This document shows, in pieces, positions 1 through 64,000 of a DNA stretch of 64,000 bases (positions are counted from its first letter, which is position 1; the number at the start of each line of letters is the position of its first letter). The notes below the pieces were generated by a model. The model was not told the origin of the DNA. It worked only from the letters and a program-made list of their open reading frames with translations, and made no database searches. A program made the position numbers and the translations under genes. The stretch covers positions 1 through 64,000 of the forward strand of contig NZ_JAELVQ010000016.1 of NCBI RefSeq assembly GCF_016428595.1. Reading direction: 5' to 3'. This stretch comes from Snuella sedimenti. GTDB taxonomy: Bacteria > Bacteroidota > Bacteroidia > Flavobacteriales > Flavobacteriaceae.

Positions 1-2
1 CT

Positions 3-62
3 CCTGATAAAACACTCTTCGATAGAGATAATTATGGTAGCCAACTGAGAATAGCCCTATAA
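3..62 (+). CDS. possible 3' end of a gene cut by the window edge
   Basis: An open frame runs from the left edge to a TAA at 60-62 and gives about 19 residues ending in DNYGSQLRIAL. The composition looks protein-like, but the piece is too short to assign to a family. It lies upstream of uvrA on the same strand. It could equally be a chance open frame. Confidence 0.3.
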   Translation, partial: PDKTLFDRDNYGSQLRIAL

Positions 63-170
63 ACAAAGAGATGCTGAGCTTTTTTTAAATGTTTGGAAAA
101 AACTTTCGGACGGCTATGACCAAAAACAGCTTTGTAGAGCAATAAATTTACACAAGATAAATACTTATAG

Positions 171-178
171 TATCTTTG
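171..178 (+). promoter_or_regulatory. -7 box of uvrA promoter
   Basis: TATCTTTG fits the Bacteroidota sigma-A -7 consensus TAnnTTTG and lies 23 bp before the uvrA ATG. No TTG is seen at the usual 19-bp distance upstream. No LexA-type palindrome was seen. The motif is short, so a chance match is possible. Confidence 0.5.
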
Positions 179-201
179 CAAGATTATTCGTTTTAAAGCT
201 T

Positions 202-2997
202 ATGAACACTACCATTTCTGAAGTTAGCCCAAAGCATAATATCATTATAAAAGGAGCAAAACTCCACAATCTAAAAAATATTGATGTTGTTATTCCCAGA
301 AATAAGTTAGTGGTCATTACCGGCTTATCGGGTTCCGGAAAATCTAGCTTGGCCTTCGACACATTATATGCCGAAGGCCAAAGACGCTATGTCGAGAGTT
401 TATCCAGTTATGCTCGCCAGTTTTTAGGCCGACTTAACAAACCCAAAGTTGACTATATAAAAGGAATTGCTCCTGCAATTGCCATCGAACAAAAAGTAAA
501 CTCTACCAACCCCCGTTCCACAGTTGGGACTACCACAGAGATTTACGATTATTTAAAACTATTATTTGCCAGAATTGGTAAAACATACTCTCCCAAATCG
601 GGCAATGAGGTTAAAAAGGATACTGTTTCAGATGTTTTAGACTATTTAAAAACATTCCCTGAAGGCGAAAAGTTACTGCTCCTATCTCCAATTCATTTAG
701 AAGAGGGTCGTTCTATGGCCGATAAGATCAAAACCTTGCAACAACAAGGTTATGCCCGCATTAAGGTAAATGGTTCTGTTATTAGAATAGATGGCATTGA
801 AGATATATCCAAAATACCGCCTAATGACATTTACTTAGTAGTAGATAGAATTATATTAAAAGAAGAAGAAGATTTTCATAACCGTTTGGCCGATGCGATT
901 CAAATTGCATTTTTTGAAGGCAAGGGAGCTTGTATTATTGAAATACTTTCTAATGGGGAACAACGCCTTTTTAGTAATAAATTTGAATTGGACGGAATGA
1001 ATTTCCTAGAACCCAATGTGCATTTATTCAGCTTTAACAATCCATACGGTGCTTGTCCTAAATGTGAAGGATATGGTGATATTATTGGTATTGACGAGGA
1101 CTTGGTTATTCCCAATACCGGACTTTCCATATATGAAAATGCTATTTTTCCGTGGCGTGGAGAAAGTATGAGTTGGTATCGCGATCAACTAGTAAACAAT
1201 TCACACAAATTTGATTTTCCAATCCACAAACCTTACTTCGAGCTTAACGAAACGTACAAACAACTTATTTGGGAAGGAAATCAATACTTTGAAGGGTTAA
1301 ATGATTTCTTTGCAGAGCTGGAATCGAAAGCTTATAAAATTCAAAATCGCGTTATGTTATCCCGTTACCGCGGTAAAACAACATGCAAGAACTGCAAAGG
1401 AAAACGCTTACGTGCAGAGGCCAATTATGTAAAAATTGGAGGTGCAACAATCACCGATTTGGTAGAAATGCCCGTAAACAAATTAGCTGTTTTCTTTAAA
1501 CAACTGGAATTAAATGATCATGATACAAAAATTGCCAGTCGCTTATTAAAAGAAATTAGTAATAGACTGTCTTTTCTTTCTAATGTCGGATTGGACTATT
1601 TAACATTAAACAGGAAGTCAAACACCTTATCGGGGGGCGAAAGTCAACGAATTAATCTGGCGACTTCCTTGGGCAGTAGTTTGGTGGGTTCCATGTATAT
1701 ATTGGATGAACCTAGTATTGGCCTGCACCCAAAAGACACCGAACGCCTAACCTCGGTTTTAAAATCATTACGCGATCTAGGTAATACGGTTATTGTTGTT
1801 GAACACGATGAAGATATTATGAAAGCTGCCGATTGCATTATTGATATTGGCCCTGAGGCGGGCACTTACGGTGGACAAGTGGTTGCTTATGGTACCTATA
1901 CAGATATTTTAGCTTCTAACTCTTTAACAGCAAAATACTTAAACGAAACACTAAAAATAGAAGTTCCCAAAACACGCAGAACATCAAGCTTTTATGTGGA
2001 TATTATTGGTGCTCGTGAAAATAACTTAAAGAATATCGATGTGCGTTTCCCTTTGGGAATGCTAACGGTTATTACCGGCGTTTCTGGAAGTGGTAAGAGT
2101 ACTTTAGTAAAAAAAATACTGTTCCCTGCATTACAAAAAAAGCTAACAGATTTTAGTGATAGACCGGGACAGTTTTCAAAACTGGAGGGTCATTTTAGTA
2201 ACATCAAACATATTGAGTTTGTTGATCAAAATCCTATCGGACGTTCCTCCAGATCCAATCCAGTCACCTACATTAAAGCCTACGATGATATTCGTTCTTT
2301 GTTTGCAAAACAAAAATTAAGTGCTATAAGAGGATACCAAGCCAAACACTTCTCTTTTAATGTAGATGGCGGACGCTGTGAAACATGTAAAGGTGAGGGC
2401 GAAGTAACTATAGAAATGCAATTCATGGCCGATGTGCACCTAGAATGTGAAACATGCAAAGGCAAGCGTTTTAAAAAGGAAGTTTTGGAAGTGAATTTTG
2501 CCGAAAAGAATATTGATGATATTCTAAATATGACCATAGACAATGCCATTGCTTTCTTTGAAGCTCACAACCAGCCCAAAATAAAAAATAAACTAAAGCC
2601 CCTACAAGATGTAGGTCTAGGTTATGTTACTCTGGGACAAAGCTCTTCGACGCTTTCTGGTGGAGAGGCCCAACGTATAAAATTAGCGTCATTCCTAGGC
2701 AAAGGTAACAACAAAGATAAAGCCCTTTTTATTTTTGACGAACCAACGACTGGTTTGCACTTCCACGACATTCAAAAGTTATTGACATCGTTTACGGCTC
2801 TTATCAAAAAGGGGCATTCTATAATTGTAGTAGAACACAATGTGGAACTTATAAAGTGCGCTGACCATATTATTGACTTGGGTCCAACTGGAGGTGAACA
2901 TGGAGGTTATGTAGTTGCCAGTGGCACGCCAGAAGCTATTGTTAACATAGAGGCTTCTGAAACGGGAAAATATTTGAAGGACAAATTATTTGATTAG
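202..2997 (+). CDS. uvrA: UvrA, excinuclease ABC subunit A
   Basis: This is the damage-recognition ATPase of nucleotide excision repair. It loads UvrB at lesions in the cytoplasm. The 931 residues have normal UvrA length and the double ABC architecture. Walker [10 protein letters not shown] lies at about 41-49 and GVSGSGKST at about 626. ABC signatures LSGGESQR (about 476) and LSGGEAQR (about 819) are each followed by a DEP Walker B. Zinc-binding cysteine pairs lie near 284 (CPKC), 395 (CKNC), 722 (CETC) and 749 (CETC). The ATG at 202 follows a TAnnTTTG box closely, so the leader is short. It stands alone as a transcription unit, convergent with the DUF3667 gene. Family identity is secure. 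Confidence 0.98.
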
Positions 2998-3020
2998 GAG
3001 TATTTATTGGTAAAGTTTGG

Positions 3021-4094
3021 TCAGTAAAACATAAAAGCTCCAATTCCAACTATTATTGCAGCCAACGGTAACACAAATAACAGAAATGTAAATGCTACTA
3101 TATTTGCCTTAAAAAAGCTTATTCCCCACCCTTGGCCATAGAACCGTTTAACGGCCAAAAACAAATAGAAAAATGTAGACAACATAAGGAGTGTCACAAT
3201 AAAACCAGGCACCTCCACAAGGAATTCTGCGATTATTAGCAAACTAAACACCATAAATAAGAACGCAAAAAAGTAAAAGGTAAATACCAAGTGGTGTGAA
3301 AAACTACCACGTTTGTAAAATAATAACTTTAAAATAACTGCGAAAATGGGTAGTAAAATAAACATAGCAAGTGGAATACTATCATAAAAAGCCTGAACAA
3401 GTGCACCACCATTACGTTGTCTATACAACTTTAATAATTGGCTGTATAATTTGTGTTGAAAGGCACTTGGATCTTCAGACATCCCCATAGCCTCTAAAAT
3501 TCGATCTTCCTCTGCACCGATATTAGTTAAAGAATCCACAATCCTCTTATTAAACCCTAAAACCGTTTTGGGTTCAACCTTTTTTCCTGTAATAGAATTT
3601 ACCAAAGTATCTGAAGCACCAATTCCTTCCTTTTCAACTACACCCGTTACAACGTTTTTAAGCTTATTGCTCTCTGCTATCTCTTTTGTTTCCAAAGAAT
3701 CAATGGAGTCCTTAACGTCAAGACTGTCAATCACATCGGCTTTATGCATAGTCTCTTTAAAATTCTTATCCATGCTCTCCACTTGATCTCTACTTATAAA
3801 GGAAAACAAAAAGAAAAACACCACCGAAATAAACAGATAGACTTGTGCTGGGTGAATATACAATAAACGCTTTCCTTCAATAAAACGCTTAGCCAAATAC
3901 CCTGGTTTAACCATAAGTGGAATAAAACTCTTAAAAAAACGGGCATCAAAAGAAAAATAATTGCTTATAGTATTATAAAATAAAACACCTAAGGTTAACT
4001 CGTCATTAGCCTTCTGACCACAATAAGGGCAAAATTGAAAATTAGACTCGAATTTCTTTTCACAGTTCTTGCAAGTAATTTGTTTATCCAACAT
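3021..4094 (-). CDS. DUF3667 zinc-ribbon membrane protein
   Basis: This is a membrane protein of unknown function. The N-terminus carries a zinc ribbon, with CKNC at 8-11 and CPYC at 22-25, followed by a conserved amphipathic stretch and a transmembrane segment near 75-98. A charged middle region is likely extracytoplasmic or cytoplasmic loop. Four or so hydrophobic segments fill the last 120 residues. This order matches the DUF3667 family common in Flavobacteriia. I chose the ATG at 4094 over a TTG one codon upstream. It is a single gene, convergent with uvrA. No enzymatic residues are recognisable. Confidence 0.8.
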   Translation of the reverse strand: MLDKQITCKNCEKKFESNFQFCPYCGQKANDELTLGVLFYNTISNYFSFDARFFKSFIPLMVKPGYLAKRFIEGKRLLYIHPAQVYLFISVVFFFLFSFISRDQVESMDKNFKETMHKADVIDSLDVKDSIDSLETKEIAESNKLKNVVTGVVEKEGIGASDTLVNSITGKKVEPKTVLGFNKRIVDSLTNIGAEEDRILEAMGMSEDPSAFQHKLYSQLLKLYRQRNGGALVQAFYDSIPLAMFILLPIFAVILKLLFYKRGSFSHHLVFTFYFFAFLFMVFSLLIIAEFLVEVPGFIVTLLMLSTFFYLFLAVKRFYGQGWGISFFKANIVAFTFLLFVLPLAAIIVGIGAFMFY

Positions 4095-4224
4095 CAATGG
4101 TAATTATTCCTATAAAAATACCAATTGTTATGATTATAAAAAATAATTCCGCCTTTATTTAACGCCTTATAAACCATTATTTTACACGGGTTTAAAATGT
4201 CTTACAATCAACTATTCTATTTTT

Positions 4225-4240
4225 TTGGCACGCATCTTGA
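4225..4240 (+). promoter_or_regulatory. sigma-54 promoter (-24/-12)
   Basis: TTGGCACGCATCTTGA has the RpoN core TGGCACG-N4-TTG with exactly 10 bp between the -24 GG and the -12 G. The -12 element is GA rather than GC. It sits 60 bp before the ATG of the repeat protein at 4300. The paralogue at 6354 has the same element at a similar place, which strengthens the call. Confidence 0.75.
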
Positions 4241-4299
4241 AAGTTTAGGGATATAAGCGAAAGCCGAAACGCTAAAGAGTAGGCATAATATTAAATCCT

Positions 4300-4998
4300 A
4301 TGACTATGAAAAAACTAGTACTTTTTTTTAGTGGTTTGCTAATGAGCATAACTACCATAACAGCATTGGAAACAACCAATTTAAATCATGAGAAGCCTTC
4401 GGATATTTCAAAACGCTATAGCTATGCACAACCTATTGCGTTTATGGAACGTGGCATAGCGTTTTTAATATTTCCTGATGGAAGTTTTGATTTTAATACC
4501 CATAGCGATGAACATTTCTATAATGACTACTATAGAAACAACACCAGAAGAAATGTTATAAACGCTACCTATAGAGGGCCTCATGTAAACATTAATTATA
4601 GTTCAACAAATACTAGAGGAGTATTTATATCGCGTGACAGATACGGGAAAATTAGACGTATTGGTAATGTCTACTTAAACTATAGTAGAAATGGAAAAAT
4701 AACGCGGGTAGGCAATGTGTTTTTAAAATATAATCGTGGAAACGGATTATTAAAACAAGTCGGAAACCTACATGTTAGATACAATCACTGGGGTGAAATC
4801 GTAAATATTAGAGGTCAAGTAAACCATTATAACAATAACTGCAATGCTTGTGGCATGTTATCATGTACAACAGATCATAATCATGATCATGGCTACTACA
4901 ACAACAGTAATTGGAATGATAATTATGATGCTGATGATCATTATTATTACTACAAACAAAATGGTAAAGTGAAAAAGCACAAGAAGAATAAACGATAG
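4300..4998 (+). CDS. secreted repeat protein, His/Asp-rich tail
   Basis: Function unknown. It has an N-terminal signal peptide of about 22 residues. The mature part opens with a conserved block (FMERGIAFLIFPDGSFDF) shared with the protein at 6354. Residues about 100-175 are three to four imperfect repeats of about 20 residues, each roughly Y-x3-G-x-I-x2-VGNV-x-L-x-Y. The C-terminus is rich in His, Asp and Asn (DHNHDHGYY), then Lys, and looks able to bind metal. An alternative ATG lies two codons downstream. Transcription is probably from the sigma-54 element at 4225, with a perfect terminator at 5030-5063. With its paralogue it flanks the bestrophin gene. Confidence 0.75.
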   Translation: MTMKKLVLFFSGLLMSITTITALETTNLNHEKPSDISKRYSYAQPIAFMERGIAFLIFPDGSFDFNTHSDEHFYNDYYRNNTRRNVINATYRGPHVNINYSSTNTRGVFISRDRYGKIRRIGNVYLNYSRNGKITRVGNVFLKYNRGNGLLKQVGNLHVRYNHWGEIVNIRGQVNHYNNNCNACGMLSCTTDHNHDHGYYNNSNWNDNYDADDHYYYYKQNGKVKKHKKNKR

Positions 4999-5029
4999 AT
5001 CTTTATATTTTATTTTAGTTAGTAAATCG

Positions 5030-5063
5030 AAAAGCCCGAAAACAAATGAACTTTCGGGCTTTT
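5030..5063. terminator. bidirectional intrinsic terminator
   Basis: AAAAGCCCGAAA and TTTCGGGCTTTT form a perfect 12-bp stem with a 10-nt loop and A/T runs on both sides. It serves the convergent genes ending at 4998 and 5082. Confidence 0.9.
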
Positions 5064-5081
5064 CTTATTTAAAATTCAAGT

Positions 5082-6137
5082 TTACATTTGCGTGTGATTT
5101 TTAATTTCAAACGGCTTTGGCACACTATCCTGTTCTCCAAGGTTCTGCCTTAAATCTATTTCTATTCCTCTCGAAATAGCAGAAATAGGAACATCGTTAG
5201 CCGAACCTTCAAACGGATTTTCTCCCACTCTACCAATTCTATTCATTGTGTGGAATATCCACATTACAATTACCGAAAAAGGCACAGCCAACCATAAAAA
5301 CCAATGTTCAGCTCCTGAAAGCCTTTCGGTAAGCTTTATCCCCAATTCATGAAACTGACCTACTATAGCAATAGGAAGTGTAAAAATAAAGATCCAGGTA
5401 AAGTAATGCAGAATAGAAGCAAACTGTCTGGGATACGGAAAATTCTTGATCCTTTCCGATTTTCCTTGATGTGTAAATAACTCCTCTATTACATTTTCAA
5501 GTTCTAAAAATGAAAACTCCCAAATCAAACCACGTTCTTTCAGTGCTCTTAAGTGGTGGGATTGCAGATAAAGAATGGCTGTCTGTTTATTCGTCTTATT
5601 TTCTATATACTGTATTTCTTTTTCAGAAAGGTAGGGCTGCACTGCTTCATTAAAAGACATATGAAACTCAGGTACATGAATTTTTTTTGCCCATTCTTTA
5701 TTGGTACGTTCTTTCATAATATATTCCCAAGGTTTGGGTTCTCTCATTGCGTAACGCAAAGCCGTCAACCAAGCTATGTGTCTGTAAGTTATTATTTTTA
5801 CTTCCTTCTCTATCGCTTCTTCACTTAACGGATTCCGTGTATGGTCGTTGTTCACATAATCTTGCACCATCATACCAAAGGTTCTTGAGGAGTTAACTAT
5901 GGCTCCCCAAATTTGCCTGGCTTCCCATATACGACCATAAGCGGCATTACTTTGAAAACCAATAATAAATGCTACAGCTGTACCAACCAACGCAATAGGT
6001 GTAAACGGTATTTGTAAAAGACCATCACTAAACACAAATAGCAAAACTTCTATTATGGCAATGCCAATGAACTGTAAAGCCTCGATTCGCGTCCATAAAA
6101 ACATGTCCTTAAATCCAAAAATCTTCCTTATATACAT
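5082..6137 (-). CDS. bestrophin-like (UPF0187) anion channel
   Basis: This is an inner-membrane protein of the bestrophin/YneE family, homologues of which form pentameric anion or cation channels. The N-terminal half shows paired hydrophobic helices, then NAAYGRIWEARQIWG, which matches the family signature after TM2. Two more hydrophobic segments lie near 240-300. The C-terminal tail carries the conserved NPFEGSANDVPI, equivalent to the family's NPFG region. At 351 residues it is slightly long for a bacterial member. It lies between the two sigma-54-driven repeat proteins but on the opposite strand with its own upstream region, so joint function is only a guess. Confidence 0.85.
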   Translation of the reverse strand: MYIRKIFGFKDMFLWTRIEALQFIGIAIIEVLLFVFSDGLLQIPFTPIALVGTAVAFIIGFQSNAAYGRIWEARQIWGAIVNSSRTFGMMVQDYVNNDHTRNPLSEEAIEKEVKIITYRHIAWLTALRYAMREPKPWEYIMKERTNKEWAKKIHVPEFHMSFNEAVQPYLSEKEIQYIENKTNKQTAILYLQSHHLRALKERGLIWEFSFLELENVIEELFTHQGKSERIKNFPYPRQFASILHYFTWIFIFTLPIAIVGQFHELGIKLTERLSGAEHWFLWLAVPFSVIVMWIFHTMNRIGRVGENPFEGSANDVPISAISRGIEIDLRQNLGEQDSVPKPFEIKNHTQM

Positions 6138-6302
6138 AGATATTACTTTAGATTAATTATTAAGAAAAATAGCCGATATACTTTAATATATTCTGATATA
6201 AAAGCAAGCTTCACTTTTTATTCTCATATAAACAAATATAAGGTTAACTAAACACAAAATACAATTCATTGATTTACTGCACAATAACACGTAAACAGTT
6301 TT

Positions 6303-6318
6303 TTGGCACGTTGTTTGT
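6303..6318 (+). promoter_or_regulatory. sigma-54 promoter (-24/-12)
   Basis: TTGGCACGTTGTTTGT has TGGCACG, 10 bp between -24 GG and -12 G, and TTG at -12. A run of T precedes it, as at 4221. It lies 36 bp before the ATG at 6354. The two copies share 12 bp (TTTTTTGGCACG when read from their upstream T runs) while flanking DNA differs, as expected for a functional site. Confidence 0.75.
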
Positions 6319-6353
6319 AATTTCTAAAGCATATCACATTAAATTCTATAATT

Positions 6354-7586
6354 ATGAAAAAGTTAATAATCATCTTTGGAGCTTTAGTCTTTGGACTTAC
6401 TTACGGCTCTACTACAAACAACACTAACCTTAACGCAACTACTTTAGTTAAAGGTTACAGTAATTCTTTCATTTTTATAGAAGGTGGAATTGAGTTCTCT
6501 GTTTTTCCCGATGGACAATTCGACTTTTATATGCCTCATTACGGTCCCAAAGTAAATGTGTCGATTGGTGGCCCGCACTTCGATTTTAGTTTTAACTCGG
6601 GATACGACTATAACGCTTATGTTCAATACGACGAATTTGGTGCAATAATCCAAGTAGAGAATGTCCCTATTTATTATGATTACTATGGGCGTATTATCCA
6701 AGCTGGCAATGTAAACATACATTACAACAATTTTGGATACATAACGCGTGTTGGTGGTTTATATGTACATTATAACAGGCACCGTGTATTTTCACACTGC
6801 ACTGGTTTTATAAATGTTTACAACAGGCATTATGTATATCGCCCTTGGCACAGATACTATCGTACACCACATATTAATCACTGTGTAGTTTACAATCGTC
6901 CGTATAGACAATATTATCGTCCCGTACGTTACGTATACAAAAGACCTTTTTACAACAACTACAGACCTAGAACAGCTGTAGCTAGTAGACGCGGACATAG
7001 TATAACAAGAAGCAGAAACTATGCAACTGCATATAGAAGCACGCGAAACAGAACAGAAATAGCAAGACATTCAACTAATAGCACCAGACGTTATACCTCG
7101 CAAAGTTCAGCCCCCAATAGAAATGCAAGACACTCAACTACTAACACAAGACGTTATGCCTCGCAAAGTACCGCCCCCAATAGAAACAATACCTCTATTA
7201 GTAGAACTTCTCGTATTGCGAGTTCAAATAGAGATTATGTGAAACGAGATAACAATGTCGTTAACAGGGTAAATAGAAACACCCGATCAACCCATAATGT
7301 TAACAGGTCTACTAGGCCAAATGTGAGTAATACTCGCGAAAACACTAACATTAAACACAGAAACACGCGGAGCATACAAAATCCAAAAAGCAATAATACA
7401 CGTACATATACTAAAAGCAACAATGTAAGAAACACAAAACAAGCGACTTCTAACTATTCAAAAAGTAAGCCTAGAACAACGCAACGCGTACAATCAAGGT
7501 CAACGCAAAGTAGAGGTAAAATAGCAAACAATAGAAGTGTTTCGAAAAGTAATAATATACAATCGTCTAAAAATAGAAGACGGTAA
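6354..7586 (+). CDS. secreted repeat protein, basic low-complexity tail
   Basis: Paralogue of the protein at 4300; function unknown. A signal peptide of about 19 residues is followed by the shared block (FIEGGIEFSVFPDGQFDF) and three repeats of the Y-x3-G-x-I-x-V-x-NV type at about 85-145. A Tyr/Arg/His-rich stretch follows. The last 200 residues are Arg/Ser/Asn/Thr-rich and strongly basic. They include a tandem repeat of about 18-20 residues (ARHSTTNTRRYASQS and a close copy upstream). Such a tail could bind polyanions such as DNA or acidic polysaccharide. The gene has its own sigma-54 element at 6303 and a terminator at 7609. The tail is low complexity, so homology searches there will mislead. 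Confidence 0.72.
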   Translation: MKKLIIIFGALVFGLTYGSTTNNTNLNATTLVKGYSNSFIFIEGGIEFSVFPDGQFDFYMPHYGPKVNVSIGGPHFDFSFNSGYDYNAYVQYDEFGAIIQVENVPIYYDYYGRIIQAGNVNIHYNNFGYITRVGGLYVHYNRHRVFSHCTGFINVYNRHYVYRPWHRYYRTPHINHCVVYNRPYRQYYRPVRYVYKRPFYNNYRPRTAVASRRGHSITRSRNYATAYRSTRNRTEIARHSTNSTRRYTSQSSAPNRNARHSTTNTRRYASQSTAPNRNNTSISRTSRIASSNRDYVKRDNNVVNRVNRNTRSTHNVNRSTRPNVSNTRENTNIKHRNTRSIQNPKSNNTRTYTKSNNVRNTKQATSNYSKSKPRTTQRVQSRSTQSRGKIANNRSVSKSNNIQSSKNRRR

Positions 7587-7608
7587 ATAAATTTGGTTGG
7601 TTAGTTGG

Positions 7609-7653
7609 AAAGCCCTGCAATATGTATGCCTCAAAGCAACATTGCAGGGTTTT
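7609..7653 (+). terminator. intrinsic terminator
   Basis: CCCTGCAAT (7613-7621) pairs with ATTGCAGGG (7641-7649), extended by A-T and G-T pairs, then a TTTT run. It follows the basic repeat protein. Confidence 0.8.
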
Positions 7654-7782
7654 CTCTTTTGAAGTAACTTTCTGAATGCCTCCAGCCATTAAATATACTC
7701 AACAACAAGGCTTTCAGATGGCATACTTTCTACGATTAAGTGAGCAATAACACGTCTTAAAATTAAACCGCTTCTTATTTTC

Positions 7783-9240
7783 TTAGTTTCTTCTTAAAAA
7801 CCTGTCTAAAAGAGAATTAACTATCTTGGAAATTTTAAAATAATATACGACATAGCCATAAATAAATGAAACCATTAATGATTTAAGACCGATGTTTATA
7901 ACTGGATGAAAAGGAAAGTCCCAAAAATAAAAAATAAAAAAGCATAATACAATTAGTAGTAACATGCTCAATGTAGCCTTAGTAAATGGCTGCATTTTAA
8001 AAGAATGCTTCACAAATAACACCTTAGATAGGTTATAAAACATAACTGATATAAAAGTAGCATAAGCAGCCCCGTTAATTCCAAATGCAGGTATAAACAA
8101 TGTATTGAGCACCACGGTAACAATTACCAACAAAGCACCTAACAATAGTACCATTCTATAATAATCACTATTAAACAATATAGCATTATTGTTTCCCAAC
8201 AGGTTATCCGTAAGTTTGGCAACACCTATCAAAATAACTATTAGTAGTCCGCCACTAAACTTTTCTGGTATTAAATGGTAGAGTTCATTTATGTTCAAAA
8301 CAATTAATAGAAAGATGAGTCCGCTAACTATAAATAGGTTTAAAGAGCTCTTTTGATACAAGTTTTTAAGTTCTATCATATCCTTTTCATTTAGCAGCTT
8401 TGCGGTTAAAGGACTGGTTATTTGGTGCATTGCACGTGACGGCACCCCAATAACACTGGCAATATAAATAGCAACCCCATAGTAAGCTACATTTTCAATT
8501 TGAATATAATGTCCTAGCATAAACTTATCTATTTCCAAGATAACATTAGCCACCGATCCAGCAATAATAATCAATGCCGAATAGTTTAAAATATTCCTTA
8601 TGCCCAATAGTTTGGTAAACTTAAAGACAGGGCGCCTTATACTAAACGCATATAAGGCCATTACAACTAAACGTATTATATAAACACCAACGATACTATA
8701 AATTAGCTGATCGACATTTAACATTTCAAAATACAGACAAAACAATAAAATGGTAGTCGCTATTCTATGAAATAATTCCTTCATAAAGTTGCCCAACACA
8801 CTTTGCATTTGTACGCGGCTCCAAGCATAAAATATCTCGAAATAAGCAAATGCTATGGCCGAGATATAAATCAGCAAAATATAATCTTCTATTATTGGGT
8901 TTTCCTTAGTCAGCCAATTACTTATGGTATCGAAAGCAACATAACCAATAAGCCCAAAAGGAAGAATAACTACCAGGGGCAGTATTAACATCATGGTTAA
9001 AAAGCTATTTTGTGATTGCCTTGTTTTAAAAGACGAATAAAATTTAATAATGGTATTATGAACCCCAAATGCCATTAAGGGCATCATAACATTGGCTGTA
9101 GAAAAAATAAATGTTATCAATCCAAAATAGACATCACTAATAAAATTAGTAAATAAAAATAATACGTTAATGGCTCCTACTCCAAATCCCAAATAAGTGG
9201 TCAAGGTATTTTTAATAGATTGAGAAACAACGATGCCCAT
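7783..9240 (-). CDS. polysaccharide biosynthesis flippase (Wzx-like)
   Basis: This is a multi-pass inner-membrane protein of the MOP superfamily (polysaccharide transport, Wzx/MATE-like), predicted to flip lipid-linked glycans to the periplasm. The 485 residues contain about 12-14 hydrophobic helices spread along the chain, starting with a conserved SQSIKNTLTTYLGFGVGAIN. The start ATG shares one base with the stop of the upstream glycosyltransferase (TAATG), so the two are translationally coupled. With the YfhO protein this forms a leftward surface-glycan cluster. The substrate cannot be inferred. Confidence 0.85.
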   Translation of the reverse strand: MGIVVSQSIKNTLTTYLGFGVGAINVLFLFTNFISDVYFGLITFIFSTANVMMPLMAFGVHNTIIKFYSSFKTRQSQNSFLTMMLILPLVVILPFGLIGYVAFDTISNWLTKENPIIEDYILLIYISAIAFAYFEIFYAWSRVQMQSVLGNFMKELFHRIATTILLFCLYFEMLNVDQLIYSIVGVYIIRLVVMALYAFSIRRPVFKFTKLLGIRNILNYSALIIIAGSVANVILEIDKFMLGHYIQIENVAYYGVAIYIASVIGVPSRAMHQITSPLTAKLLNEKDMIELKNLYQKSSLNLFIVSGLIFLLIVLNINELYHLIPEKFSGGLLIVILIGVAKLTDNLLGNNNAILFNSDYYRMVLLLGALLVIVTVVLNTLFIPAFGINGAAYATFISVMFYNLSKVLFVKHSFKMQPFTKATLSMLLLIVLCFFIFYFWDFPFHPVINIGLKSLMVSFIYGYVVYYFKISKIVNSLLDRFLRRN

Positions 9241-10520
9241 TATATTAATTTAGATAAAGATTCTGTTAATGCCTTTCGGCTATATTTTTTTAAACCTATG
9301 GGATATGGTTGTAAGCTACCTTCTCTATAAGCTTTGTAATGATCTAAAATAGTAGTTTTTAACATGCCATAAGCATCATAATAGAAATAGGCACCTGTAT
9401 TAGTTTCTTTTAAAATGCTTTCCACATCCGACCCCTTTGGACCTAAAGCAATTATTGGCCTATCCGATACCATATATTCAAACAGTTTTCCGGGAATAAT
9501 ACATTTGGTGTCCTCGGAATCTATTTCAATAAGTAACAAAACCTGTGATTGTTTTTGATATTTAACCGACTCACTATGGGAAACGTAACCAACTTCATTA
9601 GTATACCCTATTAAACCATACTTGTTAATCTCTTTTAATACATTATCGCTAACATAACCAACTAGGTTTAACTGAAAACCTCTAGCAAACTGTTTGTTTT
9701 CAATAACCAAATCACTTAAAACCTGCCATAAAACCTCTGGATTACGTTTGGACAATAAAGACCCTATGTGCGCCAAAGTAAACTTAGCATCAAGCACAGT
9801 CTCCCCTACCGTTTCCACATCATAACCATTAGTAATAACCTCAATAGGCTGTGAAGTAAGCCCTTCGAATTCTTTTTTGGTAACCGAGCTTGTTACGATA
9901 ATCCTATCGGCTGTATTTAAAACCTTAAGTTCTAATTCTTTGTGCTTTTGCTTTGACCGTTGTGTTAACTTTAATTGTTTGTGATACCCAATAGTAGTCC
10001 ATGGATCCCTAAAGTCGGCGATCCATTGCAGTCCTAATTGTTCCTTTAATTGTAAACCAATGAGGTGCAAGCTATGAGGAGGCCCCGTAGTTATAATGGT
10101 ATCAATATTGTTACCTTTTAAATAATTTAAAAGAAATCCTACTGATGGTTTTACCCAAGCTTTCCTTGCATCTGGGATAAAGAAATTTCCTCGCACGTAA
10201 AGCATTAGCCTTTCGATTAACGATTGCCTTTTGGTTTCAGGAATTATGCCTTTACTTATTGTATATGATGATTTTTTTGAAAACAGTCCAGCAAGCTTGT
10301 AAGGCTCCTTAATAGGCTGTTTTAAAACTGTAAGTTTATCTGAAACATCGGAAGTTAAACTATCATCTTGTATGGGGTAATTAGGGTTTTCTGGGGTATA
10401 AACAATGGGTTCTATATCAAAATCTGGCAAATACTTAACAAATTTTAACCAGCGTTGTACTCCTGGCCCTCCTGCTGGTGGCCAATAATAAGTAACTATG
10501 AGTACTTTTTTTTTATCCAT
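9240..10520 (-). CDS. GT4-type glycosyltransferase
   Basis: Probable cytoplasmic GT-B fold glycosyltransferase for a surface glycan. The N-terminus reads YYWPPAGGPGVQR (11-23), typical of GT4 enzymes that build lipid-linked sugars. A second Rossmann domain with a PGKLFEYM segment (about residue 345) and a following D-R-P-I matches the nucleotide-sugar site of the family. At 426 residues the length is normal. Its stop overlaps the flippase start by one base. The intervening 80 bp to the upstream YfhO gene suggest a common transcript. Confidence 0.85.
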   Translation of the reverse strand: MDKKKVLIVTYYWPPAGGPGVQRWLKFVKYLPDFDIEPIVYTPENPNYPIQDDSLTSDVSDKLTVLKQPIKEPYKLAGLFSKKSSYTISKGIIPETKRQSLIERLMLYVRGNFFIPDARKAWVKPSVGFLLNYLKGNNIDTIITTGPPHSLHLIGLQLKEQLGLQWIADFRDPWTTIGYHKQLKLTQRSKQKHKELELKVLNTADRIIVTSSVTKKEFEGLTSQPIEVITNGYDVETVGETVLDAKFTLAHIGSLLSKRNPEVLWQVLSDLVIENKQFARGFQLNLVGYVSDNVLKEINKYGLIGYTNEVGYVSHSESVKYQKQSQVLLLIEIDSEDTKCIIPGKLFEYMVSDRPIIALGPKGSDVESILKETNTGAYFYYDAYGMLKTTILDHYKAYREGSLQPYPIGLKKYSRKALTESLSKLI

Positions 10521-10599
10521 TCCTATTGTTTCAACAAAATGCGGGAACTTAATGGTAATCTCGTTTCAATTTAAGCCCTATCCTCTCAAGAATATCAAA

Positions 10600-13026
10600 C
10601 TACTTTTTCTTAATCCCATAAAATAATCCTCCCAAGAGCAACAAAACAAAAACTATGGAACTTGCAAAAGCAATACGACTACCTGTCTTAACGACTTGGG
10701 GATCAAACTTAAACTCTATGGTATGGGATCCTGCTGGTATTTCCATTCCTCTCAATACATAATTAACACGTATATGATCGGCTGCTTTACCATCTATAAA
10801 AGCTTTCCAGCCTTTGGGGTAATACACTTCTGAAAATACAGCAAAGCCATCGTTAGCATTCTCCGATTTATATTTTAAGTAATTGGGCTTATGGTCTACC
10901 AGTTGAATTGAAGCTACGGAATCTACCTTAAAACTCGGAATGCCACCAGACTTGAATCGGCTTCCGAAATCGACGGTGTTAAGCACGGCTACTTGTTTGT
11001 TATTTAGACTATCCAAAGCCTTTATTTCTTCATTAGCAGAACTTACAACTTTAAAATCTTTAATAAACCAAGCATTTCCATTAGCTTCTGTATTGGTATA
11101 CTTAAAAAGCTGCCCCTTTTCCCCTTGTGCAATAATATACTTGGTATTTAGCATATTAAGTACATTCATATTATTCGTTGTTACATAAAAATCAAAAACA
11201 TCTTCATAACGCTTTAATTTAGCTGCATGATAACCATTCAAGGAATTATGAAAATAAGAAGCTCTAGCACCAGAAGATGTTACATCAAACACTCTAAAAT
11301 ATGTTGTGTCCTTCAATATCTCCTTATCCACTTCATTAGCCTGATAGGGTGTACTTACTTGCCTAGCCGACACAAAATCATCGTTATTTACATAACGCCT
11401 ATCAACACCAACTAAATCAAAAAGAATAAGTACTCCAAAACCAACAATCAACCATTGCTCTTTTATCTTCTCTTTTAAAAACATAAACATTATACCAGCA
11501 GAAAGCAACACTAGCAGTAGTGTTCTAATGCTATCCTCAACGAAAAGGGTACGCCTGTCTTCCTTTACAGCATCAATAAAAGCCTGGCCATAGTTTTGCC
11601 TATAGAAACCATCATTGATTCCTGAGAAATCAAACAATGAATTTTTGAAAAGTAAAAATATTAGTGCAATACCCCCTGTAATACCCAGACTGTATTTTAA
11701 ATTTTTTAATATTTCTTCGTGGTCCCTTTCCTTTTTTAATAGCGTATGTAATCCAAAAACAGCTAATACAGGAACACACAATTCTAAAATAACCTGAATG
11801 GAACTTACTGCTCTAAACTTATTATACAGTGGTACATAATCGATAAAGAAATCTGTCAATGCTCCAAAATTTTTCCCATAAGATAATAGTAATGACAAGA
11901 TCGTTCCGCCAACAAGCCACCATTTTAAACGGCCTTTAACTAAAAACAATGCAAATACAAATAAAAACAAGACAACCGCACCTATATAAGCTGGCGCCTC
12001 TACAATAGGCTGATCGCCCCAATACATTGGAGCATGCTTAGCTCCTTCAGCAGCTTGGGCTGTTGTAGCCCCTATCTTTCTATATGCATTGTATGTAGCC
12101 GAATCTTTGCCAACATCTTCTCCATTTCCCCCACCCATAAATCGTGGTATAAAAAGGTTAAATGTCTCTGCTATTCCGTAACTAAACTGCGTAATATAAT
12201 CTCGATCCAGCCCAGTAGTCACCTCCTTAGGTGTTCCATCTGGATTTACGGTTAATTCGCTTTTACTTCGAGAGCTTTCCTTTACGTACTCTTGAGTTGC
12301 CAAAATACTGGTGGCATTTAAAGCTATAGACAATAATACTGCAAACCCCAAAGTACCTATTGATTTAAAATAATGGAGCAACTGCTTGGTTCTATAAGCA
12401 TCCACCAAATAAGCAATCCCTAAAATAATTACCAATAACAATAAGTAATAAGTCATTTGGAAATGATTAGCCACAAGTTCCAACCCCATTGCAACGGTAG
12501 TCAGTAAAAATCCACCAATGTATTTCCGCTGAAACGTCAGCAATATACCACTAAGCACTAACGGCATATAGGCAATAGCGTGGGCTTTACTGTTATGCCC
12601 TACTCCCAATATAATGATAAGATACGTAGAAAAACCAAAGGCCAACGCTCCCAAGGCAGCAAGCTTAAAATCGACTTTTAAGACTAATAAGAGCATATAA
12701 AACCCTAAAAAATAAAGAAATAAATAATCAGCTGGACGTGGCAAAAACCGAAGCGTTAAGTCTAGCTTTTTGATATAATTATGTGGATACTTGGCTCCTA
12801 GTTGATAGGTAGGCATACCGCCAAAGGCACTGTTAGTCCAATAGGTTTCTTCACCGATATGGGTTCTAAAATCATTTTGTTGCTTAGCCATACCAATGTA
12901 CTGCATGATATCGCTTTGAAACAGTTGTTTCCCTTTTAAAACTGGACTAAAATAGCCTAAAGAAAGTATAACAAAACCTAATAGAACAAGTAAGTGCGGA
13001 AGTACTCTTTTAGTTGAAAATTGCAT
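10600..13026 (-). CDS. YfhO-family integral membrane protein (GT-C like)
   Basis: A large polytopic protein of 808 residues with about 12-13 transmembrane helices in the first 530 residues, an extracytoplasmic domain (about 545-775), and one last helix followed by KKK. N-terminal motifs include FQSDIMQYIGMAK and a conserved FGGMPTYQ loop. This pattern matches the YfhO family, which in Gram-positives glycosylates lipoteichoic acid. In Bacteroidota its substrate is unknown, and members are commonly found with flippase and GT4 genes as here. It heads the leftward three-gene cluster. The role as a lipid-linked sugar transferase is inferred. Confidence 0.85.
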   Translation of the reverse strand: MQFSTKRVLPHLLVLLGFVILSLGYFSPVLKGKQLFQSDIMQYIGMAKQQNDFRTHIGEETYWTNSAFGGMPTYQLGAKYPHNYIKKLDLTLRFLPRPADYLFLYFLGFYMLLLVLKVDFKLAALGALAFGFSTYLIIILGVGHNSKAHAIAYMPLVLSGILLTFQRKYIGGFLLTTVAMGLELVANHFQMTYYLLLLVIILGIAYLVDAYRTKQLLHYFKSIGTLGFAVLLSIALNATSILATQEYVKESSRSKSELTVNPDGTPKEVTTGLDRDYITQFSYGIAETFNLFIPRFMGGGNGEDVGKDSATYNAYRKIGATTAQAAEGAKHAPMYWGDQPIVEAPAYIGAVVLFLFVFALFLVKGRLKWWLVGGTILSLLLSYGKNFGALTDFFIDYVPLYNKFRAVSSIQVILELCVPVLAVFGLHTLLKKERDHEEILKNLKYSLGITGGIALIFLLFKNSLFDFSGINDGFYRQNYGQAFIDAVKEDRRTLFVEDSIRTLLLVLLSAGIMFMFLKEKIKEQWLIVGFGVLILFDLVGVDRRYVNNDDFVSARQVSTPYQANEVDKEILKDTTYFRVFDVTSSGARASYFHNSLNGYHAAKLKRYEDVFDFYVTTNNMNVLNMLNTKYIIAQGEKGQLFKYTNTEANGNAWFIKDFKVVSSANEEIKALDSLNNKQVAVLNTVDFGSRFKSGGIPSFKVDSVASIQLVDHKPNYLKYKSENANDGFAVFSEVYYPKGWKAFIDGKAADHIRVNYVLRGMEIPAGSHTIEFKFDPQVVKTGSRIAFASSIVFVLLLLGGLFYGIKKK

Positions 13027-13056
13027 GAAAAGTGATTAAAAACAATGGTCGTGAAA

Positions 13057-13341
13057 TTAATCAATTTCTTCGTAATCTACATAATCTCCTACATCTTTAT
13101 TTGAAGTTTTGGTATTTGGAATTTTATCTATACTAACCTCTCCTTCTTTTTTAGGTTGTTCTTGCTTAGGTCTATTTTGAGATTGATCAAATTGACCTCC
13201 AAAGCGTTGCTCCGCTTTTTTTACTACATACTTAGCTAGAAACGGCATAAACAAGCGTGCCAAAATTTTAACACCAAAATACACCATTAGAATGATCAAT
13301 ATCGTTCTTAATAACCCAACTGCTGAAGCATATTGTAACAT
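13057..13341 (-). CDS. DUF4834 small membrane protein
   Basis: A 94-residue protein with one transmembrane helix (LLRTILIILMVYFGVKIL, about 9-26) and a charged, Asp/Lys-rich tail. It matches the DUF4834 family; function unknown. A longer frame opens upstream at 13449, but a promoter-like TATTTTTG at 13358-13365 lies inside that extension. I therefore place the start at the ATG at 13341, with a leader of only about 10 bases. It sits just upstream of the glycan cluster on the same strand. Confidence 0.75.
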   Translation of the reverse strand: MLQYASAVGLLRTILIILMVYFGVKILARLFMPFLAKYVVKKAEQRFGGQFDQSQNRPKQEQPKKEGEVSIDKIPNTKTSNKDVGDYVDYEEID

Positions 13342-13357
13342 AGAAACATCTTTTTTG

Positions 13358-13365
13358 CAAAAATA
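13358..13365 (-). promoter_or_regulatory. -7 box for the DUF4834 gene
   Basis: TATTTTTG on the minus strand fits TAnnTTTG and lies 16 bp before the chosen ATG. It decides between the short and long start of this gene. Confidence 0.45.
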
Positions 13366-13498
13366 CAATTCTATATGTTTAAAAATCGATGAAAAATGAT
13401 AAAAAAAGTATAAAATATCTATATTTGATTCCAATTTGTGTGCATTCATCCTGTATACTTCTAAAATTCGCTCTGTTTTATTTTTAAAACTTTAAATT

Positions 13499-14479
13499 AT
13501 GAACCCTATCAAATCTGCCTTAATTCTTTTTAGCTTTATTGTTTCAGCACCAGCCTATTGTCAATACACAGAAGTTATAAACTCCAATAGACCCGGGGTA
13601 TCCCGAAGTGCTTTTTCTGTCGGCACCAATGTGGCTCAATTTGAAGTAGGCCCTTATATTCTAAAAGAAGAAAGGACTCCTGCTGCTGCTTACGAAGTTT
13701 CAGGATTTGGAATTGATTTTGCCGCCAGATACGGTTTGCTTTTTGAAGAGTTGGAACTAAATTTTGAGGGCACTTACCAAAATGACACTAAAACCTATAC
13801 CTCTAATATTGCCTCCGAAGACAAACGCTCCAATTTTAAACATTTAACCTTGGGCGCTAAATACCTTGTTTTTGACCCCTATAAAAATTCTGAAGCAGAC
13901 AAACCCAACCTATACAGCTGGAAGGCAAACCATAGTTTTAAATGGCGTTCTTTAATACCTGCTGTTTCAGTTTACGCAGGTGCTAATTACGACACAAAAA
14001 CCAATCCTTATACAGCTCCGGGCATTGAAGGTTTTAGTCCAAAAGTTATGATCGCTACTCAAAACAACTTTGCTGGTGGCTGGGTGTTTGTTATGAATTT
14101 TATTAAGGATAGAATTGGCACAGATCAATCCGATTTCCAGTACATCCTTACGCTTACCCACTCGTTTAGCCCGAAATGGGTCGTGTTTGGAGAAACACAA
14201 GGTATTAAAAGTGATTTTTATGCAGACAACCTGTTTCGTTTTGGTGGCGCTTATTTATGGGGCAAAGATTTTCAGTTAGACACTGCATTAACATTTAACA
14301 CCAAGGACACACCTTCTGTATTTAGCGTTAACTTTGGCATGTCTTATAGACTGGATTTCCATACAGACAAAGAACCTAAGGACATTAATAACGGTACTTC
14401 TGCCAAAGAAGAAAGAACCCGTCAATTAAATAGTAGAAAAACAAATAAAAGAAAAAAGAAGTCTCAGGATTTTAATTAA
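13499..14479 (+). CDS. outer-membrane beta-barrel, phenol-MetA-like transporter
   Basis: A 326-residue exported protein. The signal peptide (about 22 residues, ending APAYCQ) is followed by alternating hydrophobic/polar strands typical of an outer-membrane barrel. The opening of the mature part (INSNRPGVSRSAFSVG) and overall length resemble the MetA-pathway-like transporter family. The last 35 residues are Lys/Arg/Thr-rich. Substrate unknown. It is transcribed divergently from DUF4834 and lies 30 bp ahead of the GNAT-like gene, so the two are probably cotranscribed. Confidence 0.65.
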   Translation: MNPIKSALILFSFIVSAPAYCQYTEVINSNRPGVSRSAFSVGTNVAQFEVGPYILKEERTPAAAYEVSGFGIDFAARYGLLFEELELNFEGTYQNDTKTYTSNIASEDKRSNFKHLTLGAKYLVFDPYKNSEADKPNLYSWKANHSFKWRSLIPAVSVYAGANYDTKTNPYTAPGIEGFSPKVMIATQNNFAGGWVFVMNFIKDRIGTDQSDFQYILTLTHSFSPKWVVFGETQGIKSDFYADNLFRFGGAYLWGKDFQLDTALTFNTKDTPSVFSVNFGMSYRLDFHTDKEPKDINNGTSAKEERTRQLNSRKTNKRKKKSQDFN

Positions 14480-14509
14480 ATATTTAACCTCTGGAGTTAT
14501 TATTTTAAT

Positions 14510-15631
14510 ATGGTTACATTAAAAGAAGTAAAAACAAAAAAGGAATTAAAGGCGTTTGTCAAATTTCCTTTTAAATTATATAAAGGTTCCCCCTATTGGG
14601 TACCACCTATTATTAGTCAAGAGATGAAAACTTTTGACAAAAAGGAAAACCCGGTCTTTATGGATGCGGAAGCAACGATGTTTCTTGCTTATAAAAATAA
14701 CGAAATTGTAGGTCGTGTTGCTGCCATAATAAATTGGTTGGAGGTAAACGGGCAAAATATAAAGAAAATGCGGTTTGGTTGGTTTGATTTTATTGATGAC
14801 CTAGAAGTATCCCAAGCACTCTTTAACAAAGTAGAGGCTATTGGTAAAGCCCACGGCCTTTCCTATGCCGAAGGCCCCGTTGGTTTTTCCAATTTGGATA
14901 AAGTTGGTGTTATGACCGAAGGCTTTAACACACTTTCCACGATGATAACATGGTACAATCATCCATACTATGTTAAACATTACGAAGCTGCAAATTACAC
15001 AATAGAAAAATCGTATTCCGAAAGTAGTTTCCCATTTAGTAATGTAAAACCTGAATTTTTCAAAAAAGCTCAAATACTTATAAAAAAGCGTTACCAGCTC
15101 ACCGCTCTTAACTTCACAAAAACAGAAGATGTAATGCCCTATGTTAATAAGATGTTTGATCTGTTTAATGATAGCTATGCTGGTCTATCTTCGTTTGTAG
15201 CCATTACAGATATACAAAAGGAATATTTTAAAAATAAATTTATAAGTTTTATCAATCCTGAATATATCAAATTTGTTGTAGACTCAAAAGATAACCTCAT
15301 TGCTTTTGCCATAGTAATGCCATCTTTTGCTAAAGCCTTACAAAAAGCTAAAGGCAAACTATTCCCTCTTGGTTTTAAACACATTCTGCAGGCAAAAAAA
15401 CACAGTAAAGATGTTATTTTTTACTTGATAGGTATTCATCCGGATTATCAAAACAAAGGCATTCACGCTCTTATTTTTAATGAATACTACGATATTTTCA
15501 CTAAAAAAGGTATCGAAACATGTCTTAGAACTCCAGAACTGGAAGATAATATTGCCATAAAACAAATTTGGAAGCATTTTAACCCAGAGGTTATAAGACG
15601 CCGAAAAACCTACAAAAAAGATATAGCATAA
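14510..15631 (+). CDS. GNAT-like acyltransferase-fold protein
   Basis: A 373-residue cytoplasmic protein. The first third carries a GNAT-like core (FLAYKNNEIVGRVAAII near 60-76), and a second GNAT-like segment (LIGIHPDYQNKGIHALIF) lies near 306-323. Two half-domains in one chain are typical of a widespread Bacteroidota family that databases sometimes label GTP cyclohydrolase by error. The Q-x-K-G-I acetyl-CoA loop is recognisable but degenerate. Substrate unknown. It follows the outer-membrane gene at 13499 and ends in a very strong terminator. Confidence 0.7.
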   Translation: MVTLKEVKTKKELKAFVKFPFKLYKGSPYWVPPIISQEMKTFDKKENPVFMDAEATMFLAYKNNEIVGRVAAIINWLEVNGQNIKKMRFGWFDFIDDLEVSQALFNKVEAIGKAHGLSYAEGPVGFSNLDKVGVMTEGFNTLSTMITWYNHPYYVKHYEAANYTIEKSYSESSFPFSNVKPEFFKKAQILIKKRYQLTALNFTKTEDVMPYVNKMFDLFNDSYAGLSSFVAITDIQKEYFKNKFISFINPEYIKFVVDSKDNLIAFAIVMPSFAKALQKAKGKLFPLGFKHILQAKKHSKDVIFYLIGIHPDYQNKGIHALIFNEYYDIFTKKGIETCLRTPELEDNIAIKQIWKHFNPEVIRRRKTYKKDIA

Positions 15632-15634
15632 AAC

Positions 15635-15670
15635 AAAAGCGGTGCGACTCACTTGAGTCGCACCGCTTTT
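15635..15670. terminator. strong bidirectional terminator
   Basis: A perfect 16-bp stem (AAAAGCGGTGCGACTC with its complement at 15655-15670) and an ACTT loop separate the convergent genes ending at 15631 and 15693. Confidence 0.95.
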
Positions 15671-15692
15671 TATATTGCATAGTCCATTTCAA

Positions 15693-16952
15693 CTAACTTC
15701 CCATTGCTGCCATTACAGCAGCTGATAGGCGTTGATATGTTCCATTTTTTAAACGTTCCCTTATTGCATCGAAAGCATCTAATGTTCTAGTCACATCTTC
15801 AAGTGTATGTGTCGCAGTAGGTATTAATCGTAATAATATTAAGCCTTTTGGTATTACAGGATACACAACTATGGAACAGAAAATCCCATAATTTTCGCGT
15901 AAGTCTTTTACCAATGCCATCGCTTCAGGAATACTTCCTTCAAGATATACTGGTGTCACACAACTTTGTGTTGTCCCAATGTCAAAACCTCGATCCTTTA
16001 ATCCACTTTGTAATGCTCTTGTATTCTCCCAAAGTTTATTTTTTAACTCTGGCATTGTTTTTAGCATGTCCAAACGCTTTAAAGCACCAACAACTAACTG
16101 CATTTGCAAAGATTTTGCAAACATTTGGGATCGTAAATTGTACTTTAGATAATCTATAATTTCTTGATCGGCCGCTATAAATGCACCCGTACTGGCCAAA
16201 GATTTTGCAAAAGTTGCAAAATATACGTCAATACCATCCTGTACTCCTTGCTCTTCACCTGCTCCAGCTCCTGTTTTCCCCAAGGTTCCAAAACCATGAG
16301 CATCATCTACCAAAAATCGGAAATTGTATTTCTCTTTTAAAGCAACGATTTCCTTTAAGCGCCCTTGCTCTCCTCTCATACCAAAAACGCCTTCTGAAAT
16401 CACCAAAATACCGCCACCAGTTTGTTCTGCCATTTTAGTAGCTCGAGCTAAATTTTTCTCTAAGCTGTCAACATCATTATGCTTATAAGTGAATCGTTTA
16501 CCCATATGCAAACGCACGCCGTCTATAATACAGGCATGTGCATCAACATCATAAACAATAATATCGTCTTTAGAAACTAAGGCATCTATGGTAGACACCA
16601 TACCTTGGTAACCAAAATTTAAAAGATAAGCAGCCTCTTTATTTACAAATGAAGCAAGTTCATTTTGTAATTTCTCATGCAAAGCGGTATGTCCAGACAT
16701 CATTCTTGCTCCCATTGGATAAGCCGAGCCATGATCGGCTGCTGCTTGCGCATCCACCTTACGGACTTCTGGATGGTTTGCCAGACCCAAATAGTCATTA
16801 ATACTCCAAGTAATTACATCCTTTCCCTGGAACTTCATTCTATTGGAAATTTGACCTTCTAGTTTAGGAAACACAAAATATCCTTCAGCATGAGAAGCCC
16901 ATTTTCCTAACGGTCCCTTGTCTTTATAAATCTTTTCAAATAAATCCTTCAT
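15693..16952 (-). CDS. alpha-oxoamine synthase; candidate cysteate/serine acyltransferase
   Basis: A PLP enzyme (419 residues) of the alpha-oxoamine synthase family, which joins an acyl thioester to an amino acid with loss of CO2. Relatives are serine palmitoyltransferase, KAS-type BioF and Kbl. Visible features are GARMMSGHTALHEKLQ (about 77-92), an acidic PLP-ring residue in VDDAHGFGTLG (about 216-226) and the PLP lysine in TFAKSLASTGAF (about 249). The sequence is closer to the bacterial serine palmitoyltransferase style (KSLASTGAFIAAD) than to BioF. In Flavobacterium johnsoniae a homologous enzyme is the cysteate-fatty acyltransferase for capnine sulfonolipid. The neighbouring cysteine-synthase-type gene fits that role, but serine as substrate is equally possible. 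A 130-base leader with a palindrome precedes it. Confidence 0.8.
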   Translation of the reverse strand: MKDLFEKIYKDKGPLGKWASHAEGYFVFPKLEGQISNRMKFQGKDVITWSINDYLGLANHPEVRKVDAQAAADHGSAYPMGARMMSGHTALHEKLQNELASFVNKEAAYLLNFGYQGMVSTIDALVSKDDIIVYDVDAHACIIDGVRLHMGKRFTYKHNDVDSLEKNLARATKMAEQTGGGILVISEGVFGMRGEQGRLKEIVALKEKYNFRFLVDDAHGFGTLGKTGAGAGEEQGVQDGIDVYFATFAKSLASTGAFIAADQEIIDYLKYNLRSQMFAKSLQMQLVVGALKRLDMLKTMPELKNKLWENTRALQSGLKDRGFDIGTTQSCVTPVYLEGSIPEAMALVKDLRENYGIFCSIVVYPVIPKGLILLRLIPTATHTLEDVTRTLDAFDAIRERLKNGTYQRLSAAVMAAMGS

Positions 16953-17089
16953 TTATTACAAATCTTATTGCTATTAAAAAATTTAAGTCATAAAACCACC
17001 TCTGTAATTGCTTCATTGAAAAACAAAAACATAACTAAAACGTTCTGGTAAGCTTCATGAAAAAGTTTTTAGTCCTTGGTTAATTGATG

Positions 17090-17120
17090 CAAAATTAAAT
17101 ATTTATATGGTTTGACCATA
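17090..17120 (-). promoter_or_regulatory. promoter with palindromic operator candidate
   Basis: On the minus strand TAATTTTG (17090-17097) fits the -7 box. A perfect 15-bp palindrome, TATGGT-TTG-ACCATA (17106-17120), covers the place where the -33 element would be. This is a typical site for a dimeric regulator of the oxoamine synthase gene. The regulator is not in the window. Confidence 0.5.
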
Positions 17121-17150
17121 ATTTTTGCCTCCAATTATTTATAAAATAAA

Positions 17151-17193
17151 AAAAGAGACAACATTTTGCATTTTCAAAATTGTTATCTCTTTT
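17151..17193 (-). terminator. intrinsic terminator
   Basis: AAAAGAGACAACATTTTG pairs with CAAAATTGTTATCTCTTTT with minor interruptions. Read leftwards it ends in a T-rich run, as expected for the gene ending at 17213. Confidence 0.75.
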
Positions 17194-17212
17194 AAATACT
17201 TTATTATATCGT

Positions 17213-18253
17213 TTATTTTATATACTCTATATTTTGGGCAGCTTCTACATTAACACTATCAAAAAAGCCTTGCTCATTCATCCATTTATCACTATAAATC
17301 TTACTCATATAGCGTGATCCGTGATCTGGAAAAATAACAACAACTGTATCGTCTTTCTTGAACGTTCCCTGTTCTCCTAATTGTTTGATAGCTTGCATGG
17401 CTGCTCCTGAAGTATACCCCACAAACAAACCTTCTTCTTTTGCTATCATTCTAGCAGTGTGGGCACTATCTTCGTCTGTTACTTTTACAAATTCGTCAAT
17501 GATATCAAAATCCGTAGCACTAGGGATTAAGTTTTTTCCTAAGCCTTCAATGCGATAAGGATAAATCTCTTTCTCATCAAACTCACGCGTTTCATGGTAC
17601 TTTTTTATAACAGATCCAAAAGCATCAACCCCAATAATTTTAACATCTGGATTTTGCTCTTTCAAATACTTAGCTGTACCAGAAATGGTACCTCCTGTCC
17701 CACTACAGGCAACAAGGTGGGTTATTTTTCCTTCGGTTTGTTTCCAAATTTCTGGACCAGTACTATTGTAATGTGCATCAATATTTAACTGATTAAAATA
17801 TTGATTGATATAAACCGACCCTTTCATTTCTTCATGTAAACGCTTTGCTACCTGATAATATGATCTAGGATCATCGGCACTTACATGCGCCGGACAAACA
17901 TAAACTTTAGCGCCCATTGTTTTGAGCATATCTATTTTATCGGCTGAAGATTTAGAACTCACAGCTAAAACACACTCGTACCCTTTTATGATACTTACCA
18001 TAGCAATACTAAAACCTGTGTTACCAGAGGTAGTTTCTATAATCGTATCACCAGGCTTTAATATGCCTTTCTTTTCTGCTTGTTCTATAATGTAAAGCGC
18101 TATTCTATCTTTCGAAGAATTACCTGGATTGAAGGACTCTACTTTTGCAAAGAAATTACCTTCAAACTCCGAAGCAATTTTGTTAAGTTTAATAAGCGGA
18201 GTTTTGCCTACCAAATCTAATACATTATCAAAAACTTGATTTCTGTGTTTCAT
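17213..18253 (-). CDS. PLP-dependent cysteine/cystathionine (or cysteate) synthase
   Basis: A fold-type II PLP enzyme of 346 residues for beta-replacement on serine derivatives. The PLP lysine is in [12 protein letters not shown] (about 43-54). The substrate loop is [11 protein letters not shown] (about 69-79) and the phosphate-binding loop is [15 protein letters not shown] (about 183-197). Sequence such as [20 protein letters not shown] resembles cystathionine beta-synthases more than CysK, but the haem and regulatory CBS domains are absent. Candidate products are cysteine, cystathionine or cysteate. Adjacency to the oxoamine synthase favours cysteate for sulfonolipid head groups, but this is inference. 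It has its own -7 box at 18312 and terminator. Confidence 0.82.
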
Positions 18254-18311
18254 AAATGCTTTTTATAAGCTACGGTAATATTACTAAAAATAAATGTAAC
18301 TCAAAACCATG

Positions 18312-18319
18312 CAAAAGTA
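18312..18319 (-). promoter_or_regulatory. -7 box for the cysteine-synthase-type gene
   Basis: TACTTTTG on the minus strand fits TAnnTTTG, about 60 bp before the ATG. No TTG at 19 bp upstream. Confidence 0.4.
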
Positions 18320-18334
18320 AACATTTTTTTTATT

Positions 18335-20473
18335 CTATGAATGAATTCCCTCCAAATCTAATAAAAACGCATATTCTAAAGCTACTTCTTTTAAACTTTC
18401 AAAACGTCCCGATGCACCTCCGTGTCCCGAGTCCATATCAATAAAAAGCAGGAGTTTATTGTTGTCTTTTTTTAGTTCCCTAAGCTTAGCTACCCATTTA
18501 GCGGGCTCCCAATATTGCACTTGGGAATCATGCAAACCAGTAGTTACCAACATATGCGGATAATGTTTAGGTTCAATATTATCGTAAGGAGAATAAGACT
18601 TCATATAGTCATAGTATTCCTGTTGGTTGGGATTCCCCCATTCGTCATACTCACCGGTCGTTAATGGAATTGAATCATCCAACATGGTTGTGACCACGTC
18701 TACAAATGGTACGGCGGCAATAACACCATGATATAATTCAGGGTTCATATTTATAATGGCACCCATTAACAACCCTCCTGCAGATCCGCCATAGGCATAC
18801 AAATGCTTACTCGATGTGTATTTTAAATTGATAAGGTGCTTAGAGCAATCTATAAAATCGTAAAACGTATTCTTTTTAGTTAATAGTTTTCCTTTTTCAT
18901 ACCAGTTTCTTCCTAAATATTCGCCACCACGAATATGCGCAATGGCATAAATGAAACCTCTATCCAACAAACTCAATCGGATACTGGAAAACGACGGATC
19001 TATGGTAGAGCCATAAGAACCATATGCGTATTGTAACAAAGGATTTGTTCCATCCAACTTAATACCTTTTCTATACACTAAAGAAATAGGAACCTGAACA
19101 CCATCTCTTGCTGTTGCCCAAATACGTTCGGACACATAATTGGCTTTATCAAACTTCCCTCCCAGGACTTCTTGTTCCTTTTTTATTTCGCTTTGCTTTG
19201 TTTTAAAATTATAGTCGATTACAGCACTTGGAGACGTAAGGGAATTAAAACCATAGCGCAATATATCACTATCAAAATCAGGGTTGTTACCAATATAGGC
19301 TGTATAAGTTTCCGAATCGAAAGGCAAATAATAATCTTCGGTCTTATCCCAACTTATAATGCGTAAGTTGTTTAAACCATTTTCACGTTCATTAACTACC
19401 AAATAGTCCTTAAATATTTCTATATCTTCCAGAAGCACATTGTCTCTATGCGGAATAACATCTTCCCAAAAAGACTTTTCCGTATTGTTTTCGCTTGTTT
19501 TGAGCAATTTAAAATTGGTAGCTCCGTCGCAATTTGCTATTATATAAAAACTATTACCATAATGCGAGATACTGTATTCTAAATTACTTGTACGTTCTTG
19601 AAATACTTTAAAATCTTCATCTGGCGTATCGGCATTCAAAAAGCGATATTCTGAACTTAAGGTACTGCCAGAGCCAATAACAATATACTTTTTAGACTTT
19701 GTCTTATATACAAACGTATTGAAAGTTTCGTCGGTTTCATGGTATACCTCAATATCTTGCTCTGTACTGGTGTGCAACCTATGTTTAAATATCTTATGTG
19801 ACCTAAGTGTCACTTCATCCTTCATCGTATAAAACAAGGTCTTATTATCATTTGCCCAGGTGGCTCCGCCGGTGGTATTTAATATTTTATCGGGATAAAC
19901 CTCTCCCGTCTCCAGGTTCTTGATTTGAATGGTATACTGACGCCTACTAACCGTATCTACAGAAAAACAGGCTAGTTTATTGTCTGGACTAATAACGATA
20001 CGGCCTAAATTAAAATAAGCATGATCTTTAGCCATTTCATTACAATCGAACAAAATTTCTTCGGGAGCCTCAAGGGTTTCCTTTTTGCGTACATAGACAG
20101 GGTAATCCTTTCCTTTTTCATACCGCGTTATATACCAATAGCCGTTAAACTTATATGGGACGGTTGTATCATCTTCCTTAATCCTCCCTTTCATCTCTTC
20201 AAAGAGCGCCTCCTGAAAACGCTCTGTATGCTTCATTTCCTGTTTTGTATAAGCGTTTTCAGCATTCAAATAATCGATAACCTCTGGATTTTCTCTGTTA
20301 TTTAACCAATAATAATTATCTATTCTAATGTCACCGTGAATTTGTAATTCTTGAGGTATCTTCTTTGCACTGGGAGCATCAATGCTCACTATTTTGTCTG
20401 TCATTTGCCTTTCTTTTTTACAGGAGAGGGCAAAAATAAAGCTTAAGATCAAAATAATTGCTCCATTTTTCAT
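18335..20473 (-). CDS. oligopeptidase B-like S9 peptidase, lipoprotein
   Basis: A 712-residue prolyl oligopeptidase-family serine peptidase. The N-terminus is a lipoprotein signal with Cys at about residue 18 (FALSC), so the enzyme is membrane-anchored in the periplasm or outer membrane. A seven-bladed propeller fills the middle. The C-terminal alpha/beta hydrolase has the nucleophile in GGSAGG (about 562), Asp in TGLHDSQV (about 648) and His in DSGHGG (about 683). The VPISLVYRKG and RGGEYLGRNWYEKGK blocks are typical of oligopeptidase B (PtrB), which cuts short peptides after Arg/Lys. It lies 81 bp upstream of the cysteine-synthase-type gene. Confidence 0.9.
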   Translation of the reverse strand: MKNGAIILILSFIFALSCKKERQMTDKIVSIDAPSAKKIPQELQIHGDIRIDNYYWLNNRENPEVIDYLNAENAYTKQEMKHTERFQEALFEEMKGRIKEDDTTVPYKFNGYWYITRYEKGKDYPVYVRKKETLEAPEEILFDCNEMAKDHAYFNLGRIVISPDNKLACFSVDTVSRRQYTIQIKNLETGEVYPDKILNTTGGATWANDNKTLFYTMKDEVTLRSHKIFKHRLHTSTEQDIEVYHETDETFNTFVYKTKSKKYIVIGSGSTLSSEYRFLNADTPDEDFKVFQERTSNLEYSISHYGNSFYIIANCDGATNFKLLKTSENNTEKSFWEDVIPHRDNVLLEDIEIFKDYLVVNERENGLNNLRIISWDKTEDYYLPFDSETYTAYIGNNPDFDSDILRYGFNSLTSPSAVIDYNFKTKQSEIKKEQEVLGGKFDKANYVSERIWATARDGVQVPISLVYRKGIKLDGTNPLLQYAYGSYGSTIDPSFSSIRLSLLDRGFIYAIAHIRGGEYLGRNWYEKGKLLTKKNTFYDFIDCSKHLINLKYTSSKHLYAYGGSAGGLLMGAIINMNPELYHGVIAAVPFVDVVTTMLDDSIPLTTGEYDEWGNPNQQEYYDYMKSYSPYDNIEPKHYPHMLVTTGLHDSQVQYWEPAKWVAKLRELKKDNNKLLLFIDMDSGHGGASGRFESLKEVALEYAFLLDLEGIHS

Positions 20474-20513
20474 TTTAATACATGTTACATATAAAATAAC
20501 CTCTTAAATTTAA

Positions 20514-20521
20514 TAATTTTG
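20514..20521 (+). promoter_or_regulatory. -7 box of the YbaB gene
   Basis: TAATTTTG fits TAnnTTTG, 27 bp before the ATG. No TTG at 19 bp. Confidence 0.45.
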
Positions 20522-20547
20522 CAGCTGAAAAACTCAAAATACAGGCT

Positions 20548-20871
20548 ATGTTTGGAGACATGATGAATATGATGGGCAAACTCAAAGAAACCCAAAGAAA
20601 AGTAGAAGACACAAAAAAGCGCCTAGATACTGTTTTAATTGACGAAAACAGTCATGATGGCAAGGTAAAAGTTACGCTTACTGCCAACAGAAAAATTAAA
20701 GCTATAGAAATAGACGAAACGCTACTGAAGGATAAGGAAGAATTAGAAGATTATCTTATTTTAACCTCAAACAAAGCTATTGAAAGGGCTACACAAGTCA
20801 ATGAAACCGAGCTCGCTGCTGTTGCCAAAGAGGGGATGCCCAATATTCCGGGGATGGATATGTTTAAATAG
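20548..20871 (+). CDS. YbaB/EbfC nucleoid-associated protein
   Basis: A 107-residue DNA-binding protein of the YbaB/EbfC family, which forms homodimers and coats DNA. It shows the Met-rich amphipathic first helix ([20 protein letters not shown]), the central beta sheet ([19 protein letters not shown]) and a final [12 protein letters not shown]. Length and order are standard. It is transcribed away from the oligopeptidase gene. Its TAG stop directly abuts the first unit of the heptanucleotide array. Confidence 0.9.
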
Positions 20872-21172
20872 TTGTTGGTTGTTGGTTGTTGGTTGTTGGT
20901 TACTGATTACTGGTTACTGATTACTGATTACTGGTTACTGGTTACTGGTTACTGGTTACTGATTACTGATTACTGGTTACTGATTACTGATTACTGATTA
21001 CTGGTTACTGATTACTGGTTACTGATTACTGATTACTGATTACTGATTACTGATTACTGGTTACTGATTACTGATTACTGATTACTGGTTACTGGTTACT
21101 GGTTACTGGTTACTGGTTACTGATTACTGATTACTGGTTATTGGTTGCTAGTTGCTAGTTGCTAGTTGCTAG
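20872..21172. repeat. 43-unit heptanucleotide tandem array
   Basis: I read 301 bp as 43 uninterrupted 7-bp units: four TTGTTGG, thirty-four TTACTGA or TTACTGG in irregular order, one TTATTGG and four TTGCTAG. There are no indels. The array starts immediately after the ybaB stop and runs 11 bp into the threonine aldolase gene, supplying its last codons and TAG stop on the minus strand. Units lack spacers, so this is not a CRISPR. Possible roles are a transcription buffer between convergent genes or a neutral, slippage-prone satellite. Confidence 0.98.
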
Positions 21173-22193
21173 TAAAATTACTATTTTTTAAAACCTGTAC
21201 TAGTTTATCATGCATGGCATCGGTGTAATCTAAATGCGTGACCATTCTTAATTTACCTCCTCCCATGCCTATTATATGAATATCCTTATTCGCTAGGCGT
21301 TGTTTAAAAGTTGCTTCGTCAACATCGTTGTTTAATTCAAAAATAACAATATTGGTTTCGATGGGTTCAATAATTTTTATAACTGATAATTTTTCTAGCG
21401 CCTCCCCTATTTCTTTTGCCTTTTTATGATCTTCTACTAACCGCTCTATATGATTGTCCAATGCATATAAACCAGCTGCAGCCAAATAACCAACTTGTCT
21501 CATATTACCTCCAAAAATTTTACGTATGCGCATGGCTTGCCCCATAGTATGGGCATCACCAATCAATACCGAACCAATAGGACACCCCAGTCCTTTGCTT
21601 AAACAAACTGAAATAGTATCGAAAATTGCCCCATAATCCTTGGGAGCTTCATTTTTAGCTACCAAAGCATTCCACAAACGGGCACCGTCTAAATGAAAAC
21701 CAAGCTCATGTTCATCACAAACCTTTTTTATTTTTAATATCTCTTCAAAATCCCAACAAGCACCACCACCTTTATTTGTAGTGTTTTCAATCTCAACAAG
21801 GCTTGTTTTAGCATACCAATAATCAGAAGGGTTAATGGCCTCGATAACCTGTTGGGCAGTAAACATACCTTTATTTCCATCAACTAATTTACAGGACACA
21901 CCACTATTAAAGGCAACTCCACCAGATTCATAATTATATATGTGCGCATATTTATCGCAAATAACCTGTTCTCCTGGGTTTGTATGTAATTTAACAGCAG
22001 TTTGGTTGGCCATAGTACCACTAGGGAAGAAAAGGGCACTGTCTTTTCCAAACATATCGGCTAATTTCTTTTCTAATTGTAAAACAGTAGCATCCTCTCT
22101 AAAAACATCATCGCCAACTTCAGCTAGCATCATGGCTTCCAACATGCCTTGTGATGGCTTTGTTACGGTATCACTCCTTAAATCTATCTTCAT
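21162..22193 (-). CDS. ltaE: low-specificity L-threonine aldolase
   Basis: A cytoplasmic PLP enzyme splitting L-threonine or allo-threonine into glycine and acetaldehyde. The 343 residues begin with the family signature DLRSDTVTKPSQGMLEAM. The PLP lysine is in CLSKGLGCPIGS (about 200). GFHLDGARLWNA (about 166-177) holds the PLP-contacting Asp and Arg. The final residues FTSN and the stop come from TTGCTAG units of the adjacent repeat array, so the C-terminus may vary between strains. A single gene, convergent with ybaB. Confidence 0.93.
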   Translation of the reverse strand: MKIDLRSDTVTKPSQGMLEAMMLAEVGDDVFREDATVLQLEKKLADMFGKDSALFFPSGTMANQTAVKLHTNPGEQVICDKYAHIYNYESGGVAFNSGVSCKLVDGNKGMFTAQQVIEAINPSDYWYAKTSLVEIENTTNKGGGACWDFEEILKIKKVCDEHELGFHLDGARLWNALVAKNEAPKDYGAIFDTISVCLSKGLGCPIGSVLIGDAHTMGQAMRIRKIFGGNMRQVGYLAAAGLYALDNHIERLVEDHKKAKEIGEALEKLSVIKIIEPIETNIVIFELNNDVDEATFKQRLANKDIHIIGMGGGKLRMVTHLDYTDAMHDKLVQVLKNSNFTSN

Positions 22194-22318
22194 TTAATTC
22201 AATTTAAGTATTTAAGAGAAAACAGCACTCTTCTTTCAACGTATCCAAGTACTATTTCTTTTCTAGCTAAATCTATAAAATTATATTAATAATTATTTTC
22301 TGCTGATGCTTTAAATTA

Positions 22319-22326
22319 TATTTTTG
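22319..22326 (+). promoter_or_regulatory. -7 box of prfB
   Basis: TATTTTTG fits TAnnTTTG and lies 20 bp before the prfB ATG, giving a short leader. Confidence 0.45.
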
Positions 22327-22345
22327 TTGAAAATAAACGAGAATT

Positions 22346-23456
22346 ATGATAACATCAGATCAAATTAAAGATCTTAATACCCGCCTTGACAAACTAAGGC
22401 ACTATCTTTGACGTTGATGCCAAGCTTATAGAAATACAAAACGAAGAAGAACAAACATTCGCTCCAGATTTCTGGGACAATCCTAAAACAGCCGAAGTTG
22501 TTATGAAATCACTTCGCGTTAAGAAAAAATGGATTGAAGATTACGATAAAATTAAAACCCTTATTGAAGATTTAGAGGTTATCTACGAATTCTATAAAGA
22601 AGGTGAGTCTTCTGAAGAAGACGTTGAAACACAATTCGAAAAAGCCACGACCTTACTGGAACATATTGAGTTTAAGAATATGTTGTCTGAAGAGGGTGAC
22701 AATTTAAGTGCTGTATTACAAATTACTGCAGGAGCTGGCGGTACCGAAAGCTGCGATTGGGCAAGTATGTTAATGCGTATGTATTTAATGTATGCCGAAA
22801 AAAACGGCTTTAAAATTAAAGAACTTAACTTTCAGGAAGGTGATGTTGCCGGTATAAAAACGGTAACACTTGAAATTGAAGGTGATTTTGCCTTTGGTTG
22901 GTTAAAGGGTGAGAACGGTGTACACCGATTGGTGCGTATTTCACCATTTGACAGCAATGCTAAACGCCATACCAGTTTTGCTTCTGTGTATGTCTACCCA
23001 CTTGTAGACGATACCATAGAAATTGAGCTTAATCCTGCCGATTTAGAAATAACCACTGCCCGATCTAGTGGTGCGGGAGGTCAAAACGTTAATAAAGTTG
23101 AGACAAAAGTACAGCTAACCCATAAACCAACGGGCATACAGATATCCTGTTCAGAAACGCGATCACAACACGATAACCGTGCCAGGGCTCTACAAATGCT
23201 TAAATCCCAATTGTATGAAATCGAATTGCAAAAACAATTGGCACAACGTGACGATATTGAAGCCGGTAAAATGAAAATTGAATGGGGTAGCCAAATCCGT
23301 AATTACGTAATGCATCCTTATAAATTGGTTAAAGATGTTAGAACAGCGCATGAAACTGGTAACGTAGATGCCGTGATGGATGGCAATATAGATGCCTTTT
23401 TAAAATCCTATCTCATGATGATGGGACAAAAAGAAGAAGATAAAAACACATTATGA
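22346..23456 (+). CDS. prfB: peptide chain release factor 2, programmed +1 frameshift
   Basis: RF2 ends translation at UGA and UAA. The gene starts at ATG 22346. After 21 codons it meets an in-frame TGA (22409-22411) in the context TAT CTT TGA C. A +1 shift on CTTT continues as GAC GTT GAT to 23456, giving about 369 residues, the normal RF2 length. The main frame holds SPF (about residue 200, stop-codon recognition) and GGQ (about 244-246, peptidyl hydrolysis). The usual AGGGGG stimulator is reduced to AGGCAC. The shift autoregulates RF2 level. A caller ignoring it would start at 22503. The ATGA overlap with the next gene implies coupling. Confidence 0.95.
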
Positions 23457-24073
23457 CTACAATTGACACCATTATATTTGATCTAGGTGGTGTTTTAATT
23501 GACTGGAACCCTGAATATGTCTTTTTAAAAGCCTTTCATGGTGACCGTAATAAAATGCAATGGTTCCTAGATAACGTATGCACAAGTGCTTGGAATGAAA
23601 ACCAGGATGCTGGTTATCCGTTAGATCAAGCAACTGAAGACCTGATTGTGCGTTTTCCAGAGTATGAGAACTTAATAAAAATGTATTATGGTGATTGGGA
23701 AAACATGCTAGGGGGAAGTATCGATGAAACGGTTCACATTTTAGAAACCCTCGTTAAATTAAACAAGTACAAAATAGTAGCATTAACAAACTGGAGCCAC
23801 GAAACTTTCCCAATAGCTTTAAAACGTTTTAATTTTTTGAGTTGGTTTGATGGTATTGTTGTTTCGGGTGAAGAAAAAACAAGAAAACCTTTTGCTAAGA
23901 TCTACACGACAACTTTAGACCGTTACAACATTAAAGCAAAAAATGCTATTTTTATTGATGACAGTTTAAGAAATATTGAAGCGGCCAAAAAGTTACATAT
24001 CAATGGCATTCATTTTAAAAGTCCTAAACAACTTATAGAAACATTAAAATCATATAATATCTACATACCATGA
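23453..24073 (+). CDS. HAD-superfamily (subclass IA) phosphatase
   Basis: A 206-residue HAD hydrolase resembling YihX-type sugar-phosphate phosphatases. Motif I is [12 protein letters not shown], with nucleophile Asp at about 10; as in this subgroup, the second Asp of DxD is replaced. Motif II is ALTNWS (about 103-108). The motif III Lys lies in [11 protein letters not shown] (about 143-153). Motif IV is IFIDDSLRN (about 163-171). A helical cap lies between motifs I and II. Start and stop overlap prfB and the ArsC-like gene by 4 bp (ATGA) each. Substrate unknown. Confidence 0.88.
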
Positions 24074-24411
24074 TAAAAATATTCCATAATAATAGGTGTA
24101 GCAAATCACGTAACGGCTTGCAAATTTTAGAGCAATCTGGAAAGCCTTTTGAAATTGTAAAATATATTGAAGACACGCCCTCTATGGACGAACTCAAAAA
24201 TATTATTAATCTACTCAATATAGCTCCCATAGATCTCGTAAGGAAAAACGAAGCCATTTGGAAAACAAATTTTAAAGGCAAACAACTAAGTGACGATGAG
24301 ATTATAAAAGCAATGGTCGAGAATCCTAAACTCATTGAGCGACCTATAGTTATAAATGGCAATGAGGCAGTAATTGGTAGACCTCCTGAGCTTATAAAGA
24401 ATATTTTATAA
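24070..24411 (+). CDS. ArsC/Spx-family thioredoxin-fold protein
   Basis: A 113-residue protein of the arsenate reductase (ArsC/YffB) family. It shows the active Cys in NNRCSKSRN (Cys about 10), the RPIV segment (about 95) and the terminal GRPPE (about 106-110), all in the family's order. One active-site Cys with downstream Arg residues suggests glutaredoxin-linked thiol chemistry, but no arsenic genes are nearby and the true substrate is open. It is the third gene of the prfB operon, with an ATGA overlap. A decayed relative follows directly downstream. Confidence 0.88.
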   Translation: MIKIFHNNRCSKSRNGLQILEQSGKPFEIVKYIEDTPSMDELKNIINLLNIAPIDLVRKNEAIWKTNFKGKQLSDDEIIKAMVENPKLIERPIVINGNEAVIGRPPELIKNIL

Positions 24412-24449
24412 TCTTCTTTTAAAGGTTTTATTAATTTTCCTTCAAGAGT

Positions 24450-24697
24450 CATTGGTTTTCCACTAACTAATGAAAGGCTCAAGTGTATTTTATTGCTGTT
24501 AAACCTCAAGCCCTTAAACATCATTAAAACGAGACACTTTTTATGGAAGACGCAACTAAAAAATATTAGTTTTTCTGATGACGATCTTGTAGCTATTTTA
24601 CATCAAATATTCAAATCCAATCAAAAGCCCTATAATCATCAATGGGAACAAGGCCATTATTGGCAGACCACCTGAGCTAATCCTGGACATTACATAG
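24450..24697 (+). pseudogene. decayed ArsC-like paralogue
   Basis: In one frame from about 24458 the DNA reads LTNERLKCILLLLNLKPLNI and then FLWKTQLKNISFSDDDL. These align with SMDELKNIINLLNIAPIDL and AIWKTNFKGKQLSDDEI of the intact gene just upstream. Near 24640 the similarity moves to another frame reading NGNKAIIGRPPELILDIT with a stop at 24697, matching NGNEAVIGRPPELIKNIL. The N-terminal part with the active-site Cys is missing. It is therefore a truncated and frameshifted tandem duplicate. Confidence 0.8.
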
Positions 24698-24755
24698 GAA
24701 ATATCGCTCCATTTTTTTTAACAAATTATTAACCCATAAGGCTTAAACCATAATC

Positions 24756-24763
24756 TACTTTTG
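24756..24763 (+). promoter_or_regulatory. -7 box of the outer-membrane receptor gene
   Basis: TACTTTTG fits TAnnTTTG, 25 bp before the ATG at 24788. Confidence 0.45.
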
Positions 24764-24787
24764 CGATCTAATTCCTAAAAGCAAATT

Positions 24788-27229
24788 ATGTACAAACTAT
24801 TACTAGGTATTTTTTCTATTGTCTTATGTTTCCATAAAACAGATGCACAACCTAAAAATCCTTTAGAAAGCACACCCTTAAAAAAGGTTATAATTACTGG
24901 AAAAGTCATCGACAAAGAAACCCAGGAACCTTTAGAGTATGCAACCATTTCGTTTTTCAGCAAAAAGGAAAATAAAATTGAAACAGGAGGCATTACAGAT
25001 GCTAATGGCGACTTTAGTATTCCCGTACGTTCCGGCACTTACGATATCTCTATAGAGTACATTTCATTTAAAACAATAACACTTACCAATAAAAAACTTA
25101 ATTCGTCTTCTAATATCGGTACCTTTTCACTTGAGTTAAATACCGAAAGCCTTGGTGAAGTCGAAATTATAGCAGAACGTACGACTGTTGAATTAAAATT
25201 AGATAAAAAGATATATAACGTAGGCAAAGACCTTACTGTTAGAGGAGGCACCGTAAGCGATGTTCTTGACAATGTCCCTTCTGTTTCTGTAGATGTTGAA
25301 GGCAATGTATCGTTACGAGGGCAAGGAAATGTTCGCATATTAATAAACGGAAAGCCATCTGGTTTGGTTGGACTTAATTCTACCAATGCCCTTCGCCAGT
25401 TACCCGCCGAATCCATAGAACGCGTCGAAGTTATTACATCGCCTTCAGCACGTTATGATGCAGAAGGAACTGCTGGTATATTAAACATCATTTTAAGGCG
25501 CAGTAAACTGTTGGGAACCAATGGTGCCATAACCGTTAATGGCGGACTGCCTAAATCTGGTGGTATTTCTACCAATATTAACCATAGAACTGGTGACATC
25601 AATATATTTAATACTACTAGTTACCGCTACAGCGAAAGCCCTGGGTATTCCTATAGTAGAAACTATACAAAGGACTCTCAAATTACCCTAGAAGAAAATC
25701 AGGAAACAGAAAGAATACGTAAAGGGCTAACAACAAACTTTGGTACCGAATGGTATATCACAGATTCCGCTTCATTAACCGGGTCTATTACATGGAGTAA
25801 TGGCGATAACCAACGGAATACAACCAATACTATTAATCAATACGATGCAAATCTGGAATTAATAAGCACTGGCATGCGACGCGACCCCGAATTAGAAGAC
25901 GATAAACGTATACAATATGCTGTAAATTTTGATAAGCAATTCGATAAAAGTGGGCATAAATTCACTTTCGATTTTCAATATGAAGACAATACCGAAGATG
26001 AAAATTCATTGATCATTGTCAATAATGAACTTAGTGAAATGGTAGCAACACTAGAGGATCAAACCCAAATACTGTTACAAACAGACTATGTATTACCTAT
26101 TGGAGAAAACAGTCAATTTGAAATGGGGTATCGCGGTAATTTTGACAATACTAGTACCGACTATATCGTTGAAATATTAAATGATGACACCAATAACTTT
26201 GAAAAGAACACCGATTTATCCAACCTGTTAAACTTCAAGCAATATGTTAATGCGGCATATACGCAATTTGGAAGCAAAATAAACAAGTTTTCTTTTCTTT
26301 TAGGACTGCGCATGGAAAATACACAAATCACCATAGATCAACCGACCAGTGGTGATTTTAACAAAAAGAATTATACTGGTTTATTCCCCACCGTTAACTT
26401 AAACTATGAGTTTAGTGAAGATGAAAATATAACTTTAGGTTATAATCGACGTTTGAGCAGACCACGTTCCTTTTTCTTAAACCCTTTTCCTTCTAGGGCT
26501 AGCTTAACCAGTGTGTTTCAAGGGAATCCTGATTTAGACCCTAGCTATTCTGGCAAAGTTGATTTGGGATATTATAAAAAGTTTGGAAAATTAACCTTTA
26601 CGACATCAGCGTATTACCAACACGAAACAGATGCTTTTTCTTTTGTAAGTTTTGACACAGGGGAAGATGTATTAATAAACGGAGAATGGGTAAATGTCAT
26701 TCAGCGTGGCCCCATCAACTTAGCTACCGAAGACCGTGTTGGCTTTGAATTCACCTTTATGTTCCGACCTACTAAAAAATGGAATTTAAACACCAACTTT
26801 AACTTATTTAATAGGTCGACTAAAGGCACTACTCCAAACGGTTTAATATTAGATAAAAAAAATACCAGTTGGTTTGCTCGTTTAAACAATAAGTATACAT
26901 TGCCTGGTGAAGTAGATTGGCAAACAACTTTTTATTATAGTGGCCCTTCTGAAGATGCACAAAACAAAAACAAAGGCAGGCTATACTCAAACATAGCTTT
27001 TAGTAAGGACTTGTTTAAGGAAAAAGCATCACTAGCACTTTCTGTTAGCGATTTATTTAACTCAAGCATAAGAAAGACCAATACAACAACCCCTACTTAT
27101 ACCGGTTATTCCGAATTCCAATGGCGTAAACGTAGCTTAAACATGTCGTTTACCTATCGCTTTAATCAGAAGAAAAAACCACAACGCTCCAGAGGAGATT
27201 TCGATGGTGGCGGTGAAATGGAAATGTAA
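24788..27229 (+). CDS. TonB-dependent-receptor-like outer-membrane barrel protein
   Basis: An 813-residue outer-membrane protein. The signal peptide (about 21 residues) is followed by a CarboxypepD_reg-like domain (about 35-120, GKVIDKETQEPLEYATISFF). A plug-like region contains SVDVEGNVSLRGQGNVRILI and IERVEVITSPSARYD (about 155-230). The rest is a long barrel. This matches the Bacteroidota family of TonB-receptor relatives with an 'outer membrane beta-barrel family' C-terminus, not the SusC type. No SusD partner follows. The very C-terminus is Gly/Asp/Met-rich rather than ending in the usual aromatic residue. Substrate unknown. Confidence 0.88.
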   Translation: MYKLLLGIFSIVLCFHKTDAQPKNPLESTPLKKVIITGKVIDKETQEPLEYATISFFSKKENKIETGGITDANGDFSIPVRSGTYDISIEYISFKTITLTNKKLNSSSNIGTFSLELNTESLGEVEIIAERTTVELKLDKKIYNVGKDLTVRGGTVSDVLDNVPSVSVDVEGNVSLRGQGNVRILINGKPSGLVGLNSTNALRQLPAESIERVEVITSPSARYDAEGTAGILNIILRRSKLLGTNGAITVNGGLPKSGGISTNINHRTGDINIFNTTSYRYSESPGYSYSRNYTKDSQITLEENQETERIRKGLTTNFGTEWYITDSASLTGSITWSNGDNQRNTTNTINQYDANLELISTGMRRDPELEDDKRIQYAVNFDKQFDKSGHKFTFDFQYEDNTEDENSLIIVNNELSEMVATLEDQTQILLQTDYVLPIGENSQFEMGYRGNFDNTSTDYIVEILNDDTNNFEKNTDLSNLLNFKQYVNAAYTQFGSKINKFSFLLGLRMENTQITIDQPTSGDFNKKNYTGLFPTVNLNYEFSEDENITLGYNRRLSRPRSFFLNPFPSRASLTSVFQGNPDLDPSYSGKVDLGYYKKFGKLTFTTSAYYQHETDAFSFVSFDTGEDVLINGEWVNVIQRGPINLATEDRVGFEFTFMFRPTKKWNLNTNFNLFNRSTKGTTPNGLILDKKNTSWFARLNNKYTLPGEVDWQTTFYYSGPSEDAQNKNKGRLYSNIAFSKDLFKEKASLALSVSDLFNSSIRKTNTTTPTYTGYSEFQWRKRSLNMSFTYRFNQKKKPQRSRGDFDGGGEMEM

Positions 27230-27261
27230 ATATTTATGTTTTCAGGACAAAATAGAGGCCC

Positions 27262-27468
27262 GAAAAGTGTGTCATTCAGAACGGAGCGTAGCGAAGTGAA
27301 GAATCTTTGAATCATATAATATTGTGTAAGAGATCCCTCCAAATCCTGTGCTGAGCTTGTTGATATATCGGGATGACAAAGTATTGTTTTTTTGCTTTAT
27401 GTCACATAACGAATATTCAATTTGTTTTTAACAGATTCTTTCATTTCATTCAGGATGACACACTTTTC
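27262..27468. repeat. MITE/REP-like palindromic element
   Basis: A 207-bp block has 14-bp perfect terminal inverted repeats GAAAAGTGTGTCAT (27262-27275) and ATGACACACTTTTC (27455-27468). Inside are further arms of the same flavour, such as GTCATTCAGAACGGAGCG near 27271 and GGGATGAC near 27370. This resembles the GTCATTC...GAATCT hairpin repeats scattered through Bacteroidota genomes. No coding frame is evident. Confidence 0.7.
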
Positions 27469-27683
27469 AAACCTCTTAATTTATGTCTACATGTCTCGTC
27501 TTGAAATAGCTTTACTGTAAATTTATTACACCAAATCACAGATTTTACACACTTACAGACAACAATTCACCAGATAAGCCTCACATTAACAACAAGTTAT
27601 ATGAGTTCAGTTAATAAATCTGCCCTTATTGATCTAACAAACTGATGGCCAAGTTCGAGTGATTTTGTGAGGGACGACAAATC

Positions 27684-27720
27684 TGTATCGAGAACTATTC
27701 GTAGACAACTTCTCGATACA
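27684..27720. repeat. interspersed hairpin
   Basis: TGTATCGAGAA and TTCTCGATACA form a perfect 11-bp stem with a 15-nt loop. No T-run follows, so a terminator is unlikely. The remaining 27469-27818 stretch shows no gene. Confidence 0.6.
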
Positions 27721-27818
27721 TTATTCTCCTTAGATCGAAAAACATTCGAAGCTGTAAAAGTTATATAATTCAGGTAAGTTGTGCTCTATTACTCCGTTTA
27801 AATGCTATTAAACAAAAA

Positions 27819-27846
27819 AGCAGCGTCTTGAAGACAAGACACTGCT
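27819..27846 (-). terminator. intrinsic terminator of FKBP gene
   Basis: AGCAGCGTCTTG and CAAGACACTGCT pair with one mismatch around an AAGA loop. On the minus strand the hairpin is followed by six T. Confidence 0.8.
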
Positions 27847-27880
27847 CTGTTATTTATAATTTATTTAAGCTGGCTTAAGC

Positions 27881-28915
27881 TTATAATGTACTATCTAGAT
27901 ACGCAGCTTTACCATTCCCATCGGGATCCAAGTTCAATATGGTACCCGTAAACGTCCCATCTTCCTCTTCTATAACCGCTATTAGTACTTTAAAATCTCC
28001 AGAGGCTAGGCTTTCAAGCTCTTCCCTTGTTGGTTTGTTATGAGTAGTAAGTTCAATTTCATCTTTTGTTAACTTCAAATCGCCATCATCATTGGTATCA
28101 ACAAAATCAGGGGTGTCATCATCATCGGTATCATCATCTTCTAATGTAAATTCTCCATCCCCATTAAGATCTTCCAGATACGAAGGAATTCCATCTCCAT
28201 CGTGGTCGTTTTGATAGGTTTGTAATAATTCAAACTTAAAAATAATAGGAGAATACGCGGGAATCCCAGCAGTAGCACTGGAAAAATAGCCTAAACCCGA
28301 AGGTATAAACATCACACCAACACCATGATTCACAAAATCAATGGTACCATCCCCTGAATCAACATAACTTTCGGAAGCCTTAAAGTGAGGAAATACCTTT
28401 CTCCAACCTGGAACTAAAGACGTTAAATCAAATTCTACCGGTGTGACCGCACTATCGAAAACATCATCATTTAGCTTAAAGCCTTCGTAAGTCACCAATA
28501 CATCATCACAAAACTTAGGTGCCTTACCGCCTCCCTCATTCAATACAAGATAATAAACCTCATAATCGGTTTCAGCGAATACCAAACTTTTCTTAACCAA
28601 TAGCCCATTTTCTTCTTGTAAGGCATCCCATAAAAGAGTATTGTTATCAGGATCGGGCAACTCACCGCTTTCAGGAAGCTTACTTATTAGCAGATCGTTT
28701 ATACTAGGATCTGGATTATCCACAAAAGCACTCGAATTATAGTAATGGCTCTTAAAATATTTAAGGATAGAATCATTATCTGCAATTTGCTGTTCACCTC
28801 GGTCTCGTATCTCTACAGGGGTAGGCTCATTTGCATCATCATCCTTTTTACAGGATACAAACCCAATGGTTAAGCATAGTATAAATAAACTTACTTTTTC
28901 TAATTTCACTAGCAT
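27881..28915 (-). CDS. FKBP-type peptidyl-prolyl isomerase lipoprotein with Ca-binding repeats
   Basis: A 344-residue lipoprotein (lipobox IGFVSC, Cys about 22). The middle (about 115-235) is an FKBP domain with VLVTYEGFKLNDDVFDS and GVGVMFIPSGLGY, as in flavobacterial FKBP PPIases related to gliding-motility GldI. After it comes an acidic tract with DHDGDGIPSYLEDLNGDGE and DTNDDGDLKLT, a calcium-binding thrombospondin-3/EF-like module. A final domain of about 50 residues closes with DPDGNGKAAYLD. The likely role is folding of secreted or outer-membrane proteins. It has its own terminator and no operon partner. Confidence 0.85.
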   Translation of the reverse strand: MLVKLEKVSLFILCLTIGFVSCKKDDDANEPTPVEIRDRGEQQIADNDSILKYFKSHYYNSSAFVDNPDPSINDLLISKLPESGELPDPDNNTLLWDALQEENGLLVKKSLVFAETDYEVYYLVLNEGGGKAPKFCDDVLVTYEGFKLNDDVFDSAVTPVEFDLTSLVPGWRKVFPHFKASESYVDSGDGTIDFVNHGVGVMFIPSGLGYFSSATAGIPAYSPIIFKFELLQTYQNDHDGDGIPSYLEDLNGDGEFTLEDDDTDDDDTPDFVDTNDDGDLKLTKDEIELTTHNKPTREELESLASGDFKVLIAVIEEEDGTFTGTILNLDPDGNGKAAYLDSTL

Positions 28916-29082
28916 AATTTATTTGTTTCTTTAAGGCAAAATGTTACACTTATTTAAGTGGTAATACTAAAAAGTATTTTTTCACTACAACATGCAACAT
29001 TAATGTTTATTTTTGAGGTCGCAAGATACAATTTTAATACAATCTTGCACAATAACATTAACGTAGTTTTCACAATAATTAT

Positions 29083-29454
29083 ATGCGTATAGATAAGTTT
29101 TTATGGTGCGTTAGATATTATAAAACCAGAACACTGGCAACAACCGCATGCAAGAAAGGTCAGGTACGGGTAAATCAAGAAATTGTTAAGCCCAGCCGGG
29201 AAGTTTATGCCCAAGATATTATTGAACTAAGAAAAAACCAAATAAACTATAGGCTAACCGTTAATGATATTCCCGAAAGTCGCGTTGGCGCTAAATTGGT
29301 AGATATTTATAGAACCGATACAACTCCAAAGGAACAATTTGAAGCCCTAGAGCTTTTAAAGTATTCGAAAGATTACTATAGAAAAAAAGGAATTGGACGT
29401 CCTACCAAAAAAGATCGCAGGAATATTGATGATTTTACTAATGAAAATGAGTAA
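29083..29454 (+). CDS. S4-domain RNA-binding protein (Hsp15-like)
   Basis: A 123-residue protein whose first 60 residues form an S4 domain (MRIDKFLWCVRYYKTRTLA, CKKGQVRVNQ). It resembles HslR/Hsp15, which binds stalled 50S subunits carrying nascent chains. The C-terminal part is basic (KDYYRKKGIGRPTKKDRR). The length suits the family. It is followed after 30 bp by a phosphoribosyltransferase on the same strand, so cotranscription is likely. Confidence 0.88.
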   Translation: MRIDKFLWCVRYYKTRTLATTACKKGQVRVNQEIVKPSREVYAQDIIELRKNQINYRLTVNDIPESRVGAKLVDIYRTDTTPKEQFEALELLKYSKDYYRKKGIGRPTKKDRRNIDDFTNENE

Positions 29455-29484
29455 TTTTATCCTCAAATTTTAAACATACTCCCT

Positions 29485-29988
29485 ATGAATGTTAAAAATA
29501 ATATCATACTGTCCCATAAAGAAATTAACCATAAAATTAGACGCATTGCATTTCAAATCTATGAAAGCAATGTTAATGAAAAGGAAGTGGTTTTGGCCGG
29601 AATTGTCTCTAATGGTTACCTTATAGCCGAAAAGCTAAGAGATGAACTTCTAAAAATTTCTGATATCACTCCTATATTGTGCCAGGTAAACATCGACAAA
29701 AAAAACCCTACACACCCCATAAAAACGTCTATTGATGCCAAAGTGTACACGAATAAATCGTTAGTTTTAATAGACGATGTTTTGAATTCCGGTACAACAT
29801 TAATATATGGGGTAAAACACTTTTTAGACGTTCCCTTAAAACAATTTAAAACGGCTGTTTTGGTAAATAGAAACCATAAAAAATATCCCGTTAAAGCCGA
29901 TTTTAAGGGCATTTCTCTATCTACATCCTTACATGAGCATGTAAATGTAAATCTAGAAGGTGACTCCTTTGAAGTTTTATTGGATTAA
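29485..29988 (+). CDS. phosphoribosyltransferase family protein
   Basis: A 167-residue type I PRTase-fold protein. The PRPP loop is clear in LVLIDDVLNSGTTLIYGV (about 92-109), as is the early flexible segment VVLAGIVSNGYLIAEKL. It looks like PyrR or a hypoxanthine/purine salvage enzyme, but the base-recognising residues are not diagnostic. Its last 12 bp overlap the 3' end of the convergent shikimate kinase gene. Confidence 0.82.
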   Translation: MNVKNNIILSHKEINHKIRRIAFQIYESNVNEKEVVLAGIVSNGYLIAEKLRDELLKISDITPILCQVNIDKKNPTHPIKTSIDAKVYTNKSLVLIDDVLNSGTTLIYGVKHFLDVPLKQFKTAVLVNRNHKKYPVKADFKGISLSTSLHEHVNVNLEGDSFEVLLD

Positions 29989-30501
29989 TTGACCAACTAT
30001 TTCATTAACAATAGTAGTACTATCTTTATTATCGGTCAATAATGTTAGCTGCGCCTGAGTATAAAACTGTGTTCGCTCAAACAAATGTTTCCCGATAAAC
30101 TCGGTTAGCTGTTCATCTGTTTCAAGATGAGCAATAAGGGGACGTTTCCGTTTCTCGTTTTTCAATCTGGCTACCAACGTTGGTATGCTAGCCTTTAGGT
30201 AAATACTCTTTACATATGGTGCGTTTAACAACACATTCATATTATTTCCATAGCACGGTGTACCACCTCCTAATGACAAGATGAGATTGCTTTTACTTTC
30301 TATTAAAGTCTTTAAATATTTTGTTTCAATAGTCCTAAAATAAATCTCCCCCTTTGTTTTGAATATATTACTAACCGAAGTATTTTCCTTTACTTCTATA
30401 TAATCATCAAGGTCTATAAAATCATAATCCAATTTTACTGCCAATTCCTTGCCCAAAGTCGACTTCCCTGAAGCCATATATCCAATTAAAGTGATTATCA
30501 T
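29977..30501 (-). CDS. aroK: shikimate kinase
   Basis: It phosphorylates shikimate at O3 in aromatic amino-acid and chorismate synthesis. The 174 residues have Walker A GYMASGKST (7-15), the shikimate-binding DLDDYIE (about 31-37) and YFRTIE (about 55-60), and the LGGGTP loop (about 77-82). The length is standard. It overlaps the convergent phosphoribosyltransferase by 12 bp at the 3' ends. Confidence 0.95.
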   Translation of the reverse strand: MIITLIGYMASGKSTLGKELAVKLDYDFIDLDDYIEVKENTSVSNIFKTKGEIYFRTIETKYLKTLIESKSNLILSLGGGTPCYGNNMNVLLNAPYVKSIYLKASIPTLVARLKNEKRKRPLIAHLETDEQLTEFIGKHLFERTQFYTQAQLTLLTDNKDSTTIVNEIVGQLIQ

Positions 30502-30577
30502 TTTCTTGCTATAAATTGATTATTAAAAGTATACTTATTTGATCCCACAAAAAAACAAAAAAAACCTAAAAAAAGCA

Positions 30578-30607
30578 TTGTTTTTTTAATTAAAGCCATT
30601 ATATTTG
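30578..30607 (+). promoter_or_regulatory. promoter of first tRNA-Lys
   Basis: TTG (30578-30580), 19 bp, then TATATTTG (30600-30607) is a full Bacteroidota sigma-A promoter. The tRNA starts 28 bp after the -7 box. The same arrangement recurs before the second copy. Confidence 0.85.
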
Positions 30608-30634
30608 CACCCGCATTACGAGAGGTAATACAAA

Positions 30635-30707
30635 GACCGGGTAGCTCAGTTGGTAGAGCATCTCCCTTTTAAGGAGAGGGTCCTGGGTTCGAGCCCCAGC
30701 CCGGTCA
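30635..30707 (+). tRNA. tRNA-Lys (anticodon TTT), copy 1
   Basis: A 73-nt cloverleaf. Acceptor GACCGGG pairs with CCCGGTC, the anticodon arm is TCTCC-CTTTTAA-GGAGA, and the T arm is CTGGG-TTCGAGC-CCCAG. The discriminator is A. CCA is not encoded. Confidence 0.97.
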
Positions 30708-30711
30708 CAAA

Positions 30712-30739
30712 AGGTTAAGCAAATTGCTTAACTTTTTTT
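30712..30739 (+). terminator. terminator after tRNA-Lys copy 1
   Basis: GTTAAGCA (30714-30721) and TGCTTAAC (30725-30732) form a stem with a 3-nt loop followed by a T run. Confidence 0.75.
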
Positions 30740-30759
30740 ATTTTTACCAACATCATTAT

Positions 30760-30844
30760 GCGCACGTGGCGGAATTGGTAGACGCGCTAGCTTGAGGGGC
30801 TAGTATCCGTTTAGGATGTGGAAGTTCGAGTCTTCTCGTGCGCA
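30760..30844 (+). tRNA. tRNA-Leu (anticodon GAG)
   Basis: An 85-nt type II tRNA. Acceptor GCGCACG pairs with CGTGCGC, the anticodon arm is CTAGC-TTGAGGG-GCTAG, and the long variable arm is TATCCGTTTAGGATGT. The T arm is GGAAG-TTCGAGT-CTTCT. The discriminator is A. No clear separate promoter was seen, so read-through from tRNA-Lys is possible. Confidence 0.96.
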
Positions 30845-31020
30845 CTAAAATAATTTACTTAAAGACTAACCACTAAAAAGGGCATTCCCTCCCCCTATAC
30901 CTTGCACTTAACTTAACTTATATATTTCCTTATTTTTTTCATTTAAAAAATATTTCTCCCTGTAGTTTACTGATTTAAAAAGGGTTATTTACATTTTCCT
31001 TATTGCATTTAAAAAAGGGC

Positions 31021-31050
31021 TTGTTTTTCTAATAAAAGCCTGTATATTTG
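31021..31050 (+). promoter_or_regulatory. promoter of second tRNA-Lys
   Basis: TTG (31021-31023), 19 bp, TATATTTG (31043-31050). The DNA from here to the tRNA is nearly identical to that before copy 1, so promoter and gene were duplicated together. Confidence 0.85.
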
Positions 31051-31077
31051 CACCCGCATTACGAAAGGTAATACAAA

Positions 31078-31150
31078 GACCGGGTAGCTCAGTTGGTAGA
31101 GCATCTCCCTTTTAAGGAGAGGGTCCTGGGTTCGAGCCCCAGCCCGGTCA
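31078..31150 (+). tRNA. tRNA-Lys (anticodon TTT), copy 2
   Basis: Identical in sequence to the copy at 30635. Its 3' end forms the left boundary of the integrated island: the T-arm and acceptor sequence is repeated at 34796. Confidence 0.97.
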
Positions 31151-31156
31151 CTGATA
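31138..31156 (+). repeat. attL-like core at tRNA-Lys 3' end
   Basis: CCCAGCCCGGTCACTGATA covers the 3' end of tRNA-Lys and six bases beyond. It recurs exactly at 34796-34814 in direct orientation, as expected for tyrosine-recombinase integration into a tRNA gene. Confidence 0.75.
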
Positions 31157-31174
31157 GGAATATCAATAGAAAAC

Positions 31175-31208
31175 AAAACCTTGCTAATTATATGATTAGC
31201 AAGGTTTT
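31175..31208 (+). terminator. terminator after tRNA-Lys copy 2
   Basis: AAAACCTTGCTAAT and ATTAGCAAGGTTTT form a perfect 14-bp stem with a 6-nt loop. A variant with a compensated T-A to C-G change lies beside the right core at 34833-34866. Confidence 0.85.
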
Positions 31209-31253
31209 ATAGTTTTTGGGCATTAATTTTATTTGATGTTATTTAGTTTTATC

Positions 31254-31274
31254 AGGTTCACAAATCGTCAACAT
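31254..31274 (+). repeat. 21-bp direct repeat, left copy
   Basis: AGGTTCACAAATCGTCAACA plus a final T is identical to 34716-34736. A shorter GTCAACAT recurs at 31298. Placement inside each island end suggests integrase arm-binding sites. Confidence 0.6.
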
Positions 31275-31394
31275 ATTTTAAAAATTGACCTATAACTGTC
31301 AACATCAATCCAAAATTAATTACAACCATTAATTTTAAGCTAGTTGAATTGATTTTCGTCTCAAACATTGTTTAACAATTAAAAGACATCAACT

Positions 31395-31616
31395 ATGCGA
31401 ACTTCTTCAACATTTTCTATCCTTTTTTGGATATATGCCACTCGTGCAAAAAACAATCAAACTGACATTTACGCCAGAATAACTGTCAACAAAAAACGAG
31501 TAAATATCAGCTTAAAGAAAAAAATTGATATAAGTACTTGGGATGCCAATCGCCAAAAGGTGAAAGGCAATGGAATAACAGCTAGAGTTAAGGTTTCATA
31601 TATCTTTTTTTCTTGA
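31395..31616 (+). pseudogene. truncated tyrosine integrase, N-terminal arm-binding domain
   Basis: The first 60 residues match the N-terminal arm-type DNA-binding domain of Bacteroidota tyrosine integrases: MRTSSTFSILFWIYATRAKN, then IYARITVNKKRVNISLKKK and ISTWDANRQKVKG. The family continues for more than 300 further residues, with a core-binding and a catalytic R-H-R-Y domain. Here the frame ends after about 73 residues and nothing catalytic follows before 31830. It reads away from the tRNA just after the left core, the usual integrase position. After 31610 comes A-rich DNA with a CTTGAT/ATCAAG hairpin that may mark the breakpoint. Confidence 0.8.
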
Positions 31617-31830
31617 TAAAAAAAGAAACAAAAAAATCAAGACTGCATAAAACTTTGGAAACAATTAACGGTTCATTACGCTATATTTTAGGAAGCTTTG
31701 TAACTAACCAAGATTACTAAAGATAACGCCTTAAAACGTAGAAACACCAAGAGAAATAGTAACTAAACCCCTAAAATAGGGTCGCTCCACTCACCTATTG
31801 TTTTAACCAAAATTTTATGAGGTCAATAAA

Positions 31831-33648
31831 CTAAAACTTAAAATTTAAAATAAAGCTCATATTACTAAAATGATTATTTCTCAGAAAATCTTTATTGTAT
31901 TGGCCATATTTAAATAGAAACCCTGGACTAAATAAAAACCATTTAGTTTCATATTCAACTTCTAAACCTGCCCTAAGGCCGTATGTATATATCCAATTTG
32001 TTGACCCTTCTTCAGAATTATTATTTGGATTTGACAATTCTTCATCAGTATAGAAAGTTGTTGCCCCAAACTCTATCCCTATAAACGGATATATTCGATG
32101 ATTTTTTGAATATCTTTTTAATAAAAAATATTCGAATGCGCCACCTATTTCTGGTTGAGGAGAAAAATTATACCCCGTATAATTAATACTTTTGCCCAAA
32201 TCTAAAAAACCAGACAGCCTAGTTTTACGAGATATATCTACTGCTACTTCTAACAATATTGAGACGGAACTTAAAGGTAAAGAATCATTTGATGTTAATT
32301 GAAAATCATTATTATCTCCAAAAAATGTCGTAGAAAAACCTGTTCTAACAGAAAAGGCTCCTCTTTTAACATATTTATGATTAAATTTTACTGGATTACT
32401 TAACAAATCTTTATCATTGATTTGATATAAATAATAGCTTTTATTTTGTTTCTTTTTTAAGAATCCTTCTTCATTGGTTTCAGTGAAATCACTTTTAAAT
32501 TTGATACTACGTACACCAACAGAGTCACTATATGAGTAGCCTATTGTATCATTTTGATGTAGATTTCTAATAAATTTTTGACCAATTTTCTTTTTTGAAA
32601 TTATAATTTTATTATTTGAAACAACTTCTTCATTATCAAAATAAATTTGCCCTTCATTATCCTCATTTTTAGGAATAGATTTCCCAGTTAGATAGTCAAC
32701 ACTATTAGAATCCTTATATAATGGAGTTATTGACTTGGGTTTATCAGTTGGTATTAATTTAATATTAATTGGATTAGAATCATTAATTCCATCTGATACA
32801 TTAAAACTTAAGTAATAAATGGAATCATTCGAAATAACAATTTTCTGATTAGGACTATTTGGTGATAAATTAACTTTATTTATATGTTGATAATATTGAT
32901 TTTCTACAGGTATATTTTTCCAATTATAACTTATTTCTTCTGTATCAATATCATATGACTTAGACCCTGAAACCTCAATTGTATCTCCTTTAGATACAAA
33001 GGATTCAAAACTTTTAGAATATGATTTATTATACATTTCAATTATAGCAACTGGAGGGTCATTATTTTCATCAAATAGCCGATATAAGGCATTTTTTATT
33101 TTCTTCAAGTAATCTGTATTTTTTGGGTTTATAAAAAAATTTTCAACCTTTTTAACTTTTTTAAATGTACCACTTCTAATATTACCTTTACTTTCACGGT
33201 CAATTAAGGGCTTTGTTTCAAATAATTCAAATTGAAATTCAATTAACTCTCCTAATGTATTTGTTTTAATTGTTAAGAAATAATTGTAGCTAAGTATAGT
33301 ATTGATTATTTCACTATTTACTTTGTTATCAATTAATTCTAAATTTATTAATGATTTAGCATTATATTTATTCCAAACAATGTTAGCCATTTCGGATTGT
33401 AATTTACTATCCTCTTTTAATCTGTTAAAGCTCTCAACCTCTTTAAAATATGTCTCAATGGCATTTTTCTTATTAATACTTGAAGTTGTCATTTCTTTTA
33501 GCTCTGATTCGATATATGGGACTAGAAATCCTGGTTCTTGAAAATAGTAGAGTAATTCTTTTTTATTAATATCAGAAACCTCATTATTTTGAGAAAATAA
33601 TAATCCTTGACTAAAAACTAAGATTATTATAGAAAGTCTTTTAAGCAT
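31831..33648 (-). CDS. island protein: PKD-like domain plus outer-membrane barrel
   Basis: Unrecognised at family level. The 605 residues start with a signal peptide (IIILVFSQGLLFSQ). An alpha-helical region (about 20-200) is followed by a PKD/cadherin-like domain (about 205-305), seen in VSGSKSYDIDTEEISYNWKN and the terminal YLSFNVSDGINDSNPINIKL. A Lys/Ser/Asn-rich linker leads to about 190 residues of alternating strands with GAFSVRTGFSTTFFG and ending in SFILNFKF, a typical barrel terminus. So it is probably an outer-membrane protein with a periplasmic or surface PKD module. Its start overlaps the upstream island gene by 22 bp. Function unknown; a secretion, adhesion or defence role is untested. 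Confidence 0.75.
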   Translation of the reverse strand: MLKRLSIIILVFSQGLLFSQNNEVSDINKKELLYYFQEPGFLVPYIESELKEMTTSSINKKNAIETYFKEVESFNRLKEDSKLQSEMANIVWNKYNAKSLINLELIDNKVNSEIINTILSYNYFLTIKTNTLGELIEFQFELFETKPLIDRESKGNIRSGTFKKVKKVENFFINPKNTDYLKKIKNALYRLFDENNDPPVAIIEMYNKSYSKSFESFVSKGDTIEVSGSKSYDIDTEEISYNWKNIPVENQYYQHINKVNLSPNSPNQKIVISNDSIYYLSFNVSDGINDSNPINIKLIPTDKPKSITPLYKDSNSVDYLTGKSIPKNEDNEGQIYFDNEEVVSNNKIIISKKKIGQKFIRNLHQNDTIGYSYSDSVGVRSIKFKSDFTETNEEGFLKKKQNKSYYLYQINDKDLLSNPVKFNHKYVKRGAFSVRTGFSTTFFGDNNDFQLTSNDSLPLSSVSILLEVAVDISRKTRLSGFLDLGKSINYTGYNFSPQPEIGGAFEYFLLKRYSKNHRIYPFIGIEFGATTFYTDEELSNPNNNSEEGSTNWIYTYGLRAGLEVEYETKWFLFSPGFLFKYGQYNKDFLRNNHFSNMSFILNFKF

Positions 33649-34193
33649 AATTTAGTTCTTTTTAAAATAAGGTCTTTATTTTTAAAAATTAGCGTTTTAA
33701 ATTGTTCTTCAACTTGTTGTTTTAAAATATTTTTTGGTGCCGGACCTAAGGCAGGAATAGAAAATTCTAAAAATTCAAGGTTGCAATTTTCAATTTCAAT
33801 AATCAATTTACCTCCAGTATAGTTTGCCACATCAGAGTTATTAATAAGTGCTATATAACTACCAGTGTAATCAATTTTAATGAATAAATTTCTTTCAAAT
33901 TTATCAGTGTCAAACTCAAATATTCTTTTTCCTGCATTTCTCAATCTTCCCATAACCTCATAATTAAAACCTTCAAAATTTTCTTTGCTTTCTTCTACAT
34001 AAATGACGTCTCCTGCATCATTGTTAATGTCTTGTATTGGTTTTGCTTTACTATTAAAGTTAAATAGACTCACAATAAAGGTTATTATTACTACTAAGGA
34101 AGCAACATAGCCTACCCTAGTTGGCATTTTCCAACTATTCCATTTTTTTTTACTTGGAATAATACTTTTAAAAAACACAAATATTCTCTTCAA
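33627..34193 (-). CDS. island protein: single-pass membrane protein
   Basis: No family recognised. The 188 residues have a basic N-terminus, one transmembrane helix (YVASLVVIITFIVSLF, about 29-44) and an extracytoplasmic domain of about 140 residues. That domain contains GSYIALINNSDVANYTGGKL and a C-terminal amphipathic helix. Its 3' end overlaps the barrel protein start by 22 bp, so the two are translationally coupled and probably work together, one in the inner and one in the outer membrane. The DNA is AT-rich like the rest of the island. Confidence 0.7.
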   Translation of the reverse strand: MKRIFVFFKSIIPSKKKWNSWKMPTRVGYVASLVVIITFIVSLFNFNSKAKPIQDINNDAGDVIYVEESKENFEGFNYEVMGRLRNAGKRIFEFDTDKFERNLFIKIDYTGSYIALINNSDVANYTGGKLIIEIENCNLEFLEFSIPALGPAPKNILKQQVEEQFKTLIFKNKDLILKRTKLCLKDFL

Positions 34194-34715
34194 TTTATAT
34201 TTATATATTAGGTCTTAAATATCAATATTATTAATATGTAAATATACTCATTTTAACAAGTAATAAACTACTTAAGTTATTACAACAATTTAATCATTCC
34301 ACACACATTACACTTCCCTCCTACGTCGTCGTGTAAAAAGTGTTCCATTAACTTTTGTAAAAGAAACTTTGGAGAAGAAAACTTTTAAAAGAAAAATCAG
34401 CAAATGAAACTATTGCTTTTACCAAAGCAAAGTAACATAATGCTGACCATTATAGTACAAATATTTATTATGTTGTTTAAGCCATTGTTTCCATTTGATA
34501 GCTATAATTCTATATTATGTAAAATATCCCAGAATCATTCTATTCCATTAGAATGATTGGAAACTGAACCACAAATTTCTTAGTTTTATAATAAAAATAC
34601 ATCTATTTATATAGGCTCAATATAAACCTTAAAGTTTACAATTATTTTTATTCATAAACTTATATATTTATATTTGTAACAACGAGAGTTAATTTGACAT
34701 ACTTATAATTAAGCA
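34194..34715. other. non-coding island right arm
   Basis: Very AT-rich DNA with stop codons in all frames. I see no gene, tRNA or strong hairpin. It includes the promoter region of the two-gene cassette, but no clear TAnnTTTG box was identified. Confidence 0.5.
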
Positions 34716-34736
34716 AGGTTCACAAATCGTCAACAT
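34716..34736 (+). repeat. 21-bp direct repeat, right copy
   Basis: Identical to 31254-31274, 60 bp from the right core. Confidence 0.6.
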
Positions 34737-34786
34737 CGATTTGATAAACTAATAAAAGAGCGATGACTGCTAGGATTAGAACAAAA

Positions 34787-34866
34787 GGTTCAGAACCCAG
34801 CCCGGTCACTGATAAGTATATCAATTAAAATCAAAACCTCGCTAATTATAAAATTAGCGAGGTTTT
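34787..34866 (+). repeat. attR-like remnant: tRNA-Lys 3' end plus terminator
   Basis: The 19-bp core lies at 34796-34814, with weaker match from 34787 (GGTTC kept). It is followed by a terminator-like hairpin, AAAACCTCGCTAAT/ATTAGCGAGGTTTT (34833-34866), homologous to that at 31175. Only the tRNA 3' third is present, so this is not a functional tRNA. Confidence 0.75.
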
Positions 34867-34970
34867 ATGTTTTTTAGACAATCCTTTAATTGGATCAAGC
34901 AAGAAAGGGATCAATCTCAAAAGTTGTGTGTGGATTTGCTAAGGAATGATCTTTTTGCAGAAAAAAACCT

Positions 34971-35306
34971 TTGGATTCATATATAGATATACTGAAAGTT
35001 CTGTTGCCAGAACTATTGATTACCCATTTTGACATTGTAAAACACGACAGTAATAAAGAAGTACTTCACTTATATTTTGAAGAAAAGAAGGAGATTCCCA
35101 AAGAGTTTTCGTCTAGCATGATTATTTCTCACGGATTCCATAAAGAAATTACGATACAAGATTTCCCTGTTCGAGGAAAAAAGGTGTTCCTGCATATTAA
35201 ACGTCGTAGATGGCTAGATAAACCCAGTAAAGAAGTTGTGCAAAGAGATTGGAATCTAGTAGCACAGGGAACTCGAATGGGATCAAGGCTAATTGTTGTG
35301 GAATAA
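34971..35306 (+). pseudogene. ISAon1-type transposase N-terminal fragment
   Basis: The 111 residues match the N-terminal ORF of ISAon1-family (ISL3-related) insertion sequences: EFSSSMIISHGFHKEITIQD, KKVFLHIKRRRWLDK and VQRDWNLVAQGTRM. The C-terminal residues after GTRM differ from what I expect of the family, and the DDE-containing second ORF is absent, because the tRNA-Met gene follows. It starts at a TTG. This is an IS remnant just outside the right island boundary. Confidence 0.7.
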
Positions 35307-35338
35307 AAAAAGGACTTCAATTTCTTGAAATCCTTTTT
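35307..35338 (-). terminator. terminator of tRNA-Met
   Basis: AAAAAGGA-C-TTCAA and TTGAA-A-TCCTTTTT pair around a TTTC loop with one mismatch. It lies 5 bp beyond the tRNA 3' end. Confidence 0.75.
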
Positions 35339-35343
35339 ACTTG

Positions 35344-35417
35344 TAGCGAGAGCGGGGCACGATCCCGCGACCTCCGGGTTATGAATCCGACGCTCTAACC
35401 AGCTGAGCTACCTCGCC
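35344..35417 (-). tRNA. tRNA-Met (anticodon CAT)
   Basis: A 74-nt cloverleaf. Acceptor GGCGAGG pairs with TCTCGCT including two G-U pairs. The anticodon loop is TTCATAA and the T stem is GCGGG/CCCGC. The T loop is ATCGTGC instead of the usual TTCRANY. It is probably elongator Met, although a CAT anticodon can also belong to tRNA-Ile2. Confidence 0.9.
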
Positions 35418-35431
35418 TAATTTTGTGGCTG

Positions 35432-35461
35432 CAAATATAAAAACAATATTATTTGAAACAA
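35432..35461 (-). promoter_or_regulatory. promoter of tRNA-Met
   Basis: On the minus strand TTG (35459-35461), 19 bp, TATATTTG (35432-35439): the same full promoter as before both tRNA-Lys genes. Confidence 0.85.
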
Positions 35462-35563
35462 ACATTAATTGTGTAAAATGTTATTAAAAAATAATATCGA
35501 AAAATATTATAAAACTTATCAATTAATGTATATATTGAGCAAGAAAAATTTTCAACAATACCT

Positions 35564-35953
35564 ATGGACGATAAAATAAAATTTGACATTGAATTTCCAA
35601 TTCACGCTTCTCCTCAATTATTATATCAATATATTTCTACACCATCTGGCTTATCGGAATGGTTTTCAGATAACGTAAATTCAAGAGGTGAACTGTTTAC
35701 CTTCATTTGGGACGACAGTGAAGAACAAGCCAAACTGCTAAGTAAAAAAAGTGGGGAACGCATAAAGTTTAGATGGCTAAATGATGAAGACGACCAAACA
35801 TCCTATTTCGAATTAAGAATTCAAGTAGATGATATTACCAAAGATGTTTCTCTCATGATAACCGATTTTGCGGAAGAGGATGAAATAGAAGAAGCTAAAA
35901 TGCTTTGGGAAAATCAAATTTCCAGTTTGAAACAAGTATTAGGTTCAGCTTAA
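35564..35953 (+). CDS. START-like (SRPBCC/AHSA1) domain protein
   Basis: A 129-residue single-domain protein of the SRPBCC fold, with a hydrophobic cavity for lipid or other ligands. FPIHASPQLLYQYISTPSGL (about 11-30), LSEWFSDNV and the C-terminal helix (MLWENQISSLKQVLGS) are typical of the small START-like proteins found beside class IV aminotransferases in Flavobacteriia. Ligand unknown. It precedes the aminotransferase gene but is separated from it by a terminator. Confidence 0.82.
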   Translation: MDDKIKFDIEFPIHASPQLLYQYISTPSGLSEWFSDNVNSRGELFTFIWDDSEEQAKLLSKKSGERIKFRWLNDEDDQTSYFELRIQVDDITKDVSLMITDFAEEDEIEEAKMLWENQISSLKQVLGSA

Positions 35954-35976
35954 TATAAATTCCTATATTTTTAAAT

Positions 35977-35984
35977 TATCTTTG
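35977..35984 (+). promoter_or_regulatory. -7 box of the class IV aminotransferase gene
   Basis: TATCTTTG fits TAnnTTTG. It sits directly before a terminator-like hairpin and 38 bp before the ATG. Confidence 0.45.
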
Positions 35985-35985
35985 C

Positions 35986-36021
35986 CCTGCACTCAAAAAT
36001 CAAGAGTGCGGGATTTTTTTT
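35986..36021 (+). terminator. hairpin plus eight T upstream of the aminotransferase start
   Basis: CCTGCACTC (35986-35994) and GAGTGCGGG (36004-36012) form a 9-bp stem with one G-T pair, then ATTTTTTTT, ending directly at the ATG. It probably terminates the START-like transcript. It could also act in the leader of the next gene. Confidence 0.7.
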
Positions 36022-36864
36022 ATGACAAATTTTAACGCTACGATTTTAGAAGATACAACTAAACTATCTATTAAAAATAGAGGTTACAGCTATGGCGACG
36101 CCTTATTTGAAACTATAAAAGTATTATCTGGTAAAGTTTTATTCTGGGAAGATCATTATTTTAGGTTAATGGCCTCCATGCGTATTATGCGCATGGAAAT
36201 TCCAATGCATTATACTATGGAATACCTAGAAGAACAAATACAAAACACCCTAACTGCAAATACATTACAAAATGCATCAGCCCGAGTAAAACTAACGGTC
36301 TATAGAAATGAAGGTGGTTTATATTTACCCGAAAACAATGATGTTAGCTTTATTATTTCGGTTCAAAAAACGGAAGAGGATCTTTATCAGCTTAATGAAT
36401 CGTTCTATGAAGTTGACTTGTTCAAAGATTACTATATGTCACCAAGCCTACTATCTACTTTAAAAACCAATAATAAGGCACTTAATGTAATAGGCAGTAT
36501 TTATGCCAAAGAGAACAATTTAAACAATTGCTTGGTATTAAATACCAACAAGCATGTTATAGAAGCACTTAATGGTAATGTTTTTTTAGTGAAAGACAAC
36601 CAAATCAAAACGCCTCCAGTTACCGATGGCTGTTTAAAAGGTGTTATGAGAAAACAACTCATGGATATTCTAAAACTACTTCCTGATTACGAACTTGTAG
36701 AAGCATCTATTTCTCCTTTTGAACTTCAAAAAGCCGATGAGCTATTTATTAGCAATGTAATAATTGGTATTCAGCCTATAACAAAGTATAGAAAAAAGGC
36801 ATTTAATACAACGGTAGCCAAAATGCTTCTACAAAAGTTAAATGTTAAACTAAGGCTTGGTTAA
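36022..36864 (+). CDS. class IV PLP aminotransferase (PabC/D-amino-acid type)
   Basis: A 280-residue fold-type IV PLP enzyme. It contains RGYSYGDALFETIKV (about 19-33), the PLP lysine in LKTNNKALN (about 149), and PVTDGCLKGVMRKQLMDI (about 197-214). The ELFISNVIIGIQPI segment is typical of aminodeoxychorismate lyase or branched-chain/D-amino-acid aminotransferase relatives. Substrate cannot be fixed by eye; PabC for folate is a reasonable guess. Its stop overlaps the convergent yqgE gene by 4 bp. Confidence 0.85.
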   Translation: MTNFNATILEDTTKLSIKNRGYSYGDALFETIKVLSGKVLFWEDHYFRLMASMRIMRMEIPMHYTMEYLEEQIQNTLTANTLQNASARVKLTVYRNEGGLYLPENNDVSFIISVQKTEEDLYQLNESFYEVDLFKDYYMSPSLLSTLKTNNKALNVIGSIYAKENNLNNCLVLNTNKHVIEALNGNVFLVKDNQIKTPPVTDGCLKGVMRKQLMDILKLLPDYELVEASISPFELQKADELFISNVIIGIQPITKYRKKAFNTTVAKMLLQKLNVKLRLG

Positions 36865-37421
36865 TTGTAATTAGGGTTTTCTGGGGCATTAGACCATATA
36901 CTATATTCCCCCCCAAATTCCAGCATCTTTTCTTTCCAAAAGGATTCGTAGTTTTTCTCTATGATACTGTTTTTATAAACATTTTCTATAACAACCCAGG
37001 AGCTCCCTTTTAATTCGCTTTCCAATTGATTGGATTCCCAGCCTGAGTATCCCAAAAAGAATCGGATGTCCCCCTCTTTTATAGATTTATTGGCAATTAA
37101 GTCTGCCACTATATTAAAATCGCCTCCCCAATAAATACCTAAAGAAATTTCTATACTATCTGGTATTAACTTAGGTACTTTATGAATAAAATATAAGTTG
37201 TCTTGCTCTACAGGGCCCCCATTGTATATTCTAAACGAAGCTTCAATCTCGGGAATGAGATCTTTGATTGTATAATCTAAAGGTTTGTTTAAAATAAAGC
37301 CTATGGACCCCTCTTGGGTATGATCTGCCAATAACACAATAGATCGATTAAAAGCTACATCTCCAATTATTGCTGGTTCAGCAATTAACAAATTGCCTTT
37401 TTTGGGTTTAATTGTTACCAT
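36861..37421 (-). CDS. YqgE/AlgH family protein
   Basis: A 186-residue protein of the UPF0301 (YqgE/AlgH) family, of unknown biochemical role. Diagnostic segments are GNLLIAEPAIIGDVAFNRSI, GSIGFILNKPLD (about 39-50), YNGGPVEQDNLYFIH and FFLGYSGWESNQLESEL (about 121-137). Single-gene unit, convergent with the aminotransferase. Confidence 0.93.
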   Translation of the reverse strand: MVTIKPKKGNLLIAEPAIIGDVAFNRSIVLLADHTQEGSIGFILNKPLDYTIKDLIPEIEASFRIYNGGPVEQDNLYFIHKVPKLIPDSIEISLGIYWGGDFNIVADLIANKSIKEGDIRFFLGYSGWESNQLESELKGSSWVVIENVYKNSIIEKNYESFWKEKMLEFGGEYSIWSNAPENPNYN

Positions 37422-37495
37422 GCCTCTGAAGAATTAATTAACTAAATCTAATATTTATTTATTAAAAAAGCAACTGTTTGACGGATTATTAAACA

Positions 37496-37524
37496 AAAAA
37501 GCCTTCAAAAACTGAAGGCTTTTT
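37496..37524 (-). terminator. terminator of HU gene
   Basis: AAAAAGCCTTCA and TGAAGGCTTTTT form a perfect 12-bp stem with a 5-nt loop. Confidence 0.9.
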
Positions 37525-37544
37525 AAATATGTTTGAAGTAAAAA

Positions 37545-37817
37545 TTAGTTTACTGCATTTGATAAATCTGATCCAGCTTTAAACTTTACAACGTTTTTAG
37601 CTTTGATTTTAATAGTTTCTCCTGTTTGAGGATTTCTACCTTCTCTTGACGCTCTTTTAGAAACTGACCAAGAACCAAACCCTACTAAGGAAACTCGCTT
37701 TCCTTTTTGTAAAGCACCTTCGATATCAATTAATAAAGAGTCTAATGCTTTTTTTGCTGCTGCTTTAGTGATTCCAGCATTTTCTGCCATACCGTCGATT
37801 AAATCTGATTTGTTCAT
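37545..37817 (-). CDS. HU-family DNA-binding protein
   Basis: A 90-residue histone-like protein. It begins MNKSDLIDGMAENAGITKAA and carries the DNA-intercalating arm GRNPQTGETIKIKA (about 60-73) with the minor-groove RNPQTG motif. It is standard length for HU beta. It has a full promoter at 37873-37902, a leader of about 50 bases and its own terminator, consistent with a highly expressed single gene. Confidence 0.96.
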   Translation of the reverse strand: MNKSDLIDGMAENAGITKAAAKKALDSLLIDIEGALQKGKRVSLVGFGSWSVSKRASREGRNPQTGETIKIKAKNVVKFKAGSDLSNAVN

Positions 37818-37872
37818 AATATAAAATTTAATTATTAATAAATTGGTTAAACATTTTTGTTAAATTCTACTA

Positions 37873-37902
37873 CAAATTTATACGGATTATGCAATCATGC
37901 AA
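37873..37902 (-). promoter_or_regulatory. promoter of HU gene
   Basis: On the minus strand TTG (37900-37902), 19 bp, TAAATTTG (37873-37880). Confidence 0.82.
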
Positions 37903-38006
37903 GTAATGACAAGGGAAATACACTGCATTGTTAATAACTTACGGCTTTTGTTAATAAAGGATATGCATTTTATCGGCTTTTTTACGATATCAGTAATAAT
38001 AAGGCT

Positions 38007-38954
38007 TTACAGCATTTTGGCATCTTCACTAATAACATAACCATTTAATAGGGATTTTATATCCATTAAACGCTTACCTGGTAATTTAATTTCCTGTACC
38101 AATAAATAACCACCAGTAACTGCAACGCGTAGTTCTTTTTTAGTTGTAAAGACATTGCCAATATTATGGTTATGTTCCCTAACCTCTTTATCAGCCTTAT
38201 ATATTTTTATATCCAAAACATCTTCCCCATTCTCCAATATACACCAAGCACCGGGATACGGGCTCAAGCCACGTACTTTATTATGAATCCCTTCTAAGGT
38301 ATCGTTCCAATCGATTTTACAATTATCCCTATTCAATTTATAAGCCGTCTTAATATTGGGGGTATCGATTTGCGGATACGTTTTAACATCACCTTCTTTT
38401 ATCAGTGCCACAGTTTTTAAAACCAATTGGCTTCCTACATGCATTAACCTGTCATGAAGGCTTCCAACATTCTCGTCTGGATCGATGGCTACGGCCTCCT
38501 GTAAAATCATAGCCCCAGTATCAATTTTATCGTCAATAAAAAATGTAGAAACGCCTGTTTCGGTTTCACCATTGATAATGGCCCAGTTAATGGGTGCAGC
38601 ACCGCGATAGTTGGGCAATAAAGAAGCATGCAGGTTAAATGTCCCATAAGCAGGCATTTGCCAAACGGCTTTAGGCAACATTCTAAAAGCTACTACAATT
38701 TGAAGGTTTGCATTGCATGCTTTTAAGGCCTCTAAAAAAGCTTCATCCTTCAAATTGGTAGGTTGGAGTATACACAAACCTTGTCCTTTGGCATAATGCT
38801 TTACAGCACTCTCATGAAGTTTTCTACCACGCCCAGCTGGTTTATCTGGTGCTGTAATAACACCTACTATATTATAATTATTATCTACCAATGCCTTTAA
38901 TGTAGCAACTGCAAAATCTGGAGTGCCCATAAATACAATTCTTAAATCTCTCAT
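38007..38954 (-). CDS. fmt: methionyl-tRNA formyltransferase
   Basis: It formylates the initiator Met-tRNA using 10-formyl-THF. The 315 residues show IVFMGTPDFAVATL (6-19), the catalytic NLHASLLPNYRGAAPI block (about 107-122) with Asn/His, and the Asp in FFIDDKIDTGAM (about 138-149). A C-terminal OB-like domain contains KVRGLSPYPGAW. It stands next to recQ on the same strand with an 84-bp gap. Confidence 0.96.
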   Translation of the reverse strand: MRDLRIVFMGTPDFAVATLKALVDNNYNIVGVITAPDKPAGRGRKLHESAVKHYAKGQGLCILQPTNLKDEAFLEALKACNANLQIVVAFRMLPKAVWQMPAYGTFNLHASLLPNYRGAAPINWAIINGETETGVSTFFIDDKIDTGAMILQEAVAIDPDENVGSLHDRLMHVGSQLVLKTVALIKEGDVKTYPQIDTPNIKTAYKLNRDNCKIDWNDTLEGIHNKVRGLSPYPGAWCILENGEDVLDIKIYKADKEVREHNHNIGNVFTTKKELRVAVTGGYLLVQEIKLPGKRLMDIKSLLNGYVISEDAKML

Positions 38955-39038
38955 CTGCTATTTCTTTAATTTGTTATTTCAGATACAATCATGCAATGGC
39001 TATTCAAAACAAGTTGAATACTTCCATTTGCTCTCATA

Positions 39039-40943
39039 TTATAAATGACTCAACTTATATGTGTTTGTTTGCGTTATACTTATAATTTGATGTTCTAACA
39101 GTAGCCGCAATGTATCTTTTACCACCTCGTCTGTACTGTTTAATGCTTTAGCGATGTCCCTTGAAGACAAATCGCCATTTTGTAACAACTCAATAATATG
39201 CTTTTTTAAATTAATTGGATGCTTTGATCCTGATTTTTTATTAGTCTTTATACAAACCGAACAAATACCACAGGGAGCAACATTTTCTTCTCCAAAATAG
39301 GAAAGCAACTGTACACTCTTACAAACCAAATCATTTTCAACATAATCAAGCATGGCCTTAACTTGTTTTTGCTTCAATTTGTTTTGCTGCTCAATAACAG
39401 ATGCTATGCGATTAATTGTTTTATTGTCTTCGCGCGGCTCTATAAAAGTTACTTGGGCATCGGTATGGCTCAAACTTAGGCTTATAATTCCGTCTGTTTC
39501 CAAACGTTGTAGCCCCGTTATTAAGGTCACTTCATTAAGCGATGTTTTTTCGGCAATACGCCCAACATTTACTTGTGTTTCATGATCCATAATTCCTCCA
39601 TACATACGCAACATCGATTTTACTATAATACCAAGATCTTTATGTGTATCCAAATAATTAAACAATGATGCATTAGGTATCACGAACTGAACTGTTACTT
39701 TATTTTTAAATTGCTTCGATAAATTAATAACACTATTCCTATCTAATAGCAATAAGGCGTTATAGCAAAGTGTGCCAGGGAATTTGTAGGTTTTACAAAA
39801 AGAATTAAAATCAAAATCAAAAGTTAGGTACTCGCCTTCTCCATAAGGTACCTGAAAATAATTACATAATTTTTTATAAACTTGTTTTACAAAATCAACG
39901 GTTGGCAAAACCTTTAAAAATTGGTTCTCTACCATAGCCTGATCGCTATTATTTTTAAGTAATACAGCAAAAGCTTTTTCTCCGTTCCTACCCGCACGAC
40001 CGGCTTCCTGAAAATAACTTTCTATACTTTCTGGTAAATTTAAGTGAATCACCGTTTTAACATCTGGCTTATCAATTCCCATTCCAAAAGCATTGGTTGC
40101 TACCATAACTTGGCTTTTATTACTTAACCAACGCTGCATATTAACTTCTTTATTATCGTTAGAAAGTCCGCCATGGTAATGGGTCGCCGAAACACCTTTG
40201 GATTCTAAAAAGGCACTGACCTCGAGTGTTGCCTTTCTGTTTCTAACATAAATAATAGACGGGTTTTTATATTTCTTTAAAATGGTTTCCACACGATACA
40301 ACTTATCTTCTTCATGAAAAACCATATAAGCCAGATTAGACCGATAAAACGATTGCTTAAACACCTTTGGATTAATAAAATCAAGCTCCTTCACAATGTC
40401 ATTAACGACCACAGGAGTAGCCGATGCAGTTAAAGCCATGACATTTACTGCTGGCTGTAATTGTCTTAAAAGTGTAATATTTTTATAAGCAGGTCTGAAA
40501 TCATTACCCCATTGCGAAATACAATGTGCTTCATCTACTGCAATTAAATTAACTGGCATTTGCTTGATACGTTCCTGAACCAGTTCCTGCTGAAGGCGTT
40601 CCGGAGAGATATACAAAAACTTATAATTCCCATAAATACAGTTATCCAAAAGTTTATCTAACCTATCCAACGACAAGCCACTGGTCAATGCCATGCCCTT
40701 AATCCCCTTGTCGTTTAATGCCTGCACCTGATCTTTCATTAATGCTATTAAAGGAGAAATAACGATACAAATCCCTGGTTTTGCCAAAGCCGGTATTTGA
40801 AAACATAAAGACTTACCGCCACCAGTAGGCAACAACACCAAAACATCTTCTCCTTCTATTGCCGCTTCAATAATAGCTTCCTGAGGTCCCCTAAAAGCTG
40901 TATGGTTCCAATAACGCTCTAATATATTAATAGGGTGATCCAT
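39039..40943 (-). CDS. recQ: RecQ-family DNA helicase
   Basis: An SF2 3'-5' helicase for recombination repair. Of 634 residues, motif I is LPTGGGKSLC (about 38-47), motif II is VDEAHC (about 136) and motif VI is QEAGRAGRNGE (about 320-330). The zinc-binding CGICSVC lies near 560. The C-terminus is a small winged-helix-like region (DLSSRDIAKALNSTDEVV) rather than an HRDC domain. The start overlaps the upstream NTPase stop by one base (TAATG), implying a coupled operon. Confidence 0.93.
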   Translation of the reverse strand: MDHPINILERYWNHTAFRGPQEAIIEAAIEGEDVLVLLPTGGGKSLCFQIPALAKPGICIVISPLIALMKDQVQALNDKGIKGMALTSGLSLDRLDKLLDNCIYGNYKFLYISPERLQQELVQERIKQMPVNLIAVDEAHCISQWGNDFRPAYKNITLLRQLQPAVNVMALTASATPVVVNDIVKELDFINPKVFKQSFYRSNLAYMVFHEEDKLYRVETILKKYKNPSIIYVRNRKATLEVSAFLESKGVSATHYHGGLSNDNKEVNMQRWLSNKSQVMVATNAFGMGIDKPDVKTVIHLNLPESIESYFQEAGRAGRNGEKAFAVLLKNNSDQAMVENQFLKVLPTVDFVKQVYKKLCNYFQVPYGEGEYLTFDFDFNSFCKTYKFPGTLCYNALLLLDRNSVINLSKQFKNKVTVQFVIPNASLFNYLDTHKDLGIIVKSMLRMYGGIMDHETQVNVGRIAEKTSLNEVTLITGLQRLETDGIISLSLSHTDAQVTFIEPREDNKTINRIASVIEQQNKLKQKQVKAMLDYVENDLVCKSVQLLSYFGEENVAPCGICSVCIKTNKKSGSKHPINLKKHIIELLQNGDLSSRDIAKALNSTDEVVKDTLRLLLEHQIISITQTNTYKLSHL

Positions 40944-41485
40944 TATAAGCTATCTAAAGTATTTAATATGTAATCGGTTCGCAAAGCTACCGTATCAAAT
41001 GGGACGTTGTGCAACTTATAATTATAAACGTTATACGTATTGATCAAATGTTCATGAATAACCAATGCTTGATCAAAATTTTCATAACGTTCCTTGTCAC
41101 TAATATAAATCGCTTTCCATGGTTTTAAAATAAAAACCTCGTCGTATATACTTCTTTTACATGCTTCGACAAAATGCTTTGGGTAATCACTTCCTATATA
41201 ATCCATATAGGCCAATACATCTGGAATCCCCCTGTCAAAAAAAACCATCTCACTTCTAAGACTTTCGGCTTCCTCATATTGTCGGGACCTGCCTTGCAAA
41301 AGACGTTCGCTAAACAGCAACGGATCACTTAAAAATAGTTGATCGACCCCTTGTTTTTTAGCCTCTTGTGTCAGGTTCCTTGAAATTTCTTCAAGGCAAG
41401 CATATCCTCTATTTGTCAATTCATTTATAATAGTAGACTTTCCAGTTCCGGGGCCTCCCGTTATAATTATTCTTTTAGTCTTCAA
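40943..41485 (-). CDS. AAA-type NTPase, predicted kinase
   Basis: A 180-residue P-loop protein with Walker A GGPGTGKST (10-18) and a Walker B-like FFDRGIPDVLAYMD (about 82-95). It resembles the compact AAA_28 ATPases found across Bacteroidota, whose role is unknown (a nucleotide or metabolite kinase is possible). It is coupled to recQ by a one-base overlap, which may reflect shared expression rather than shared function. Confidence 0.82.
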   Translation of the reverse strand: MKTKRIIITGGPGTGKSTIINELTNRGYACLEEISRNLTQEAKKQGVDQLFLSDPLLFSERLLQGRSRQYEEAESLRSEMVFFDRGIPDVLAYMDYIGSDYPKHFVEACKRSIYDEVFILKPWKAIYISDKERYENFDQALVIHEHLINTYNVYNYKLHNVPFDTVALRTDYILNTLDSL

Positions 41486-41684
41486 ATTAGCAAAATTTTG
41501 ATTGTAAAAATCGGAATTTAACGGCTATAAAAAAAATACAACAAGACACATTCGCCCTTTGAGCTTAAGTCAAGCCATAAAATAAACTATCTCGTTGTTA
41601 GCCACGGAGCATTTAAATCTTATTTTCGAATAAAATCATTGATATATGTACCACCTAAAAATATCATTTAAACAAATGAAACTG

Positions 41685-41692
41685 TATATTTG
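41685..41692 (+). promoter_or_regulatory. -7 box for DUF493 gene
   Basis: TATATTTG fits the -7 consensus and ends 11 bp before the first ATG, implying an almost leaderless transcript. Confidence 0.55.
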
Positions 41693-41703
41693 CACCATAT
41701 AAA

Positions 41704-42003
41704 ATGACCATGAACACACCTTCAAACTCAGAGGAATTTTACAATAAATTGAGAGGCCAATTATACGAAACAGCTACTTGGCCTACTGAATATCTTTATA
41801 AATTTATAATTAAGTCTGATCTAGCCAAAATAGATCAAGTAGAAGCTATTTTTAATAATATGGGAGCCGTAATTCGTACCAAAGAATCCAAAAACGGAAA
41901 ATACACCAGCGTCTCTATTAACGTTGTGATGAAAAGCCCAGAAACTGTTATTAAAAAATACAAAGAAGTAGCAGAAAAAATTGAAGGCGTGATCAGTCTT
42001 TAA
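41704..42003 (+). CDS. DUF493 (YbeD-like) protein
   Basis: A 99-residue ferredoxin-like-fold protein of the DUF493/UPF0250 family, of unknown function. Features are TWPTEYLYKFIIKSD (about 19-33) and SKNGKYTSVSINVVMKSPE (about 61-79). The first ATG at 41704 would be nearly leaderless; a second ATG at 41710 is equally possible. It is followed by the DUF4290 gene and murA on the same strand. Confidence 0.87.
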   Translation: MTMNTPSNSEEFYNKLRGQLYETATWPTEYLYKFIIKSDLAKIDQVEAIFNNMGAVIRTKESKNGKYTSVSINVVMKSPETVIKKYKEVAEKIEGVISL

Positions 42004-42072
42004 TTTTTTTTTGTATTTTGCGCTTGCATACAACTACATGCACTTTTTACATTAATACTACACTTTTATATT

Positions 42073-42723
42073 TTGACAGACGCTATTTATAATTTAGAAT
42101 ATAACACCGAGCGTGAGCTTTTAATCATTCCTGAATATGGACGCCATTTACAGAAAATGATTAACTATGCGAAATCACGAGAAACTAAAGAAGAACGTAA
42201 CAAATTGGCCAAAGCCATTATATCGGTAATGGGCAACATGCAACCTCATTTACGAGACGTTCCCGATTTTCAACATAAACTTTGGGATCAGTTGTTTATC
42301 ATGTCCAATTTCGAATTGGACGCCGATTCTCCTTTCGAAAAACCAACCAAGGAATTACTAGAAGAACGGCCACAACCATTAAGATATCCTCAAAACTTTC
42401 CTAAGTACCGTTTTTATGGTAATAACATAAAAACCATGATAGATGTTGCCAATACATGGGATAAAGGAGACCTTAAAGATGCTCTGGTCTACACTATTGC
42501 CAACCACATGAAAAAGTGTTTTTTAAATTGGAATAAAGACACTGTAGAGGACGCTGTTATATATGACCATTTATACGAACTTTCCAGTGGGAAAATTGAT
42601 TTGAGAAGTTCTGAAGAAGATCTTTCGGATGCATCAAGTTTAATGCGTTCTAAATCCAAAAGCAAAAAAAGTGCTCATCATCACAAAAAGAGCTCAGGTG
42701 GCCGTTCAAGAAAACGTTACTAA
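42073..42723 (+). CDS. DUF4290 protein
   Basis: A 216-residue helical cytoplasmic protein typical of Bacteroidota (DUF4290); function unknown. It starts at TTG (42073), as no in-frame ATG fits the conserved N-terminus YNTERELLIIPEYGRHLQKM. The last 40 residues are Ser/Lys/His/Arg-rich (KSKSKKSAHHHKKSSGGRSR), a disordered basic tail. It ends 8 bp before murA, so the two are probably cotranscribed. Confidence 0.85.
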   Translation: MTDAIYNLEYNTERELLIIPEYGRHLQKMINYAKSRETKEERNKLAKAIISVMGNMQPHLRDVPDFQHKLWDQLFIMSNFELDADSPFEKPTKELLEERPQPLRYPQNFPKYRFYGNNIKTMIDVANTWDKGDLKDALVYTIANHMKKCFLNWNKDTVEDAVIYDHLYELSSGKIDLRSSEEDLSDASSLMRSKSKSKKSAHHHKKSSGGRSRKRY

Positions 42724-42731
42724 AATTACCT

Positions 42732-44039
42732 ATGGAATCATTTAAAATTGAAGGTGGGCACCAACTAAAAGGCCGTATTCAGCCTCAGGGAGCCAAAAAT
42801 GAAGCATTACAAATTTTATGTGCCGTTCTATTAACTCCCGAAAAAATCACCCTAAATAACATTCCGGACATTGTTGATGTTAATAAGCTTATTAGCCTTT
42901 TAAAAAAGTTAGGCGTAAAAATAGAAAAACTTGCCCACGGCACTTATACCTTTCAAGCAGACAATATTAACTTGGAATATTTAGAATCTCCCGATTTTAA
43001 AGAAGATGGCAAAGGACTCCGCGGTTCTATCATGATTGTTGGTCCATTGTTGGCTCGTTTTGGCAAAGGCTATATCCCAAAACCGGGAGGCGATAAAATT
43101 GGTCGCCGTCGATTGGATACGCATTTTGAGGGCTTAATTAAATTGGGGGCTAAGTTTAGATATAGTAGAGAAGATCAATTTTATGGTGTGGAGGCCAATG
43201 TCCTTAAGGGCACCTACATGCTTTTGGAAGAAGCTTCGGTAACAGGGACAGCCAATATTGTAATGGCTGCCACTTTAGCCGAAGGCACAACAACAATATA
43301 CAACGCTGCCTGCGAACCTTATTTACAGCAACTATGTAAAATGCTAAACAGAATGGGAGCCAAAATTTCTGGTGTTGGCTCTAACCTCTTGACCATTGAA
43401 GGCGTTAAAAGTTTGGGGGGCACTACCCATACCATGCTTCCTGATATGATTGAGATTGGTAGTTGGATAGGCCTAGCCGCCATGACCAAAAGTGAATTAA
43501 CCATTACAAATGTAAGCTGGGACGATTTGGGAGTTATTCCTAATGTCTTTAGAAAATTGGGAATTACCGTTGAAAGACAAGGAGACAATATTCATATCCC
43601 TGCACATACCGATGGTTATGAGATACAAAGTTTTATAGATGGATCTATTTTAACAATATCCGATGCTCCGTGGCCCGGATTCACTCCAGACTTACTAAGT
43701 ATTATACTGGTAGTTGCTACACAAGCAAGAGGTAGTGTTTTAATCCATCAAAAAATGTTTGAAAGCCGTTTGTTCTTTGTTGATAAACTTATTGATATGG
43801 GAGCAAAAATCATACTTTGCGATCCGCATCGCGCAACGGTTATTGGCCATGACTATAAATCGACTTTAAAAGCTATGACCATGACCTCTCCAGACATTCG
43901 TGCTGGAGTAGCATTGCTTATTGCGGCCTTATCTGCAAAAGGTACTTCTACAATCCAAAACATAGAACAAATTGACCGAGGCTACGAACGTATCGATGAA
44001 CGTTTGCGTGCCATCGGTGCCAAAATTGAACGGGTTTAA
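42732..44039 (+). CDS. murA: UDP-GlcNAc 1-carboxyvinyltransferase, Cys-to-Asp variant
   Basis: First committed step of peptidoglycan synthesis: enolpyruvyl transfer from PEP to UDP-GlcNAc. The 435 residues contain AKNEAL (K22/N23 pair), the TPDL Asp, FESRL Arg, DIRAG Arg and the terminal IDRGYERIDERLRAIGAKIE. The active-site loop reads PGGDKIGRRRLD, so the Cys of E. coli MurA (Cys115, the fosfomycin target) is Asp at residue 121 (codon 43092-43094). Asp at this site is known in Mycobacterium and Chlamydia and gives insensitivity to fosfomycin. It is in operon with the DUF4290 gene and has a strong terminator. Confidence 0.96.
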   Translation: MESFKIEGGHQLKGRIQPQGAKNEALQILCAVLLTPEKITLNNIPDIVDVNKLISLLKKLGVKIEKLAHGTYTFQADNINLEYLESPDFKEDGKGLRGSIMIVGPLLARFGKGYIPKPGGDKIGRRRLDTHFEGLIKLGAKFRYSREDQFYGVEANVLKGTYMLLEEASVTGTANIVMAATLAEGTTTIYNAACEPYLQQLCKMLNRMGAKISGVGSNLLTIEGVKSLGGTTHTMLPDMIEIGSWIGLAAMTKSELTITNVSWDDLGVIPNVFRKLGITVERQGDNIHIPAHTDGYEIQSFIDGSILTISDAPWPGFTPDLLSIILVVATQARGSVLIHQKMFESRLFFVDKLIDMGAKIILCDPHRATVIGHDYKSTLKAMTMTSPDIRAGVALLIAALSAKGTSTIQNIEQIDRGYERIDERLRAIGAKIERV

Positions 44040-44060
44040 ACCAAACTCATAAAAATAGTA

Positions 44061-44100
44061 AAAGGTGTATTGGCGTTATTTCAATACACCTTTTTTTTTC
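44061..44100 (+). terminator. terminator of murA
   Basis: AAAGGTGTATTG and CAATACACCTTT form a 12-bp stem with a 9-nt loop, then a run of T. Confidence 0.9.
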
Positions 44101-44282
44101 TAAAAATCTAATTCTTTCATTCTTAAATTATCAACTACATCAATATGAAAGAAAAATAATAATTCTTACTCAAAAAAAAACGCCTTAAATACACGTATTT
44201 ACTTACATTTGGCCTCGCTTTAGATTTAAAAACTAATCTAAACGTTAAATTAAAATTCTAAACAATTAAAAATCAATTTTTT

Positions 44283-44903
44283 ATGACACTTTTTAAAAAG
44301 GTTCTTTTATGTTTTTCCGTTACCCTTTTATTAAACTGTGCTTCGGGTTACGAAATAATTGCTCCTAAGTCCATAAACTATATTTCAAAAATCGAAACAG
44401 AGAATGTAAAACTAGAGTATAAATATAACTTGCTTGATAAAAAGTATGCCAAAAAAGAATTGAAAAAAGGCGTTAAACTAGTTGCTGTTAAAATATCTAA
44501 CAATACAACGAGGGACTTGGTATTTGGCAAAGATATTAAACTGACTTATTTAAATGGTTCTGAAGCTTTTGTGATGGAAAATGAAACTGTCTTTAAAACA
44601 CTAAAACAAAGTACAGCGTCTTATTTGTTTTATTTGTTATTAACCCCAATGAACTTATACACATACAAGACAAACAATTATGGCGTACAAGAAACAAACA
44701 GTTCAACTCCAATTGGTCTTATCATTGGCCCTGGTTTGGCTGGAGGTAATATGATTGCTGCCGGCTCTGCTAATAAAAAATTTGAATCCGAACTATTAAA
44801 CTATAATCTTAACGGAACTATAATTAAAAAAGAGGAAGTTAAATACGGACTTATAGGCATAAGAACAAATTCCTTTGAATCCCTAAAGCTAAAAGTGGAA
44901 TAA
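44283..44903 (+). CDS. lipoprotein of unknown function
   Basis: A 206-residue protein with a lipobox (LLLNC, Cys about 19). No family recognised. The mature part has a beta-rich region with KLVAVKISNNTTRDLVFGKD, a hydrophobic stretch (ASYLFYLLLTPMNLY, about 112-126), and a Gly-rich hydrophobic segment (IGLIIGPGLAGGNMIAAG, about 143-160). These could be membrane-associated or glycine-zipper-like. Located between murA and another small lipoprotein. Confidence 0.65.
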   Translation: MTLFKKVLLCFSVTLLLNCASGYEIIAPKSINYISKIETENVKLEYKYNLLDKKYAKKELKKGVKLVAVKISNNTTRDLVFGKDIKLTYLNGSEAFVMENETVFKTLKQSTASYLFYLLLTPMNLYTYKTNNYGVQETNSSTPIGLIIGPGLAGGNMIAAGSANKKFESELLNYNLNGTIIKKEEVKYGLIGIRTNSFESLKLKVE

Positions 44904-44952
44904 AAGCTTTTATATAAAATAATTTAGCCGCATTAGTCGTTTTTGAGTCCAA

Positions 44953-45384
44953 ATGAAGAGAACAAGCATAATTGTTTTATCCCTAATCTTTGTTTCTTGT
45001 AATCCTTTTGGCGAGCATAAGGTTTTAAAGTATAAAGATGATTTAACCTATTTGATATCAAAATTTAAAGAATATGAAGAAGGAACTTATGGTAGAGATG
45101 AAATAGATGAATTTATCATAGCTGATATTCGTAAAATGGGTATTGATTTTGTTGTTATAAATGATATCAACAAAAATCCCAGTTATTCGGGATTTGTTGA
45201 AGAAAATGACAGCTTGATTATTTTTATCGACAAGGCAGATAACATACTGGATCTAGAACGAAGGATTATTTATGACTTAAAAAAATATCCAAGAAATTTT
45301 GGGAGTGATAATATCATACATGCTTCATATAAAATTGTACGGATAGACGAAAGATGGTATTATTCTGAAATTGGATTTGATTAA
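44953..45384 (+). CDS. small lipoprotein of unknown function
   Basis: A 143-residue protein with a short signal and lipobox (LIFVSC, Cys about 16). The rest is acidic and mixed alpha/beta, for instance DDLTYLISKFKEYEEG and IIHASYKIVRIDERWYYSEI. No family recognised. It is 49 bp after the preceding lipoprotein gene, so perhaps cotranscribed. Confidence 0.6.
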   Translation: MKRTSIIVLSLIFVSCNPFGEHKVLKYKDDLTYLISKFKEYEEGTYGRDEIDEFIIADIRKMGIDFVVINDINKNPSYSGFVEENDSLIIFIDKADNILDLERRIIYDLKKYPRNFGSDNIIHASYKIVRIDERWYYSEIGFD

Positions 45385-45549
45385 AACGTCAAAATCAGCA
45401 ATGCCTATCCTAATGATATAATTTCCTTTTTGATTTACCTAAGAAACTAACATTGCTTAAAAAAATCAATTGTTACAAACTACCTAATAACAGCAAAAAC
45501 CAATCGTTAACATAAAAGACCAAGGAACATTAATGATCCTTTCAGATCA

Positions 45550-47286
45550 TCAATGCCCTACCGCTTCTCCTGCCCCACTTGGTATTCTTATTCTTTCTAC
45601 GATCTCTTGCACATTTTCAGGCGGCTGTGGCGTAAACTTCATTATAACAATAGAAACTACAAAGTTTAAGAGCATGGCGATGGTTCCAAAGCCTTCTGGT
45701 GATATACCAAACCACCATTCGCTTTTATCTGGCAAAGTGTCATCGAACCATCCTAATTTATATTTTACCATGTACAGCAACATTGCCGTAATCCCTACAA
45801 CCATACCTGCAATGGCGCCTTCTTTATTCATACGTTTGTAAAAGATTCCTAAGATGATTGCCGGAAAAAAAGAAGCTGCTGCCAAACCAAAGGCCAAAGC
45901 AACCACCGCTGCAACAAAACCAGGCGGATTAATCCCAAAATAACCGGCAACACAAACAGCGCCTACTGCCGATAAACGCGCAGCTACCAATTCACCCTTT
46001 TCAGAAATGGAAGGCTTAATGATCTTTTTAATCAAATCATGCGATATGGAAGCCGAAATCACCAATAGTAAACCAGCCGCGGTAGATAAAGCTGCTGCCA
46101 ATCCACCAGCTGCCACTAAGGCAATAACCCAATTGGGCAAGTTGGCTATTTCGGGGTTCGCTAAAACCATAATATCGCGATCTACCGTTAATTCATTTTG
46201 GGAAGCATCAGCAACATATTGAATTGTTCCATCATTATTTTTATCCGTAAACTCAATAAGTCCGGTTGTTTCCCATTTCTTAAACCATTTTGGTACGGCA
46301 TCGTAACGTTTATTGGAAACTGTTTCTATCATATTGGTTCTGGCAAATACGGCCACCGCAGGTGCGGTTGAATATAAAATAACAATTAACAATAAGGCTA
46401 TACCAGCCGATTTACGTGCGTCCCTAACGCGCTTAACCGTAAAGAACCGTACAATTACATGAGGTAATCCTGCCGTTCCAACCATAAGGGCCAACGTTAT
46501 GGCAAATACATCCATCATCGATTTAGAGCCCTCGGTATATTCTGAAAAACCTAAGGCTGTACTAAGTCCGTCAAGCTTGTCTAATAAATAAGTACCGGTA
46601 CCATCACTCAATTTGCCCCCAAAACCAAACTGTGGAATAGGATTCCCTGTCATTTGTATGGAAATAAAAATAGCGGGTACCATGAATGCAAAAATAAGCA
46701 CGCAGTACTGTGCCACTTGTGTATAGGTTATCCCTTTCATACCTCCTAAAACGGCATAGAACAGAACAATTAACATACCTATAATTACACCAGTGTTAAT
46801 GTCTACTTCCAAAAACCGTGAAAACACGATTCCAACGCCCCGCATCTGACCTGCAACATAGGTAAAGGATACCAATAAAGCGCAAAATACAGCCACAATG
46901 CGCGCTGTTTTAGAATAATAACGATCACCTATAAAGTCGGGTACCGTAAATTTCCCAAATTTACGCAGGTAAGGCGCGAGCAACAAGGCTAAAAGTACAT
47001 AACCACCGGTCCATCCCATTAAATATACAGCACCATCGTAACCAGCAAACGAAATGATTCCCGCCATCGATATAAAAGATGCCGCACTCATCCAATCGGC
47101 TGCAGTTGCCATACCGTTCGCCAATGGTGACACCCCGCCCCCAGCTACGTAGAAATCTTTAGTAGACCCCGCTCTCGACCAAATAGCAATACCAATATAT
47201 AAAGCAAATGTTAAACCAACCAAAATATACGTCCAGTTCTGAACGCTTATCGCATCAAACAATATCACATTACTTATCATAACCAT
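45550..47286 (-). CDS. sodium:solute symporter, acetate/VC_2705 type
   Basis: An inner-membrane transporter of the SSS family (about 578 residues, 13-14 helices). Conserved parts include DFYVAGGGVSPLANGMATAA, SFISMAGIISFAGYDG and LAAALSTAAGLLLVISASIS. It is the cation:acetate (ActP-like) branch that pairs with a small DUF4212 subunit, which is the upstream gene here. A TTG at 47298 and ATGs at 47286 and 47280 are possible starts; all overlap the DUF4212 3' end. Substrate likely a short-chain carboxylate, by analogy. Confidence 0.9.
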   Translation of the reverse strand: MVMISNVILFDAISVQNWTYILVGLTFALYIGIAIWSRAGSTKDFYVAGGGVSPLANGMATAADWMSAASFISMAGIISFAGYDGAVYLMGWTGGYVLLALLLAPYLRKFGKFTVPDFIGDRYYSKTARIVAVFCALLVSFTYVAGQMRGVGIVFSRFLEVDINTGVIIGMLIVLFYAVLGGMKGITYTQVAQYCVLIFAFMVPAIFISIQMTGNPIPQFGFGGKLSDGTGTYLLDKLDGLSTALGFSEYTEGSKSMMDVFAITLALMVGTAGLPHVIVRFFTVKRVRDARKSAGIALLLIVILYSTAPAVAVFARTNMIETVSNKRYDAVPKWFKKWETTGLIEFTDKNNDGTIQYVADASQNELTVDRDIMVLANPEIANLPNWVIALVAAGGLAAALSTAAGLLLVISASISHDLIKKIIKPSISEKGELVAARLSAVGAVCVAGYFGINPPGFVAAVVALAFGLAAASFFPAIILGIFYKRMNKEGAIAGMVVGITAMLLYMVKYKLGWFDDTLPDKSEWWFGISPEGFGTIAMLLNFVVSIVIMKFTPQPPENVQEIVERIRIPSGAGEAVGH

Positions 47287-47527
47287 ATTTTTTATCAAGT
47301 TTGTTCATTAAGCGTACGTAAACAAATATGAGTACAACAAACACATACATGGATCCTTGTTGAGCAAACCAAAATCCTAATTTAAATCCGCCTAACCTTA
47401 TATGATTTAGGGCATCCTTAAAAAGAATACCTGCTCCATAGGAAACCAAAAACCATATGGTCAATAGGATAAGAACATACCTGATATTTTCTTTCCAATA
47501 AGCAATTGCATGATCGTTTTTCTTCAT
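47270..47527 (-). CDS. DUF4212 small symporter subunit
   Basis: An 85-residue protein with two transmembrane helices (YVLILLTIWFLVSYGAGILF and a second near 55-75 ending in YVRLMNKLDKKYGYD). Family DUF4212, the predicted small partner of VC_2705-type sodium:solute symporters. Its stop overlaps the symporter start. It begins 7 bp after the AGCS symporter stop. Confidence 0.9.
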   Translation of the reverse strand: MKKNDHAIAYWKENIRYVLILLTIWFLVSYGAGILFKDALNHIRLGGFKLGFWFAQQGSMYVFVVLIFVYVRLMNKLDKKYGYDK

Positions 47528-47534
47528 AGTTTAT

Positions 47535-48902
47535 TCATTTTAGTTGTTTAATATAGCTCTTTATTTCTTTAGTGACTCGTGGTGCCATAATAATAGTTGC
47601 TACCATGGTTGGTATGGCCATTAAAGCAAAAAAGGCATCGATAAGGTTTATCATCATATTCAATGATGTGGTTGCACCTAGCAATATGCTAACAATATAA
47701 AAATAATTATAGTAATATTTTTTACTGGCTCCAAACAAAAAACCCATGCATTTAGTGCCATAATAGGCATATGAGAACAAGGATGACATACTAAAAATAC
47801 TTATACATAAAAGCAGTAGATATTTACCTATTCCCGGCATGGCTTCAGAAAAAGCTGAAGCCGTTAAAGTAACACCATTGGCATCTGTCGTTTGCCAAAC
47901 CCCGGTAACCAAAATTGCTAAAGCCGTTAGTGTACATACTATCAAAGTATCGATAGCAGGTCCTAACATGGCTACCAAGCCTTCCCGTACAGGTTCATCG
48001 GTTCTTGCCGCACCATGAGCCATAGGTGCTGTTCCTATACCTGCTTCATTAGAAAAAGCCCCACGTCGGATTCCTAATAAAATTAAACCACCTAACATAC
48101 CGCCTAAAAAAGCATCGCCCATAAAATTTTCGGCAGCAAAAGCATCAGTAAAAATCAATATGATATATTTTGGAAGCACATCAATGTTAACACCAAGAAC
48201 AATCAATACTAATACAAAATAAAGCACTACCATTGCTGGCACTAACCTTGATGCGGTTTTACTTATACGCTGTAAACCTCCTAGAATAACCAAAGCGGTA
48301 ACAGCTACCAAAACAAATCCGATTATTAAACTAGAATACAGCCCTACCTCTATACCATTAGATATCAACAAGATATCATTAACAGCTTGCGTTAACTGGT
48401 TTACATTAAAAACAGGTAAGGCACCAACCAATCCACAAATACTGAACATAACAGCCAATGGTTTCCATGACTTCCCCAAACCTTCGGTAATAAAATACAT
48501 AGGCCCTCCCTGTAGTTCACCGTGACTATCTTTACCCCGATACATAATGGCTAAAGTTGAGGTATAAAATTTTGTAGACATGCCAATGATGGCACTAACC
48601 CACATCCAAAAAACAGCACCTGGACCACCAATAGAAATCGCTACTGCAACACCCGCTATATTCCCCATGCCTACTGTAGCCGATAGGGCTGTTGTTAGAG
48701 CTTGAAAATGGCTAATTTGTCCGGGATCATTTGGGTCATCATATTTTCCTCGTAATATCTCAATGGCATGCCCAATAAAGCGAAAGGGCAGGAATTTAGA
48801 AAGCAACAACAAATACAAACCACCTCCAATCAACAAAATTAATAACGGTAAATCCCAGACAGCCGAAGCAAAATCTGCAATAATCGTATCAATTTGGTTC
48901 AT
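47535..48902 (-). CDS. sodium:alanine symporter family (AGCS)
   Basis: A 455-residue inner-membrane amino-acid:cation symporter, 10-11 helices. Key segments are FQALTTALSATVGMGNIAGVA (67-87 region), FWMWVSAIIGMSTKFY and RRGAFSNEAGIGTAPMAHGA, all AGCS hallmarks. It typically takes up alanine or glycine with Na+. First gene of a three-gene leftward transporter operon, divergent from the TfoX-like gene. Confidence 0.93.
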   Translation of the reverse strand: MNQIDTIIADFASAVWDLPLLILLIGGGLYLLLLSKFLPFRFIGHAIEILRGKYDDPNDPGQISHFQALTTALSATVGMGNIAGVAVAISIGGPGAVFWMWVSAIIGMSTKFYTSTLAIMYRGKDSHGELQGGPMYFITEGLGKSWKPLAVMFSICGLVGALPVFNVNQLTQAVNDILLISNGIEVGLYSSLIIGFVLVAVTALVILGGLQRISKTASRLVPAMVVLYFVLVLIVLGVNIDVLPKYIILIFTDAFAAENFMGDAFLGGMLGGLILLGIRRGAFSNEAGIGTAPMAHGAARTDEPVREGLVAMLGPAIDTLIVCTLTALAILVTGVWQTTDANGVTLTASAFSEAMPGIGKYLLLLCISIFSMSSLFSYAYYGTKCMGFLFGASKKYYYNYFYIVSILLGATTSLNMMINLIDAFFALMAIPTMVATIIMAPRVTKEIKSYIKQLK

Positions 48903-48971
48903 ATGGTTTGCTGGTTAATGTTATAAATGTATTAAATTTACTTGTAGTACAAACACTTAATTGCAAATAGA

Positions 48972-49343
48972 ATGGCCTACGACGCATATTTAGCAGATAG
49001 AATTAGACAACACTTGCATGAAATGCATGTTCCCTTTTCTGAACTTAAAATGATGGGGGGATTGTGCTTTAAAGTAGACAACAAAATGCTTTGTGGCATT
49101 CATACCGATAAAAAATACGGTGATAACCTGTTAATGGCCCGTATTGGACCCGAGGCTTATGAAGAAGAACTTGTAAAACCGCAATGTTTACCAATGGACT
49201 TTACGGGACGCCCCATGAAAGGCTATATTTTTGTTACCCCAGAGGGCTTTGATACCGATGAAGACTTAGCTTATTGGTTAAGCTTATGTCTTTCTTTCAA
49301 CCCCTTGGCAAAAGCAAGTAAACCTAAAAAGAAATCTAAATAG
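48972..49343 (+). CDS. TfoX/Sxy N-terminal domain protein
   Basis: A 123-residue protein with the TfoX N-terminal fold only: VPFSELKMMGGLCFKVDNKM, LLMARIGPEAYEE and FTGRPMKGYIFV. In Proteobacteria the full-length protein activates competence with CRP. The short form has no known role. A Lys-rich tail ends the protein. Convergent with bshA. Confidence 0.85.
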   Translation: MAYDAYLADRIRQHLHEMHVPFSELKMMGGLCFKVDNKMLCGIHTDKKYGDNLLMARIGPEAYEEELVKPQCLPMDFTGRPMKGYIFVTPEGFDTDEDLAYWLSLCLSFNPLAKASKPKKKSK

Positions 49344-49359
49344 TAACGTTTACTAATAG

Positions 49360-50496
49360 TTACATCACCAAACATTTGGCAAGGGTATCTTCATAGATAG
49401 CTTCGTATTGAGGCACAATTTTATGAAGATCAAATTTTAAAGACTCTTTTCTTGCGTTGTCCTTAAACTGCTTTAAGTGTTCTTCATCACTCAAAATATA
49501 CAGAGCATTCTTGGTCATATCCTCAACATCACCAACATTGCTCAAATATCCCGAAACCCCATGTATGTTCACTTCTGGAATGCCACCAGTATTACTAGAT
49601 ATTACCGGAACACCAGAGGCCATAGCTTCTAATGCGGCCAATCCAAAACTTTCTGTTTTTGAAGGCAGTAAAAACAGATCACTAAAACAGAGTATTTTAT
49701 CTATTTCATTGCTTCTACCAAAAAACACCACTTTATCTGTTATTCCTAATTCCTGGCAGTGCCGTTCTATCTTTTCCCGTTCTGGCCCTTCTCCAACAAG
49801 CATGAGTTTTGCCGGCATTTTCTTTTGAATATTATAAAAGATACTAATAACATCCTGTACGCGCTTTACTGCCCTTAAATTACTAATGTGGGTAATTATT
49901 TTTTCCTCGTCTTTAGCCAACATAGCACGCTGACAATCTGTAAAACTATGGTTATATTTATCCAAATCGATAAAATTAGGCACAACACTTATGTCGTTTT
50001 TAATATCGAATAACCGTAAAGTATCGTCTTTTAAACTTTTTGAGACCGTAGTAACGGCATCCGATTTATTGATACTAAAGGTTACTGCGGGTTTATAGAA
50101 AGGGTGGCTTCCCACAAGTGTAATATCGGTACCGTGCAAGGTGGTAACAATAGGCACATAAATACCTGATTCTAGCAATATTTTTTTAGCCATATATGCT
50201 GCATAGGCATGGGGGATCGCATAATGCACGTGTAAAATTTCAATTTTATGCAGCTTAACCATATCTACCAACTTACTGGACAAAGCCAATTCGTAGGGCT
50301 GGTAATGAAACAAAGGGTATTCTGGCACATTAACTTCGTGATAATGCACATTGTTACTTAACAATTCCAGTCGTACTGGCTGATTGTATGTTATAAAATG
50401 GATTTCATGTCCTCGTTTAGAGAGTTCTAAACCAAGCTCTGTCGCTACAACACCACTCCCTCCAAACGTTGGATAACAAACGATTCCTATTTTCAC
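49360..50496 (-). CDS. bshA: N-acetylglucosaminyl-malate synthase BshA
   Basis: A GT4 glycosyltransferase that joins GlcNAc from UDP-GlcNAc to L-malate, first step of bacillithiol synthesis. The 378 residues begin MKIGIVCYPTFGGSGVVATE and contain HVHYAIPHAYAAYMAKK (about 95-111) and TTLHGTDITLVGSH, which are typical of BshA. The C-terminal UDP-sugar motif is FGLAALEAMASGVPVISS. The other bsh genes are not in the window. Confidence 0.94.
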   Translation of the reverse strand: MKIGIVCYPTFGGSGVVATELGLELSKRGHEIHFITYNQPVRLELLSNNVHYHEVNVPEYPLFHYQPYELALSSKLVDMVKLHKIEILHVHYAIPHAYAAYMAKKILLESGIYVPIVTTLHGTDITLVGSHPFYKPAVTFSINKSDAVTTVSKSLKDDTLRLFDIKNDISVVPNFIDLDKYNHSFTDCQRAMLAKDEEKIITHISNLRAVKRVQDVISIFYNIQKKMPAKLMLVGEGPEREKIERHCQELGITDKVVFFGRSNEIDKILCFSDLFLLPSKTESFGLAALEAMASGVPVISSNTGGIPEVNIHGVSGYLSNVGDVEDMTKNALYILSDEEHLKQFKDNARKESLKFDLHKIVPQYEAIYEDTLAKCLVM

Positions 50497-50976
50497 ACGT
50501 TTAAATTTTAGTAATTAATTGATTTTATTGTAATTATAAAATTAAGAACGTGTGCAACCACTCCTTACACTCGTTCTCTCATTAAAAATTTTAAACATTC
50601 CCTTTTGTGAAGTAATTTTTAAAATTTCTTAATGCTCGTTTCATCTGTTTAAATTTTATTGTTTTTTAGTGGTCAGATGCGATGCCTAAATTATCATATA
50701 CTCACGTGTTCTTATTTTGAAAATAGGAGTTCGTGAATCTTCGATTTCGGTTGGTTTTGCAACTTTTTGTTAATGGGCATTTCATATGTCTTTCTTTATT
50801 ACTCTTTTTTAAACATCCACATTATGGTTTCTTTGTGTGACTAGATATATAGTTATGGATGCTTTGTATCAAATTTTAATCTTTTACCTTTTCCTCTACA
50901 TTCTTTAAATGATCCTAGATCAACTGAACTATTTGTAGCACTTTTAGCCCAAAACTTACTATGATACCGAATAAAC
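50497..50976. other. intergenic region without recognisable gene
   Basis: AT-rich DNA between bshA and the GH3 fusion gene. One imperfect inverted repeat is visible (ATTAAAAATTTTAAA near 50581 and TTTTTAAAATTTCTTAAT near 50620). No open frame of interest or tRNA. Confidence 0.5.
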
Positions 50977-53895
50977 TTAATCTTCGATAGCTTCGTAAAT
51001 TAAACGCTGTATTTCTGTTCTAATATTTTCTCTTAGCAATAAGTTTTTACCGGCATTAGGATAAGTTCTATTAGCAAGAAACACATATACAATTTCATAA
51101 TCAGGATCAGCCCATGCATAGGTTCCCGTAAATCCGGAATGTCCAAAGCTGGTCATAGATACACAACCACAGGTTGGTCCTTCTTCTTCCAATTGGGGTT
51201 TGTCAAATCCTACACCGCGCCTGTTATGATTATCGCAATAATAGCAAGTATTAAACTTATCGATGGTTTCTTGTTTAAAATAACGTTTTCCTCCGTAAAA
51301 CCCTTTTTGTAAATACATTTGCATGATCTTGGCCACATCGTTAGCATTGCTAAAAATTCCCGCATGGCCTCCTACCCCATTCTGCATGGCTGCTCCCATA
51401 TCATGCACGTAACCATGTACCTTTTGGTATCGATAATAATCATCTTCCTCGGTAGGCACAATTTTTTTGTTACTTATCCTATGATAGGGGTTATACATAG
51501 TATAATTGGCTCCTAAAGGCTTATAAAAGTGTTCTTGCACAAGGAAATCAAGCGTTCTATCGTAATGGTTCTCTATAAATTTCTTTAGGATATAATAGGG
51601 AAGATCACTATAGCGATACCTTAAACGCTCTAATAAATCCGTTTCCTTTATTATCTTTTGAATTGTATCTTGATAATCGCGCTTTAAATATAAATTCTTA
51701 GCCACCTCAATATTAAACGTATCACTATAAGATGTTCTATAATATTCTGGACTGGGCTTTTTGGTAACAGAGTCTAAAGTGGCATAATAAAACGGAATCC
51801 ACGGTTTAAGGCGTGCATAGTGCGACAGCATACTTTTAATGGTCACATCTGCCTTATTTGAGTTTTCATACTCTGGTAAGATCTCCGAAAGCTTACTATC
51901 CAACGACACCTCTCCTTGTTCCTCCAACTCCATTAACAAAGGTAAGGTTCCCAATATTTTGGTAAGGGAAGCCACATCATATATATCTTCAAAGCCTACT
52001 TTTTCCTTTCCTTTATAAGTATGCTTTCCAAAATTCTTATTATAGATTACTTTTCCTTTTCTCGCTACCAACAGTTGAATACCTGGAGTCATTTTTTTTC
52101 TTATGGCATATTGGGCAACCGAATCTATTTTCTTAAGTTTTTCTGAACTCATATCCACTTGCTCTGGGAGTCCGTAGCTCAATCTTTTTATAGCATTGAT
52201 CGCTATACCATCGCCAGCCTTAAAAAAGGGTCCAGCAGAAACAGGTAGGTTACCTTTTGATGGGATCGCTCCAAAAATGAGTTGTGCGGATTTTTGTTGG
52301 GCAACAGTACTATTCTGGTAACTAACAACAATACTTTCAATATTCTCAATTGTTTTTAAATCGAGAAGCGCATAGGGTTTAACAAAAACATCTAAAATAA
52401 CACGATGCGTTCTTGCCAATTCGTATAACCATACCAATTCCTGGTTTGTAAATTTATAGCCTTTCCACGGTGTAGCATTCGAGCGGTGAAACCCTACAAT
52501 AACCGTATTATAGGGATGTAATTTATTCATAAGTTCGTTGAGCTTATCGGCTTTAACCTCATGAACTTTAGCATATTTTTTTAGTTCTTTGAAAAATGTT
52601 GAACCACTATCATCTCCCAATTTAACATACGCTATTGCTTTTGTTTCAAGATCTCGTAATGGCAGTACATTATTTTTGTTCTTTACCAATGTTATTGCAT
52701 GCTCCATGAGTTCCTCACACAAAACATCGTCTTGAATTCTATTTAGATCTGCTAGCAAATTAGAAACCTCAGTAGGTTTATAGTTGTGCAACCCTACTTT
52801 ATATTTAGCATTTAAAACTTTTTTTACAGAATGTGCCAACCGTGCTTCAGAAATAACGCCTTGATTGTATGCTTCAACTATTTTGGCAATACCTACACCC
52901 ACATCTTCCGACATCAACATAACATCATTACCTGCCATAAACGCTGCCAGATCAATATCGCCTGATTCACTAAAATTAGACGCTCCCTTCATTGTTAGTG
53001 CATCGGTAAATATAAGTCCCTGAAACTTTAATCGCTCTTTAAGGATATCGGTAACGATGTGCTTGGATAAGGACGACGGGTAACCCGATCGTGGTTCCAA
53101 ACTAGGTACATTTAAATGTGCTACCATTACACTAGACAAACCTTCATTGATGAGTTTTCTATAAGGGTACAGCTCTATAGAGTCTATTCTTTTTTCGTTA
53201 AAGCTAATGGTAGGTAAAGTTTTGTGCGAGTCTTGATCGGTATCACCGTGCCCCGGAAAATGCTTGGCGTTAGCCAAAACACCAGCACTTTGCATCCCTT
53301 TCATAAAAGCAAGTGCTTTCTCGGTGACATTATCCCTGTCTTCACCAAAGGAACGATTTCCTATAATGGGGTTTAATGGATTGGTATTAATATCTACAAC
53401 CGGCGCAAAATTAAAATGGACTCCCAAACGCTTACAGTGTTCTCCTATTTGTCTACCGGTTTGTTCTATTAACTTATTATCCTTAATAGCTCCCAACGTC
53501 ATATTCCAAGGAAAAGCGTATGTAGAATCCAATCGCATACTTAAGCCCCATTCTGCATCCATACCTATAAGTAATGGTAATTTGGAAAGAGATTGTAATT
53601 GATTATTCAACTTAGCTTGCCTAACCGGTCCACCAAGTGAATAAATCACGCCGCCAATACGATGCTCTTTAATTAAAGCTTTGATCTTATTTTTGGTTGC
53701 TGTATCTTGATTCGACATCACTTGAACCATATACAACTGTCCTACTTTTTCGGCCAGGGTCAATGTATTGTAAACACTATCAACCCATTTTTTTTGTAAT
53801 GCTTCATTTTCTGCCAATAATGGGTTTAGACCTCTTTGAGAAAAAGAAGAAACGTAAACGGATATAAAAAGTATTAAAATATAGATTTGACGCAT
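50977..53895 (-). CDS. GH3 beta-N-acetylhexosaminidase fused to serine hydrolase
   Basis: A 972-residue exported protein (signal peptide of about 19 residues). The first 370 residues are GH3: GMDAEWGLSMRL, KHFPGHGDTDQDSH (about 216-229, with the His/Asp of NagZ-type enzymes) and the nucleophile Asp in LIFTDALTMKGA (about 297). A GH3 C-terminal-like region follows (to about 590). Residues about 600-972 are a class C beta-lactamase/DD-peptidase-like domain with SLTK (about 640), YSD (about 759) and HSG (about 917). The combination suggests peptidoglycan remodelling or recycling, cutting both glycan and peptide. All catalytic residues appear present. Confidence 0.92.
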   Translation of the reverse strand: MRQIYILILFISVYVSSFSQRGLNPLLAENEALQKKWVDSVYNTLTLAEKVGQLYMVQVMSNQDTATKNKIKALIKEHRIGGVIYSLGGPVRQAKLNNQLQSLSKLPLLIGMDAEWGLSMRLDSTYAFPWNMTLGAIKDNKLIEQTGRQIGEHCKRLGVHFNFAPVVDINTNPLNPIIGNRSFGEDRDNVTEKALAFMKGMQSAGVLANAKHFPGHGDTDQDSHKTLPTISFNEKRIDSIELYPYRKLINEGLSSVMVAHLNVPSLEPRSGYPSSLSKHIVTDILKERLKFQGLIFTDALTMKGASNFSESGDIDLAAFMAGNDVMLMSEDVGVGIAKIVEAYNQGVISEARLAHSVKKVLNAKYKVGLHNYKPTEVSNLLADLNRIQDDVLCEELMEHAITLVKNKNNVLPLRDLETKAIAYVKLGDDSGSTFFKELKKYAKVHEVKADKLNELMNKLHPYNTVIVGFHRSNATPWKGYKFTNQELVWLYELARTHRVILDVFVKPYALLDLKTIENIESIVVSYQNSTVAQQKSAQLIFGAIPSKGNLPVSAGPFFKAGDGIAINAIKRLSYGLPEQVDMSSEKLKKIDSVAQYAIRKKMTPGIQLLVARKGKVIYNKNFGKHTYKGKEKVGFEDIYDVASLTKILGTLPLLMELEEQGEVSLDSKLSEILPEYENSNKADVTIKSMLSHYARLKPWIPFYYATLDSVTKKPSPEYYRTSYSDTFNIEVAKNLYLKRDYQDTIQKIIKETDLLERLRYRYSDLPYYILKKFIENHYDRTLDFLVQEHFYKPLGANYTMYNPYHRISNKKIVPTEEDDYYRYQKVHGYVHDMGAAMQNGVGGHAGIFSNANDVAKIMQMYLQKGFYGGKRYFKQETIDKFNTCYYCDNHNRRGVGFDKPQLEEEGPTCGCVSMTSFGHSGFTGTYAWADPDYEIVYVFLANRTYPNAGKNLLLRENIRTEIQRLIYEAIED

Positions 53896-54254
53896 AGGTA
53901 TGGATTAATTACGTTACAATACCACTCACCGCTTAAAACTCACCTTAGTAAATGCTACTCTTTTGTGTACAAATTTTAAACAGTAATTAGGTACGACAGG
54001 TTTTAGCCGTAATAATCATGCCAAAATAACACTTTTAAAAAAAAGATAAAAAACTTTAAGATAGATTTAAAATGTATGAAGTGATTCAAGTTTTAAAAAT
54101 TGGCTGAAATTTTGCCATTTTGCCCACATATCTTGTCCTTTTATCATCACGAAGCCCATCTATGCGATTCAAAAAAACCTTTATCTGGGCACAAATCAAT
54201 CCATTTTCATTTCAATCCAAAAAGCTTAAACCGCTTTTGTAAAAACACTTCGGT
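53896..54254. other. intergenic region without recognisable gene
   Basis: Upstream region of the GH3 fusion and 3' flank of the gene at 54255. No convincing promoter box, hairpin or reading frame. The plus-strand frame running into 54411 is the shadow of the neighbouring gene. Confidence 0.45.
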
Positions 54255-54740
54255 TTACTTTAAAAACCGACTGTGCCAACTGTCGCTTGCTGGTACTTCC
54301 CAATTAGTATTAAATTCCGCAATATTGGTAACCAAATTATTAAAGACAATGGTATTTTTGGAAACTGCTTTGTCCTTTGCCATTTTTTTAAAATCGATAA
54401 GTGACTTATAGGCTATAAATTGTCCTTGTTTATAAGACACATTCATTTTATCCATTAAATCGACTTTATACTCTTTTTCCAATTGTTGAATAAAATGAAC
54501 CGAGGCATCGATAGAGCATCCTGTAGCTTTATTCAAGTTTTGATTAAGCCCTAAAACGATAAATCGCTTATATTTAACAAGATAACCAGCTTGCAAGTCT
54601 CCACCGTGTGCTGTCCAGTTTTCGATAAACTGATCTAACTTAGCACTTATTTCTTCTATTTCTACATCGGTAAACGATCTATTGGCTTGGTAAACCCAAA
54701 CACGTGATTCTTCTGGTAATGTATTAAAATCTACTAACAT
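54255..54740 (-). CDS. conserved protein often mislabelled ABC transporter ATPase
   Basis: A 161-residue cytoplasmic protein conserved in Flavobacteriia. It begins MLVDFNTLPEESRVWVYQAN and carries GLNQNLNKATGCSIDASVHF (about 64-83). There is no Walker A, signature or Walker B, so the common database label 'ABC transporter ATPase' is not supported by the sequence. Function unknown. It ends a run of leftward genes (Fe-S proteins, MCE protein) and lies 52 bp after the HdrB-like gene. Confidence 0.78.
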   Translation of the reverse strand: MLVDFNTLPEESRVWVYQANRSFTDVEIEEISAKLDQFIENWTAHGGDLQAGYLVKYKRFIVLGLNQNLNKATGCSIDASVHFIQQLEKEYKVDLMDKMNVSYKQGQFIAYKSLIDFKKMAKDKAVSKNTIVFNNLVTNIAEFNTNWEVPASDSWHSRFLK

Positions 54741-54792
54741 TTTTTTAAATAAAAATTAATTTAAAAGATGCTACACCTCCTCAATATAACAT

Positions 54793-55587
54793 TTATGCTT
54801 CTTGGGCATCAGCAATTAACTCGGCAACATCTAAAACCGCAATTTCGGTTTCTTTTTCTTTAGCTTTTACACCATCGGTCATCATGGTATTGCAATACGG
54901 GCAGCCGGTTGCGATAATACCAGGTTGTGTTTCCAGAGCGTCCTCTGTTCGTAGCACATTAACATCCTTATCTCCTTTTTCGGGTTCTTTAAACATTTGT
55001 GCTCCTCCTGCTCCACAGCAAAGAGCTGTTTGTCGGTTACGCTTCATTTCTACCAATTCCACACCTAAGGTTTTTAATAATTCTCTTGGTGCTTCGTATA
55101 CATTATTTGCACGACCTAAATAACAAGGGTCATGAAACGTGATACGTTTTCCTTTAAGCGCATTCTCTGCTTTAACTTTTAATCGCCCCGTTTTTATTAA
55201 TTTATTAATAAATTGGGTATGATGCTGTACTTGATAATGCCCTCCTAACTGTGGATACTCATTTTTTAAGGTATTATAAGAGTGCGGACAGGCGGTTACA
55301 ATGTTCTTGACCTCGTAGGCATTTAGCACTTCTATATTGCTTACTGCCTGCATTTGGAATAAGAATTCATTACCTGCACGTTTAGCCACATCTCCCGTAC
55401 AGCTTTCTTCTGTACCTAAAACCGCAAAATCGACATTTGCCTTATTAAGGATTTTAACGAAGGCCTTGGTTATTTTTTTAGCTCTATCGTCATAACTTCC
55501 TGCAGAACCCACCCAGAATAAAATTTCCGGCTGTCTGCCTTCGGCCATACATTCTGCCATGGTTGGTACTTTTAAGGTTTCGCTCAT
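54793..55587 (-). CDS. CCG-domain (Fe-S)-binding oxidoreductase, HdrB-like
   Basis: A 264-residue protein with two Cys-rich CCG-type domains: ACPHSYNTLKNEYP (about 99), DPCYLGRANNVYEAPREL (about 154) and ALCCGAGGAQMF (about 189), then TGCPYCNTMM (about 228). These resemble HdrB and GlpC/LutA-type modules that bind non-cubane or cubane clusters. It is the second of two Fe-S genes; the upstream one is membrane-bound with ferredoxin clusters, so the pair may form a quinone-linked electron-transfer complex. Confidence 0.85.
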   Translation of the reverse strand: MSETLKVPTMAECMAEGRQPEILFWVGSAGSYDDRAKKITKAFVKILNKANVDFAVLGTEESCTGDVAKRAGNEFLFQMQAVSNIEVLNAYEVKNIVTACPHSYNTLKNEYPQLGGHYQVQHHTQFINKLIKTGRLKVKAENALKGKRITFHDPCYLGRANNVYEAPRELLKTLGVELVEMKRNRQTALCCGAGGAQMFKEPEKGDKDVNVLRTEDALETQPGIIATGCPYCNTMMTDGVKAKEKETEIAVLDVAELIADAQEA

Positions 55588-55615
55588 GTCGTGCGTTTAT
55601 TAATTTTTAGGTTTT

Positions 55616-55692
55616 GCGTTAGGGATTAAGGCTTTGTTGGAGCTACTCGTAGAGAGCGACTGCCGAAAGCCCGACCCGTTAGGGTAACGCCC
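55616..55692. repeat. interspersed palindromic element candidate
   Basis: Between the two Fe-S genes lies a GC-richer block starting GCGTTAGGGATTAAGGC and ending GTTAGGGTAACGCCC. The ends are related in inverted form (GCGTTAGGG versus GGCGTTACCC on the opposite strand). It resembles a repeat seen in many flavobacterial genomes, from memory. It has no coding frame. Confidence 0.5.
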
Positions 55693-55699
55693 AGATATG

Positions 55700-57007
55700 T
55701 TATTCGTCTTTCCACTTTAGCCTATCCATTTGGTTATAAGGCCATGGTGCTCCGTTATTTTCTATATTAGTCATCATATTATTTAGTTCTATTGGCGCTG
55801 CACTTTGCTCCATTACCAAGTAACGGCGCATTTCTAAAATAATTGATAACGGGTCGATGCTTACAGGGCAAGCCTCTACGCAAGCGTTACATGTTGTACA
55901 TGCCCAAAGCTCTTCTGTCGAAATATAATCACCCAACAACTGCTTCCCATCGTCCTTAAATTCACCATTATTAGCATCGATATTTTTGCCTACTTCCTCT
56001 AAGCGATCGCGGGTGTCCATCATTATTTTGCGAGGCGATAACTTTTTACCCGTTAGATTTGCGGGACACTCACTTGTACAACGTCCGCACTCGGTACATG
56101 TATATGCACTCAATAATTGTACCCAACTTAAGTCCTGTACATCACTGGCGCCAAATTTAGCAGGCATATCCTCTTCTTCACCATTCTCGGGAGCTGCAAA
56201 TGGATCGACATTGGGATCCATCATCATCTTTACCTCTTTTGTTACGGCCTCTAAATTATTGAACTGGCCCTTTGGGGCTAACTTTCCGTAGTAGGTATTA
56301 GGAAATGCCAATAGAATATGTAAATGTTTAGAGAAATATAAATAATTCAAGAAGACCAAAATACCTATAATATGTAGCCACCAAGCACTTCGTTCTATTA
56401 TGTGCAGTGTGCTTTCTGGGAGCCCACTAAACCAAGCTGCAATATGCTGGCTGATTAGATTACCGGAACCCGCTTCTTGAAACATGACATCGGTAGCATT
56501 CATAACTAAAAACAAGCACATAAGTACCATTTCGAAATACAAAATGTAGTTGGCATCCTGCTTTGGCCAACTAGTCATTTCTAAACTCCAAAAGCGTCGT
56601 AGTTTAATAATGTTTCTTCGTATCCAGAAAACAATAACGGCTACTAAGACTAGTACTGCCAATATTTCGAAAGAGGCTATTAAAACCCCATAAAACAGTC
56701 CCAAGACCGAAAAAATACGATGCGTCCCCAGTACACCATCTATAATAATCTCTAAAACTTCAATGTTAATGATTATAAAGCCCAAATAAACTATTATGTG
56801 CAATATACCAGCAATGGGACGGCGTACCATTTTGCCCTGTCCCAACGCAATGTTTATCATATTTTTCCACCGCTGCGGCTTGTTATCACTAACATCTACT
56901 TTTTGCCCTAATTTAATATTTCGAATAAGCTTTTTTACATTTCTTGCAAAGTAACCTATACCAACAACTAGTACAATTACGAAAAATATATTAGGTAAAT
57001 ATCCCAT
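55700..57007 (-). CDS. membrane-bound 4Fe-4S dicluster oxidoreductase subunit
   Basis: About 435 residues. Five or six N-terminal transmembrane helices (NarI/HdrE-like, to about 245) are followed by a cytoplasmic domain with two ferredoxin motifs: CTECGRCTSECP (about 306-317) and CTTCNACVEACP (about 370-381). It probably moves electrons between quinone and the HdrB-like partner encoded next. A TTG at 57013 is possible, but the ATG at 57007 is preferred. It begins just after the MCE gene stop, suggesting one transcript. Confidence 0.85.
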   Translation of the reverse strand: MGYLPNIFFVIVLVVGIGYFARNVKKLIRNIKLGQKVDVSDNKPQRWKNMINIALGQGKMVRRPIAGILHIIVYLGFIIINIEVLEIIIDGVLGTHRIFSVLGLFYGVLIASFEILAVLVLVAVIVFWIRRNIIKLRRFWSLEMTSWPKQDANYILYFEMVLMCLFLVMNATDVMFQEAGSGNLISQHIAAWFSGLPESTLHIIERSAWWLHIIGILVFLNYLYFSKHLHILLAFPNTYYGKLAPKGQFNNLEAVTKEVKMMMDPNVDPFAAPENGEEEDMPAKFGASDVQDLSWVQLLSAYTCTECGRCTSECPANLTGKKLSPRKIMMDTRDRLEEVGKNIDANNGEFKDDGKQLLGDYISTEELWACTTCNACVEACPVSIDPLSIILEMRRYLVMEQSAAPIELNNMMTNIENNGAPWPYNQMDRLKWKDE

Positions 57008-57013
57008 GATCAA

Positions 57014-57955
57014 TTAATTGGTTTGTGGCGCTGTATAAGGAATTTCTTTTTTTGACAAAATTCTAAAATAACGCTTAGGGTGCAGTTTAATATCTTCTAA
57101 AAGTGCTTCCATTTCTTTGGATGCTCCTGTAAGGTTATTATATAAAGCGTCGTCCTTTAACAACTTGCCCATCGAGCCTTCTCCTTTTTCCAAACCAGCC
57201 AATATGACATCAAAACTTTTAAGGGTCGTTTCCAAATTATTTGTGATTTGCTTTAAGTCTGCATCTGCTAAAGCCTCTGTTACTTTCGACAAATTACCTG
57301 AAATGCTATCGACATTAGACAAGGTATTCTTTAATTTGTCCTCACTACTAACAACAAGCCTATCTATAGACTTTGATGTTGCTTTAAAATTAGTTATTAC
57401 TTCGCTTAAACCCGCTATACCTGTTTTTAAATTTCCTTTAGTTTCTTCGTCAAAAACGTCATTCAAATTAGCTAACAGCACATCTGTACTTGCCATGACC
57501 CGTTCTATTTTTTCTTGAAGTGGTGTTAGTCGCTGGTTAACTAATTCGGTTAAACCTGCCTTCATTGTTCCGTCCAAATAAGAGCCGTTTTGGGCTTCTT
57601 CGGCACCGTCGAATGCTGGTACAATAGCAATAGCCTTACCTCCTATTAGTCCTGTTTCATACAGCTCTGCCTTGCTATTTTTAGAAAATTGAAAGTCGCT
57701 ATCAATCAGTAATTTTACTTGTAACTTTCCAGAACCATCACCTTTAAAATTAATTTCGGTAATTTTTCCAACAGTTAATCCATTGATTGTGACTGGAGCC
57801 GAAGATGTTAAGCCTTCCACATTATCGTAAACGACCAGATACGTTCGGGTGGTACCGAGTAAATTTTGGCCTTTTAAATAATTAAACCCAAAAATAAAAA
57901 GGAGAATGCCTGATAATACTAATACGCCGGTTTTAACTTCTTTTGATATTTTCAA
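57014..57955 (-). CDS. MlaD/MCE family lipid-transfer protein
   Basis: A 313-residue protein with one N-terminal transmembrane helix (VKTGVLVLSGILLFIFGFNYL region), an MCE domain (YLVVYDNVEGLTSSAPVTIN and GLTVGKITEINFKGDG, about 39-75) and a long helical C-terminal part. It would act in the periplasm as the hexameric substrate-binding part of a Mla-type phospholipid transport system. The MlaE/MlaF partners are not in the window. Upstream is the amidase, downstream the Fe-S genes, all leftward. Confidence 0.9.
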   Translation of the reverse strand: MKISKEVKTGVLVLSGILLFIFGFNYLKGQNLLGTTRTYLVVYDNVEGLTSSAPVTINGLTVGKITEINFKGDGSGKLQVKLLIDSDFQFSKNSKAELYETGLIGGKAIAIVPAFDGAEEAQNGSYLDGTMKAGLTELVNQRLTPLQEKIERVMASTDVLLANLNDVFDEETKGNLKTGIAGLSEVITNFKATSKSIDRLVVSSEDKLKNTLSNVDSISGNLSKVTEALADADLKQITNNLETTLKSFDVILAGLEKGEGSMGKLLKDDALYNNLTGASKEMEALLEDIKLHPKRYFRILSKKEIPYTAPQTN

Positions 57956-58005
57956 AATACATATGTTTAAGCCACAAATTTAAAATAATTTTAACAAGAA
58001 TAAGC

Positions 58006-59118
58006 CTAATTTGTAGCTGTTTTTATCGCTTCGGTTAAAGCCACTTTTTTACCATTTTTAAAAGCGACAACAAAACTAGAAGCATAGCCTTTCTTTTTAG
58101 CTACTTCTAACAGGGTTTTTGTTTTATTGTAGTCGGAAGTTTCTCCGTAATAATATTTATACAAAGTGCCTTCTTTAACCCGAGACACATCCTGCAAGCC
58201 TTTAAAATTGTAGGCTTTAGGTTCCAAAGCTTTCGATCCTGTTGCTATTTGCACTTTAAAAATGATATCACTCAAAATTTCGCTTTGCAGCCCAGTTTCT
58301 TCTGTTTCAGGTGTTTCAACAAAAGTCACATCACCTACATTATTGTCCAATGACTTTTTATATTCCAAAACAGCTTTGCTTATTGCGGCAGAGATTTCCG
58401 ATTGCCCTTTTTTTGAATTTAGATAACTTCCTTCGTTCTTATACGTTAAAAACCCTGTTTCTACTAAAACACTGGGCATGACTGTTTGATGTAAAACCAC
58501 AAAACCTGCCTGTTTAACACCTCTGTTTTTTCGTTTCAACTTTTCAGTAAACTTTTTTTGGATCAAACTAGCCAGCATAATACTTTGATCCAAAAACTCC
58601 TCTTGGCTCAATAATATACTCATCACAGATTCGGGAGAGTTTGGGTCAAAACCACCATAGTTTTCTTCATAATTGTCTTCTAAAAAAATTACTGAATTCT
58701 CCCGCTTGGCTACTTCAAAATTTGTTTGATTCCTATGCGTTCCCAAAACAAATGTTTCGGTTCCATGAGCCTGAGAGCCGTGTGCATTACAATGTACAGA
58801 AACAAATAAATCGGCATTTGCTTTGTTTGCAATTTTACCTCTATCTTTCAATCCTATAAATACATCGGATTTACGCGTATATATCACTTTTACACCTGGA
58901 GTTTGCTCTAGCTGTTTACCAACTTCCAAAACAATCTTTAGGGCTATATCTTTTTCTTTAAAACCGTTTCCCAAATTACCTGGATCATCTCCACCATGAC
59001 CTGCATCCAGTACAACAATAAACTTGTCACTGTCCTGTCCATAACCAACATTAATAAAGATTAAAAATGTTAATAATGAGATAAGAGATACGAAACGTAA
59101 TGCTTTGTGCGTTTTCAT
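58006..59118 (-). CDS. N-acetylmuramoyl-L-alanine amidase (Amidase_3)
   Basis: A zinc amidase cleaving the peptide from MurNAc, needed for cell separation. After a signal peptide (about 27 residues) come IVVLDAGHGGDDPG (zinc His), a Glu further on, LFVSVHCNAHG (zinc His) and SVLVETGFLTY (catalytic Glu). The last 80 residues (IIFKVQIATGSK ... LYKYYYGE) look like a SPOR-type peptidoglycan-binding domain. The ATG at 59118 is chosen over a TTG at 59130, which lies at the -7 box. Divergent from lptD. Confidence 0.92.
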   Translation of the reverse strand: MKTHKALRFVSLISLLTFLIFINVGYGQDSDKFIVVLDAGHGGDDPGNLGNGFKEKDIALKIVLEVGKQLEQTPGVKVIYTRKSDVFIGLKDRGKIANKANADLFVSVHCNAHGSQAHGTETFVLGTHRNQTNFEVAKRENSVIFLEDNYEENYGGFDPNSPESVMSILLSQEEFLDQSIMLASLIQKKFTEKLKRKNRGVKQAGFVVLHQTVMPSVLVETGFLTYKNEGSYLNSKKGQSEISAAISKAVLEYKKSLDNNVGDVTFVETPETEETGLQSEILSDIIFKVQIATGSKALEPKAYNFKGLQDVSRVKEGTLYKYYYGETSDYNKTKTLLEVAKKKGYASSFVVAFKNGKKVALTEAIKTATN

Positions 59119-59127
59119 GAGGTATAT

Positions 59128-59135
59128 CAAAAATA
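59128..59135 (-). promoter_or_regulatory. -7 box for amidase gene
   Basis: TATTTTTG on the minus strand, 9 bp before the ATG, fits TAnnTTTG and argues against the TTG start four codons upstream. Confidence 0.4.
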
Positions 59136-59286
59136 TTTAAGCCAATTAAAACTGTAAATCAAGCTCCAAAATGAACAAATGCTACATAAATGGATTTCCA
59201 TAAACATTCTTAACGACTTAAAATATAGGTTTATTTTAATTTTAAATTTTTCGTTAAATAATAAATCAATCCCAGAAAAATATATG

Positions 59287-59294
59287 TAATTTTG
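59287..59294 (+). promoter_or_regulatory. -7 box for lptD
   Basis: TAATTTTG fits TAnnTTTG and overlaps the first possible TTG start at 59292, so translation must begin further downstream. Confidence 0.4.
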
Positions 59295-59342
59295 GCTTTT
59301 CAAAAACCGAGCCATACTTTTACAAAAATACATTTAAAAGCG

Positions 59343-62042
59343 TTGCATACAAACAACTTTAAAATACTTTTTGCATTAAGTTTTACAGTGTTTATTAACA
59401 CGTTAAGCTTTGCCCAAGATATTCCGACAAAGCAAGATTCTATAAAACCGCGTGTTAGAGATACAAAGGTTATCAAGGTAAATGATAGCCTACTGGCTCC
59501 CCAAATAAGCGAAAAGGAACAGGACTCCATCCAAACAGATTCTATAAAACCTAAAAAAGAATTGTTGGAGTACATTGTGAAGTATAGTGCCACAGACACA
59601 ACCAAATTCAACCAAAAAAAGCACAAACTTTATCTCTACAACGAAGCTGTTATTGATTATGGGGATATGAACATAAAAGCTGGAAGCATTATTGTAGACT
59701 ACAATACCAATACCGTATATGCTAGAGGTATTGTAGACACTGTTGGCACTTATACACAAGCCCCGGTATTTACGCAGGGCAGTAATGTGGTAGAGCCCGA
59801 TTCCATTGTTTTTAACACTAAATCACAAAAGGCACTTATATACAATTCTAAGACCGAACAAGGTGAAGGGACTGTAATAGCCAACATTACAAAAAAAGAA
59901 AACGATTCTGTTTATTTTTTAAAAAATGCCAAATACACTACAGCGGAAGACCTTGAAGACCCTGAGTATTATATCAAACTAAGAAAAGCCAAAATTGTAC
60001 CTGGTAAAAAAATTGTTACCGGATTGGCTAACTTGTTTTTTTATGATGTACCAACCCCTTTAGGCTTACCGTTTGGTTTTTTTCCTCAAACGGAAAAACA
60101 TACTTCAGGTGTGATTATACCTAGTTTTGGGGAACAAAACGATCGGGGTTATTTTTTACAAAATGGAGGTTACTATTTTGCCATAAATGATTATATAGAT
60201 TTGGCTGTATTGGGTGATTATTATACCAATGGCAGTTATGGTATGCGTATGGAAAGCACCTATTCCAAGCGCTATAAGTTTAGGGGAAATATCGGTTTTC
60301 GTTATGAAAATTTGATAAACAGTGAACGTGGATTCCCCGATTATTCAAAAAACACGATTTACAACATCCGTTGGTCGCATAGTCAGGATTCTAAATCCAA
60401 TCCGAACTCGCGTTTTTCGGCATCGGTTAACTTAGGTAGTAGTACTTATTACCGCTCGTCCATTAACCAAATTAATACGGGGGCTTTTTTAAATAACACG
60501 TTATCGTCATCTGTTTCGTATTCAAAAACCTTTCATGGAGAACCTCAAGTTAACTTTAGCCTAACGGCCACGCACTCACAGAATACCAATACGGAACAAA
60601 TAAATATGACACTCCCTACGTTTCAGGGAAGCGTTGGTAGAATGTACCCTTTTGCATCAAAAACCGGTTCTAAAAAAGGAATCATTCAAAACGTAAACCT
60701 CCAGTACAATGTAAGAGGGGAAAACAGAATACAAACAACCGATTCCCTTTTCTTTAAAAAGGAAATGTTTGACGATGCCCGGGCAGGTTTCCAACACAGT
60801 ATACCTTTGAGTACTAACTTTAAACTGTTTAAGTATTTTAGTTTAAGTGCTAGTACTAACTATAATGAGGTTTGGACTTTTAAAACCATCAATAAATCCT
60901 TTGACCCAATTGAAAGAAGGGAGGTCGTTGAAGATGTTAACGGTTTTGATTCTTTTAGAACTTATAATTTTAGTACGAGCTTAGGGACAACTATTTATGG
61001 TATGTTCGATTTTCAAAAGGAGGGAAAAGACCGTAAGATACAGGCTATTCGCCATGTTATAAGACCTTCTATAAGTTATAATATTAACCCAGCCTTCGAC
61101 AAGTATTATGACAGTTATGAAGTTATAAGTGCCGACGGTCTTACTACCAGTGATGTGGAATATAGCCGCTTTGAAAGTGGTGTATTTGGAACTCCTAATA
61201 AAAATTTCTCCAGCTCAATGGGGATTTCGGTTTCTAATAACATTGAAGCTAAAGTTCGTGACAGGGATAGTACTGCTACAAAACCTAAAAAGATTACCAT
61301 CCTTAACAACCTGAATTTTTCGACATCCTACAATTTTGCAGGGGATTCACTCCAATGGAGCCCTGTTAGAATGAGTGGTGGCACACAGCTCTTTAACAAC
61401 AAGATGAACGTTAATTTTGGTGCTACAATGGATCCGTATGCATTGGACAACAACAATAATAGAATTGATAAATTCAATATTGACAATGGCGGTAGCTTGT
61501 TTAGATTAACCAGTGCCAATCTAACAACAATTTGGTCTCTTTCCAGTAAGAAAGGAGACAAAAAAGATAAGAAATCAAAGGGTATTGAAGAAAACGTAAG
61601 AAGTGGTGGTCGTGATGATGATTTATTTGGGGTTTCTGAAGATTTTGCCAATAGCAAGCTTAATGAAGATGATAAGGAAGAAGAGACCCCTAGCGCGCTT
61701 TACAATAGTCCAATTCCTTGGAGTTTGCGCATTGCCTATGCGGTTAATTATTCCAACTCCAGACGCCAGAATGAAATATCTTCGCATTCGTTGATGTTTT
61801 CTGGAGAATTAGAGTTATCACCCAAATGGTCTGTTGGTGCGTCATCTGGTTACGATTTAAAAAATGCTGGTTTTACCTATACGCAATTGCGTTTTGAACG
61901 CGACCTATTGAGTTGGCGCATGAATTTTAGCTGGATACCTTTTAGCAGCCGATCATCATGGAATTTCTTTATTGGTATTAAGTCGAGCATCTTAAAAGAT
62001 CTTAAATATGAGAAACGTAGACAACCCGATCAACGACTTTAA
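59343..62042 (+). CDS. lptD: LptD-like LPS-assembly outer-membrane protein
   Basis: A large outer-membrane barrel that inserts lipopolysaccharide into the outer leaflet. About 899 residues. Signal peptide FKILFALSFTVFINTLSFAQ, a beta-jellyroll OstA-like domain (AVIDYGDMNIKAGSIIVDYN and IVFNTKSQKALIYN), then the barrel with the conserved TPLGLPFGFFPQTEKHTSG, typical of Bacteroidota LptD. A Lys/Asp-rich insert (about 740-780) is a probable loop. There is no in-frame ATG before the signal peptide. I chose TTG at 59343, because a TTG at 59292 falls in the promoter. Divergent from the amidase gene. Confidence 0.88.
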   Translation: MHTNNFKILFALSFTVFINTLSFAQDIPTKQDSIKPRVRDTKVIKVNDSLLAPQISEKEQDSIQTDSIKPKKELLEYIVKYSATDTTKFNQKKHKLYLYNEAVIDYGDMNIKAGSIIVDYNTNTVYARGIVDTVGTYTQAPVFTQGSNVVEPDSIVFNTKSQKALIYNSKTEQGEGTVIANITKKENDSVYFLKNAKYTTAEDLEDPEYYIKLRKAKIVPGKKIVTGLANLFFYDVPTPLGLPFGFFPQTEKHTSGVIIPSFGEQNDRGYFLQNGGYYFAINDYIDLAVLGDYYTNGSYGMRMESTYSKRYKFRGNIGFRYENLINSERGFPDYSKNTIYNIRWSHSQDSKSNPNSRFSASVNLGSSTYYRSSINQINTGAFLNNTLSSSVSYSKTFHGEPQVNFSLTATHSQNTNTEQINMTLPTFQGSVGRMYPFASKTGSKKGIIQNVNLQYNVRGENRIQTTDSLFFKKEMFDDARAGFQHSIPLSTNFKLFKYFSLSASTNYNEVWTFKTINKSFDPIERREVVEDVNGFDSFRTYNFSTSLGTTIYGMFDFQKEGKDRKIQAIRHVIRPSISYNINPAFDKYYDSYEVISADGLTTSDVEYSRFESGVFGTPNKNFSSSMGISVSNNIEAKVRDRDSTATKPKKITILNNLNFSTSYNFAGDSLQWSPVRMSGGTQLFNNKMNVNFGATMDPYALDNNNNRIDKFNIDNGGSLFRLTSANLTTIWSLSSKKGDKKDKKSKGIEENVRSGGRDDDLFGVSEDFANSKLNEDDKEEETPSALYNSPIPWSLRIAYAVNYSNSRRQNEISSHSLMFSGELELSPKWSVGASSGYDLKNAGFTYTQLRFERDLLSWRMNFSWIPFSSRSSWNFFIGIKSSILKDLKYEKRRQPDQRL

Positions 62043-62165
62043 AAACGTTCGCTCTTAAGCATAAAATCCTATAATATGAAATGAGCCATAACAAATCTTG
62101 ATACCCACCGAGATGATTATTGGCGAATTACATCTGACCTATGAAAAACAATAAAATTTAAACAG

Positions 62166-62546
62166 ATGAAAAAAGTTATTACAACAGTAAATGCGCCCGC
62201 TCCAATTGGACCTTATAGTCAGGCTATACTAAGCGGAAATACCTTATATACCTCTGGTCAAATAGCACTAAATCCTGAAACGGGAGATCTTGTCCTAGAC
62301 TCTATAAAAGCCGAAACCACTCAGGTAATGTCTAATTTAAAAGCGGTTTTAGAAGCTGCTGATATGACTTTCGATAACGTTATAAAATCATCTATATTTA
62401 TAAGCAACATGGATGATTTTTCCCAAATAAATGCTATTTATGGCAGTTACTTCAATGAAGTTAATGCGCCTGCTAGAGAAACAGTACAAGTAGCCCGTTT
62501 GCCAAAAAATGTAAATGTGGAAATTAGTATGATTGCAGTAAAATAA
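62166..62546 (+). CDS. ridA: RidA-family enamine/imine deaminase
   Basis: A 126-residue trimeric enzyme that hydrolyses reactive 2-aminoacrylate formed by PLP enzymes. Signature elements are APAPIGPYSQAILSGNTLYT (9-28), the catalytic Arg in APARETVQVARLP (about 101-113) and the terminal VEISMIAVK. It lies 123 bp after lptD and has its own terminator. Confidence 0.95.
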   Translation: MKKVITTVNAPAPIGPYSQAILSGNTLYTSGQIALNPETGDLVLDSIKAETTQVMSNLKAVLEAADMTFDNVIKSSIFISNMDDFSQINAIYGSYFNEVNAPARETVQVARLPKNVNVEISMIAVK

Positions 62547-62560
62547 GTGCGTTTTTAAAA

Positions 62561-62594
62561 AAGGCCCGATACATGAACATATGTACCGGGCCTT
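62561..62594. terminator. bidirectional terminator
   Basis: AAGGCCCG-A-TACAT and ATGTA-C-CGGGCCTT pair with one mismatch around a 6-nt loop. It separates ridA from the convergent fasciclin gene. Confidence 0.85.
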
Positions 62595-62640
62595 CTTACA
62601 AACCAACCAACCTTTAACCTAAGAGACTGTTTAAAATCCC

Positions 62641-63702
62641 TTATGGCAAAAGCACTTTATCAATCAAGTGTACTACGCCATTTGTAGCCTGTATGTTTAA
62701 GCCGTTGGCAACCAACATAGATTCCCTGCCATTGGCATCTGTAATGGTTAATGTACCAAGGTTTAAATCAAATGTTCCATTTAAGGTTTCTATCGCCCCA
62801 CTAGACAAATCACTTGAAAAAACACGACCTTCTACCACGTGATACATTAAAACTGCTCCCAGTAAATCCGCCGGAAGATCGTCAACTGAATTTATAGCTG
62901 GATCATTAAGTTCCATTATTAAGTCGGTAAATGCCTGTTCTGTTGGCACAAAAACGGTGAAGGGACCGCCCTCGGCCAGTGTACTGGTTAAATCAGCCTT
63001 AATCACAGCCTTAACAATAGATGATTCCATTCCAAAACTTTCTATAGCTAACGCAACCAAATTTGAAGTTGGAGGAAATAAAATATCATCAATAACATGT
63101 ATAACACCATTTCTAGCTTTAATATCGACGAAATTAACATCAACATTAGCACTATTAACCATAACACCTTGATCCAAATTCACTTCTATAGCAGCTTCAT
63201 TCAAAGTTGGAAAGAAACCATTAGCCAATTGGTTACTATAAATTTTTCCGGCCAATACATGATATAACAAAATTGCCTCTAAATTTGGAACTGATGCGAT
63301 ATTAGTTTGATCGAGATCATACTTAGCAAAAGCGGCATCACTTGGTGCAAACACTGTTAACATGTTAGATGATACAGTGCCCGCCAAACCTGTTCGAGCT
63401 AAAGCTACACTTAGTGTCCTAAAAGTAGGTTTATTTCCTTTATTGGAATTCTTATTGACAATAGCATTTGAAGAAGTAACGTCTACCGAATTAAAATTCT
63501 TAAGGACTTCCACTATAGACATATCGCTACTACTAGGCTCAATATTAACCGCTTCATCTGTGCTACAAGATAAAACAATTAATGACAAAACAAGGAATGC
63601 TATGATTCTCAAATTTGTTACAATACTAATTTGGGGGCTTTTAGTTCTTGTTCTCATGATATTCGTTTTTTTGTTTAACTTATTTTTATTTTTATCAAAC
63701 AT
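62641..63702 (-). CDS. fasciclin-domain (FAS1) lipoprotein
   Basis: A 353-residue surface or periplasmic lipoprotein with lipobox LIVLSC (Cys about 46). Two FAS1 domains follow: LTVFAPSDAAFAKYDLD with IHVIDDILFPP (about 62-210), and FTVFVPTEQAFTDLIMELND with VHLIDKVLLP (about 215-353). FAS1 proteins mediate adhesion in biofilm and cell contact. The N-terminal region before the lipobox is long; an ATG at 63657 would give a more usual signal and is a good alternative start. Confidence 0.9.
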   Translation of the reverse strand: MFDKNKNKLNKKTNIMRTRTKSPQISIVTNLRIIAFLVLSLIVLSCSTDEAVNIEPSSSDMSIVEVLKNFNSVDVTSSNAIVNKNSNKGNKPTFRTLSVALARTGLAGTVSSNMLTVFAPSDAAFAKYDLDQTNIASVPNLEAILLYHVLAGKIYSNQLANGFFPTLNEAAIEVNLDQGVMVNSANVDVNFVDIKARNGVIHVIDDILFPPTSNLVALAIESFGMESSIVKAVIKADLTSTLAEGGPFTVFVPTEQAFTDLIMELNDPAINSVDDLPADLLGAVLMYHVVEGRVFSSDLSSGAIETLNGTFDLNLGTLTITDANGRESMLVANGLNIQATNGVVHLIDKVLLP

Positions 63703-63820
63703 AATGTTTTTGTTTAATTATTTAGTAAAAAACTTAAACAAAACGATTAAATGCATAAAAATACCGTTGAAATACGTTAAATAGTAATCAAAATAGTGTA
63801 AAAAATTAAAAATAAGAAGT

Positions 63821-64000
63821 TTAACTTATTAAGCGCCGTACAATATCCTTTACAGGTAAAATAGATTTAGTGTACTCAATACTTGGCCCTGCAACCCAAA
63901 CTGTTTTGTAGGTAACTTTAGTTGCAGCCTGCTTTGTAGCATTCATTCCAATAGCAAATCGAATCATCTTTACCCATTTTTTAAGCTTTCTATTTTTATT
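63821..64000 (-). CDS. C-terminal part of probable nitronate monooxygenase
   Basis: The gene continues beyond the right edge. The 59 visible residues end in KTVWVAGPSIEYTKSILPVK and IVRRLIS. The VWVAGPSIEYTKSI segment resembles the end of flavobacterial nitronate monooxygenase (2-nitropropane dioxygenase) proteins, FMN enzymes oxidising nitronates. The catalytic part lies outside the window, so the call is provisional. Confidence 0.5.
   Translation of the reverse strand, partial: NKNRKLKKWVKMIRFAIGMNATKQAATKVTYKTVWVAGPSIEYTKSILPVKDIVRRLIS

Follow-up and report, generated by a model that had tools for sequence, protein, structure and literature searches.

A probable nested relic at tRNA-Lys of Snuella sedimenti: a dif-array-type cassette within a decayed ICE-like element

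Described systems that resemble the cassettes

The dif/pdif (Xer) modules of Acinetobacter resemble the cassettes reported here in having no recombinase of their own, Xer-type boundaries and linear arrays of several modules, as well as in their toxin-antitoxin cargo and their carriage on other mobile elements, according to the parts of the published account used here (PMC12907356). In the same parts, these modules have C/D and D/C sites in alternation and occur on plasmids as well as at dif-like sites of the chromosome other than the main one (PMC12907356). In contrast, the arrays of Flavobacteriaceae begin at the one dif-like site, do not vary in orientation and have long conserved noncoding ends. 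The IMEX (CTX-phi, TLC-phi, VGJ-phi and GGI) share dif as a target with the cassettes, and the sections of the source that concern us name no integrase of their own (PMC5357621); LME-1 of Legionella, grouped with the IMEX in the portion of its description considered, has the same target (PMC9765430). The former sections also describe Vibrio IMEX as stacked, with dif reconstituted, and give CTX-phi a pair of palindromic attP sites separated by 90 nt, which resembles the dif-U arrangement found here (PMC5357621). The ssDNA proviruses of Bacteroidetes come from the same host phylum and attach at dif-like sites, and some have a further such site close to one of their ends, but they encode capsid and replication proteins, as far as the excerpts of the two reports go (PMC3091885, PMC9719478). 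IMEX differ in being phages or larger elements, whereas the Flavobacteriaceae cassettes carry variable cargo in which we noticed no capsid, replication or transfer genes.

Chromosomal integrons are cassette arrays with toxin-antitoxin and defence cargo and inverted-repeat sites, as are the dif arrays. Unlike integrons, the cassettes are anchored at a dif-like site and contain multiple genes. Integron attC boxes read RYYYAAC/GTTRRRY, and a plain integron is ruled out because the boxes of the cassette sites, read by eye as ACATAAC/GTTATGT or ACATAAT/ATTATGT, fail this consensus. No integron integrase was noticed in the ORF lists of six array loci. The gene collection at the dif arrays, phage-defence systems included, is apparently undescribed so far.

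The island at tRNA-Lys

The window, by which we mean the whole stretch of 64,000 nucleotides that was analysed, holds a 3.7-kb island between an intact tRNA-Lys and a second copy of its 3' end (Table 1). We consider it probable (about 0.7) that this island is a nested relic, a decayed ICE-like element around a cassette from an Xer/dif-type array.

Table 1. Features of the island and its right flank (positions in the window)
Feature	Position	Strand	Remarks
tRNA-Lys(TTT), intact, integration target	31078-31151	+	ARAGORN; Rfam RF00005
19-bp core, left copy (tRNA 3' end)	31138-31156	+	
ICE-like element 1, left end	31152-31380	+	Hairpin 31175-31208; 21-bp arm repeat 31254-31274
Tyrosine integrase gene, 5' part, cut off	31395-31567	+	Arm-binding domain PF17293
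LE, conserved cassette left end	31600-31824	+	97% identity over 100 nt with G000:C15; first ~10 bases uncertain
Cargo gene, 605 aa	31831-33648	-	
Cargo gene, 188 aa	33627-34193	-	22-nt overlap with the 605-aa gene
RE, conserved cassette right end	34295-34458	+	Alignment of 31 copies, window among them
U, loop and inverted dif-like site	34447-34565	+	TATAATTCTATATTATGTAAAA at 34503-34524
ICE-like element 1, right end	34566-34795	+	21-bp arm repeat 34716-34736
19-bp core, right copy	34796-34814	+	
Left-end stub of second element, same family	34815-34895	+	Hairpin 34833-34866
Remnant like zinc ribbon of ISL3-type transposases	34971-35306	+	24.2 bits, cut-off 25.5; outside island

The initial annotation had described a direct 19-bp repeat of the tRNA-Lys 3' end about 3.7 kb apart, 21-bp repeats at the inner ends and a truncated integrase adjoining the tRNA, and our results corroborate all three. 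The core, CCCAGCCCGGTCACTGATA, occurs in the window only in the two copies listed, with up to three mismatches allowed (0.01 expected from dinucleotide shuffles), and the inner repeat, AGGTTCACAAATCGTCAACAT, is likewise limited to its two copies (0 expected from shuffles). The core repeat, the inner repeats and the broken integrase are real and beyond chance. The duplication even exceeds what had been claimed, extending over 109 nt at 80% identity and including the terminator-like hairpin behind the tRNA. The 73-aa ORF at 31395-31616 matches PF17293, the N-terminal arm-binding domain of tyrosine integrases (E 4e-8), which is all that is left of the enzyme. A decayed third tRNA-Lys as the source of the right core is ruled out, as no more than the 3' part of the tRNA exists there and the element's own arm-repeat region precedes it. 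In an Rfam scan around the island, the gathering score was reached by tRNAs only.

The earlier view that an element with a dead integrase targeted tRNA-Lys is supported by a relative at tRNA-Asp in the same genome, which has an intact integrase (C13, 427 aa), a like end anatomy and a duplicated tRNA 3' end as well. The left arm repeat lies 105 bp from the tRNA in both elements, the right arm repeat lies 52 bp from the tRNA fragment in the window and 53 bp in the tRNA-Asp element, and the DNA similarity of the integrase remnant to the intact integrase stops at about 31567. This gene could be the intact integrase acting in trans that the initial annotation suggested looking for, although it is at tRNA-Asp. 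The ends of the tRNA-Asp relative are on separate contigs (C13 and C54), and it is therefore far larger than 3.7 kb. As in tRNA-targeted ICEs, the tRNA 3' end is duplicated at both rims of the island; an intact tyrosine integrase beside the tRNA is missing in the window, and no conjugation genes were recognised between the cores among ORFs of at least 50 aa inspected by eye, three of them also with Pfam.

We fetched tRNA-Lys regions from 20 relatives, in 11 of which the motif recognised tRNA-Lys; the element end was absent behind it in 10 of these 11 and present in G049. The left end of element 1 has 86% identity over 145 nt with the region behind tRNA-Lys in G006:C9, and G006 carries such an element end at another locus. 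None of 98 relatives belongs to the same genus, and the two flanks of the island stand apart in those compared, for example in G019. Beyond the right core, the stub scores 87 against the G006 left end and 82 against the window's own left end, compared to at most 30 against 11 sequences without the element. The presence of a second left end past the right core therefore indicates two stacked insertions.

A cassette family near dif-like sites

Judged from its sequence, the middle of the island (~31600-34565) is a cassette of a separate family found mainly near dif-like sites. Elsewhere in the Flavobacteriaceae, other genes are enclosed by the same LE (some 225 bp), RE (some 165 bp) and inverted dif-like site, and the last ~27 nt of RE are themselves a dif-like site with an XerD-like arm, a spacer and an XerC-like arm. 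In the window, the similarity to other cassettes peters out at about 34565. The window copy is without the noncoding stretch found before LE in arrays, has no XerD half-site after LE and so does not show both half-sites of an Xer/dif module, and is situated at tRNA-Lys, away from dif, with the genome's own dif-like site on C4. Of its two cargo proteins, the 605-aa one looks by eye to have a signal peptide-like N-terminus and an outer-membrane barrel-like C-terminus, while a low-confidence model of the 188-aa one shows a single N-terminal helix; both structure models (pLDDT 31 and 55, respectively) were kept out of fold searches. With first-look candidates alone scored, homologues of the 605-aa protein were confined to its own genome among 299 family genomes, and those of the 188-aa protein to its own genome and weak matches in 7 others of 149 (E 8e-4 to 0.0099). 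By these homology searches, the window cargo is an orphan.

At E at most 1e-10, we obtained 32 RE rows from 17 genomes, and 22 rows (14 of the 17 genomes) were no more than 25 kb from a dif-like site, all on its XerC side and in one relative orientation. Another nine rows were on contigs without a dif-like site, and in G056 the array and the dif-like site were 1.24 Mb apart by the shorter way round. The family is thus integrated at the chromosomal dif-like site, as Xer/dif modules are. An XerD half-site (at most two mismatches) followed LE at 26 of 60 LE ends, compared to 0 of 120 controls, and was missing at the other 34, so this second mark of Xer/dif modules is present in part. No locus had mixed LE/RE orientation (E 1e-5). 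We saw 72 cassettes in full, with a median of 4.6 kb from LE to RE and cargo that includes toxin-antitoxin, restriction and Pycsar/CBASS genes. Cassettes are also common to named genera, for example Winogradskyella and Algibacter (4.1 kb at 87.5%).

At least 118 RE stretches (up to 8 kb each) were found in named genomes, and among the matches listed 47 also had LE, 13 also had a dif-like site and none had an ICE integrase; the exact pattern used would miss both copies known inside tRNA elements. The second of these is in G049, another genus, where RE is 30 bp behind an intact ICE integrase at tRNA-Pro and adjoins Pycsar/CBASS-type genes; the LE piece there is 36 nt only (E 5e-5). A conserved gene on the D side was viewed at 30 loci, 20 of them with a dif-like site, and array pieces were on the C side in 13 of these 20 and on the D side in none; no clean empty dif-like site was seen beside this gene at the 30 loci. 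Eight other genera (L218-L224, L229) had dif-like sites without LE or RE in the stretch examined. The RE core had no exact match and the U-type site no occurrence in viral_contigs, and RE-U was unmatched in PLSDB plasmids and INPHARED phages.

The dif-like site (at most three mismatches) was present in 24 of 26 genomes, in single copy in 22, while a reversed control pattern gave 4 matches in the same genomes. The sign of the GC skew flips at this site in G032, and local skew was plus before and minus after it at 11 of 17 loci, with no local change at 6. In G014, the skew was +0.130 at 2.48 Mb, -0.002 at 2.68 Mb and -0.043 at 2.88 Mb, and the dif-like site is at 2.999 Mb, where the sign does not change locally. 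The distance to dnaA is only 0.2-0.36 Mb in G021, G024 and G032, which would count against a terminus if dnaA marked the origin. Since the origin is not necessarily at dnaA in this phylum, we judged the terminus by GC skew instead. The sequence, copy number and skew of the dif-like site lead us to infer that it is dif, at which chromosome dimers are presumably resolved. Each of 6 genomes searched has an XerD-like gene as well as another gene of Xer type. A viral contig, by eye a microvirus, carries a dif-like site too.

Single-strand folding was strong compared to shuffles for dif-U of L079 (z -4.3 and -5.0) and for the inverted pair beside the genome's own dif-like site (z -3.7). For the RE-U hairpin of the window, folding did not exceed that of shuffles (z -0.03 and 0.00), and values elsewhere were -1.63 (L093), -1.45 (L168), -1.90 (L173) and -0.80 (L156). 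Folding as proof of a CTX-like hairpin was dropped because of this weak or absent RE-U folding.

Origin of the island and alternatives

The nested relic would have begun with the insertion at tRNA-Lys of an ICE-like element whose integrase was of PF17293 type; it would have joined, in tandem, an earlier member of its own family that persists as the left-end stub. The foreign cassette, which makes up most of the present island and consists of LE, the two cargo genes, RE and the inverted dif-like site, would have ridden this ICE into tRNA-Lys, and the ICE interior, most of the integrase included, would then have been lost; this order of events is our reconstruction. In other Flavobacteriaceae, most such cassettes stand in arrays of uniform orientation that begin at the presumed dif and run toward its XerC side. 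Most likely, a cassette in circular or folded form would recombine with dif through its dif-like ends in an Xer-type reaction, probably by XerCD and through a circular intermediate, and each insertion would restore dif on the side of the chromosome and displace earlier cassettes outward.

It is very improbable that the 3.7 kb are one small integrative element that recently lost its integrase and has its cargo under selection, as the initial annotation proposed on the strength of the perfect core and arm repeats. The rims terminate an element that has lost its interior, the right boundary runs into the second element and the middle is of another family with its own ends, and the intact relative, with its ends on C13 and C54, is far larger. 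Homologous recombination could use the repeats (165-240 bp, in most cases with 70-90% identity to those of the window) as a substrate, and LE and RE could be mere noncoding repeats that pile up near the terminus while recombination shuffles the cargo. This we regard as decidedly unlikely given the uniform orientation on only one side of the dif-like site, the XerD-like half-sites at cassette starts and the copies inside tRNA-targeted elements away from the site.

The main rival, unlikely in our judgement but the strongest of the three, holds that the cassettes are moved by paired tyrosine recombinases of 320 and 326 aa, encoded by an RHS-tip element that is apparently circular. The dif arrays would then be a dedicated integron-like system served in trans and not by host XerC/XerD. 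Contig C43 of the same genome (7741 bp), probably circular because its ends are identical over 120 bp, has the adjacent recombinase pair (Pfam) and one composite inverted site of the same design, and G019 and G017 have two-copy elements with similar gene order and one composite site per copy. However, the composite-site pattern is weak, with 1 match in G019 and 2 in G017 for the reversed control compared to 2 and 4 rows, and it missed the array sites of most genomes. The C43-type element has slight similarity to LE/U outside the site, no recombinase pair was visible by eye in the ORF lists of six array loci, and insertion at a single dif-like site is what Xer recombination predicts.

In addition to the nested relic, we tentatively suggest, at odds somewhat below even, that Flavobacteriaceae hold a second gene-capture platform beside integrons in the form of polar, Xer-grown dif arrays of multi-gene cassettes that are ICE-mobile between species and may be driven in trans by the recombinase pair of the circular RHS element. 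Because the cassette in the window lies outside its customary location, the ICE route is open to testing. If true, dif arrays would be tied to ICE-borne spread, the defined cassette ends would serve the discovery of new defence systems, and the variable gene content of the terminus would be partly explained. A large bacterial family would then store and exchange defence, toxin-antitoxin and metabolic genes at the site of chromosome separation, using the machinery of the host.

Rims and middle of the tRNA-Lys island

On the evidence of their sequence, the rims of the island are the ends of an ICE-like element. The initial annotation had described a small island at tRNA-Lys; the tRNA-targeted ends stand, but the middle, bounded by the conserved noncoding ends LE and RE, belongs to another family with ends of its own. 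The reported repeats are borne out: the 19-bp repeat comprises the final tRNA bases and five further ones (0.01 in shuffled windows), and the 21-bp inner repeat has two exact copies (0 in shuffled windows). The duplication extends over 109 nt at 80% identity, taking in the hairpin behind the tRNA, and the integrase is indeed broken, the arm-binding domain being all that is left.

Coordinates of features in the window and elsewhere (G, genome, with G000 the own genome; C, contig; L, fetched locus)
Feature	Sequence	Position	Remark
tRNA-Lys	window	31078-31151	intact
19-bp repeat, second copy	window	34796-34814	
21-bp inner repeat	window	31254 and 34716	
LE	window	31600-31824	recurs on own C15
RE	window	34295-34458	recurs on own C15
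ISL3-type transposase zinc-ribbon remnant	window	34971-35306	just beyond island; below cut-off; related stretches in G050, G021, G013
Own dif-like site and adjoining inverted repeat	L212 (G000:C4)	9690-9835	site 325 bp from contig end
Array with degenerate dif-like edge	G056:C1	3181948-3192711	
Exact dif-like site	G056	861879	
C43 (L336)	G000:C43	1-7741	

The window is part of contig C8 of a 57-contig genome, and the relatives compared are Flavobacteriaceae. A related element in the same genome lies at tRNA-Asp on C13, with tRNA, hairpin, arm repeat and a 427-aa integrase containing arm, SAM-like and catalytic domains; its right end, on C54, has the arm repeat followed by the tRNA-Asp 3' end. 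The exact 17-nt arm motif has four copies in the genome, two in each element, with a left-side spacing of 105 bp in both and a right-side spacing of 52 bp in the window versus 53 bp in the tRNA-Asp element. A left end behind tRNA-Lys in G006 is 86% identical to that of the window over 145 nt. Among 20 tRNA-Lys regions fetched from relatives, the search motif picked up the gene in 11 genomes; different terminators or spacers follow it in 10 of these, and the element type in one (G049).

Scores of the sequence past the right core were 87 with the left end of G006, 82 with that of the window itself and 78, 63, 46 and 40 with four others; 11 element-free sequences behind tRNA genes gave at most 30, and shuffles at most 36. 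From these scores, the right boundary is most likely what remains of an older, second element, a tandem insertion at one tRNA.

An ICE-borne cassette is not confined to the window. On C14 of G049, an intact integrase adjoins tRNA-Pro, with RE 30 bp further on, and then come an E2 protein, a Pycsar-type cyclase, a 2TM effector, an LRAT-like and a sigma-factor-like protein; this run closes with a 36-nt match to the LE end and a half-site with two mismatches. The end facing the integrase is RE in G049 and LE in the window, and this opposite orientation suggests independent events.

The cassette family and the dif-like site

Contig C15 of the same genome carries LE and RE in the order and orientation of the window, with other genes between them: an MqsA-like plus SocA/Panacea-domain protein, a protein whose weak MqsR similarity falls short of Pfam's cut-off, and a multi-ubiquitin protein. 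With eight candidates scored per genome, RE matches, some of them short, were found in 26 of 99 genomes, own included. The edges are sharp in the alignment of copies, and several genomes have at least two copies a few kilobases apart with differing genes between. For the 72 cassettes in full view, the median length was 4,600 bp from LE to RE (35 cases) and 2,349 bp from RE to RE (37 cases), and no mixed LE/RE orientation was found within any of their loci at E 1e-5. Most ORFs (168/208) are oriented opposite to LE-to-RE, that is, towards dif where it is in view. On the minus strand of the window RE, the direction of most cargo genes, the terminus is a AGGAGGGAAGTGTAATGTGT-like motif, partially conserved across aligned copies and possibly a ribosome-binding site or leader ahead of the first cargo gene.

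Outward from the site, U (a loop plus an inverted dif-like site) comes first; a further dif-like site lies in the noncoding stretch between U and LE, cargo and RE follow, and U recurs after RE in many cassettes. The RE terminus consists of a XerD-like arm, a spacer and a XerC-like arm. A XerD half-site follows 26 of 60 LE ends (20 as exact 14-mers) versus 0 of 120 controls; the other 34 ends are without it. Where in view, the outer array edge is TGTACTATAATTTATATTATGTAAAATAGAA or a near variant, and that of G056 (L081) is degenerate.

The dif-like site (25-bp core, at most three mismatches) was present in 24 of the 26 genomes and single in 22, with four matches to the reversed control altogether. 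Going past the site, skew turns from plus to minus in 11 of 17 loci. In G032 the sampled GC skew is still plus at 2.88 Mb and minus at 2.96 Mb, with the site at 2.932 Mb; in G014 it is +0.130 at 2.48 Mb, -0.002 at 2.68 and -0.043 at 2.88, and agreement is loose, the sign being unchanged right at the site (2.999 Mb). In three genomes, all finished or nearly so, dnaA is only 0.2-0.36 Mb from the site; we weighted skew more heavily, since dnaA does not necessarily mark the origin in this phylum.

We counted 32 RE rows (E <=1e-10) in 17 genomes, own genome left out. For 22 of them, spread over 14 genomes, the distance to the site is 0.9-21 kb, and every one of the 22 is on its XerC side in a single relative orientation. 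Nine are on contigs other than that of the site, including one within a tRNA-targeted element. The last, in G056, is separated from the site by 1.24 Mb on the shorter way round; that array was possibly displaced by rearrangement or possibly marks a former dif. Across the site from the array pieces, on the XerD side, several genera share a conserved gene block (genes for a 203-aa protein, a DUF3817-like protein and an MscS-like protein, named by eye). A second type of strong inverted repeat adjoins the own dif-like site (z -3.7) and, by eye, dif in L309, L315 and L316.

Proposed recombination at dif and its rival

The cassette parts fit Xer-type recombination, and we infer that action of the host Xer proteins is the most likely explanation. 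Cassettes would be joined to dif, which would be restored at the chromosomal edge after each joining, so that earlier cassettes would be displaced outward. A XerD-like gene is present in all six genomes searched (above the model cut-off in five, just below in the own genome), as is a second Xer-like gene. A third, with an open frame of 377-411 aa, occurs in each of G005, G024, G032 and G049. Movement in trans by paired tyrosine recombinases is a serious rival: C43 combines two recombinases with a composite inverted site designed as in the cassettes, although the site pattern alone is weak evidence, its reversed control giving one match in G019 and two in G017. C43 (7,741 bp, identical 120-bp ends) is probably a 7.62-kb circle, encoding an RHS-type tip (by eye) with a CdiA-type tRNase domain by Pfam, the two adjacent recombinases, a 532-aa protein and an HTH regulator. 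Tandem 7.7- and 7.2-kb copies with similar gene order occur in L334 (G019:C26) and L335 (G017:C9).

For host Xer recombination, the literature offers close parallels in IMEX, among them CTX-phi with its two palindromic attP sites (PMC5357621), and in Acinetobacter dif-module islands (PMC12907356). The RE-U hairpin of the window folds no better than shuffles, so a folded single-strand route for the cassettes is only a possibility. One viral contig, a marine microvirus by eye, contains the dif-like site, in agreement with the dif-like attachment sites reported for Bacteroidetes ssDNA proviruses (PMC3091885, PMC9719478). Among the open-access titles and abstracts listed, for Flavobacteriaceae, for Bacteroidetes and without restriction to a taxon, we recognised no description of such cassette arrays.

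Cargo and its sharing between genera

The 605-aa and 188-aa genes of the window overlap by 22 nt; no usable family match was found for their products, and no clear homologue in the genome searches. By eye, one resembles an outer-membrane protein that is exported, and its partner appears membrane-anchored; an envelope protein pair is our low-confidence guess. We sampled 103 of the 208 cargo proteins, and hits to defence models included type I methyltransferase, PtuA, Argonaute, Pycsar cyclase, E2 and NucC; these denote presence, not enrichment over background, and the same sample holds response regulators, transporters and enzymes. At least nine loci share a cassette of about 0.9 kb, the tested copy of which is ParE-type according to Pfam. 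Winogradskyella pelagia and Algibacter pectinivorans have a cassette in common (4.1 kb at 87.5%), as do Aquimarina agarilytica and an uncultured Algibacter (0.9 kb at 86%), and judging from these alignments, cassettes have likely been transferred between genera.
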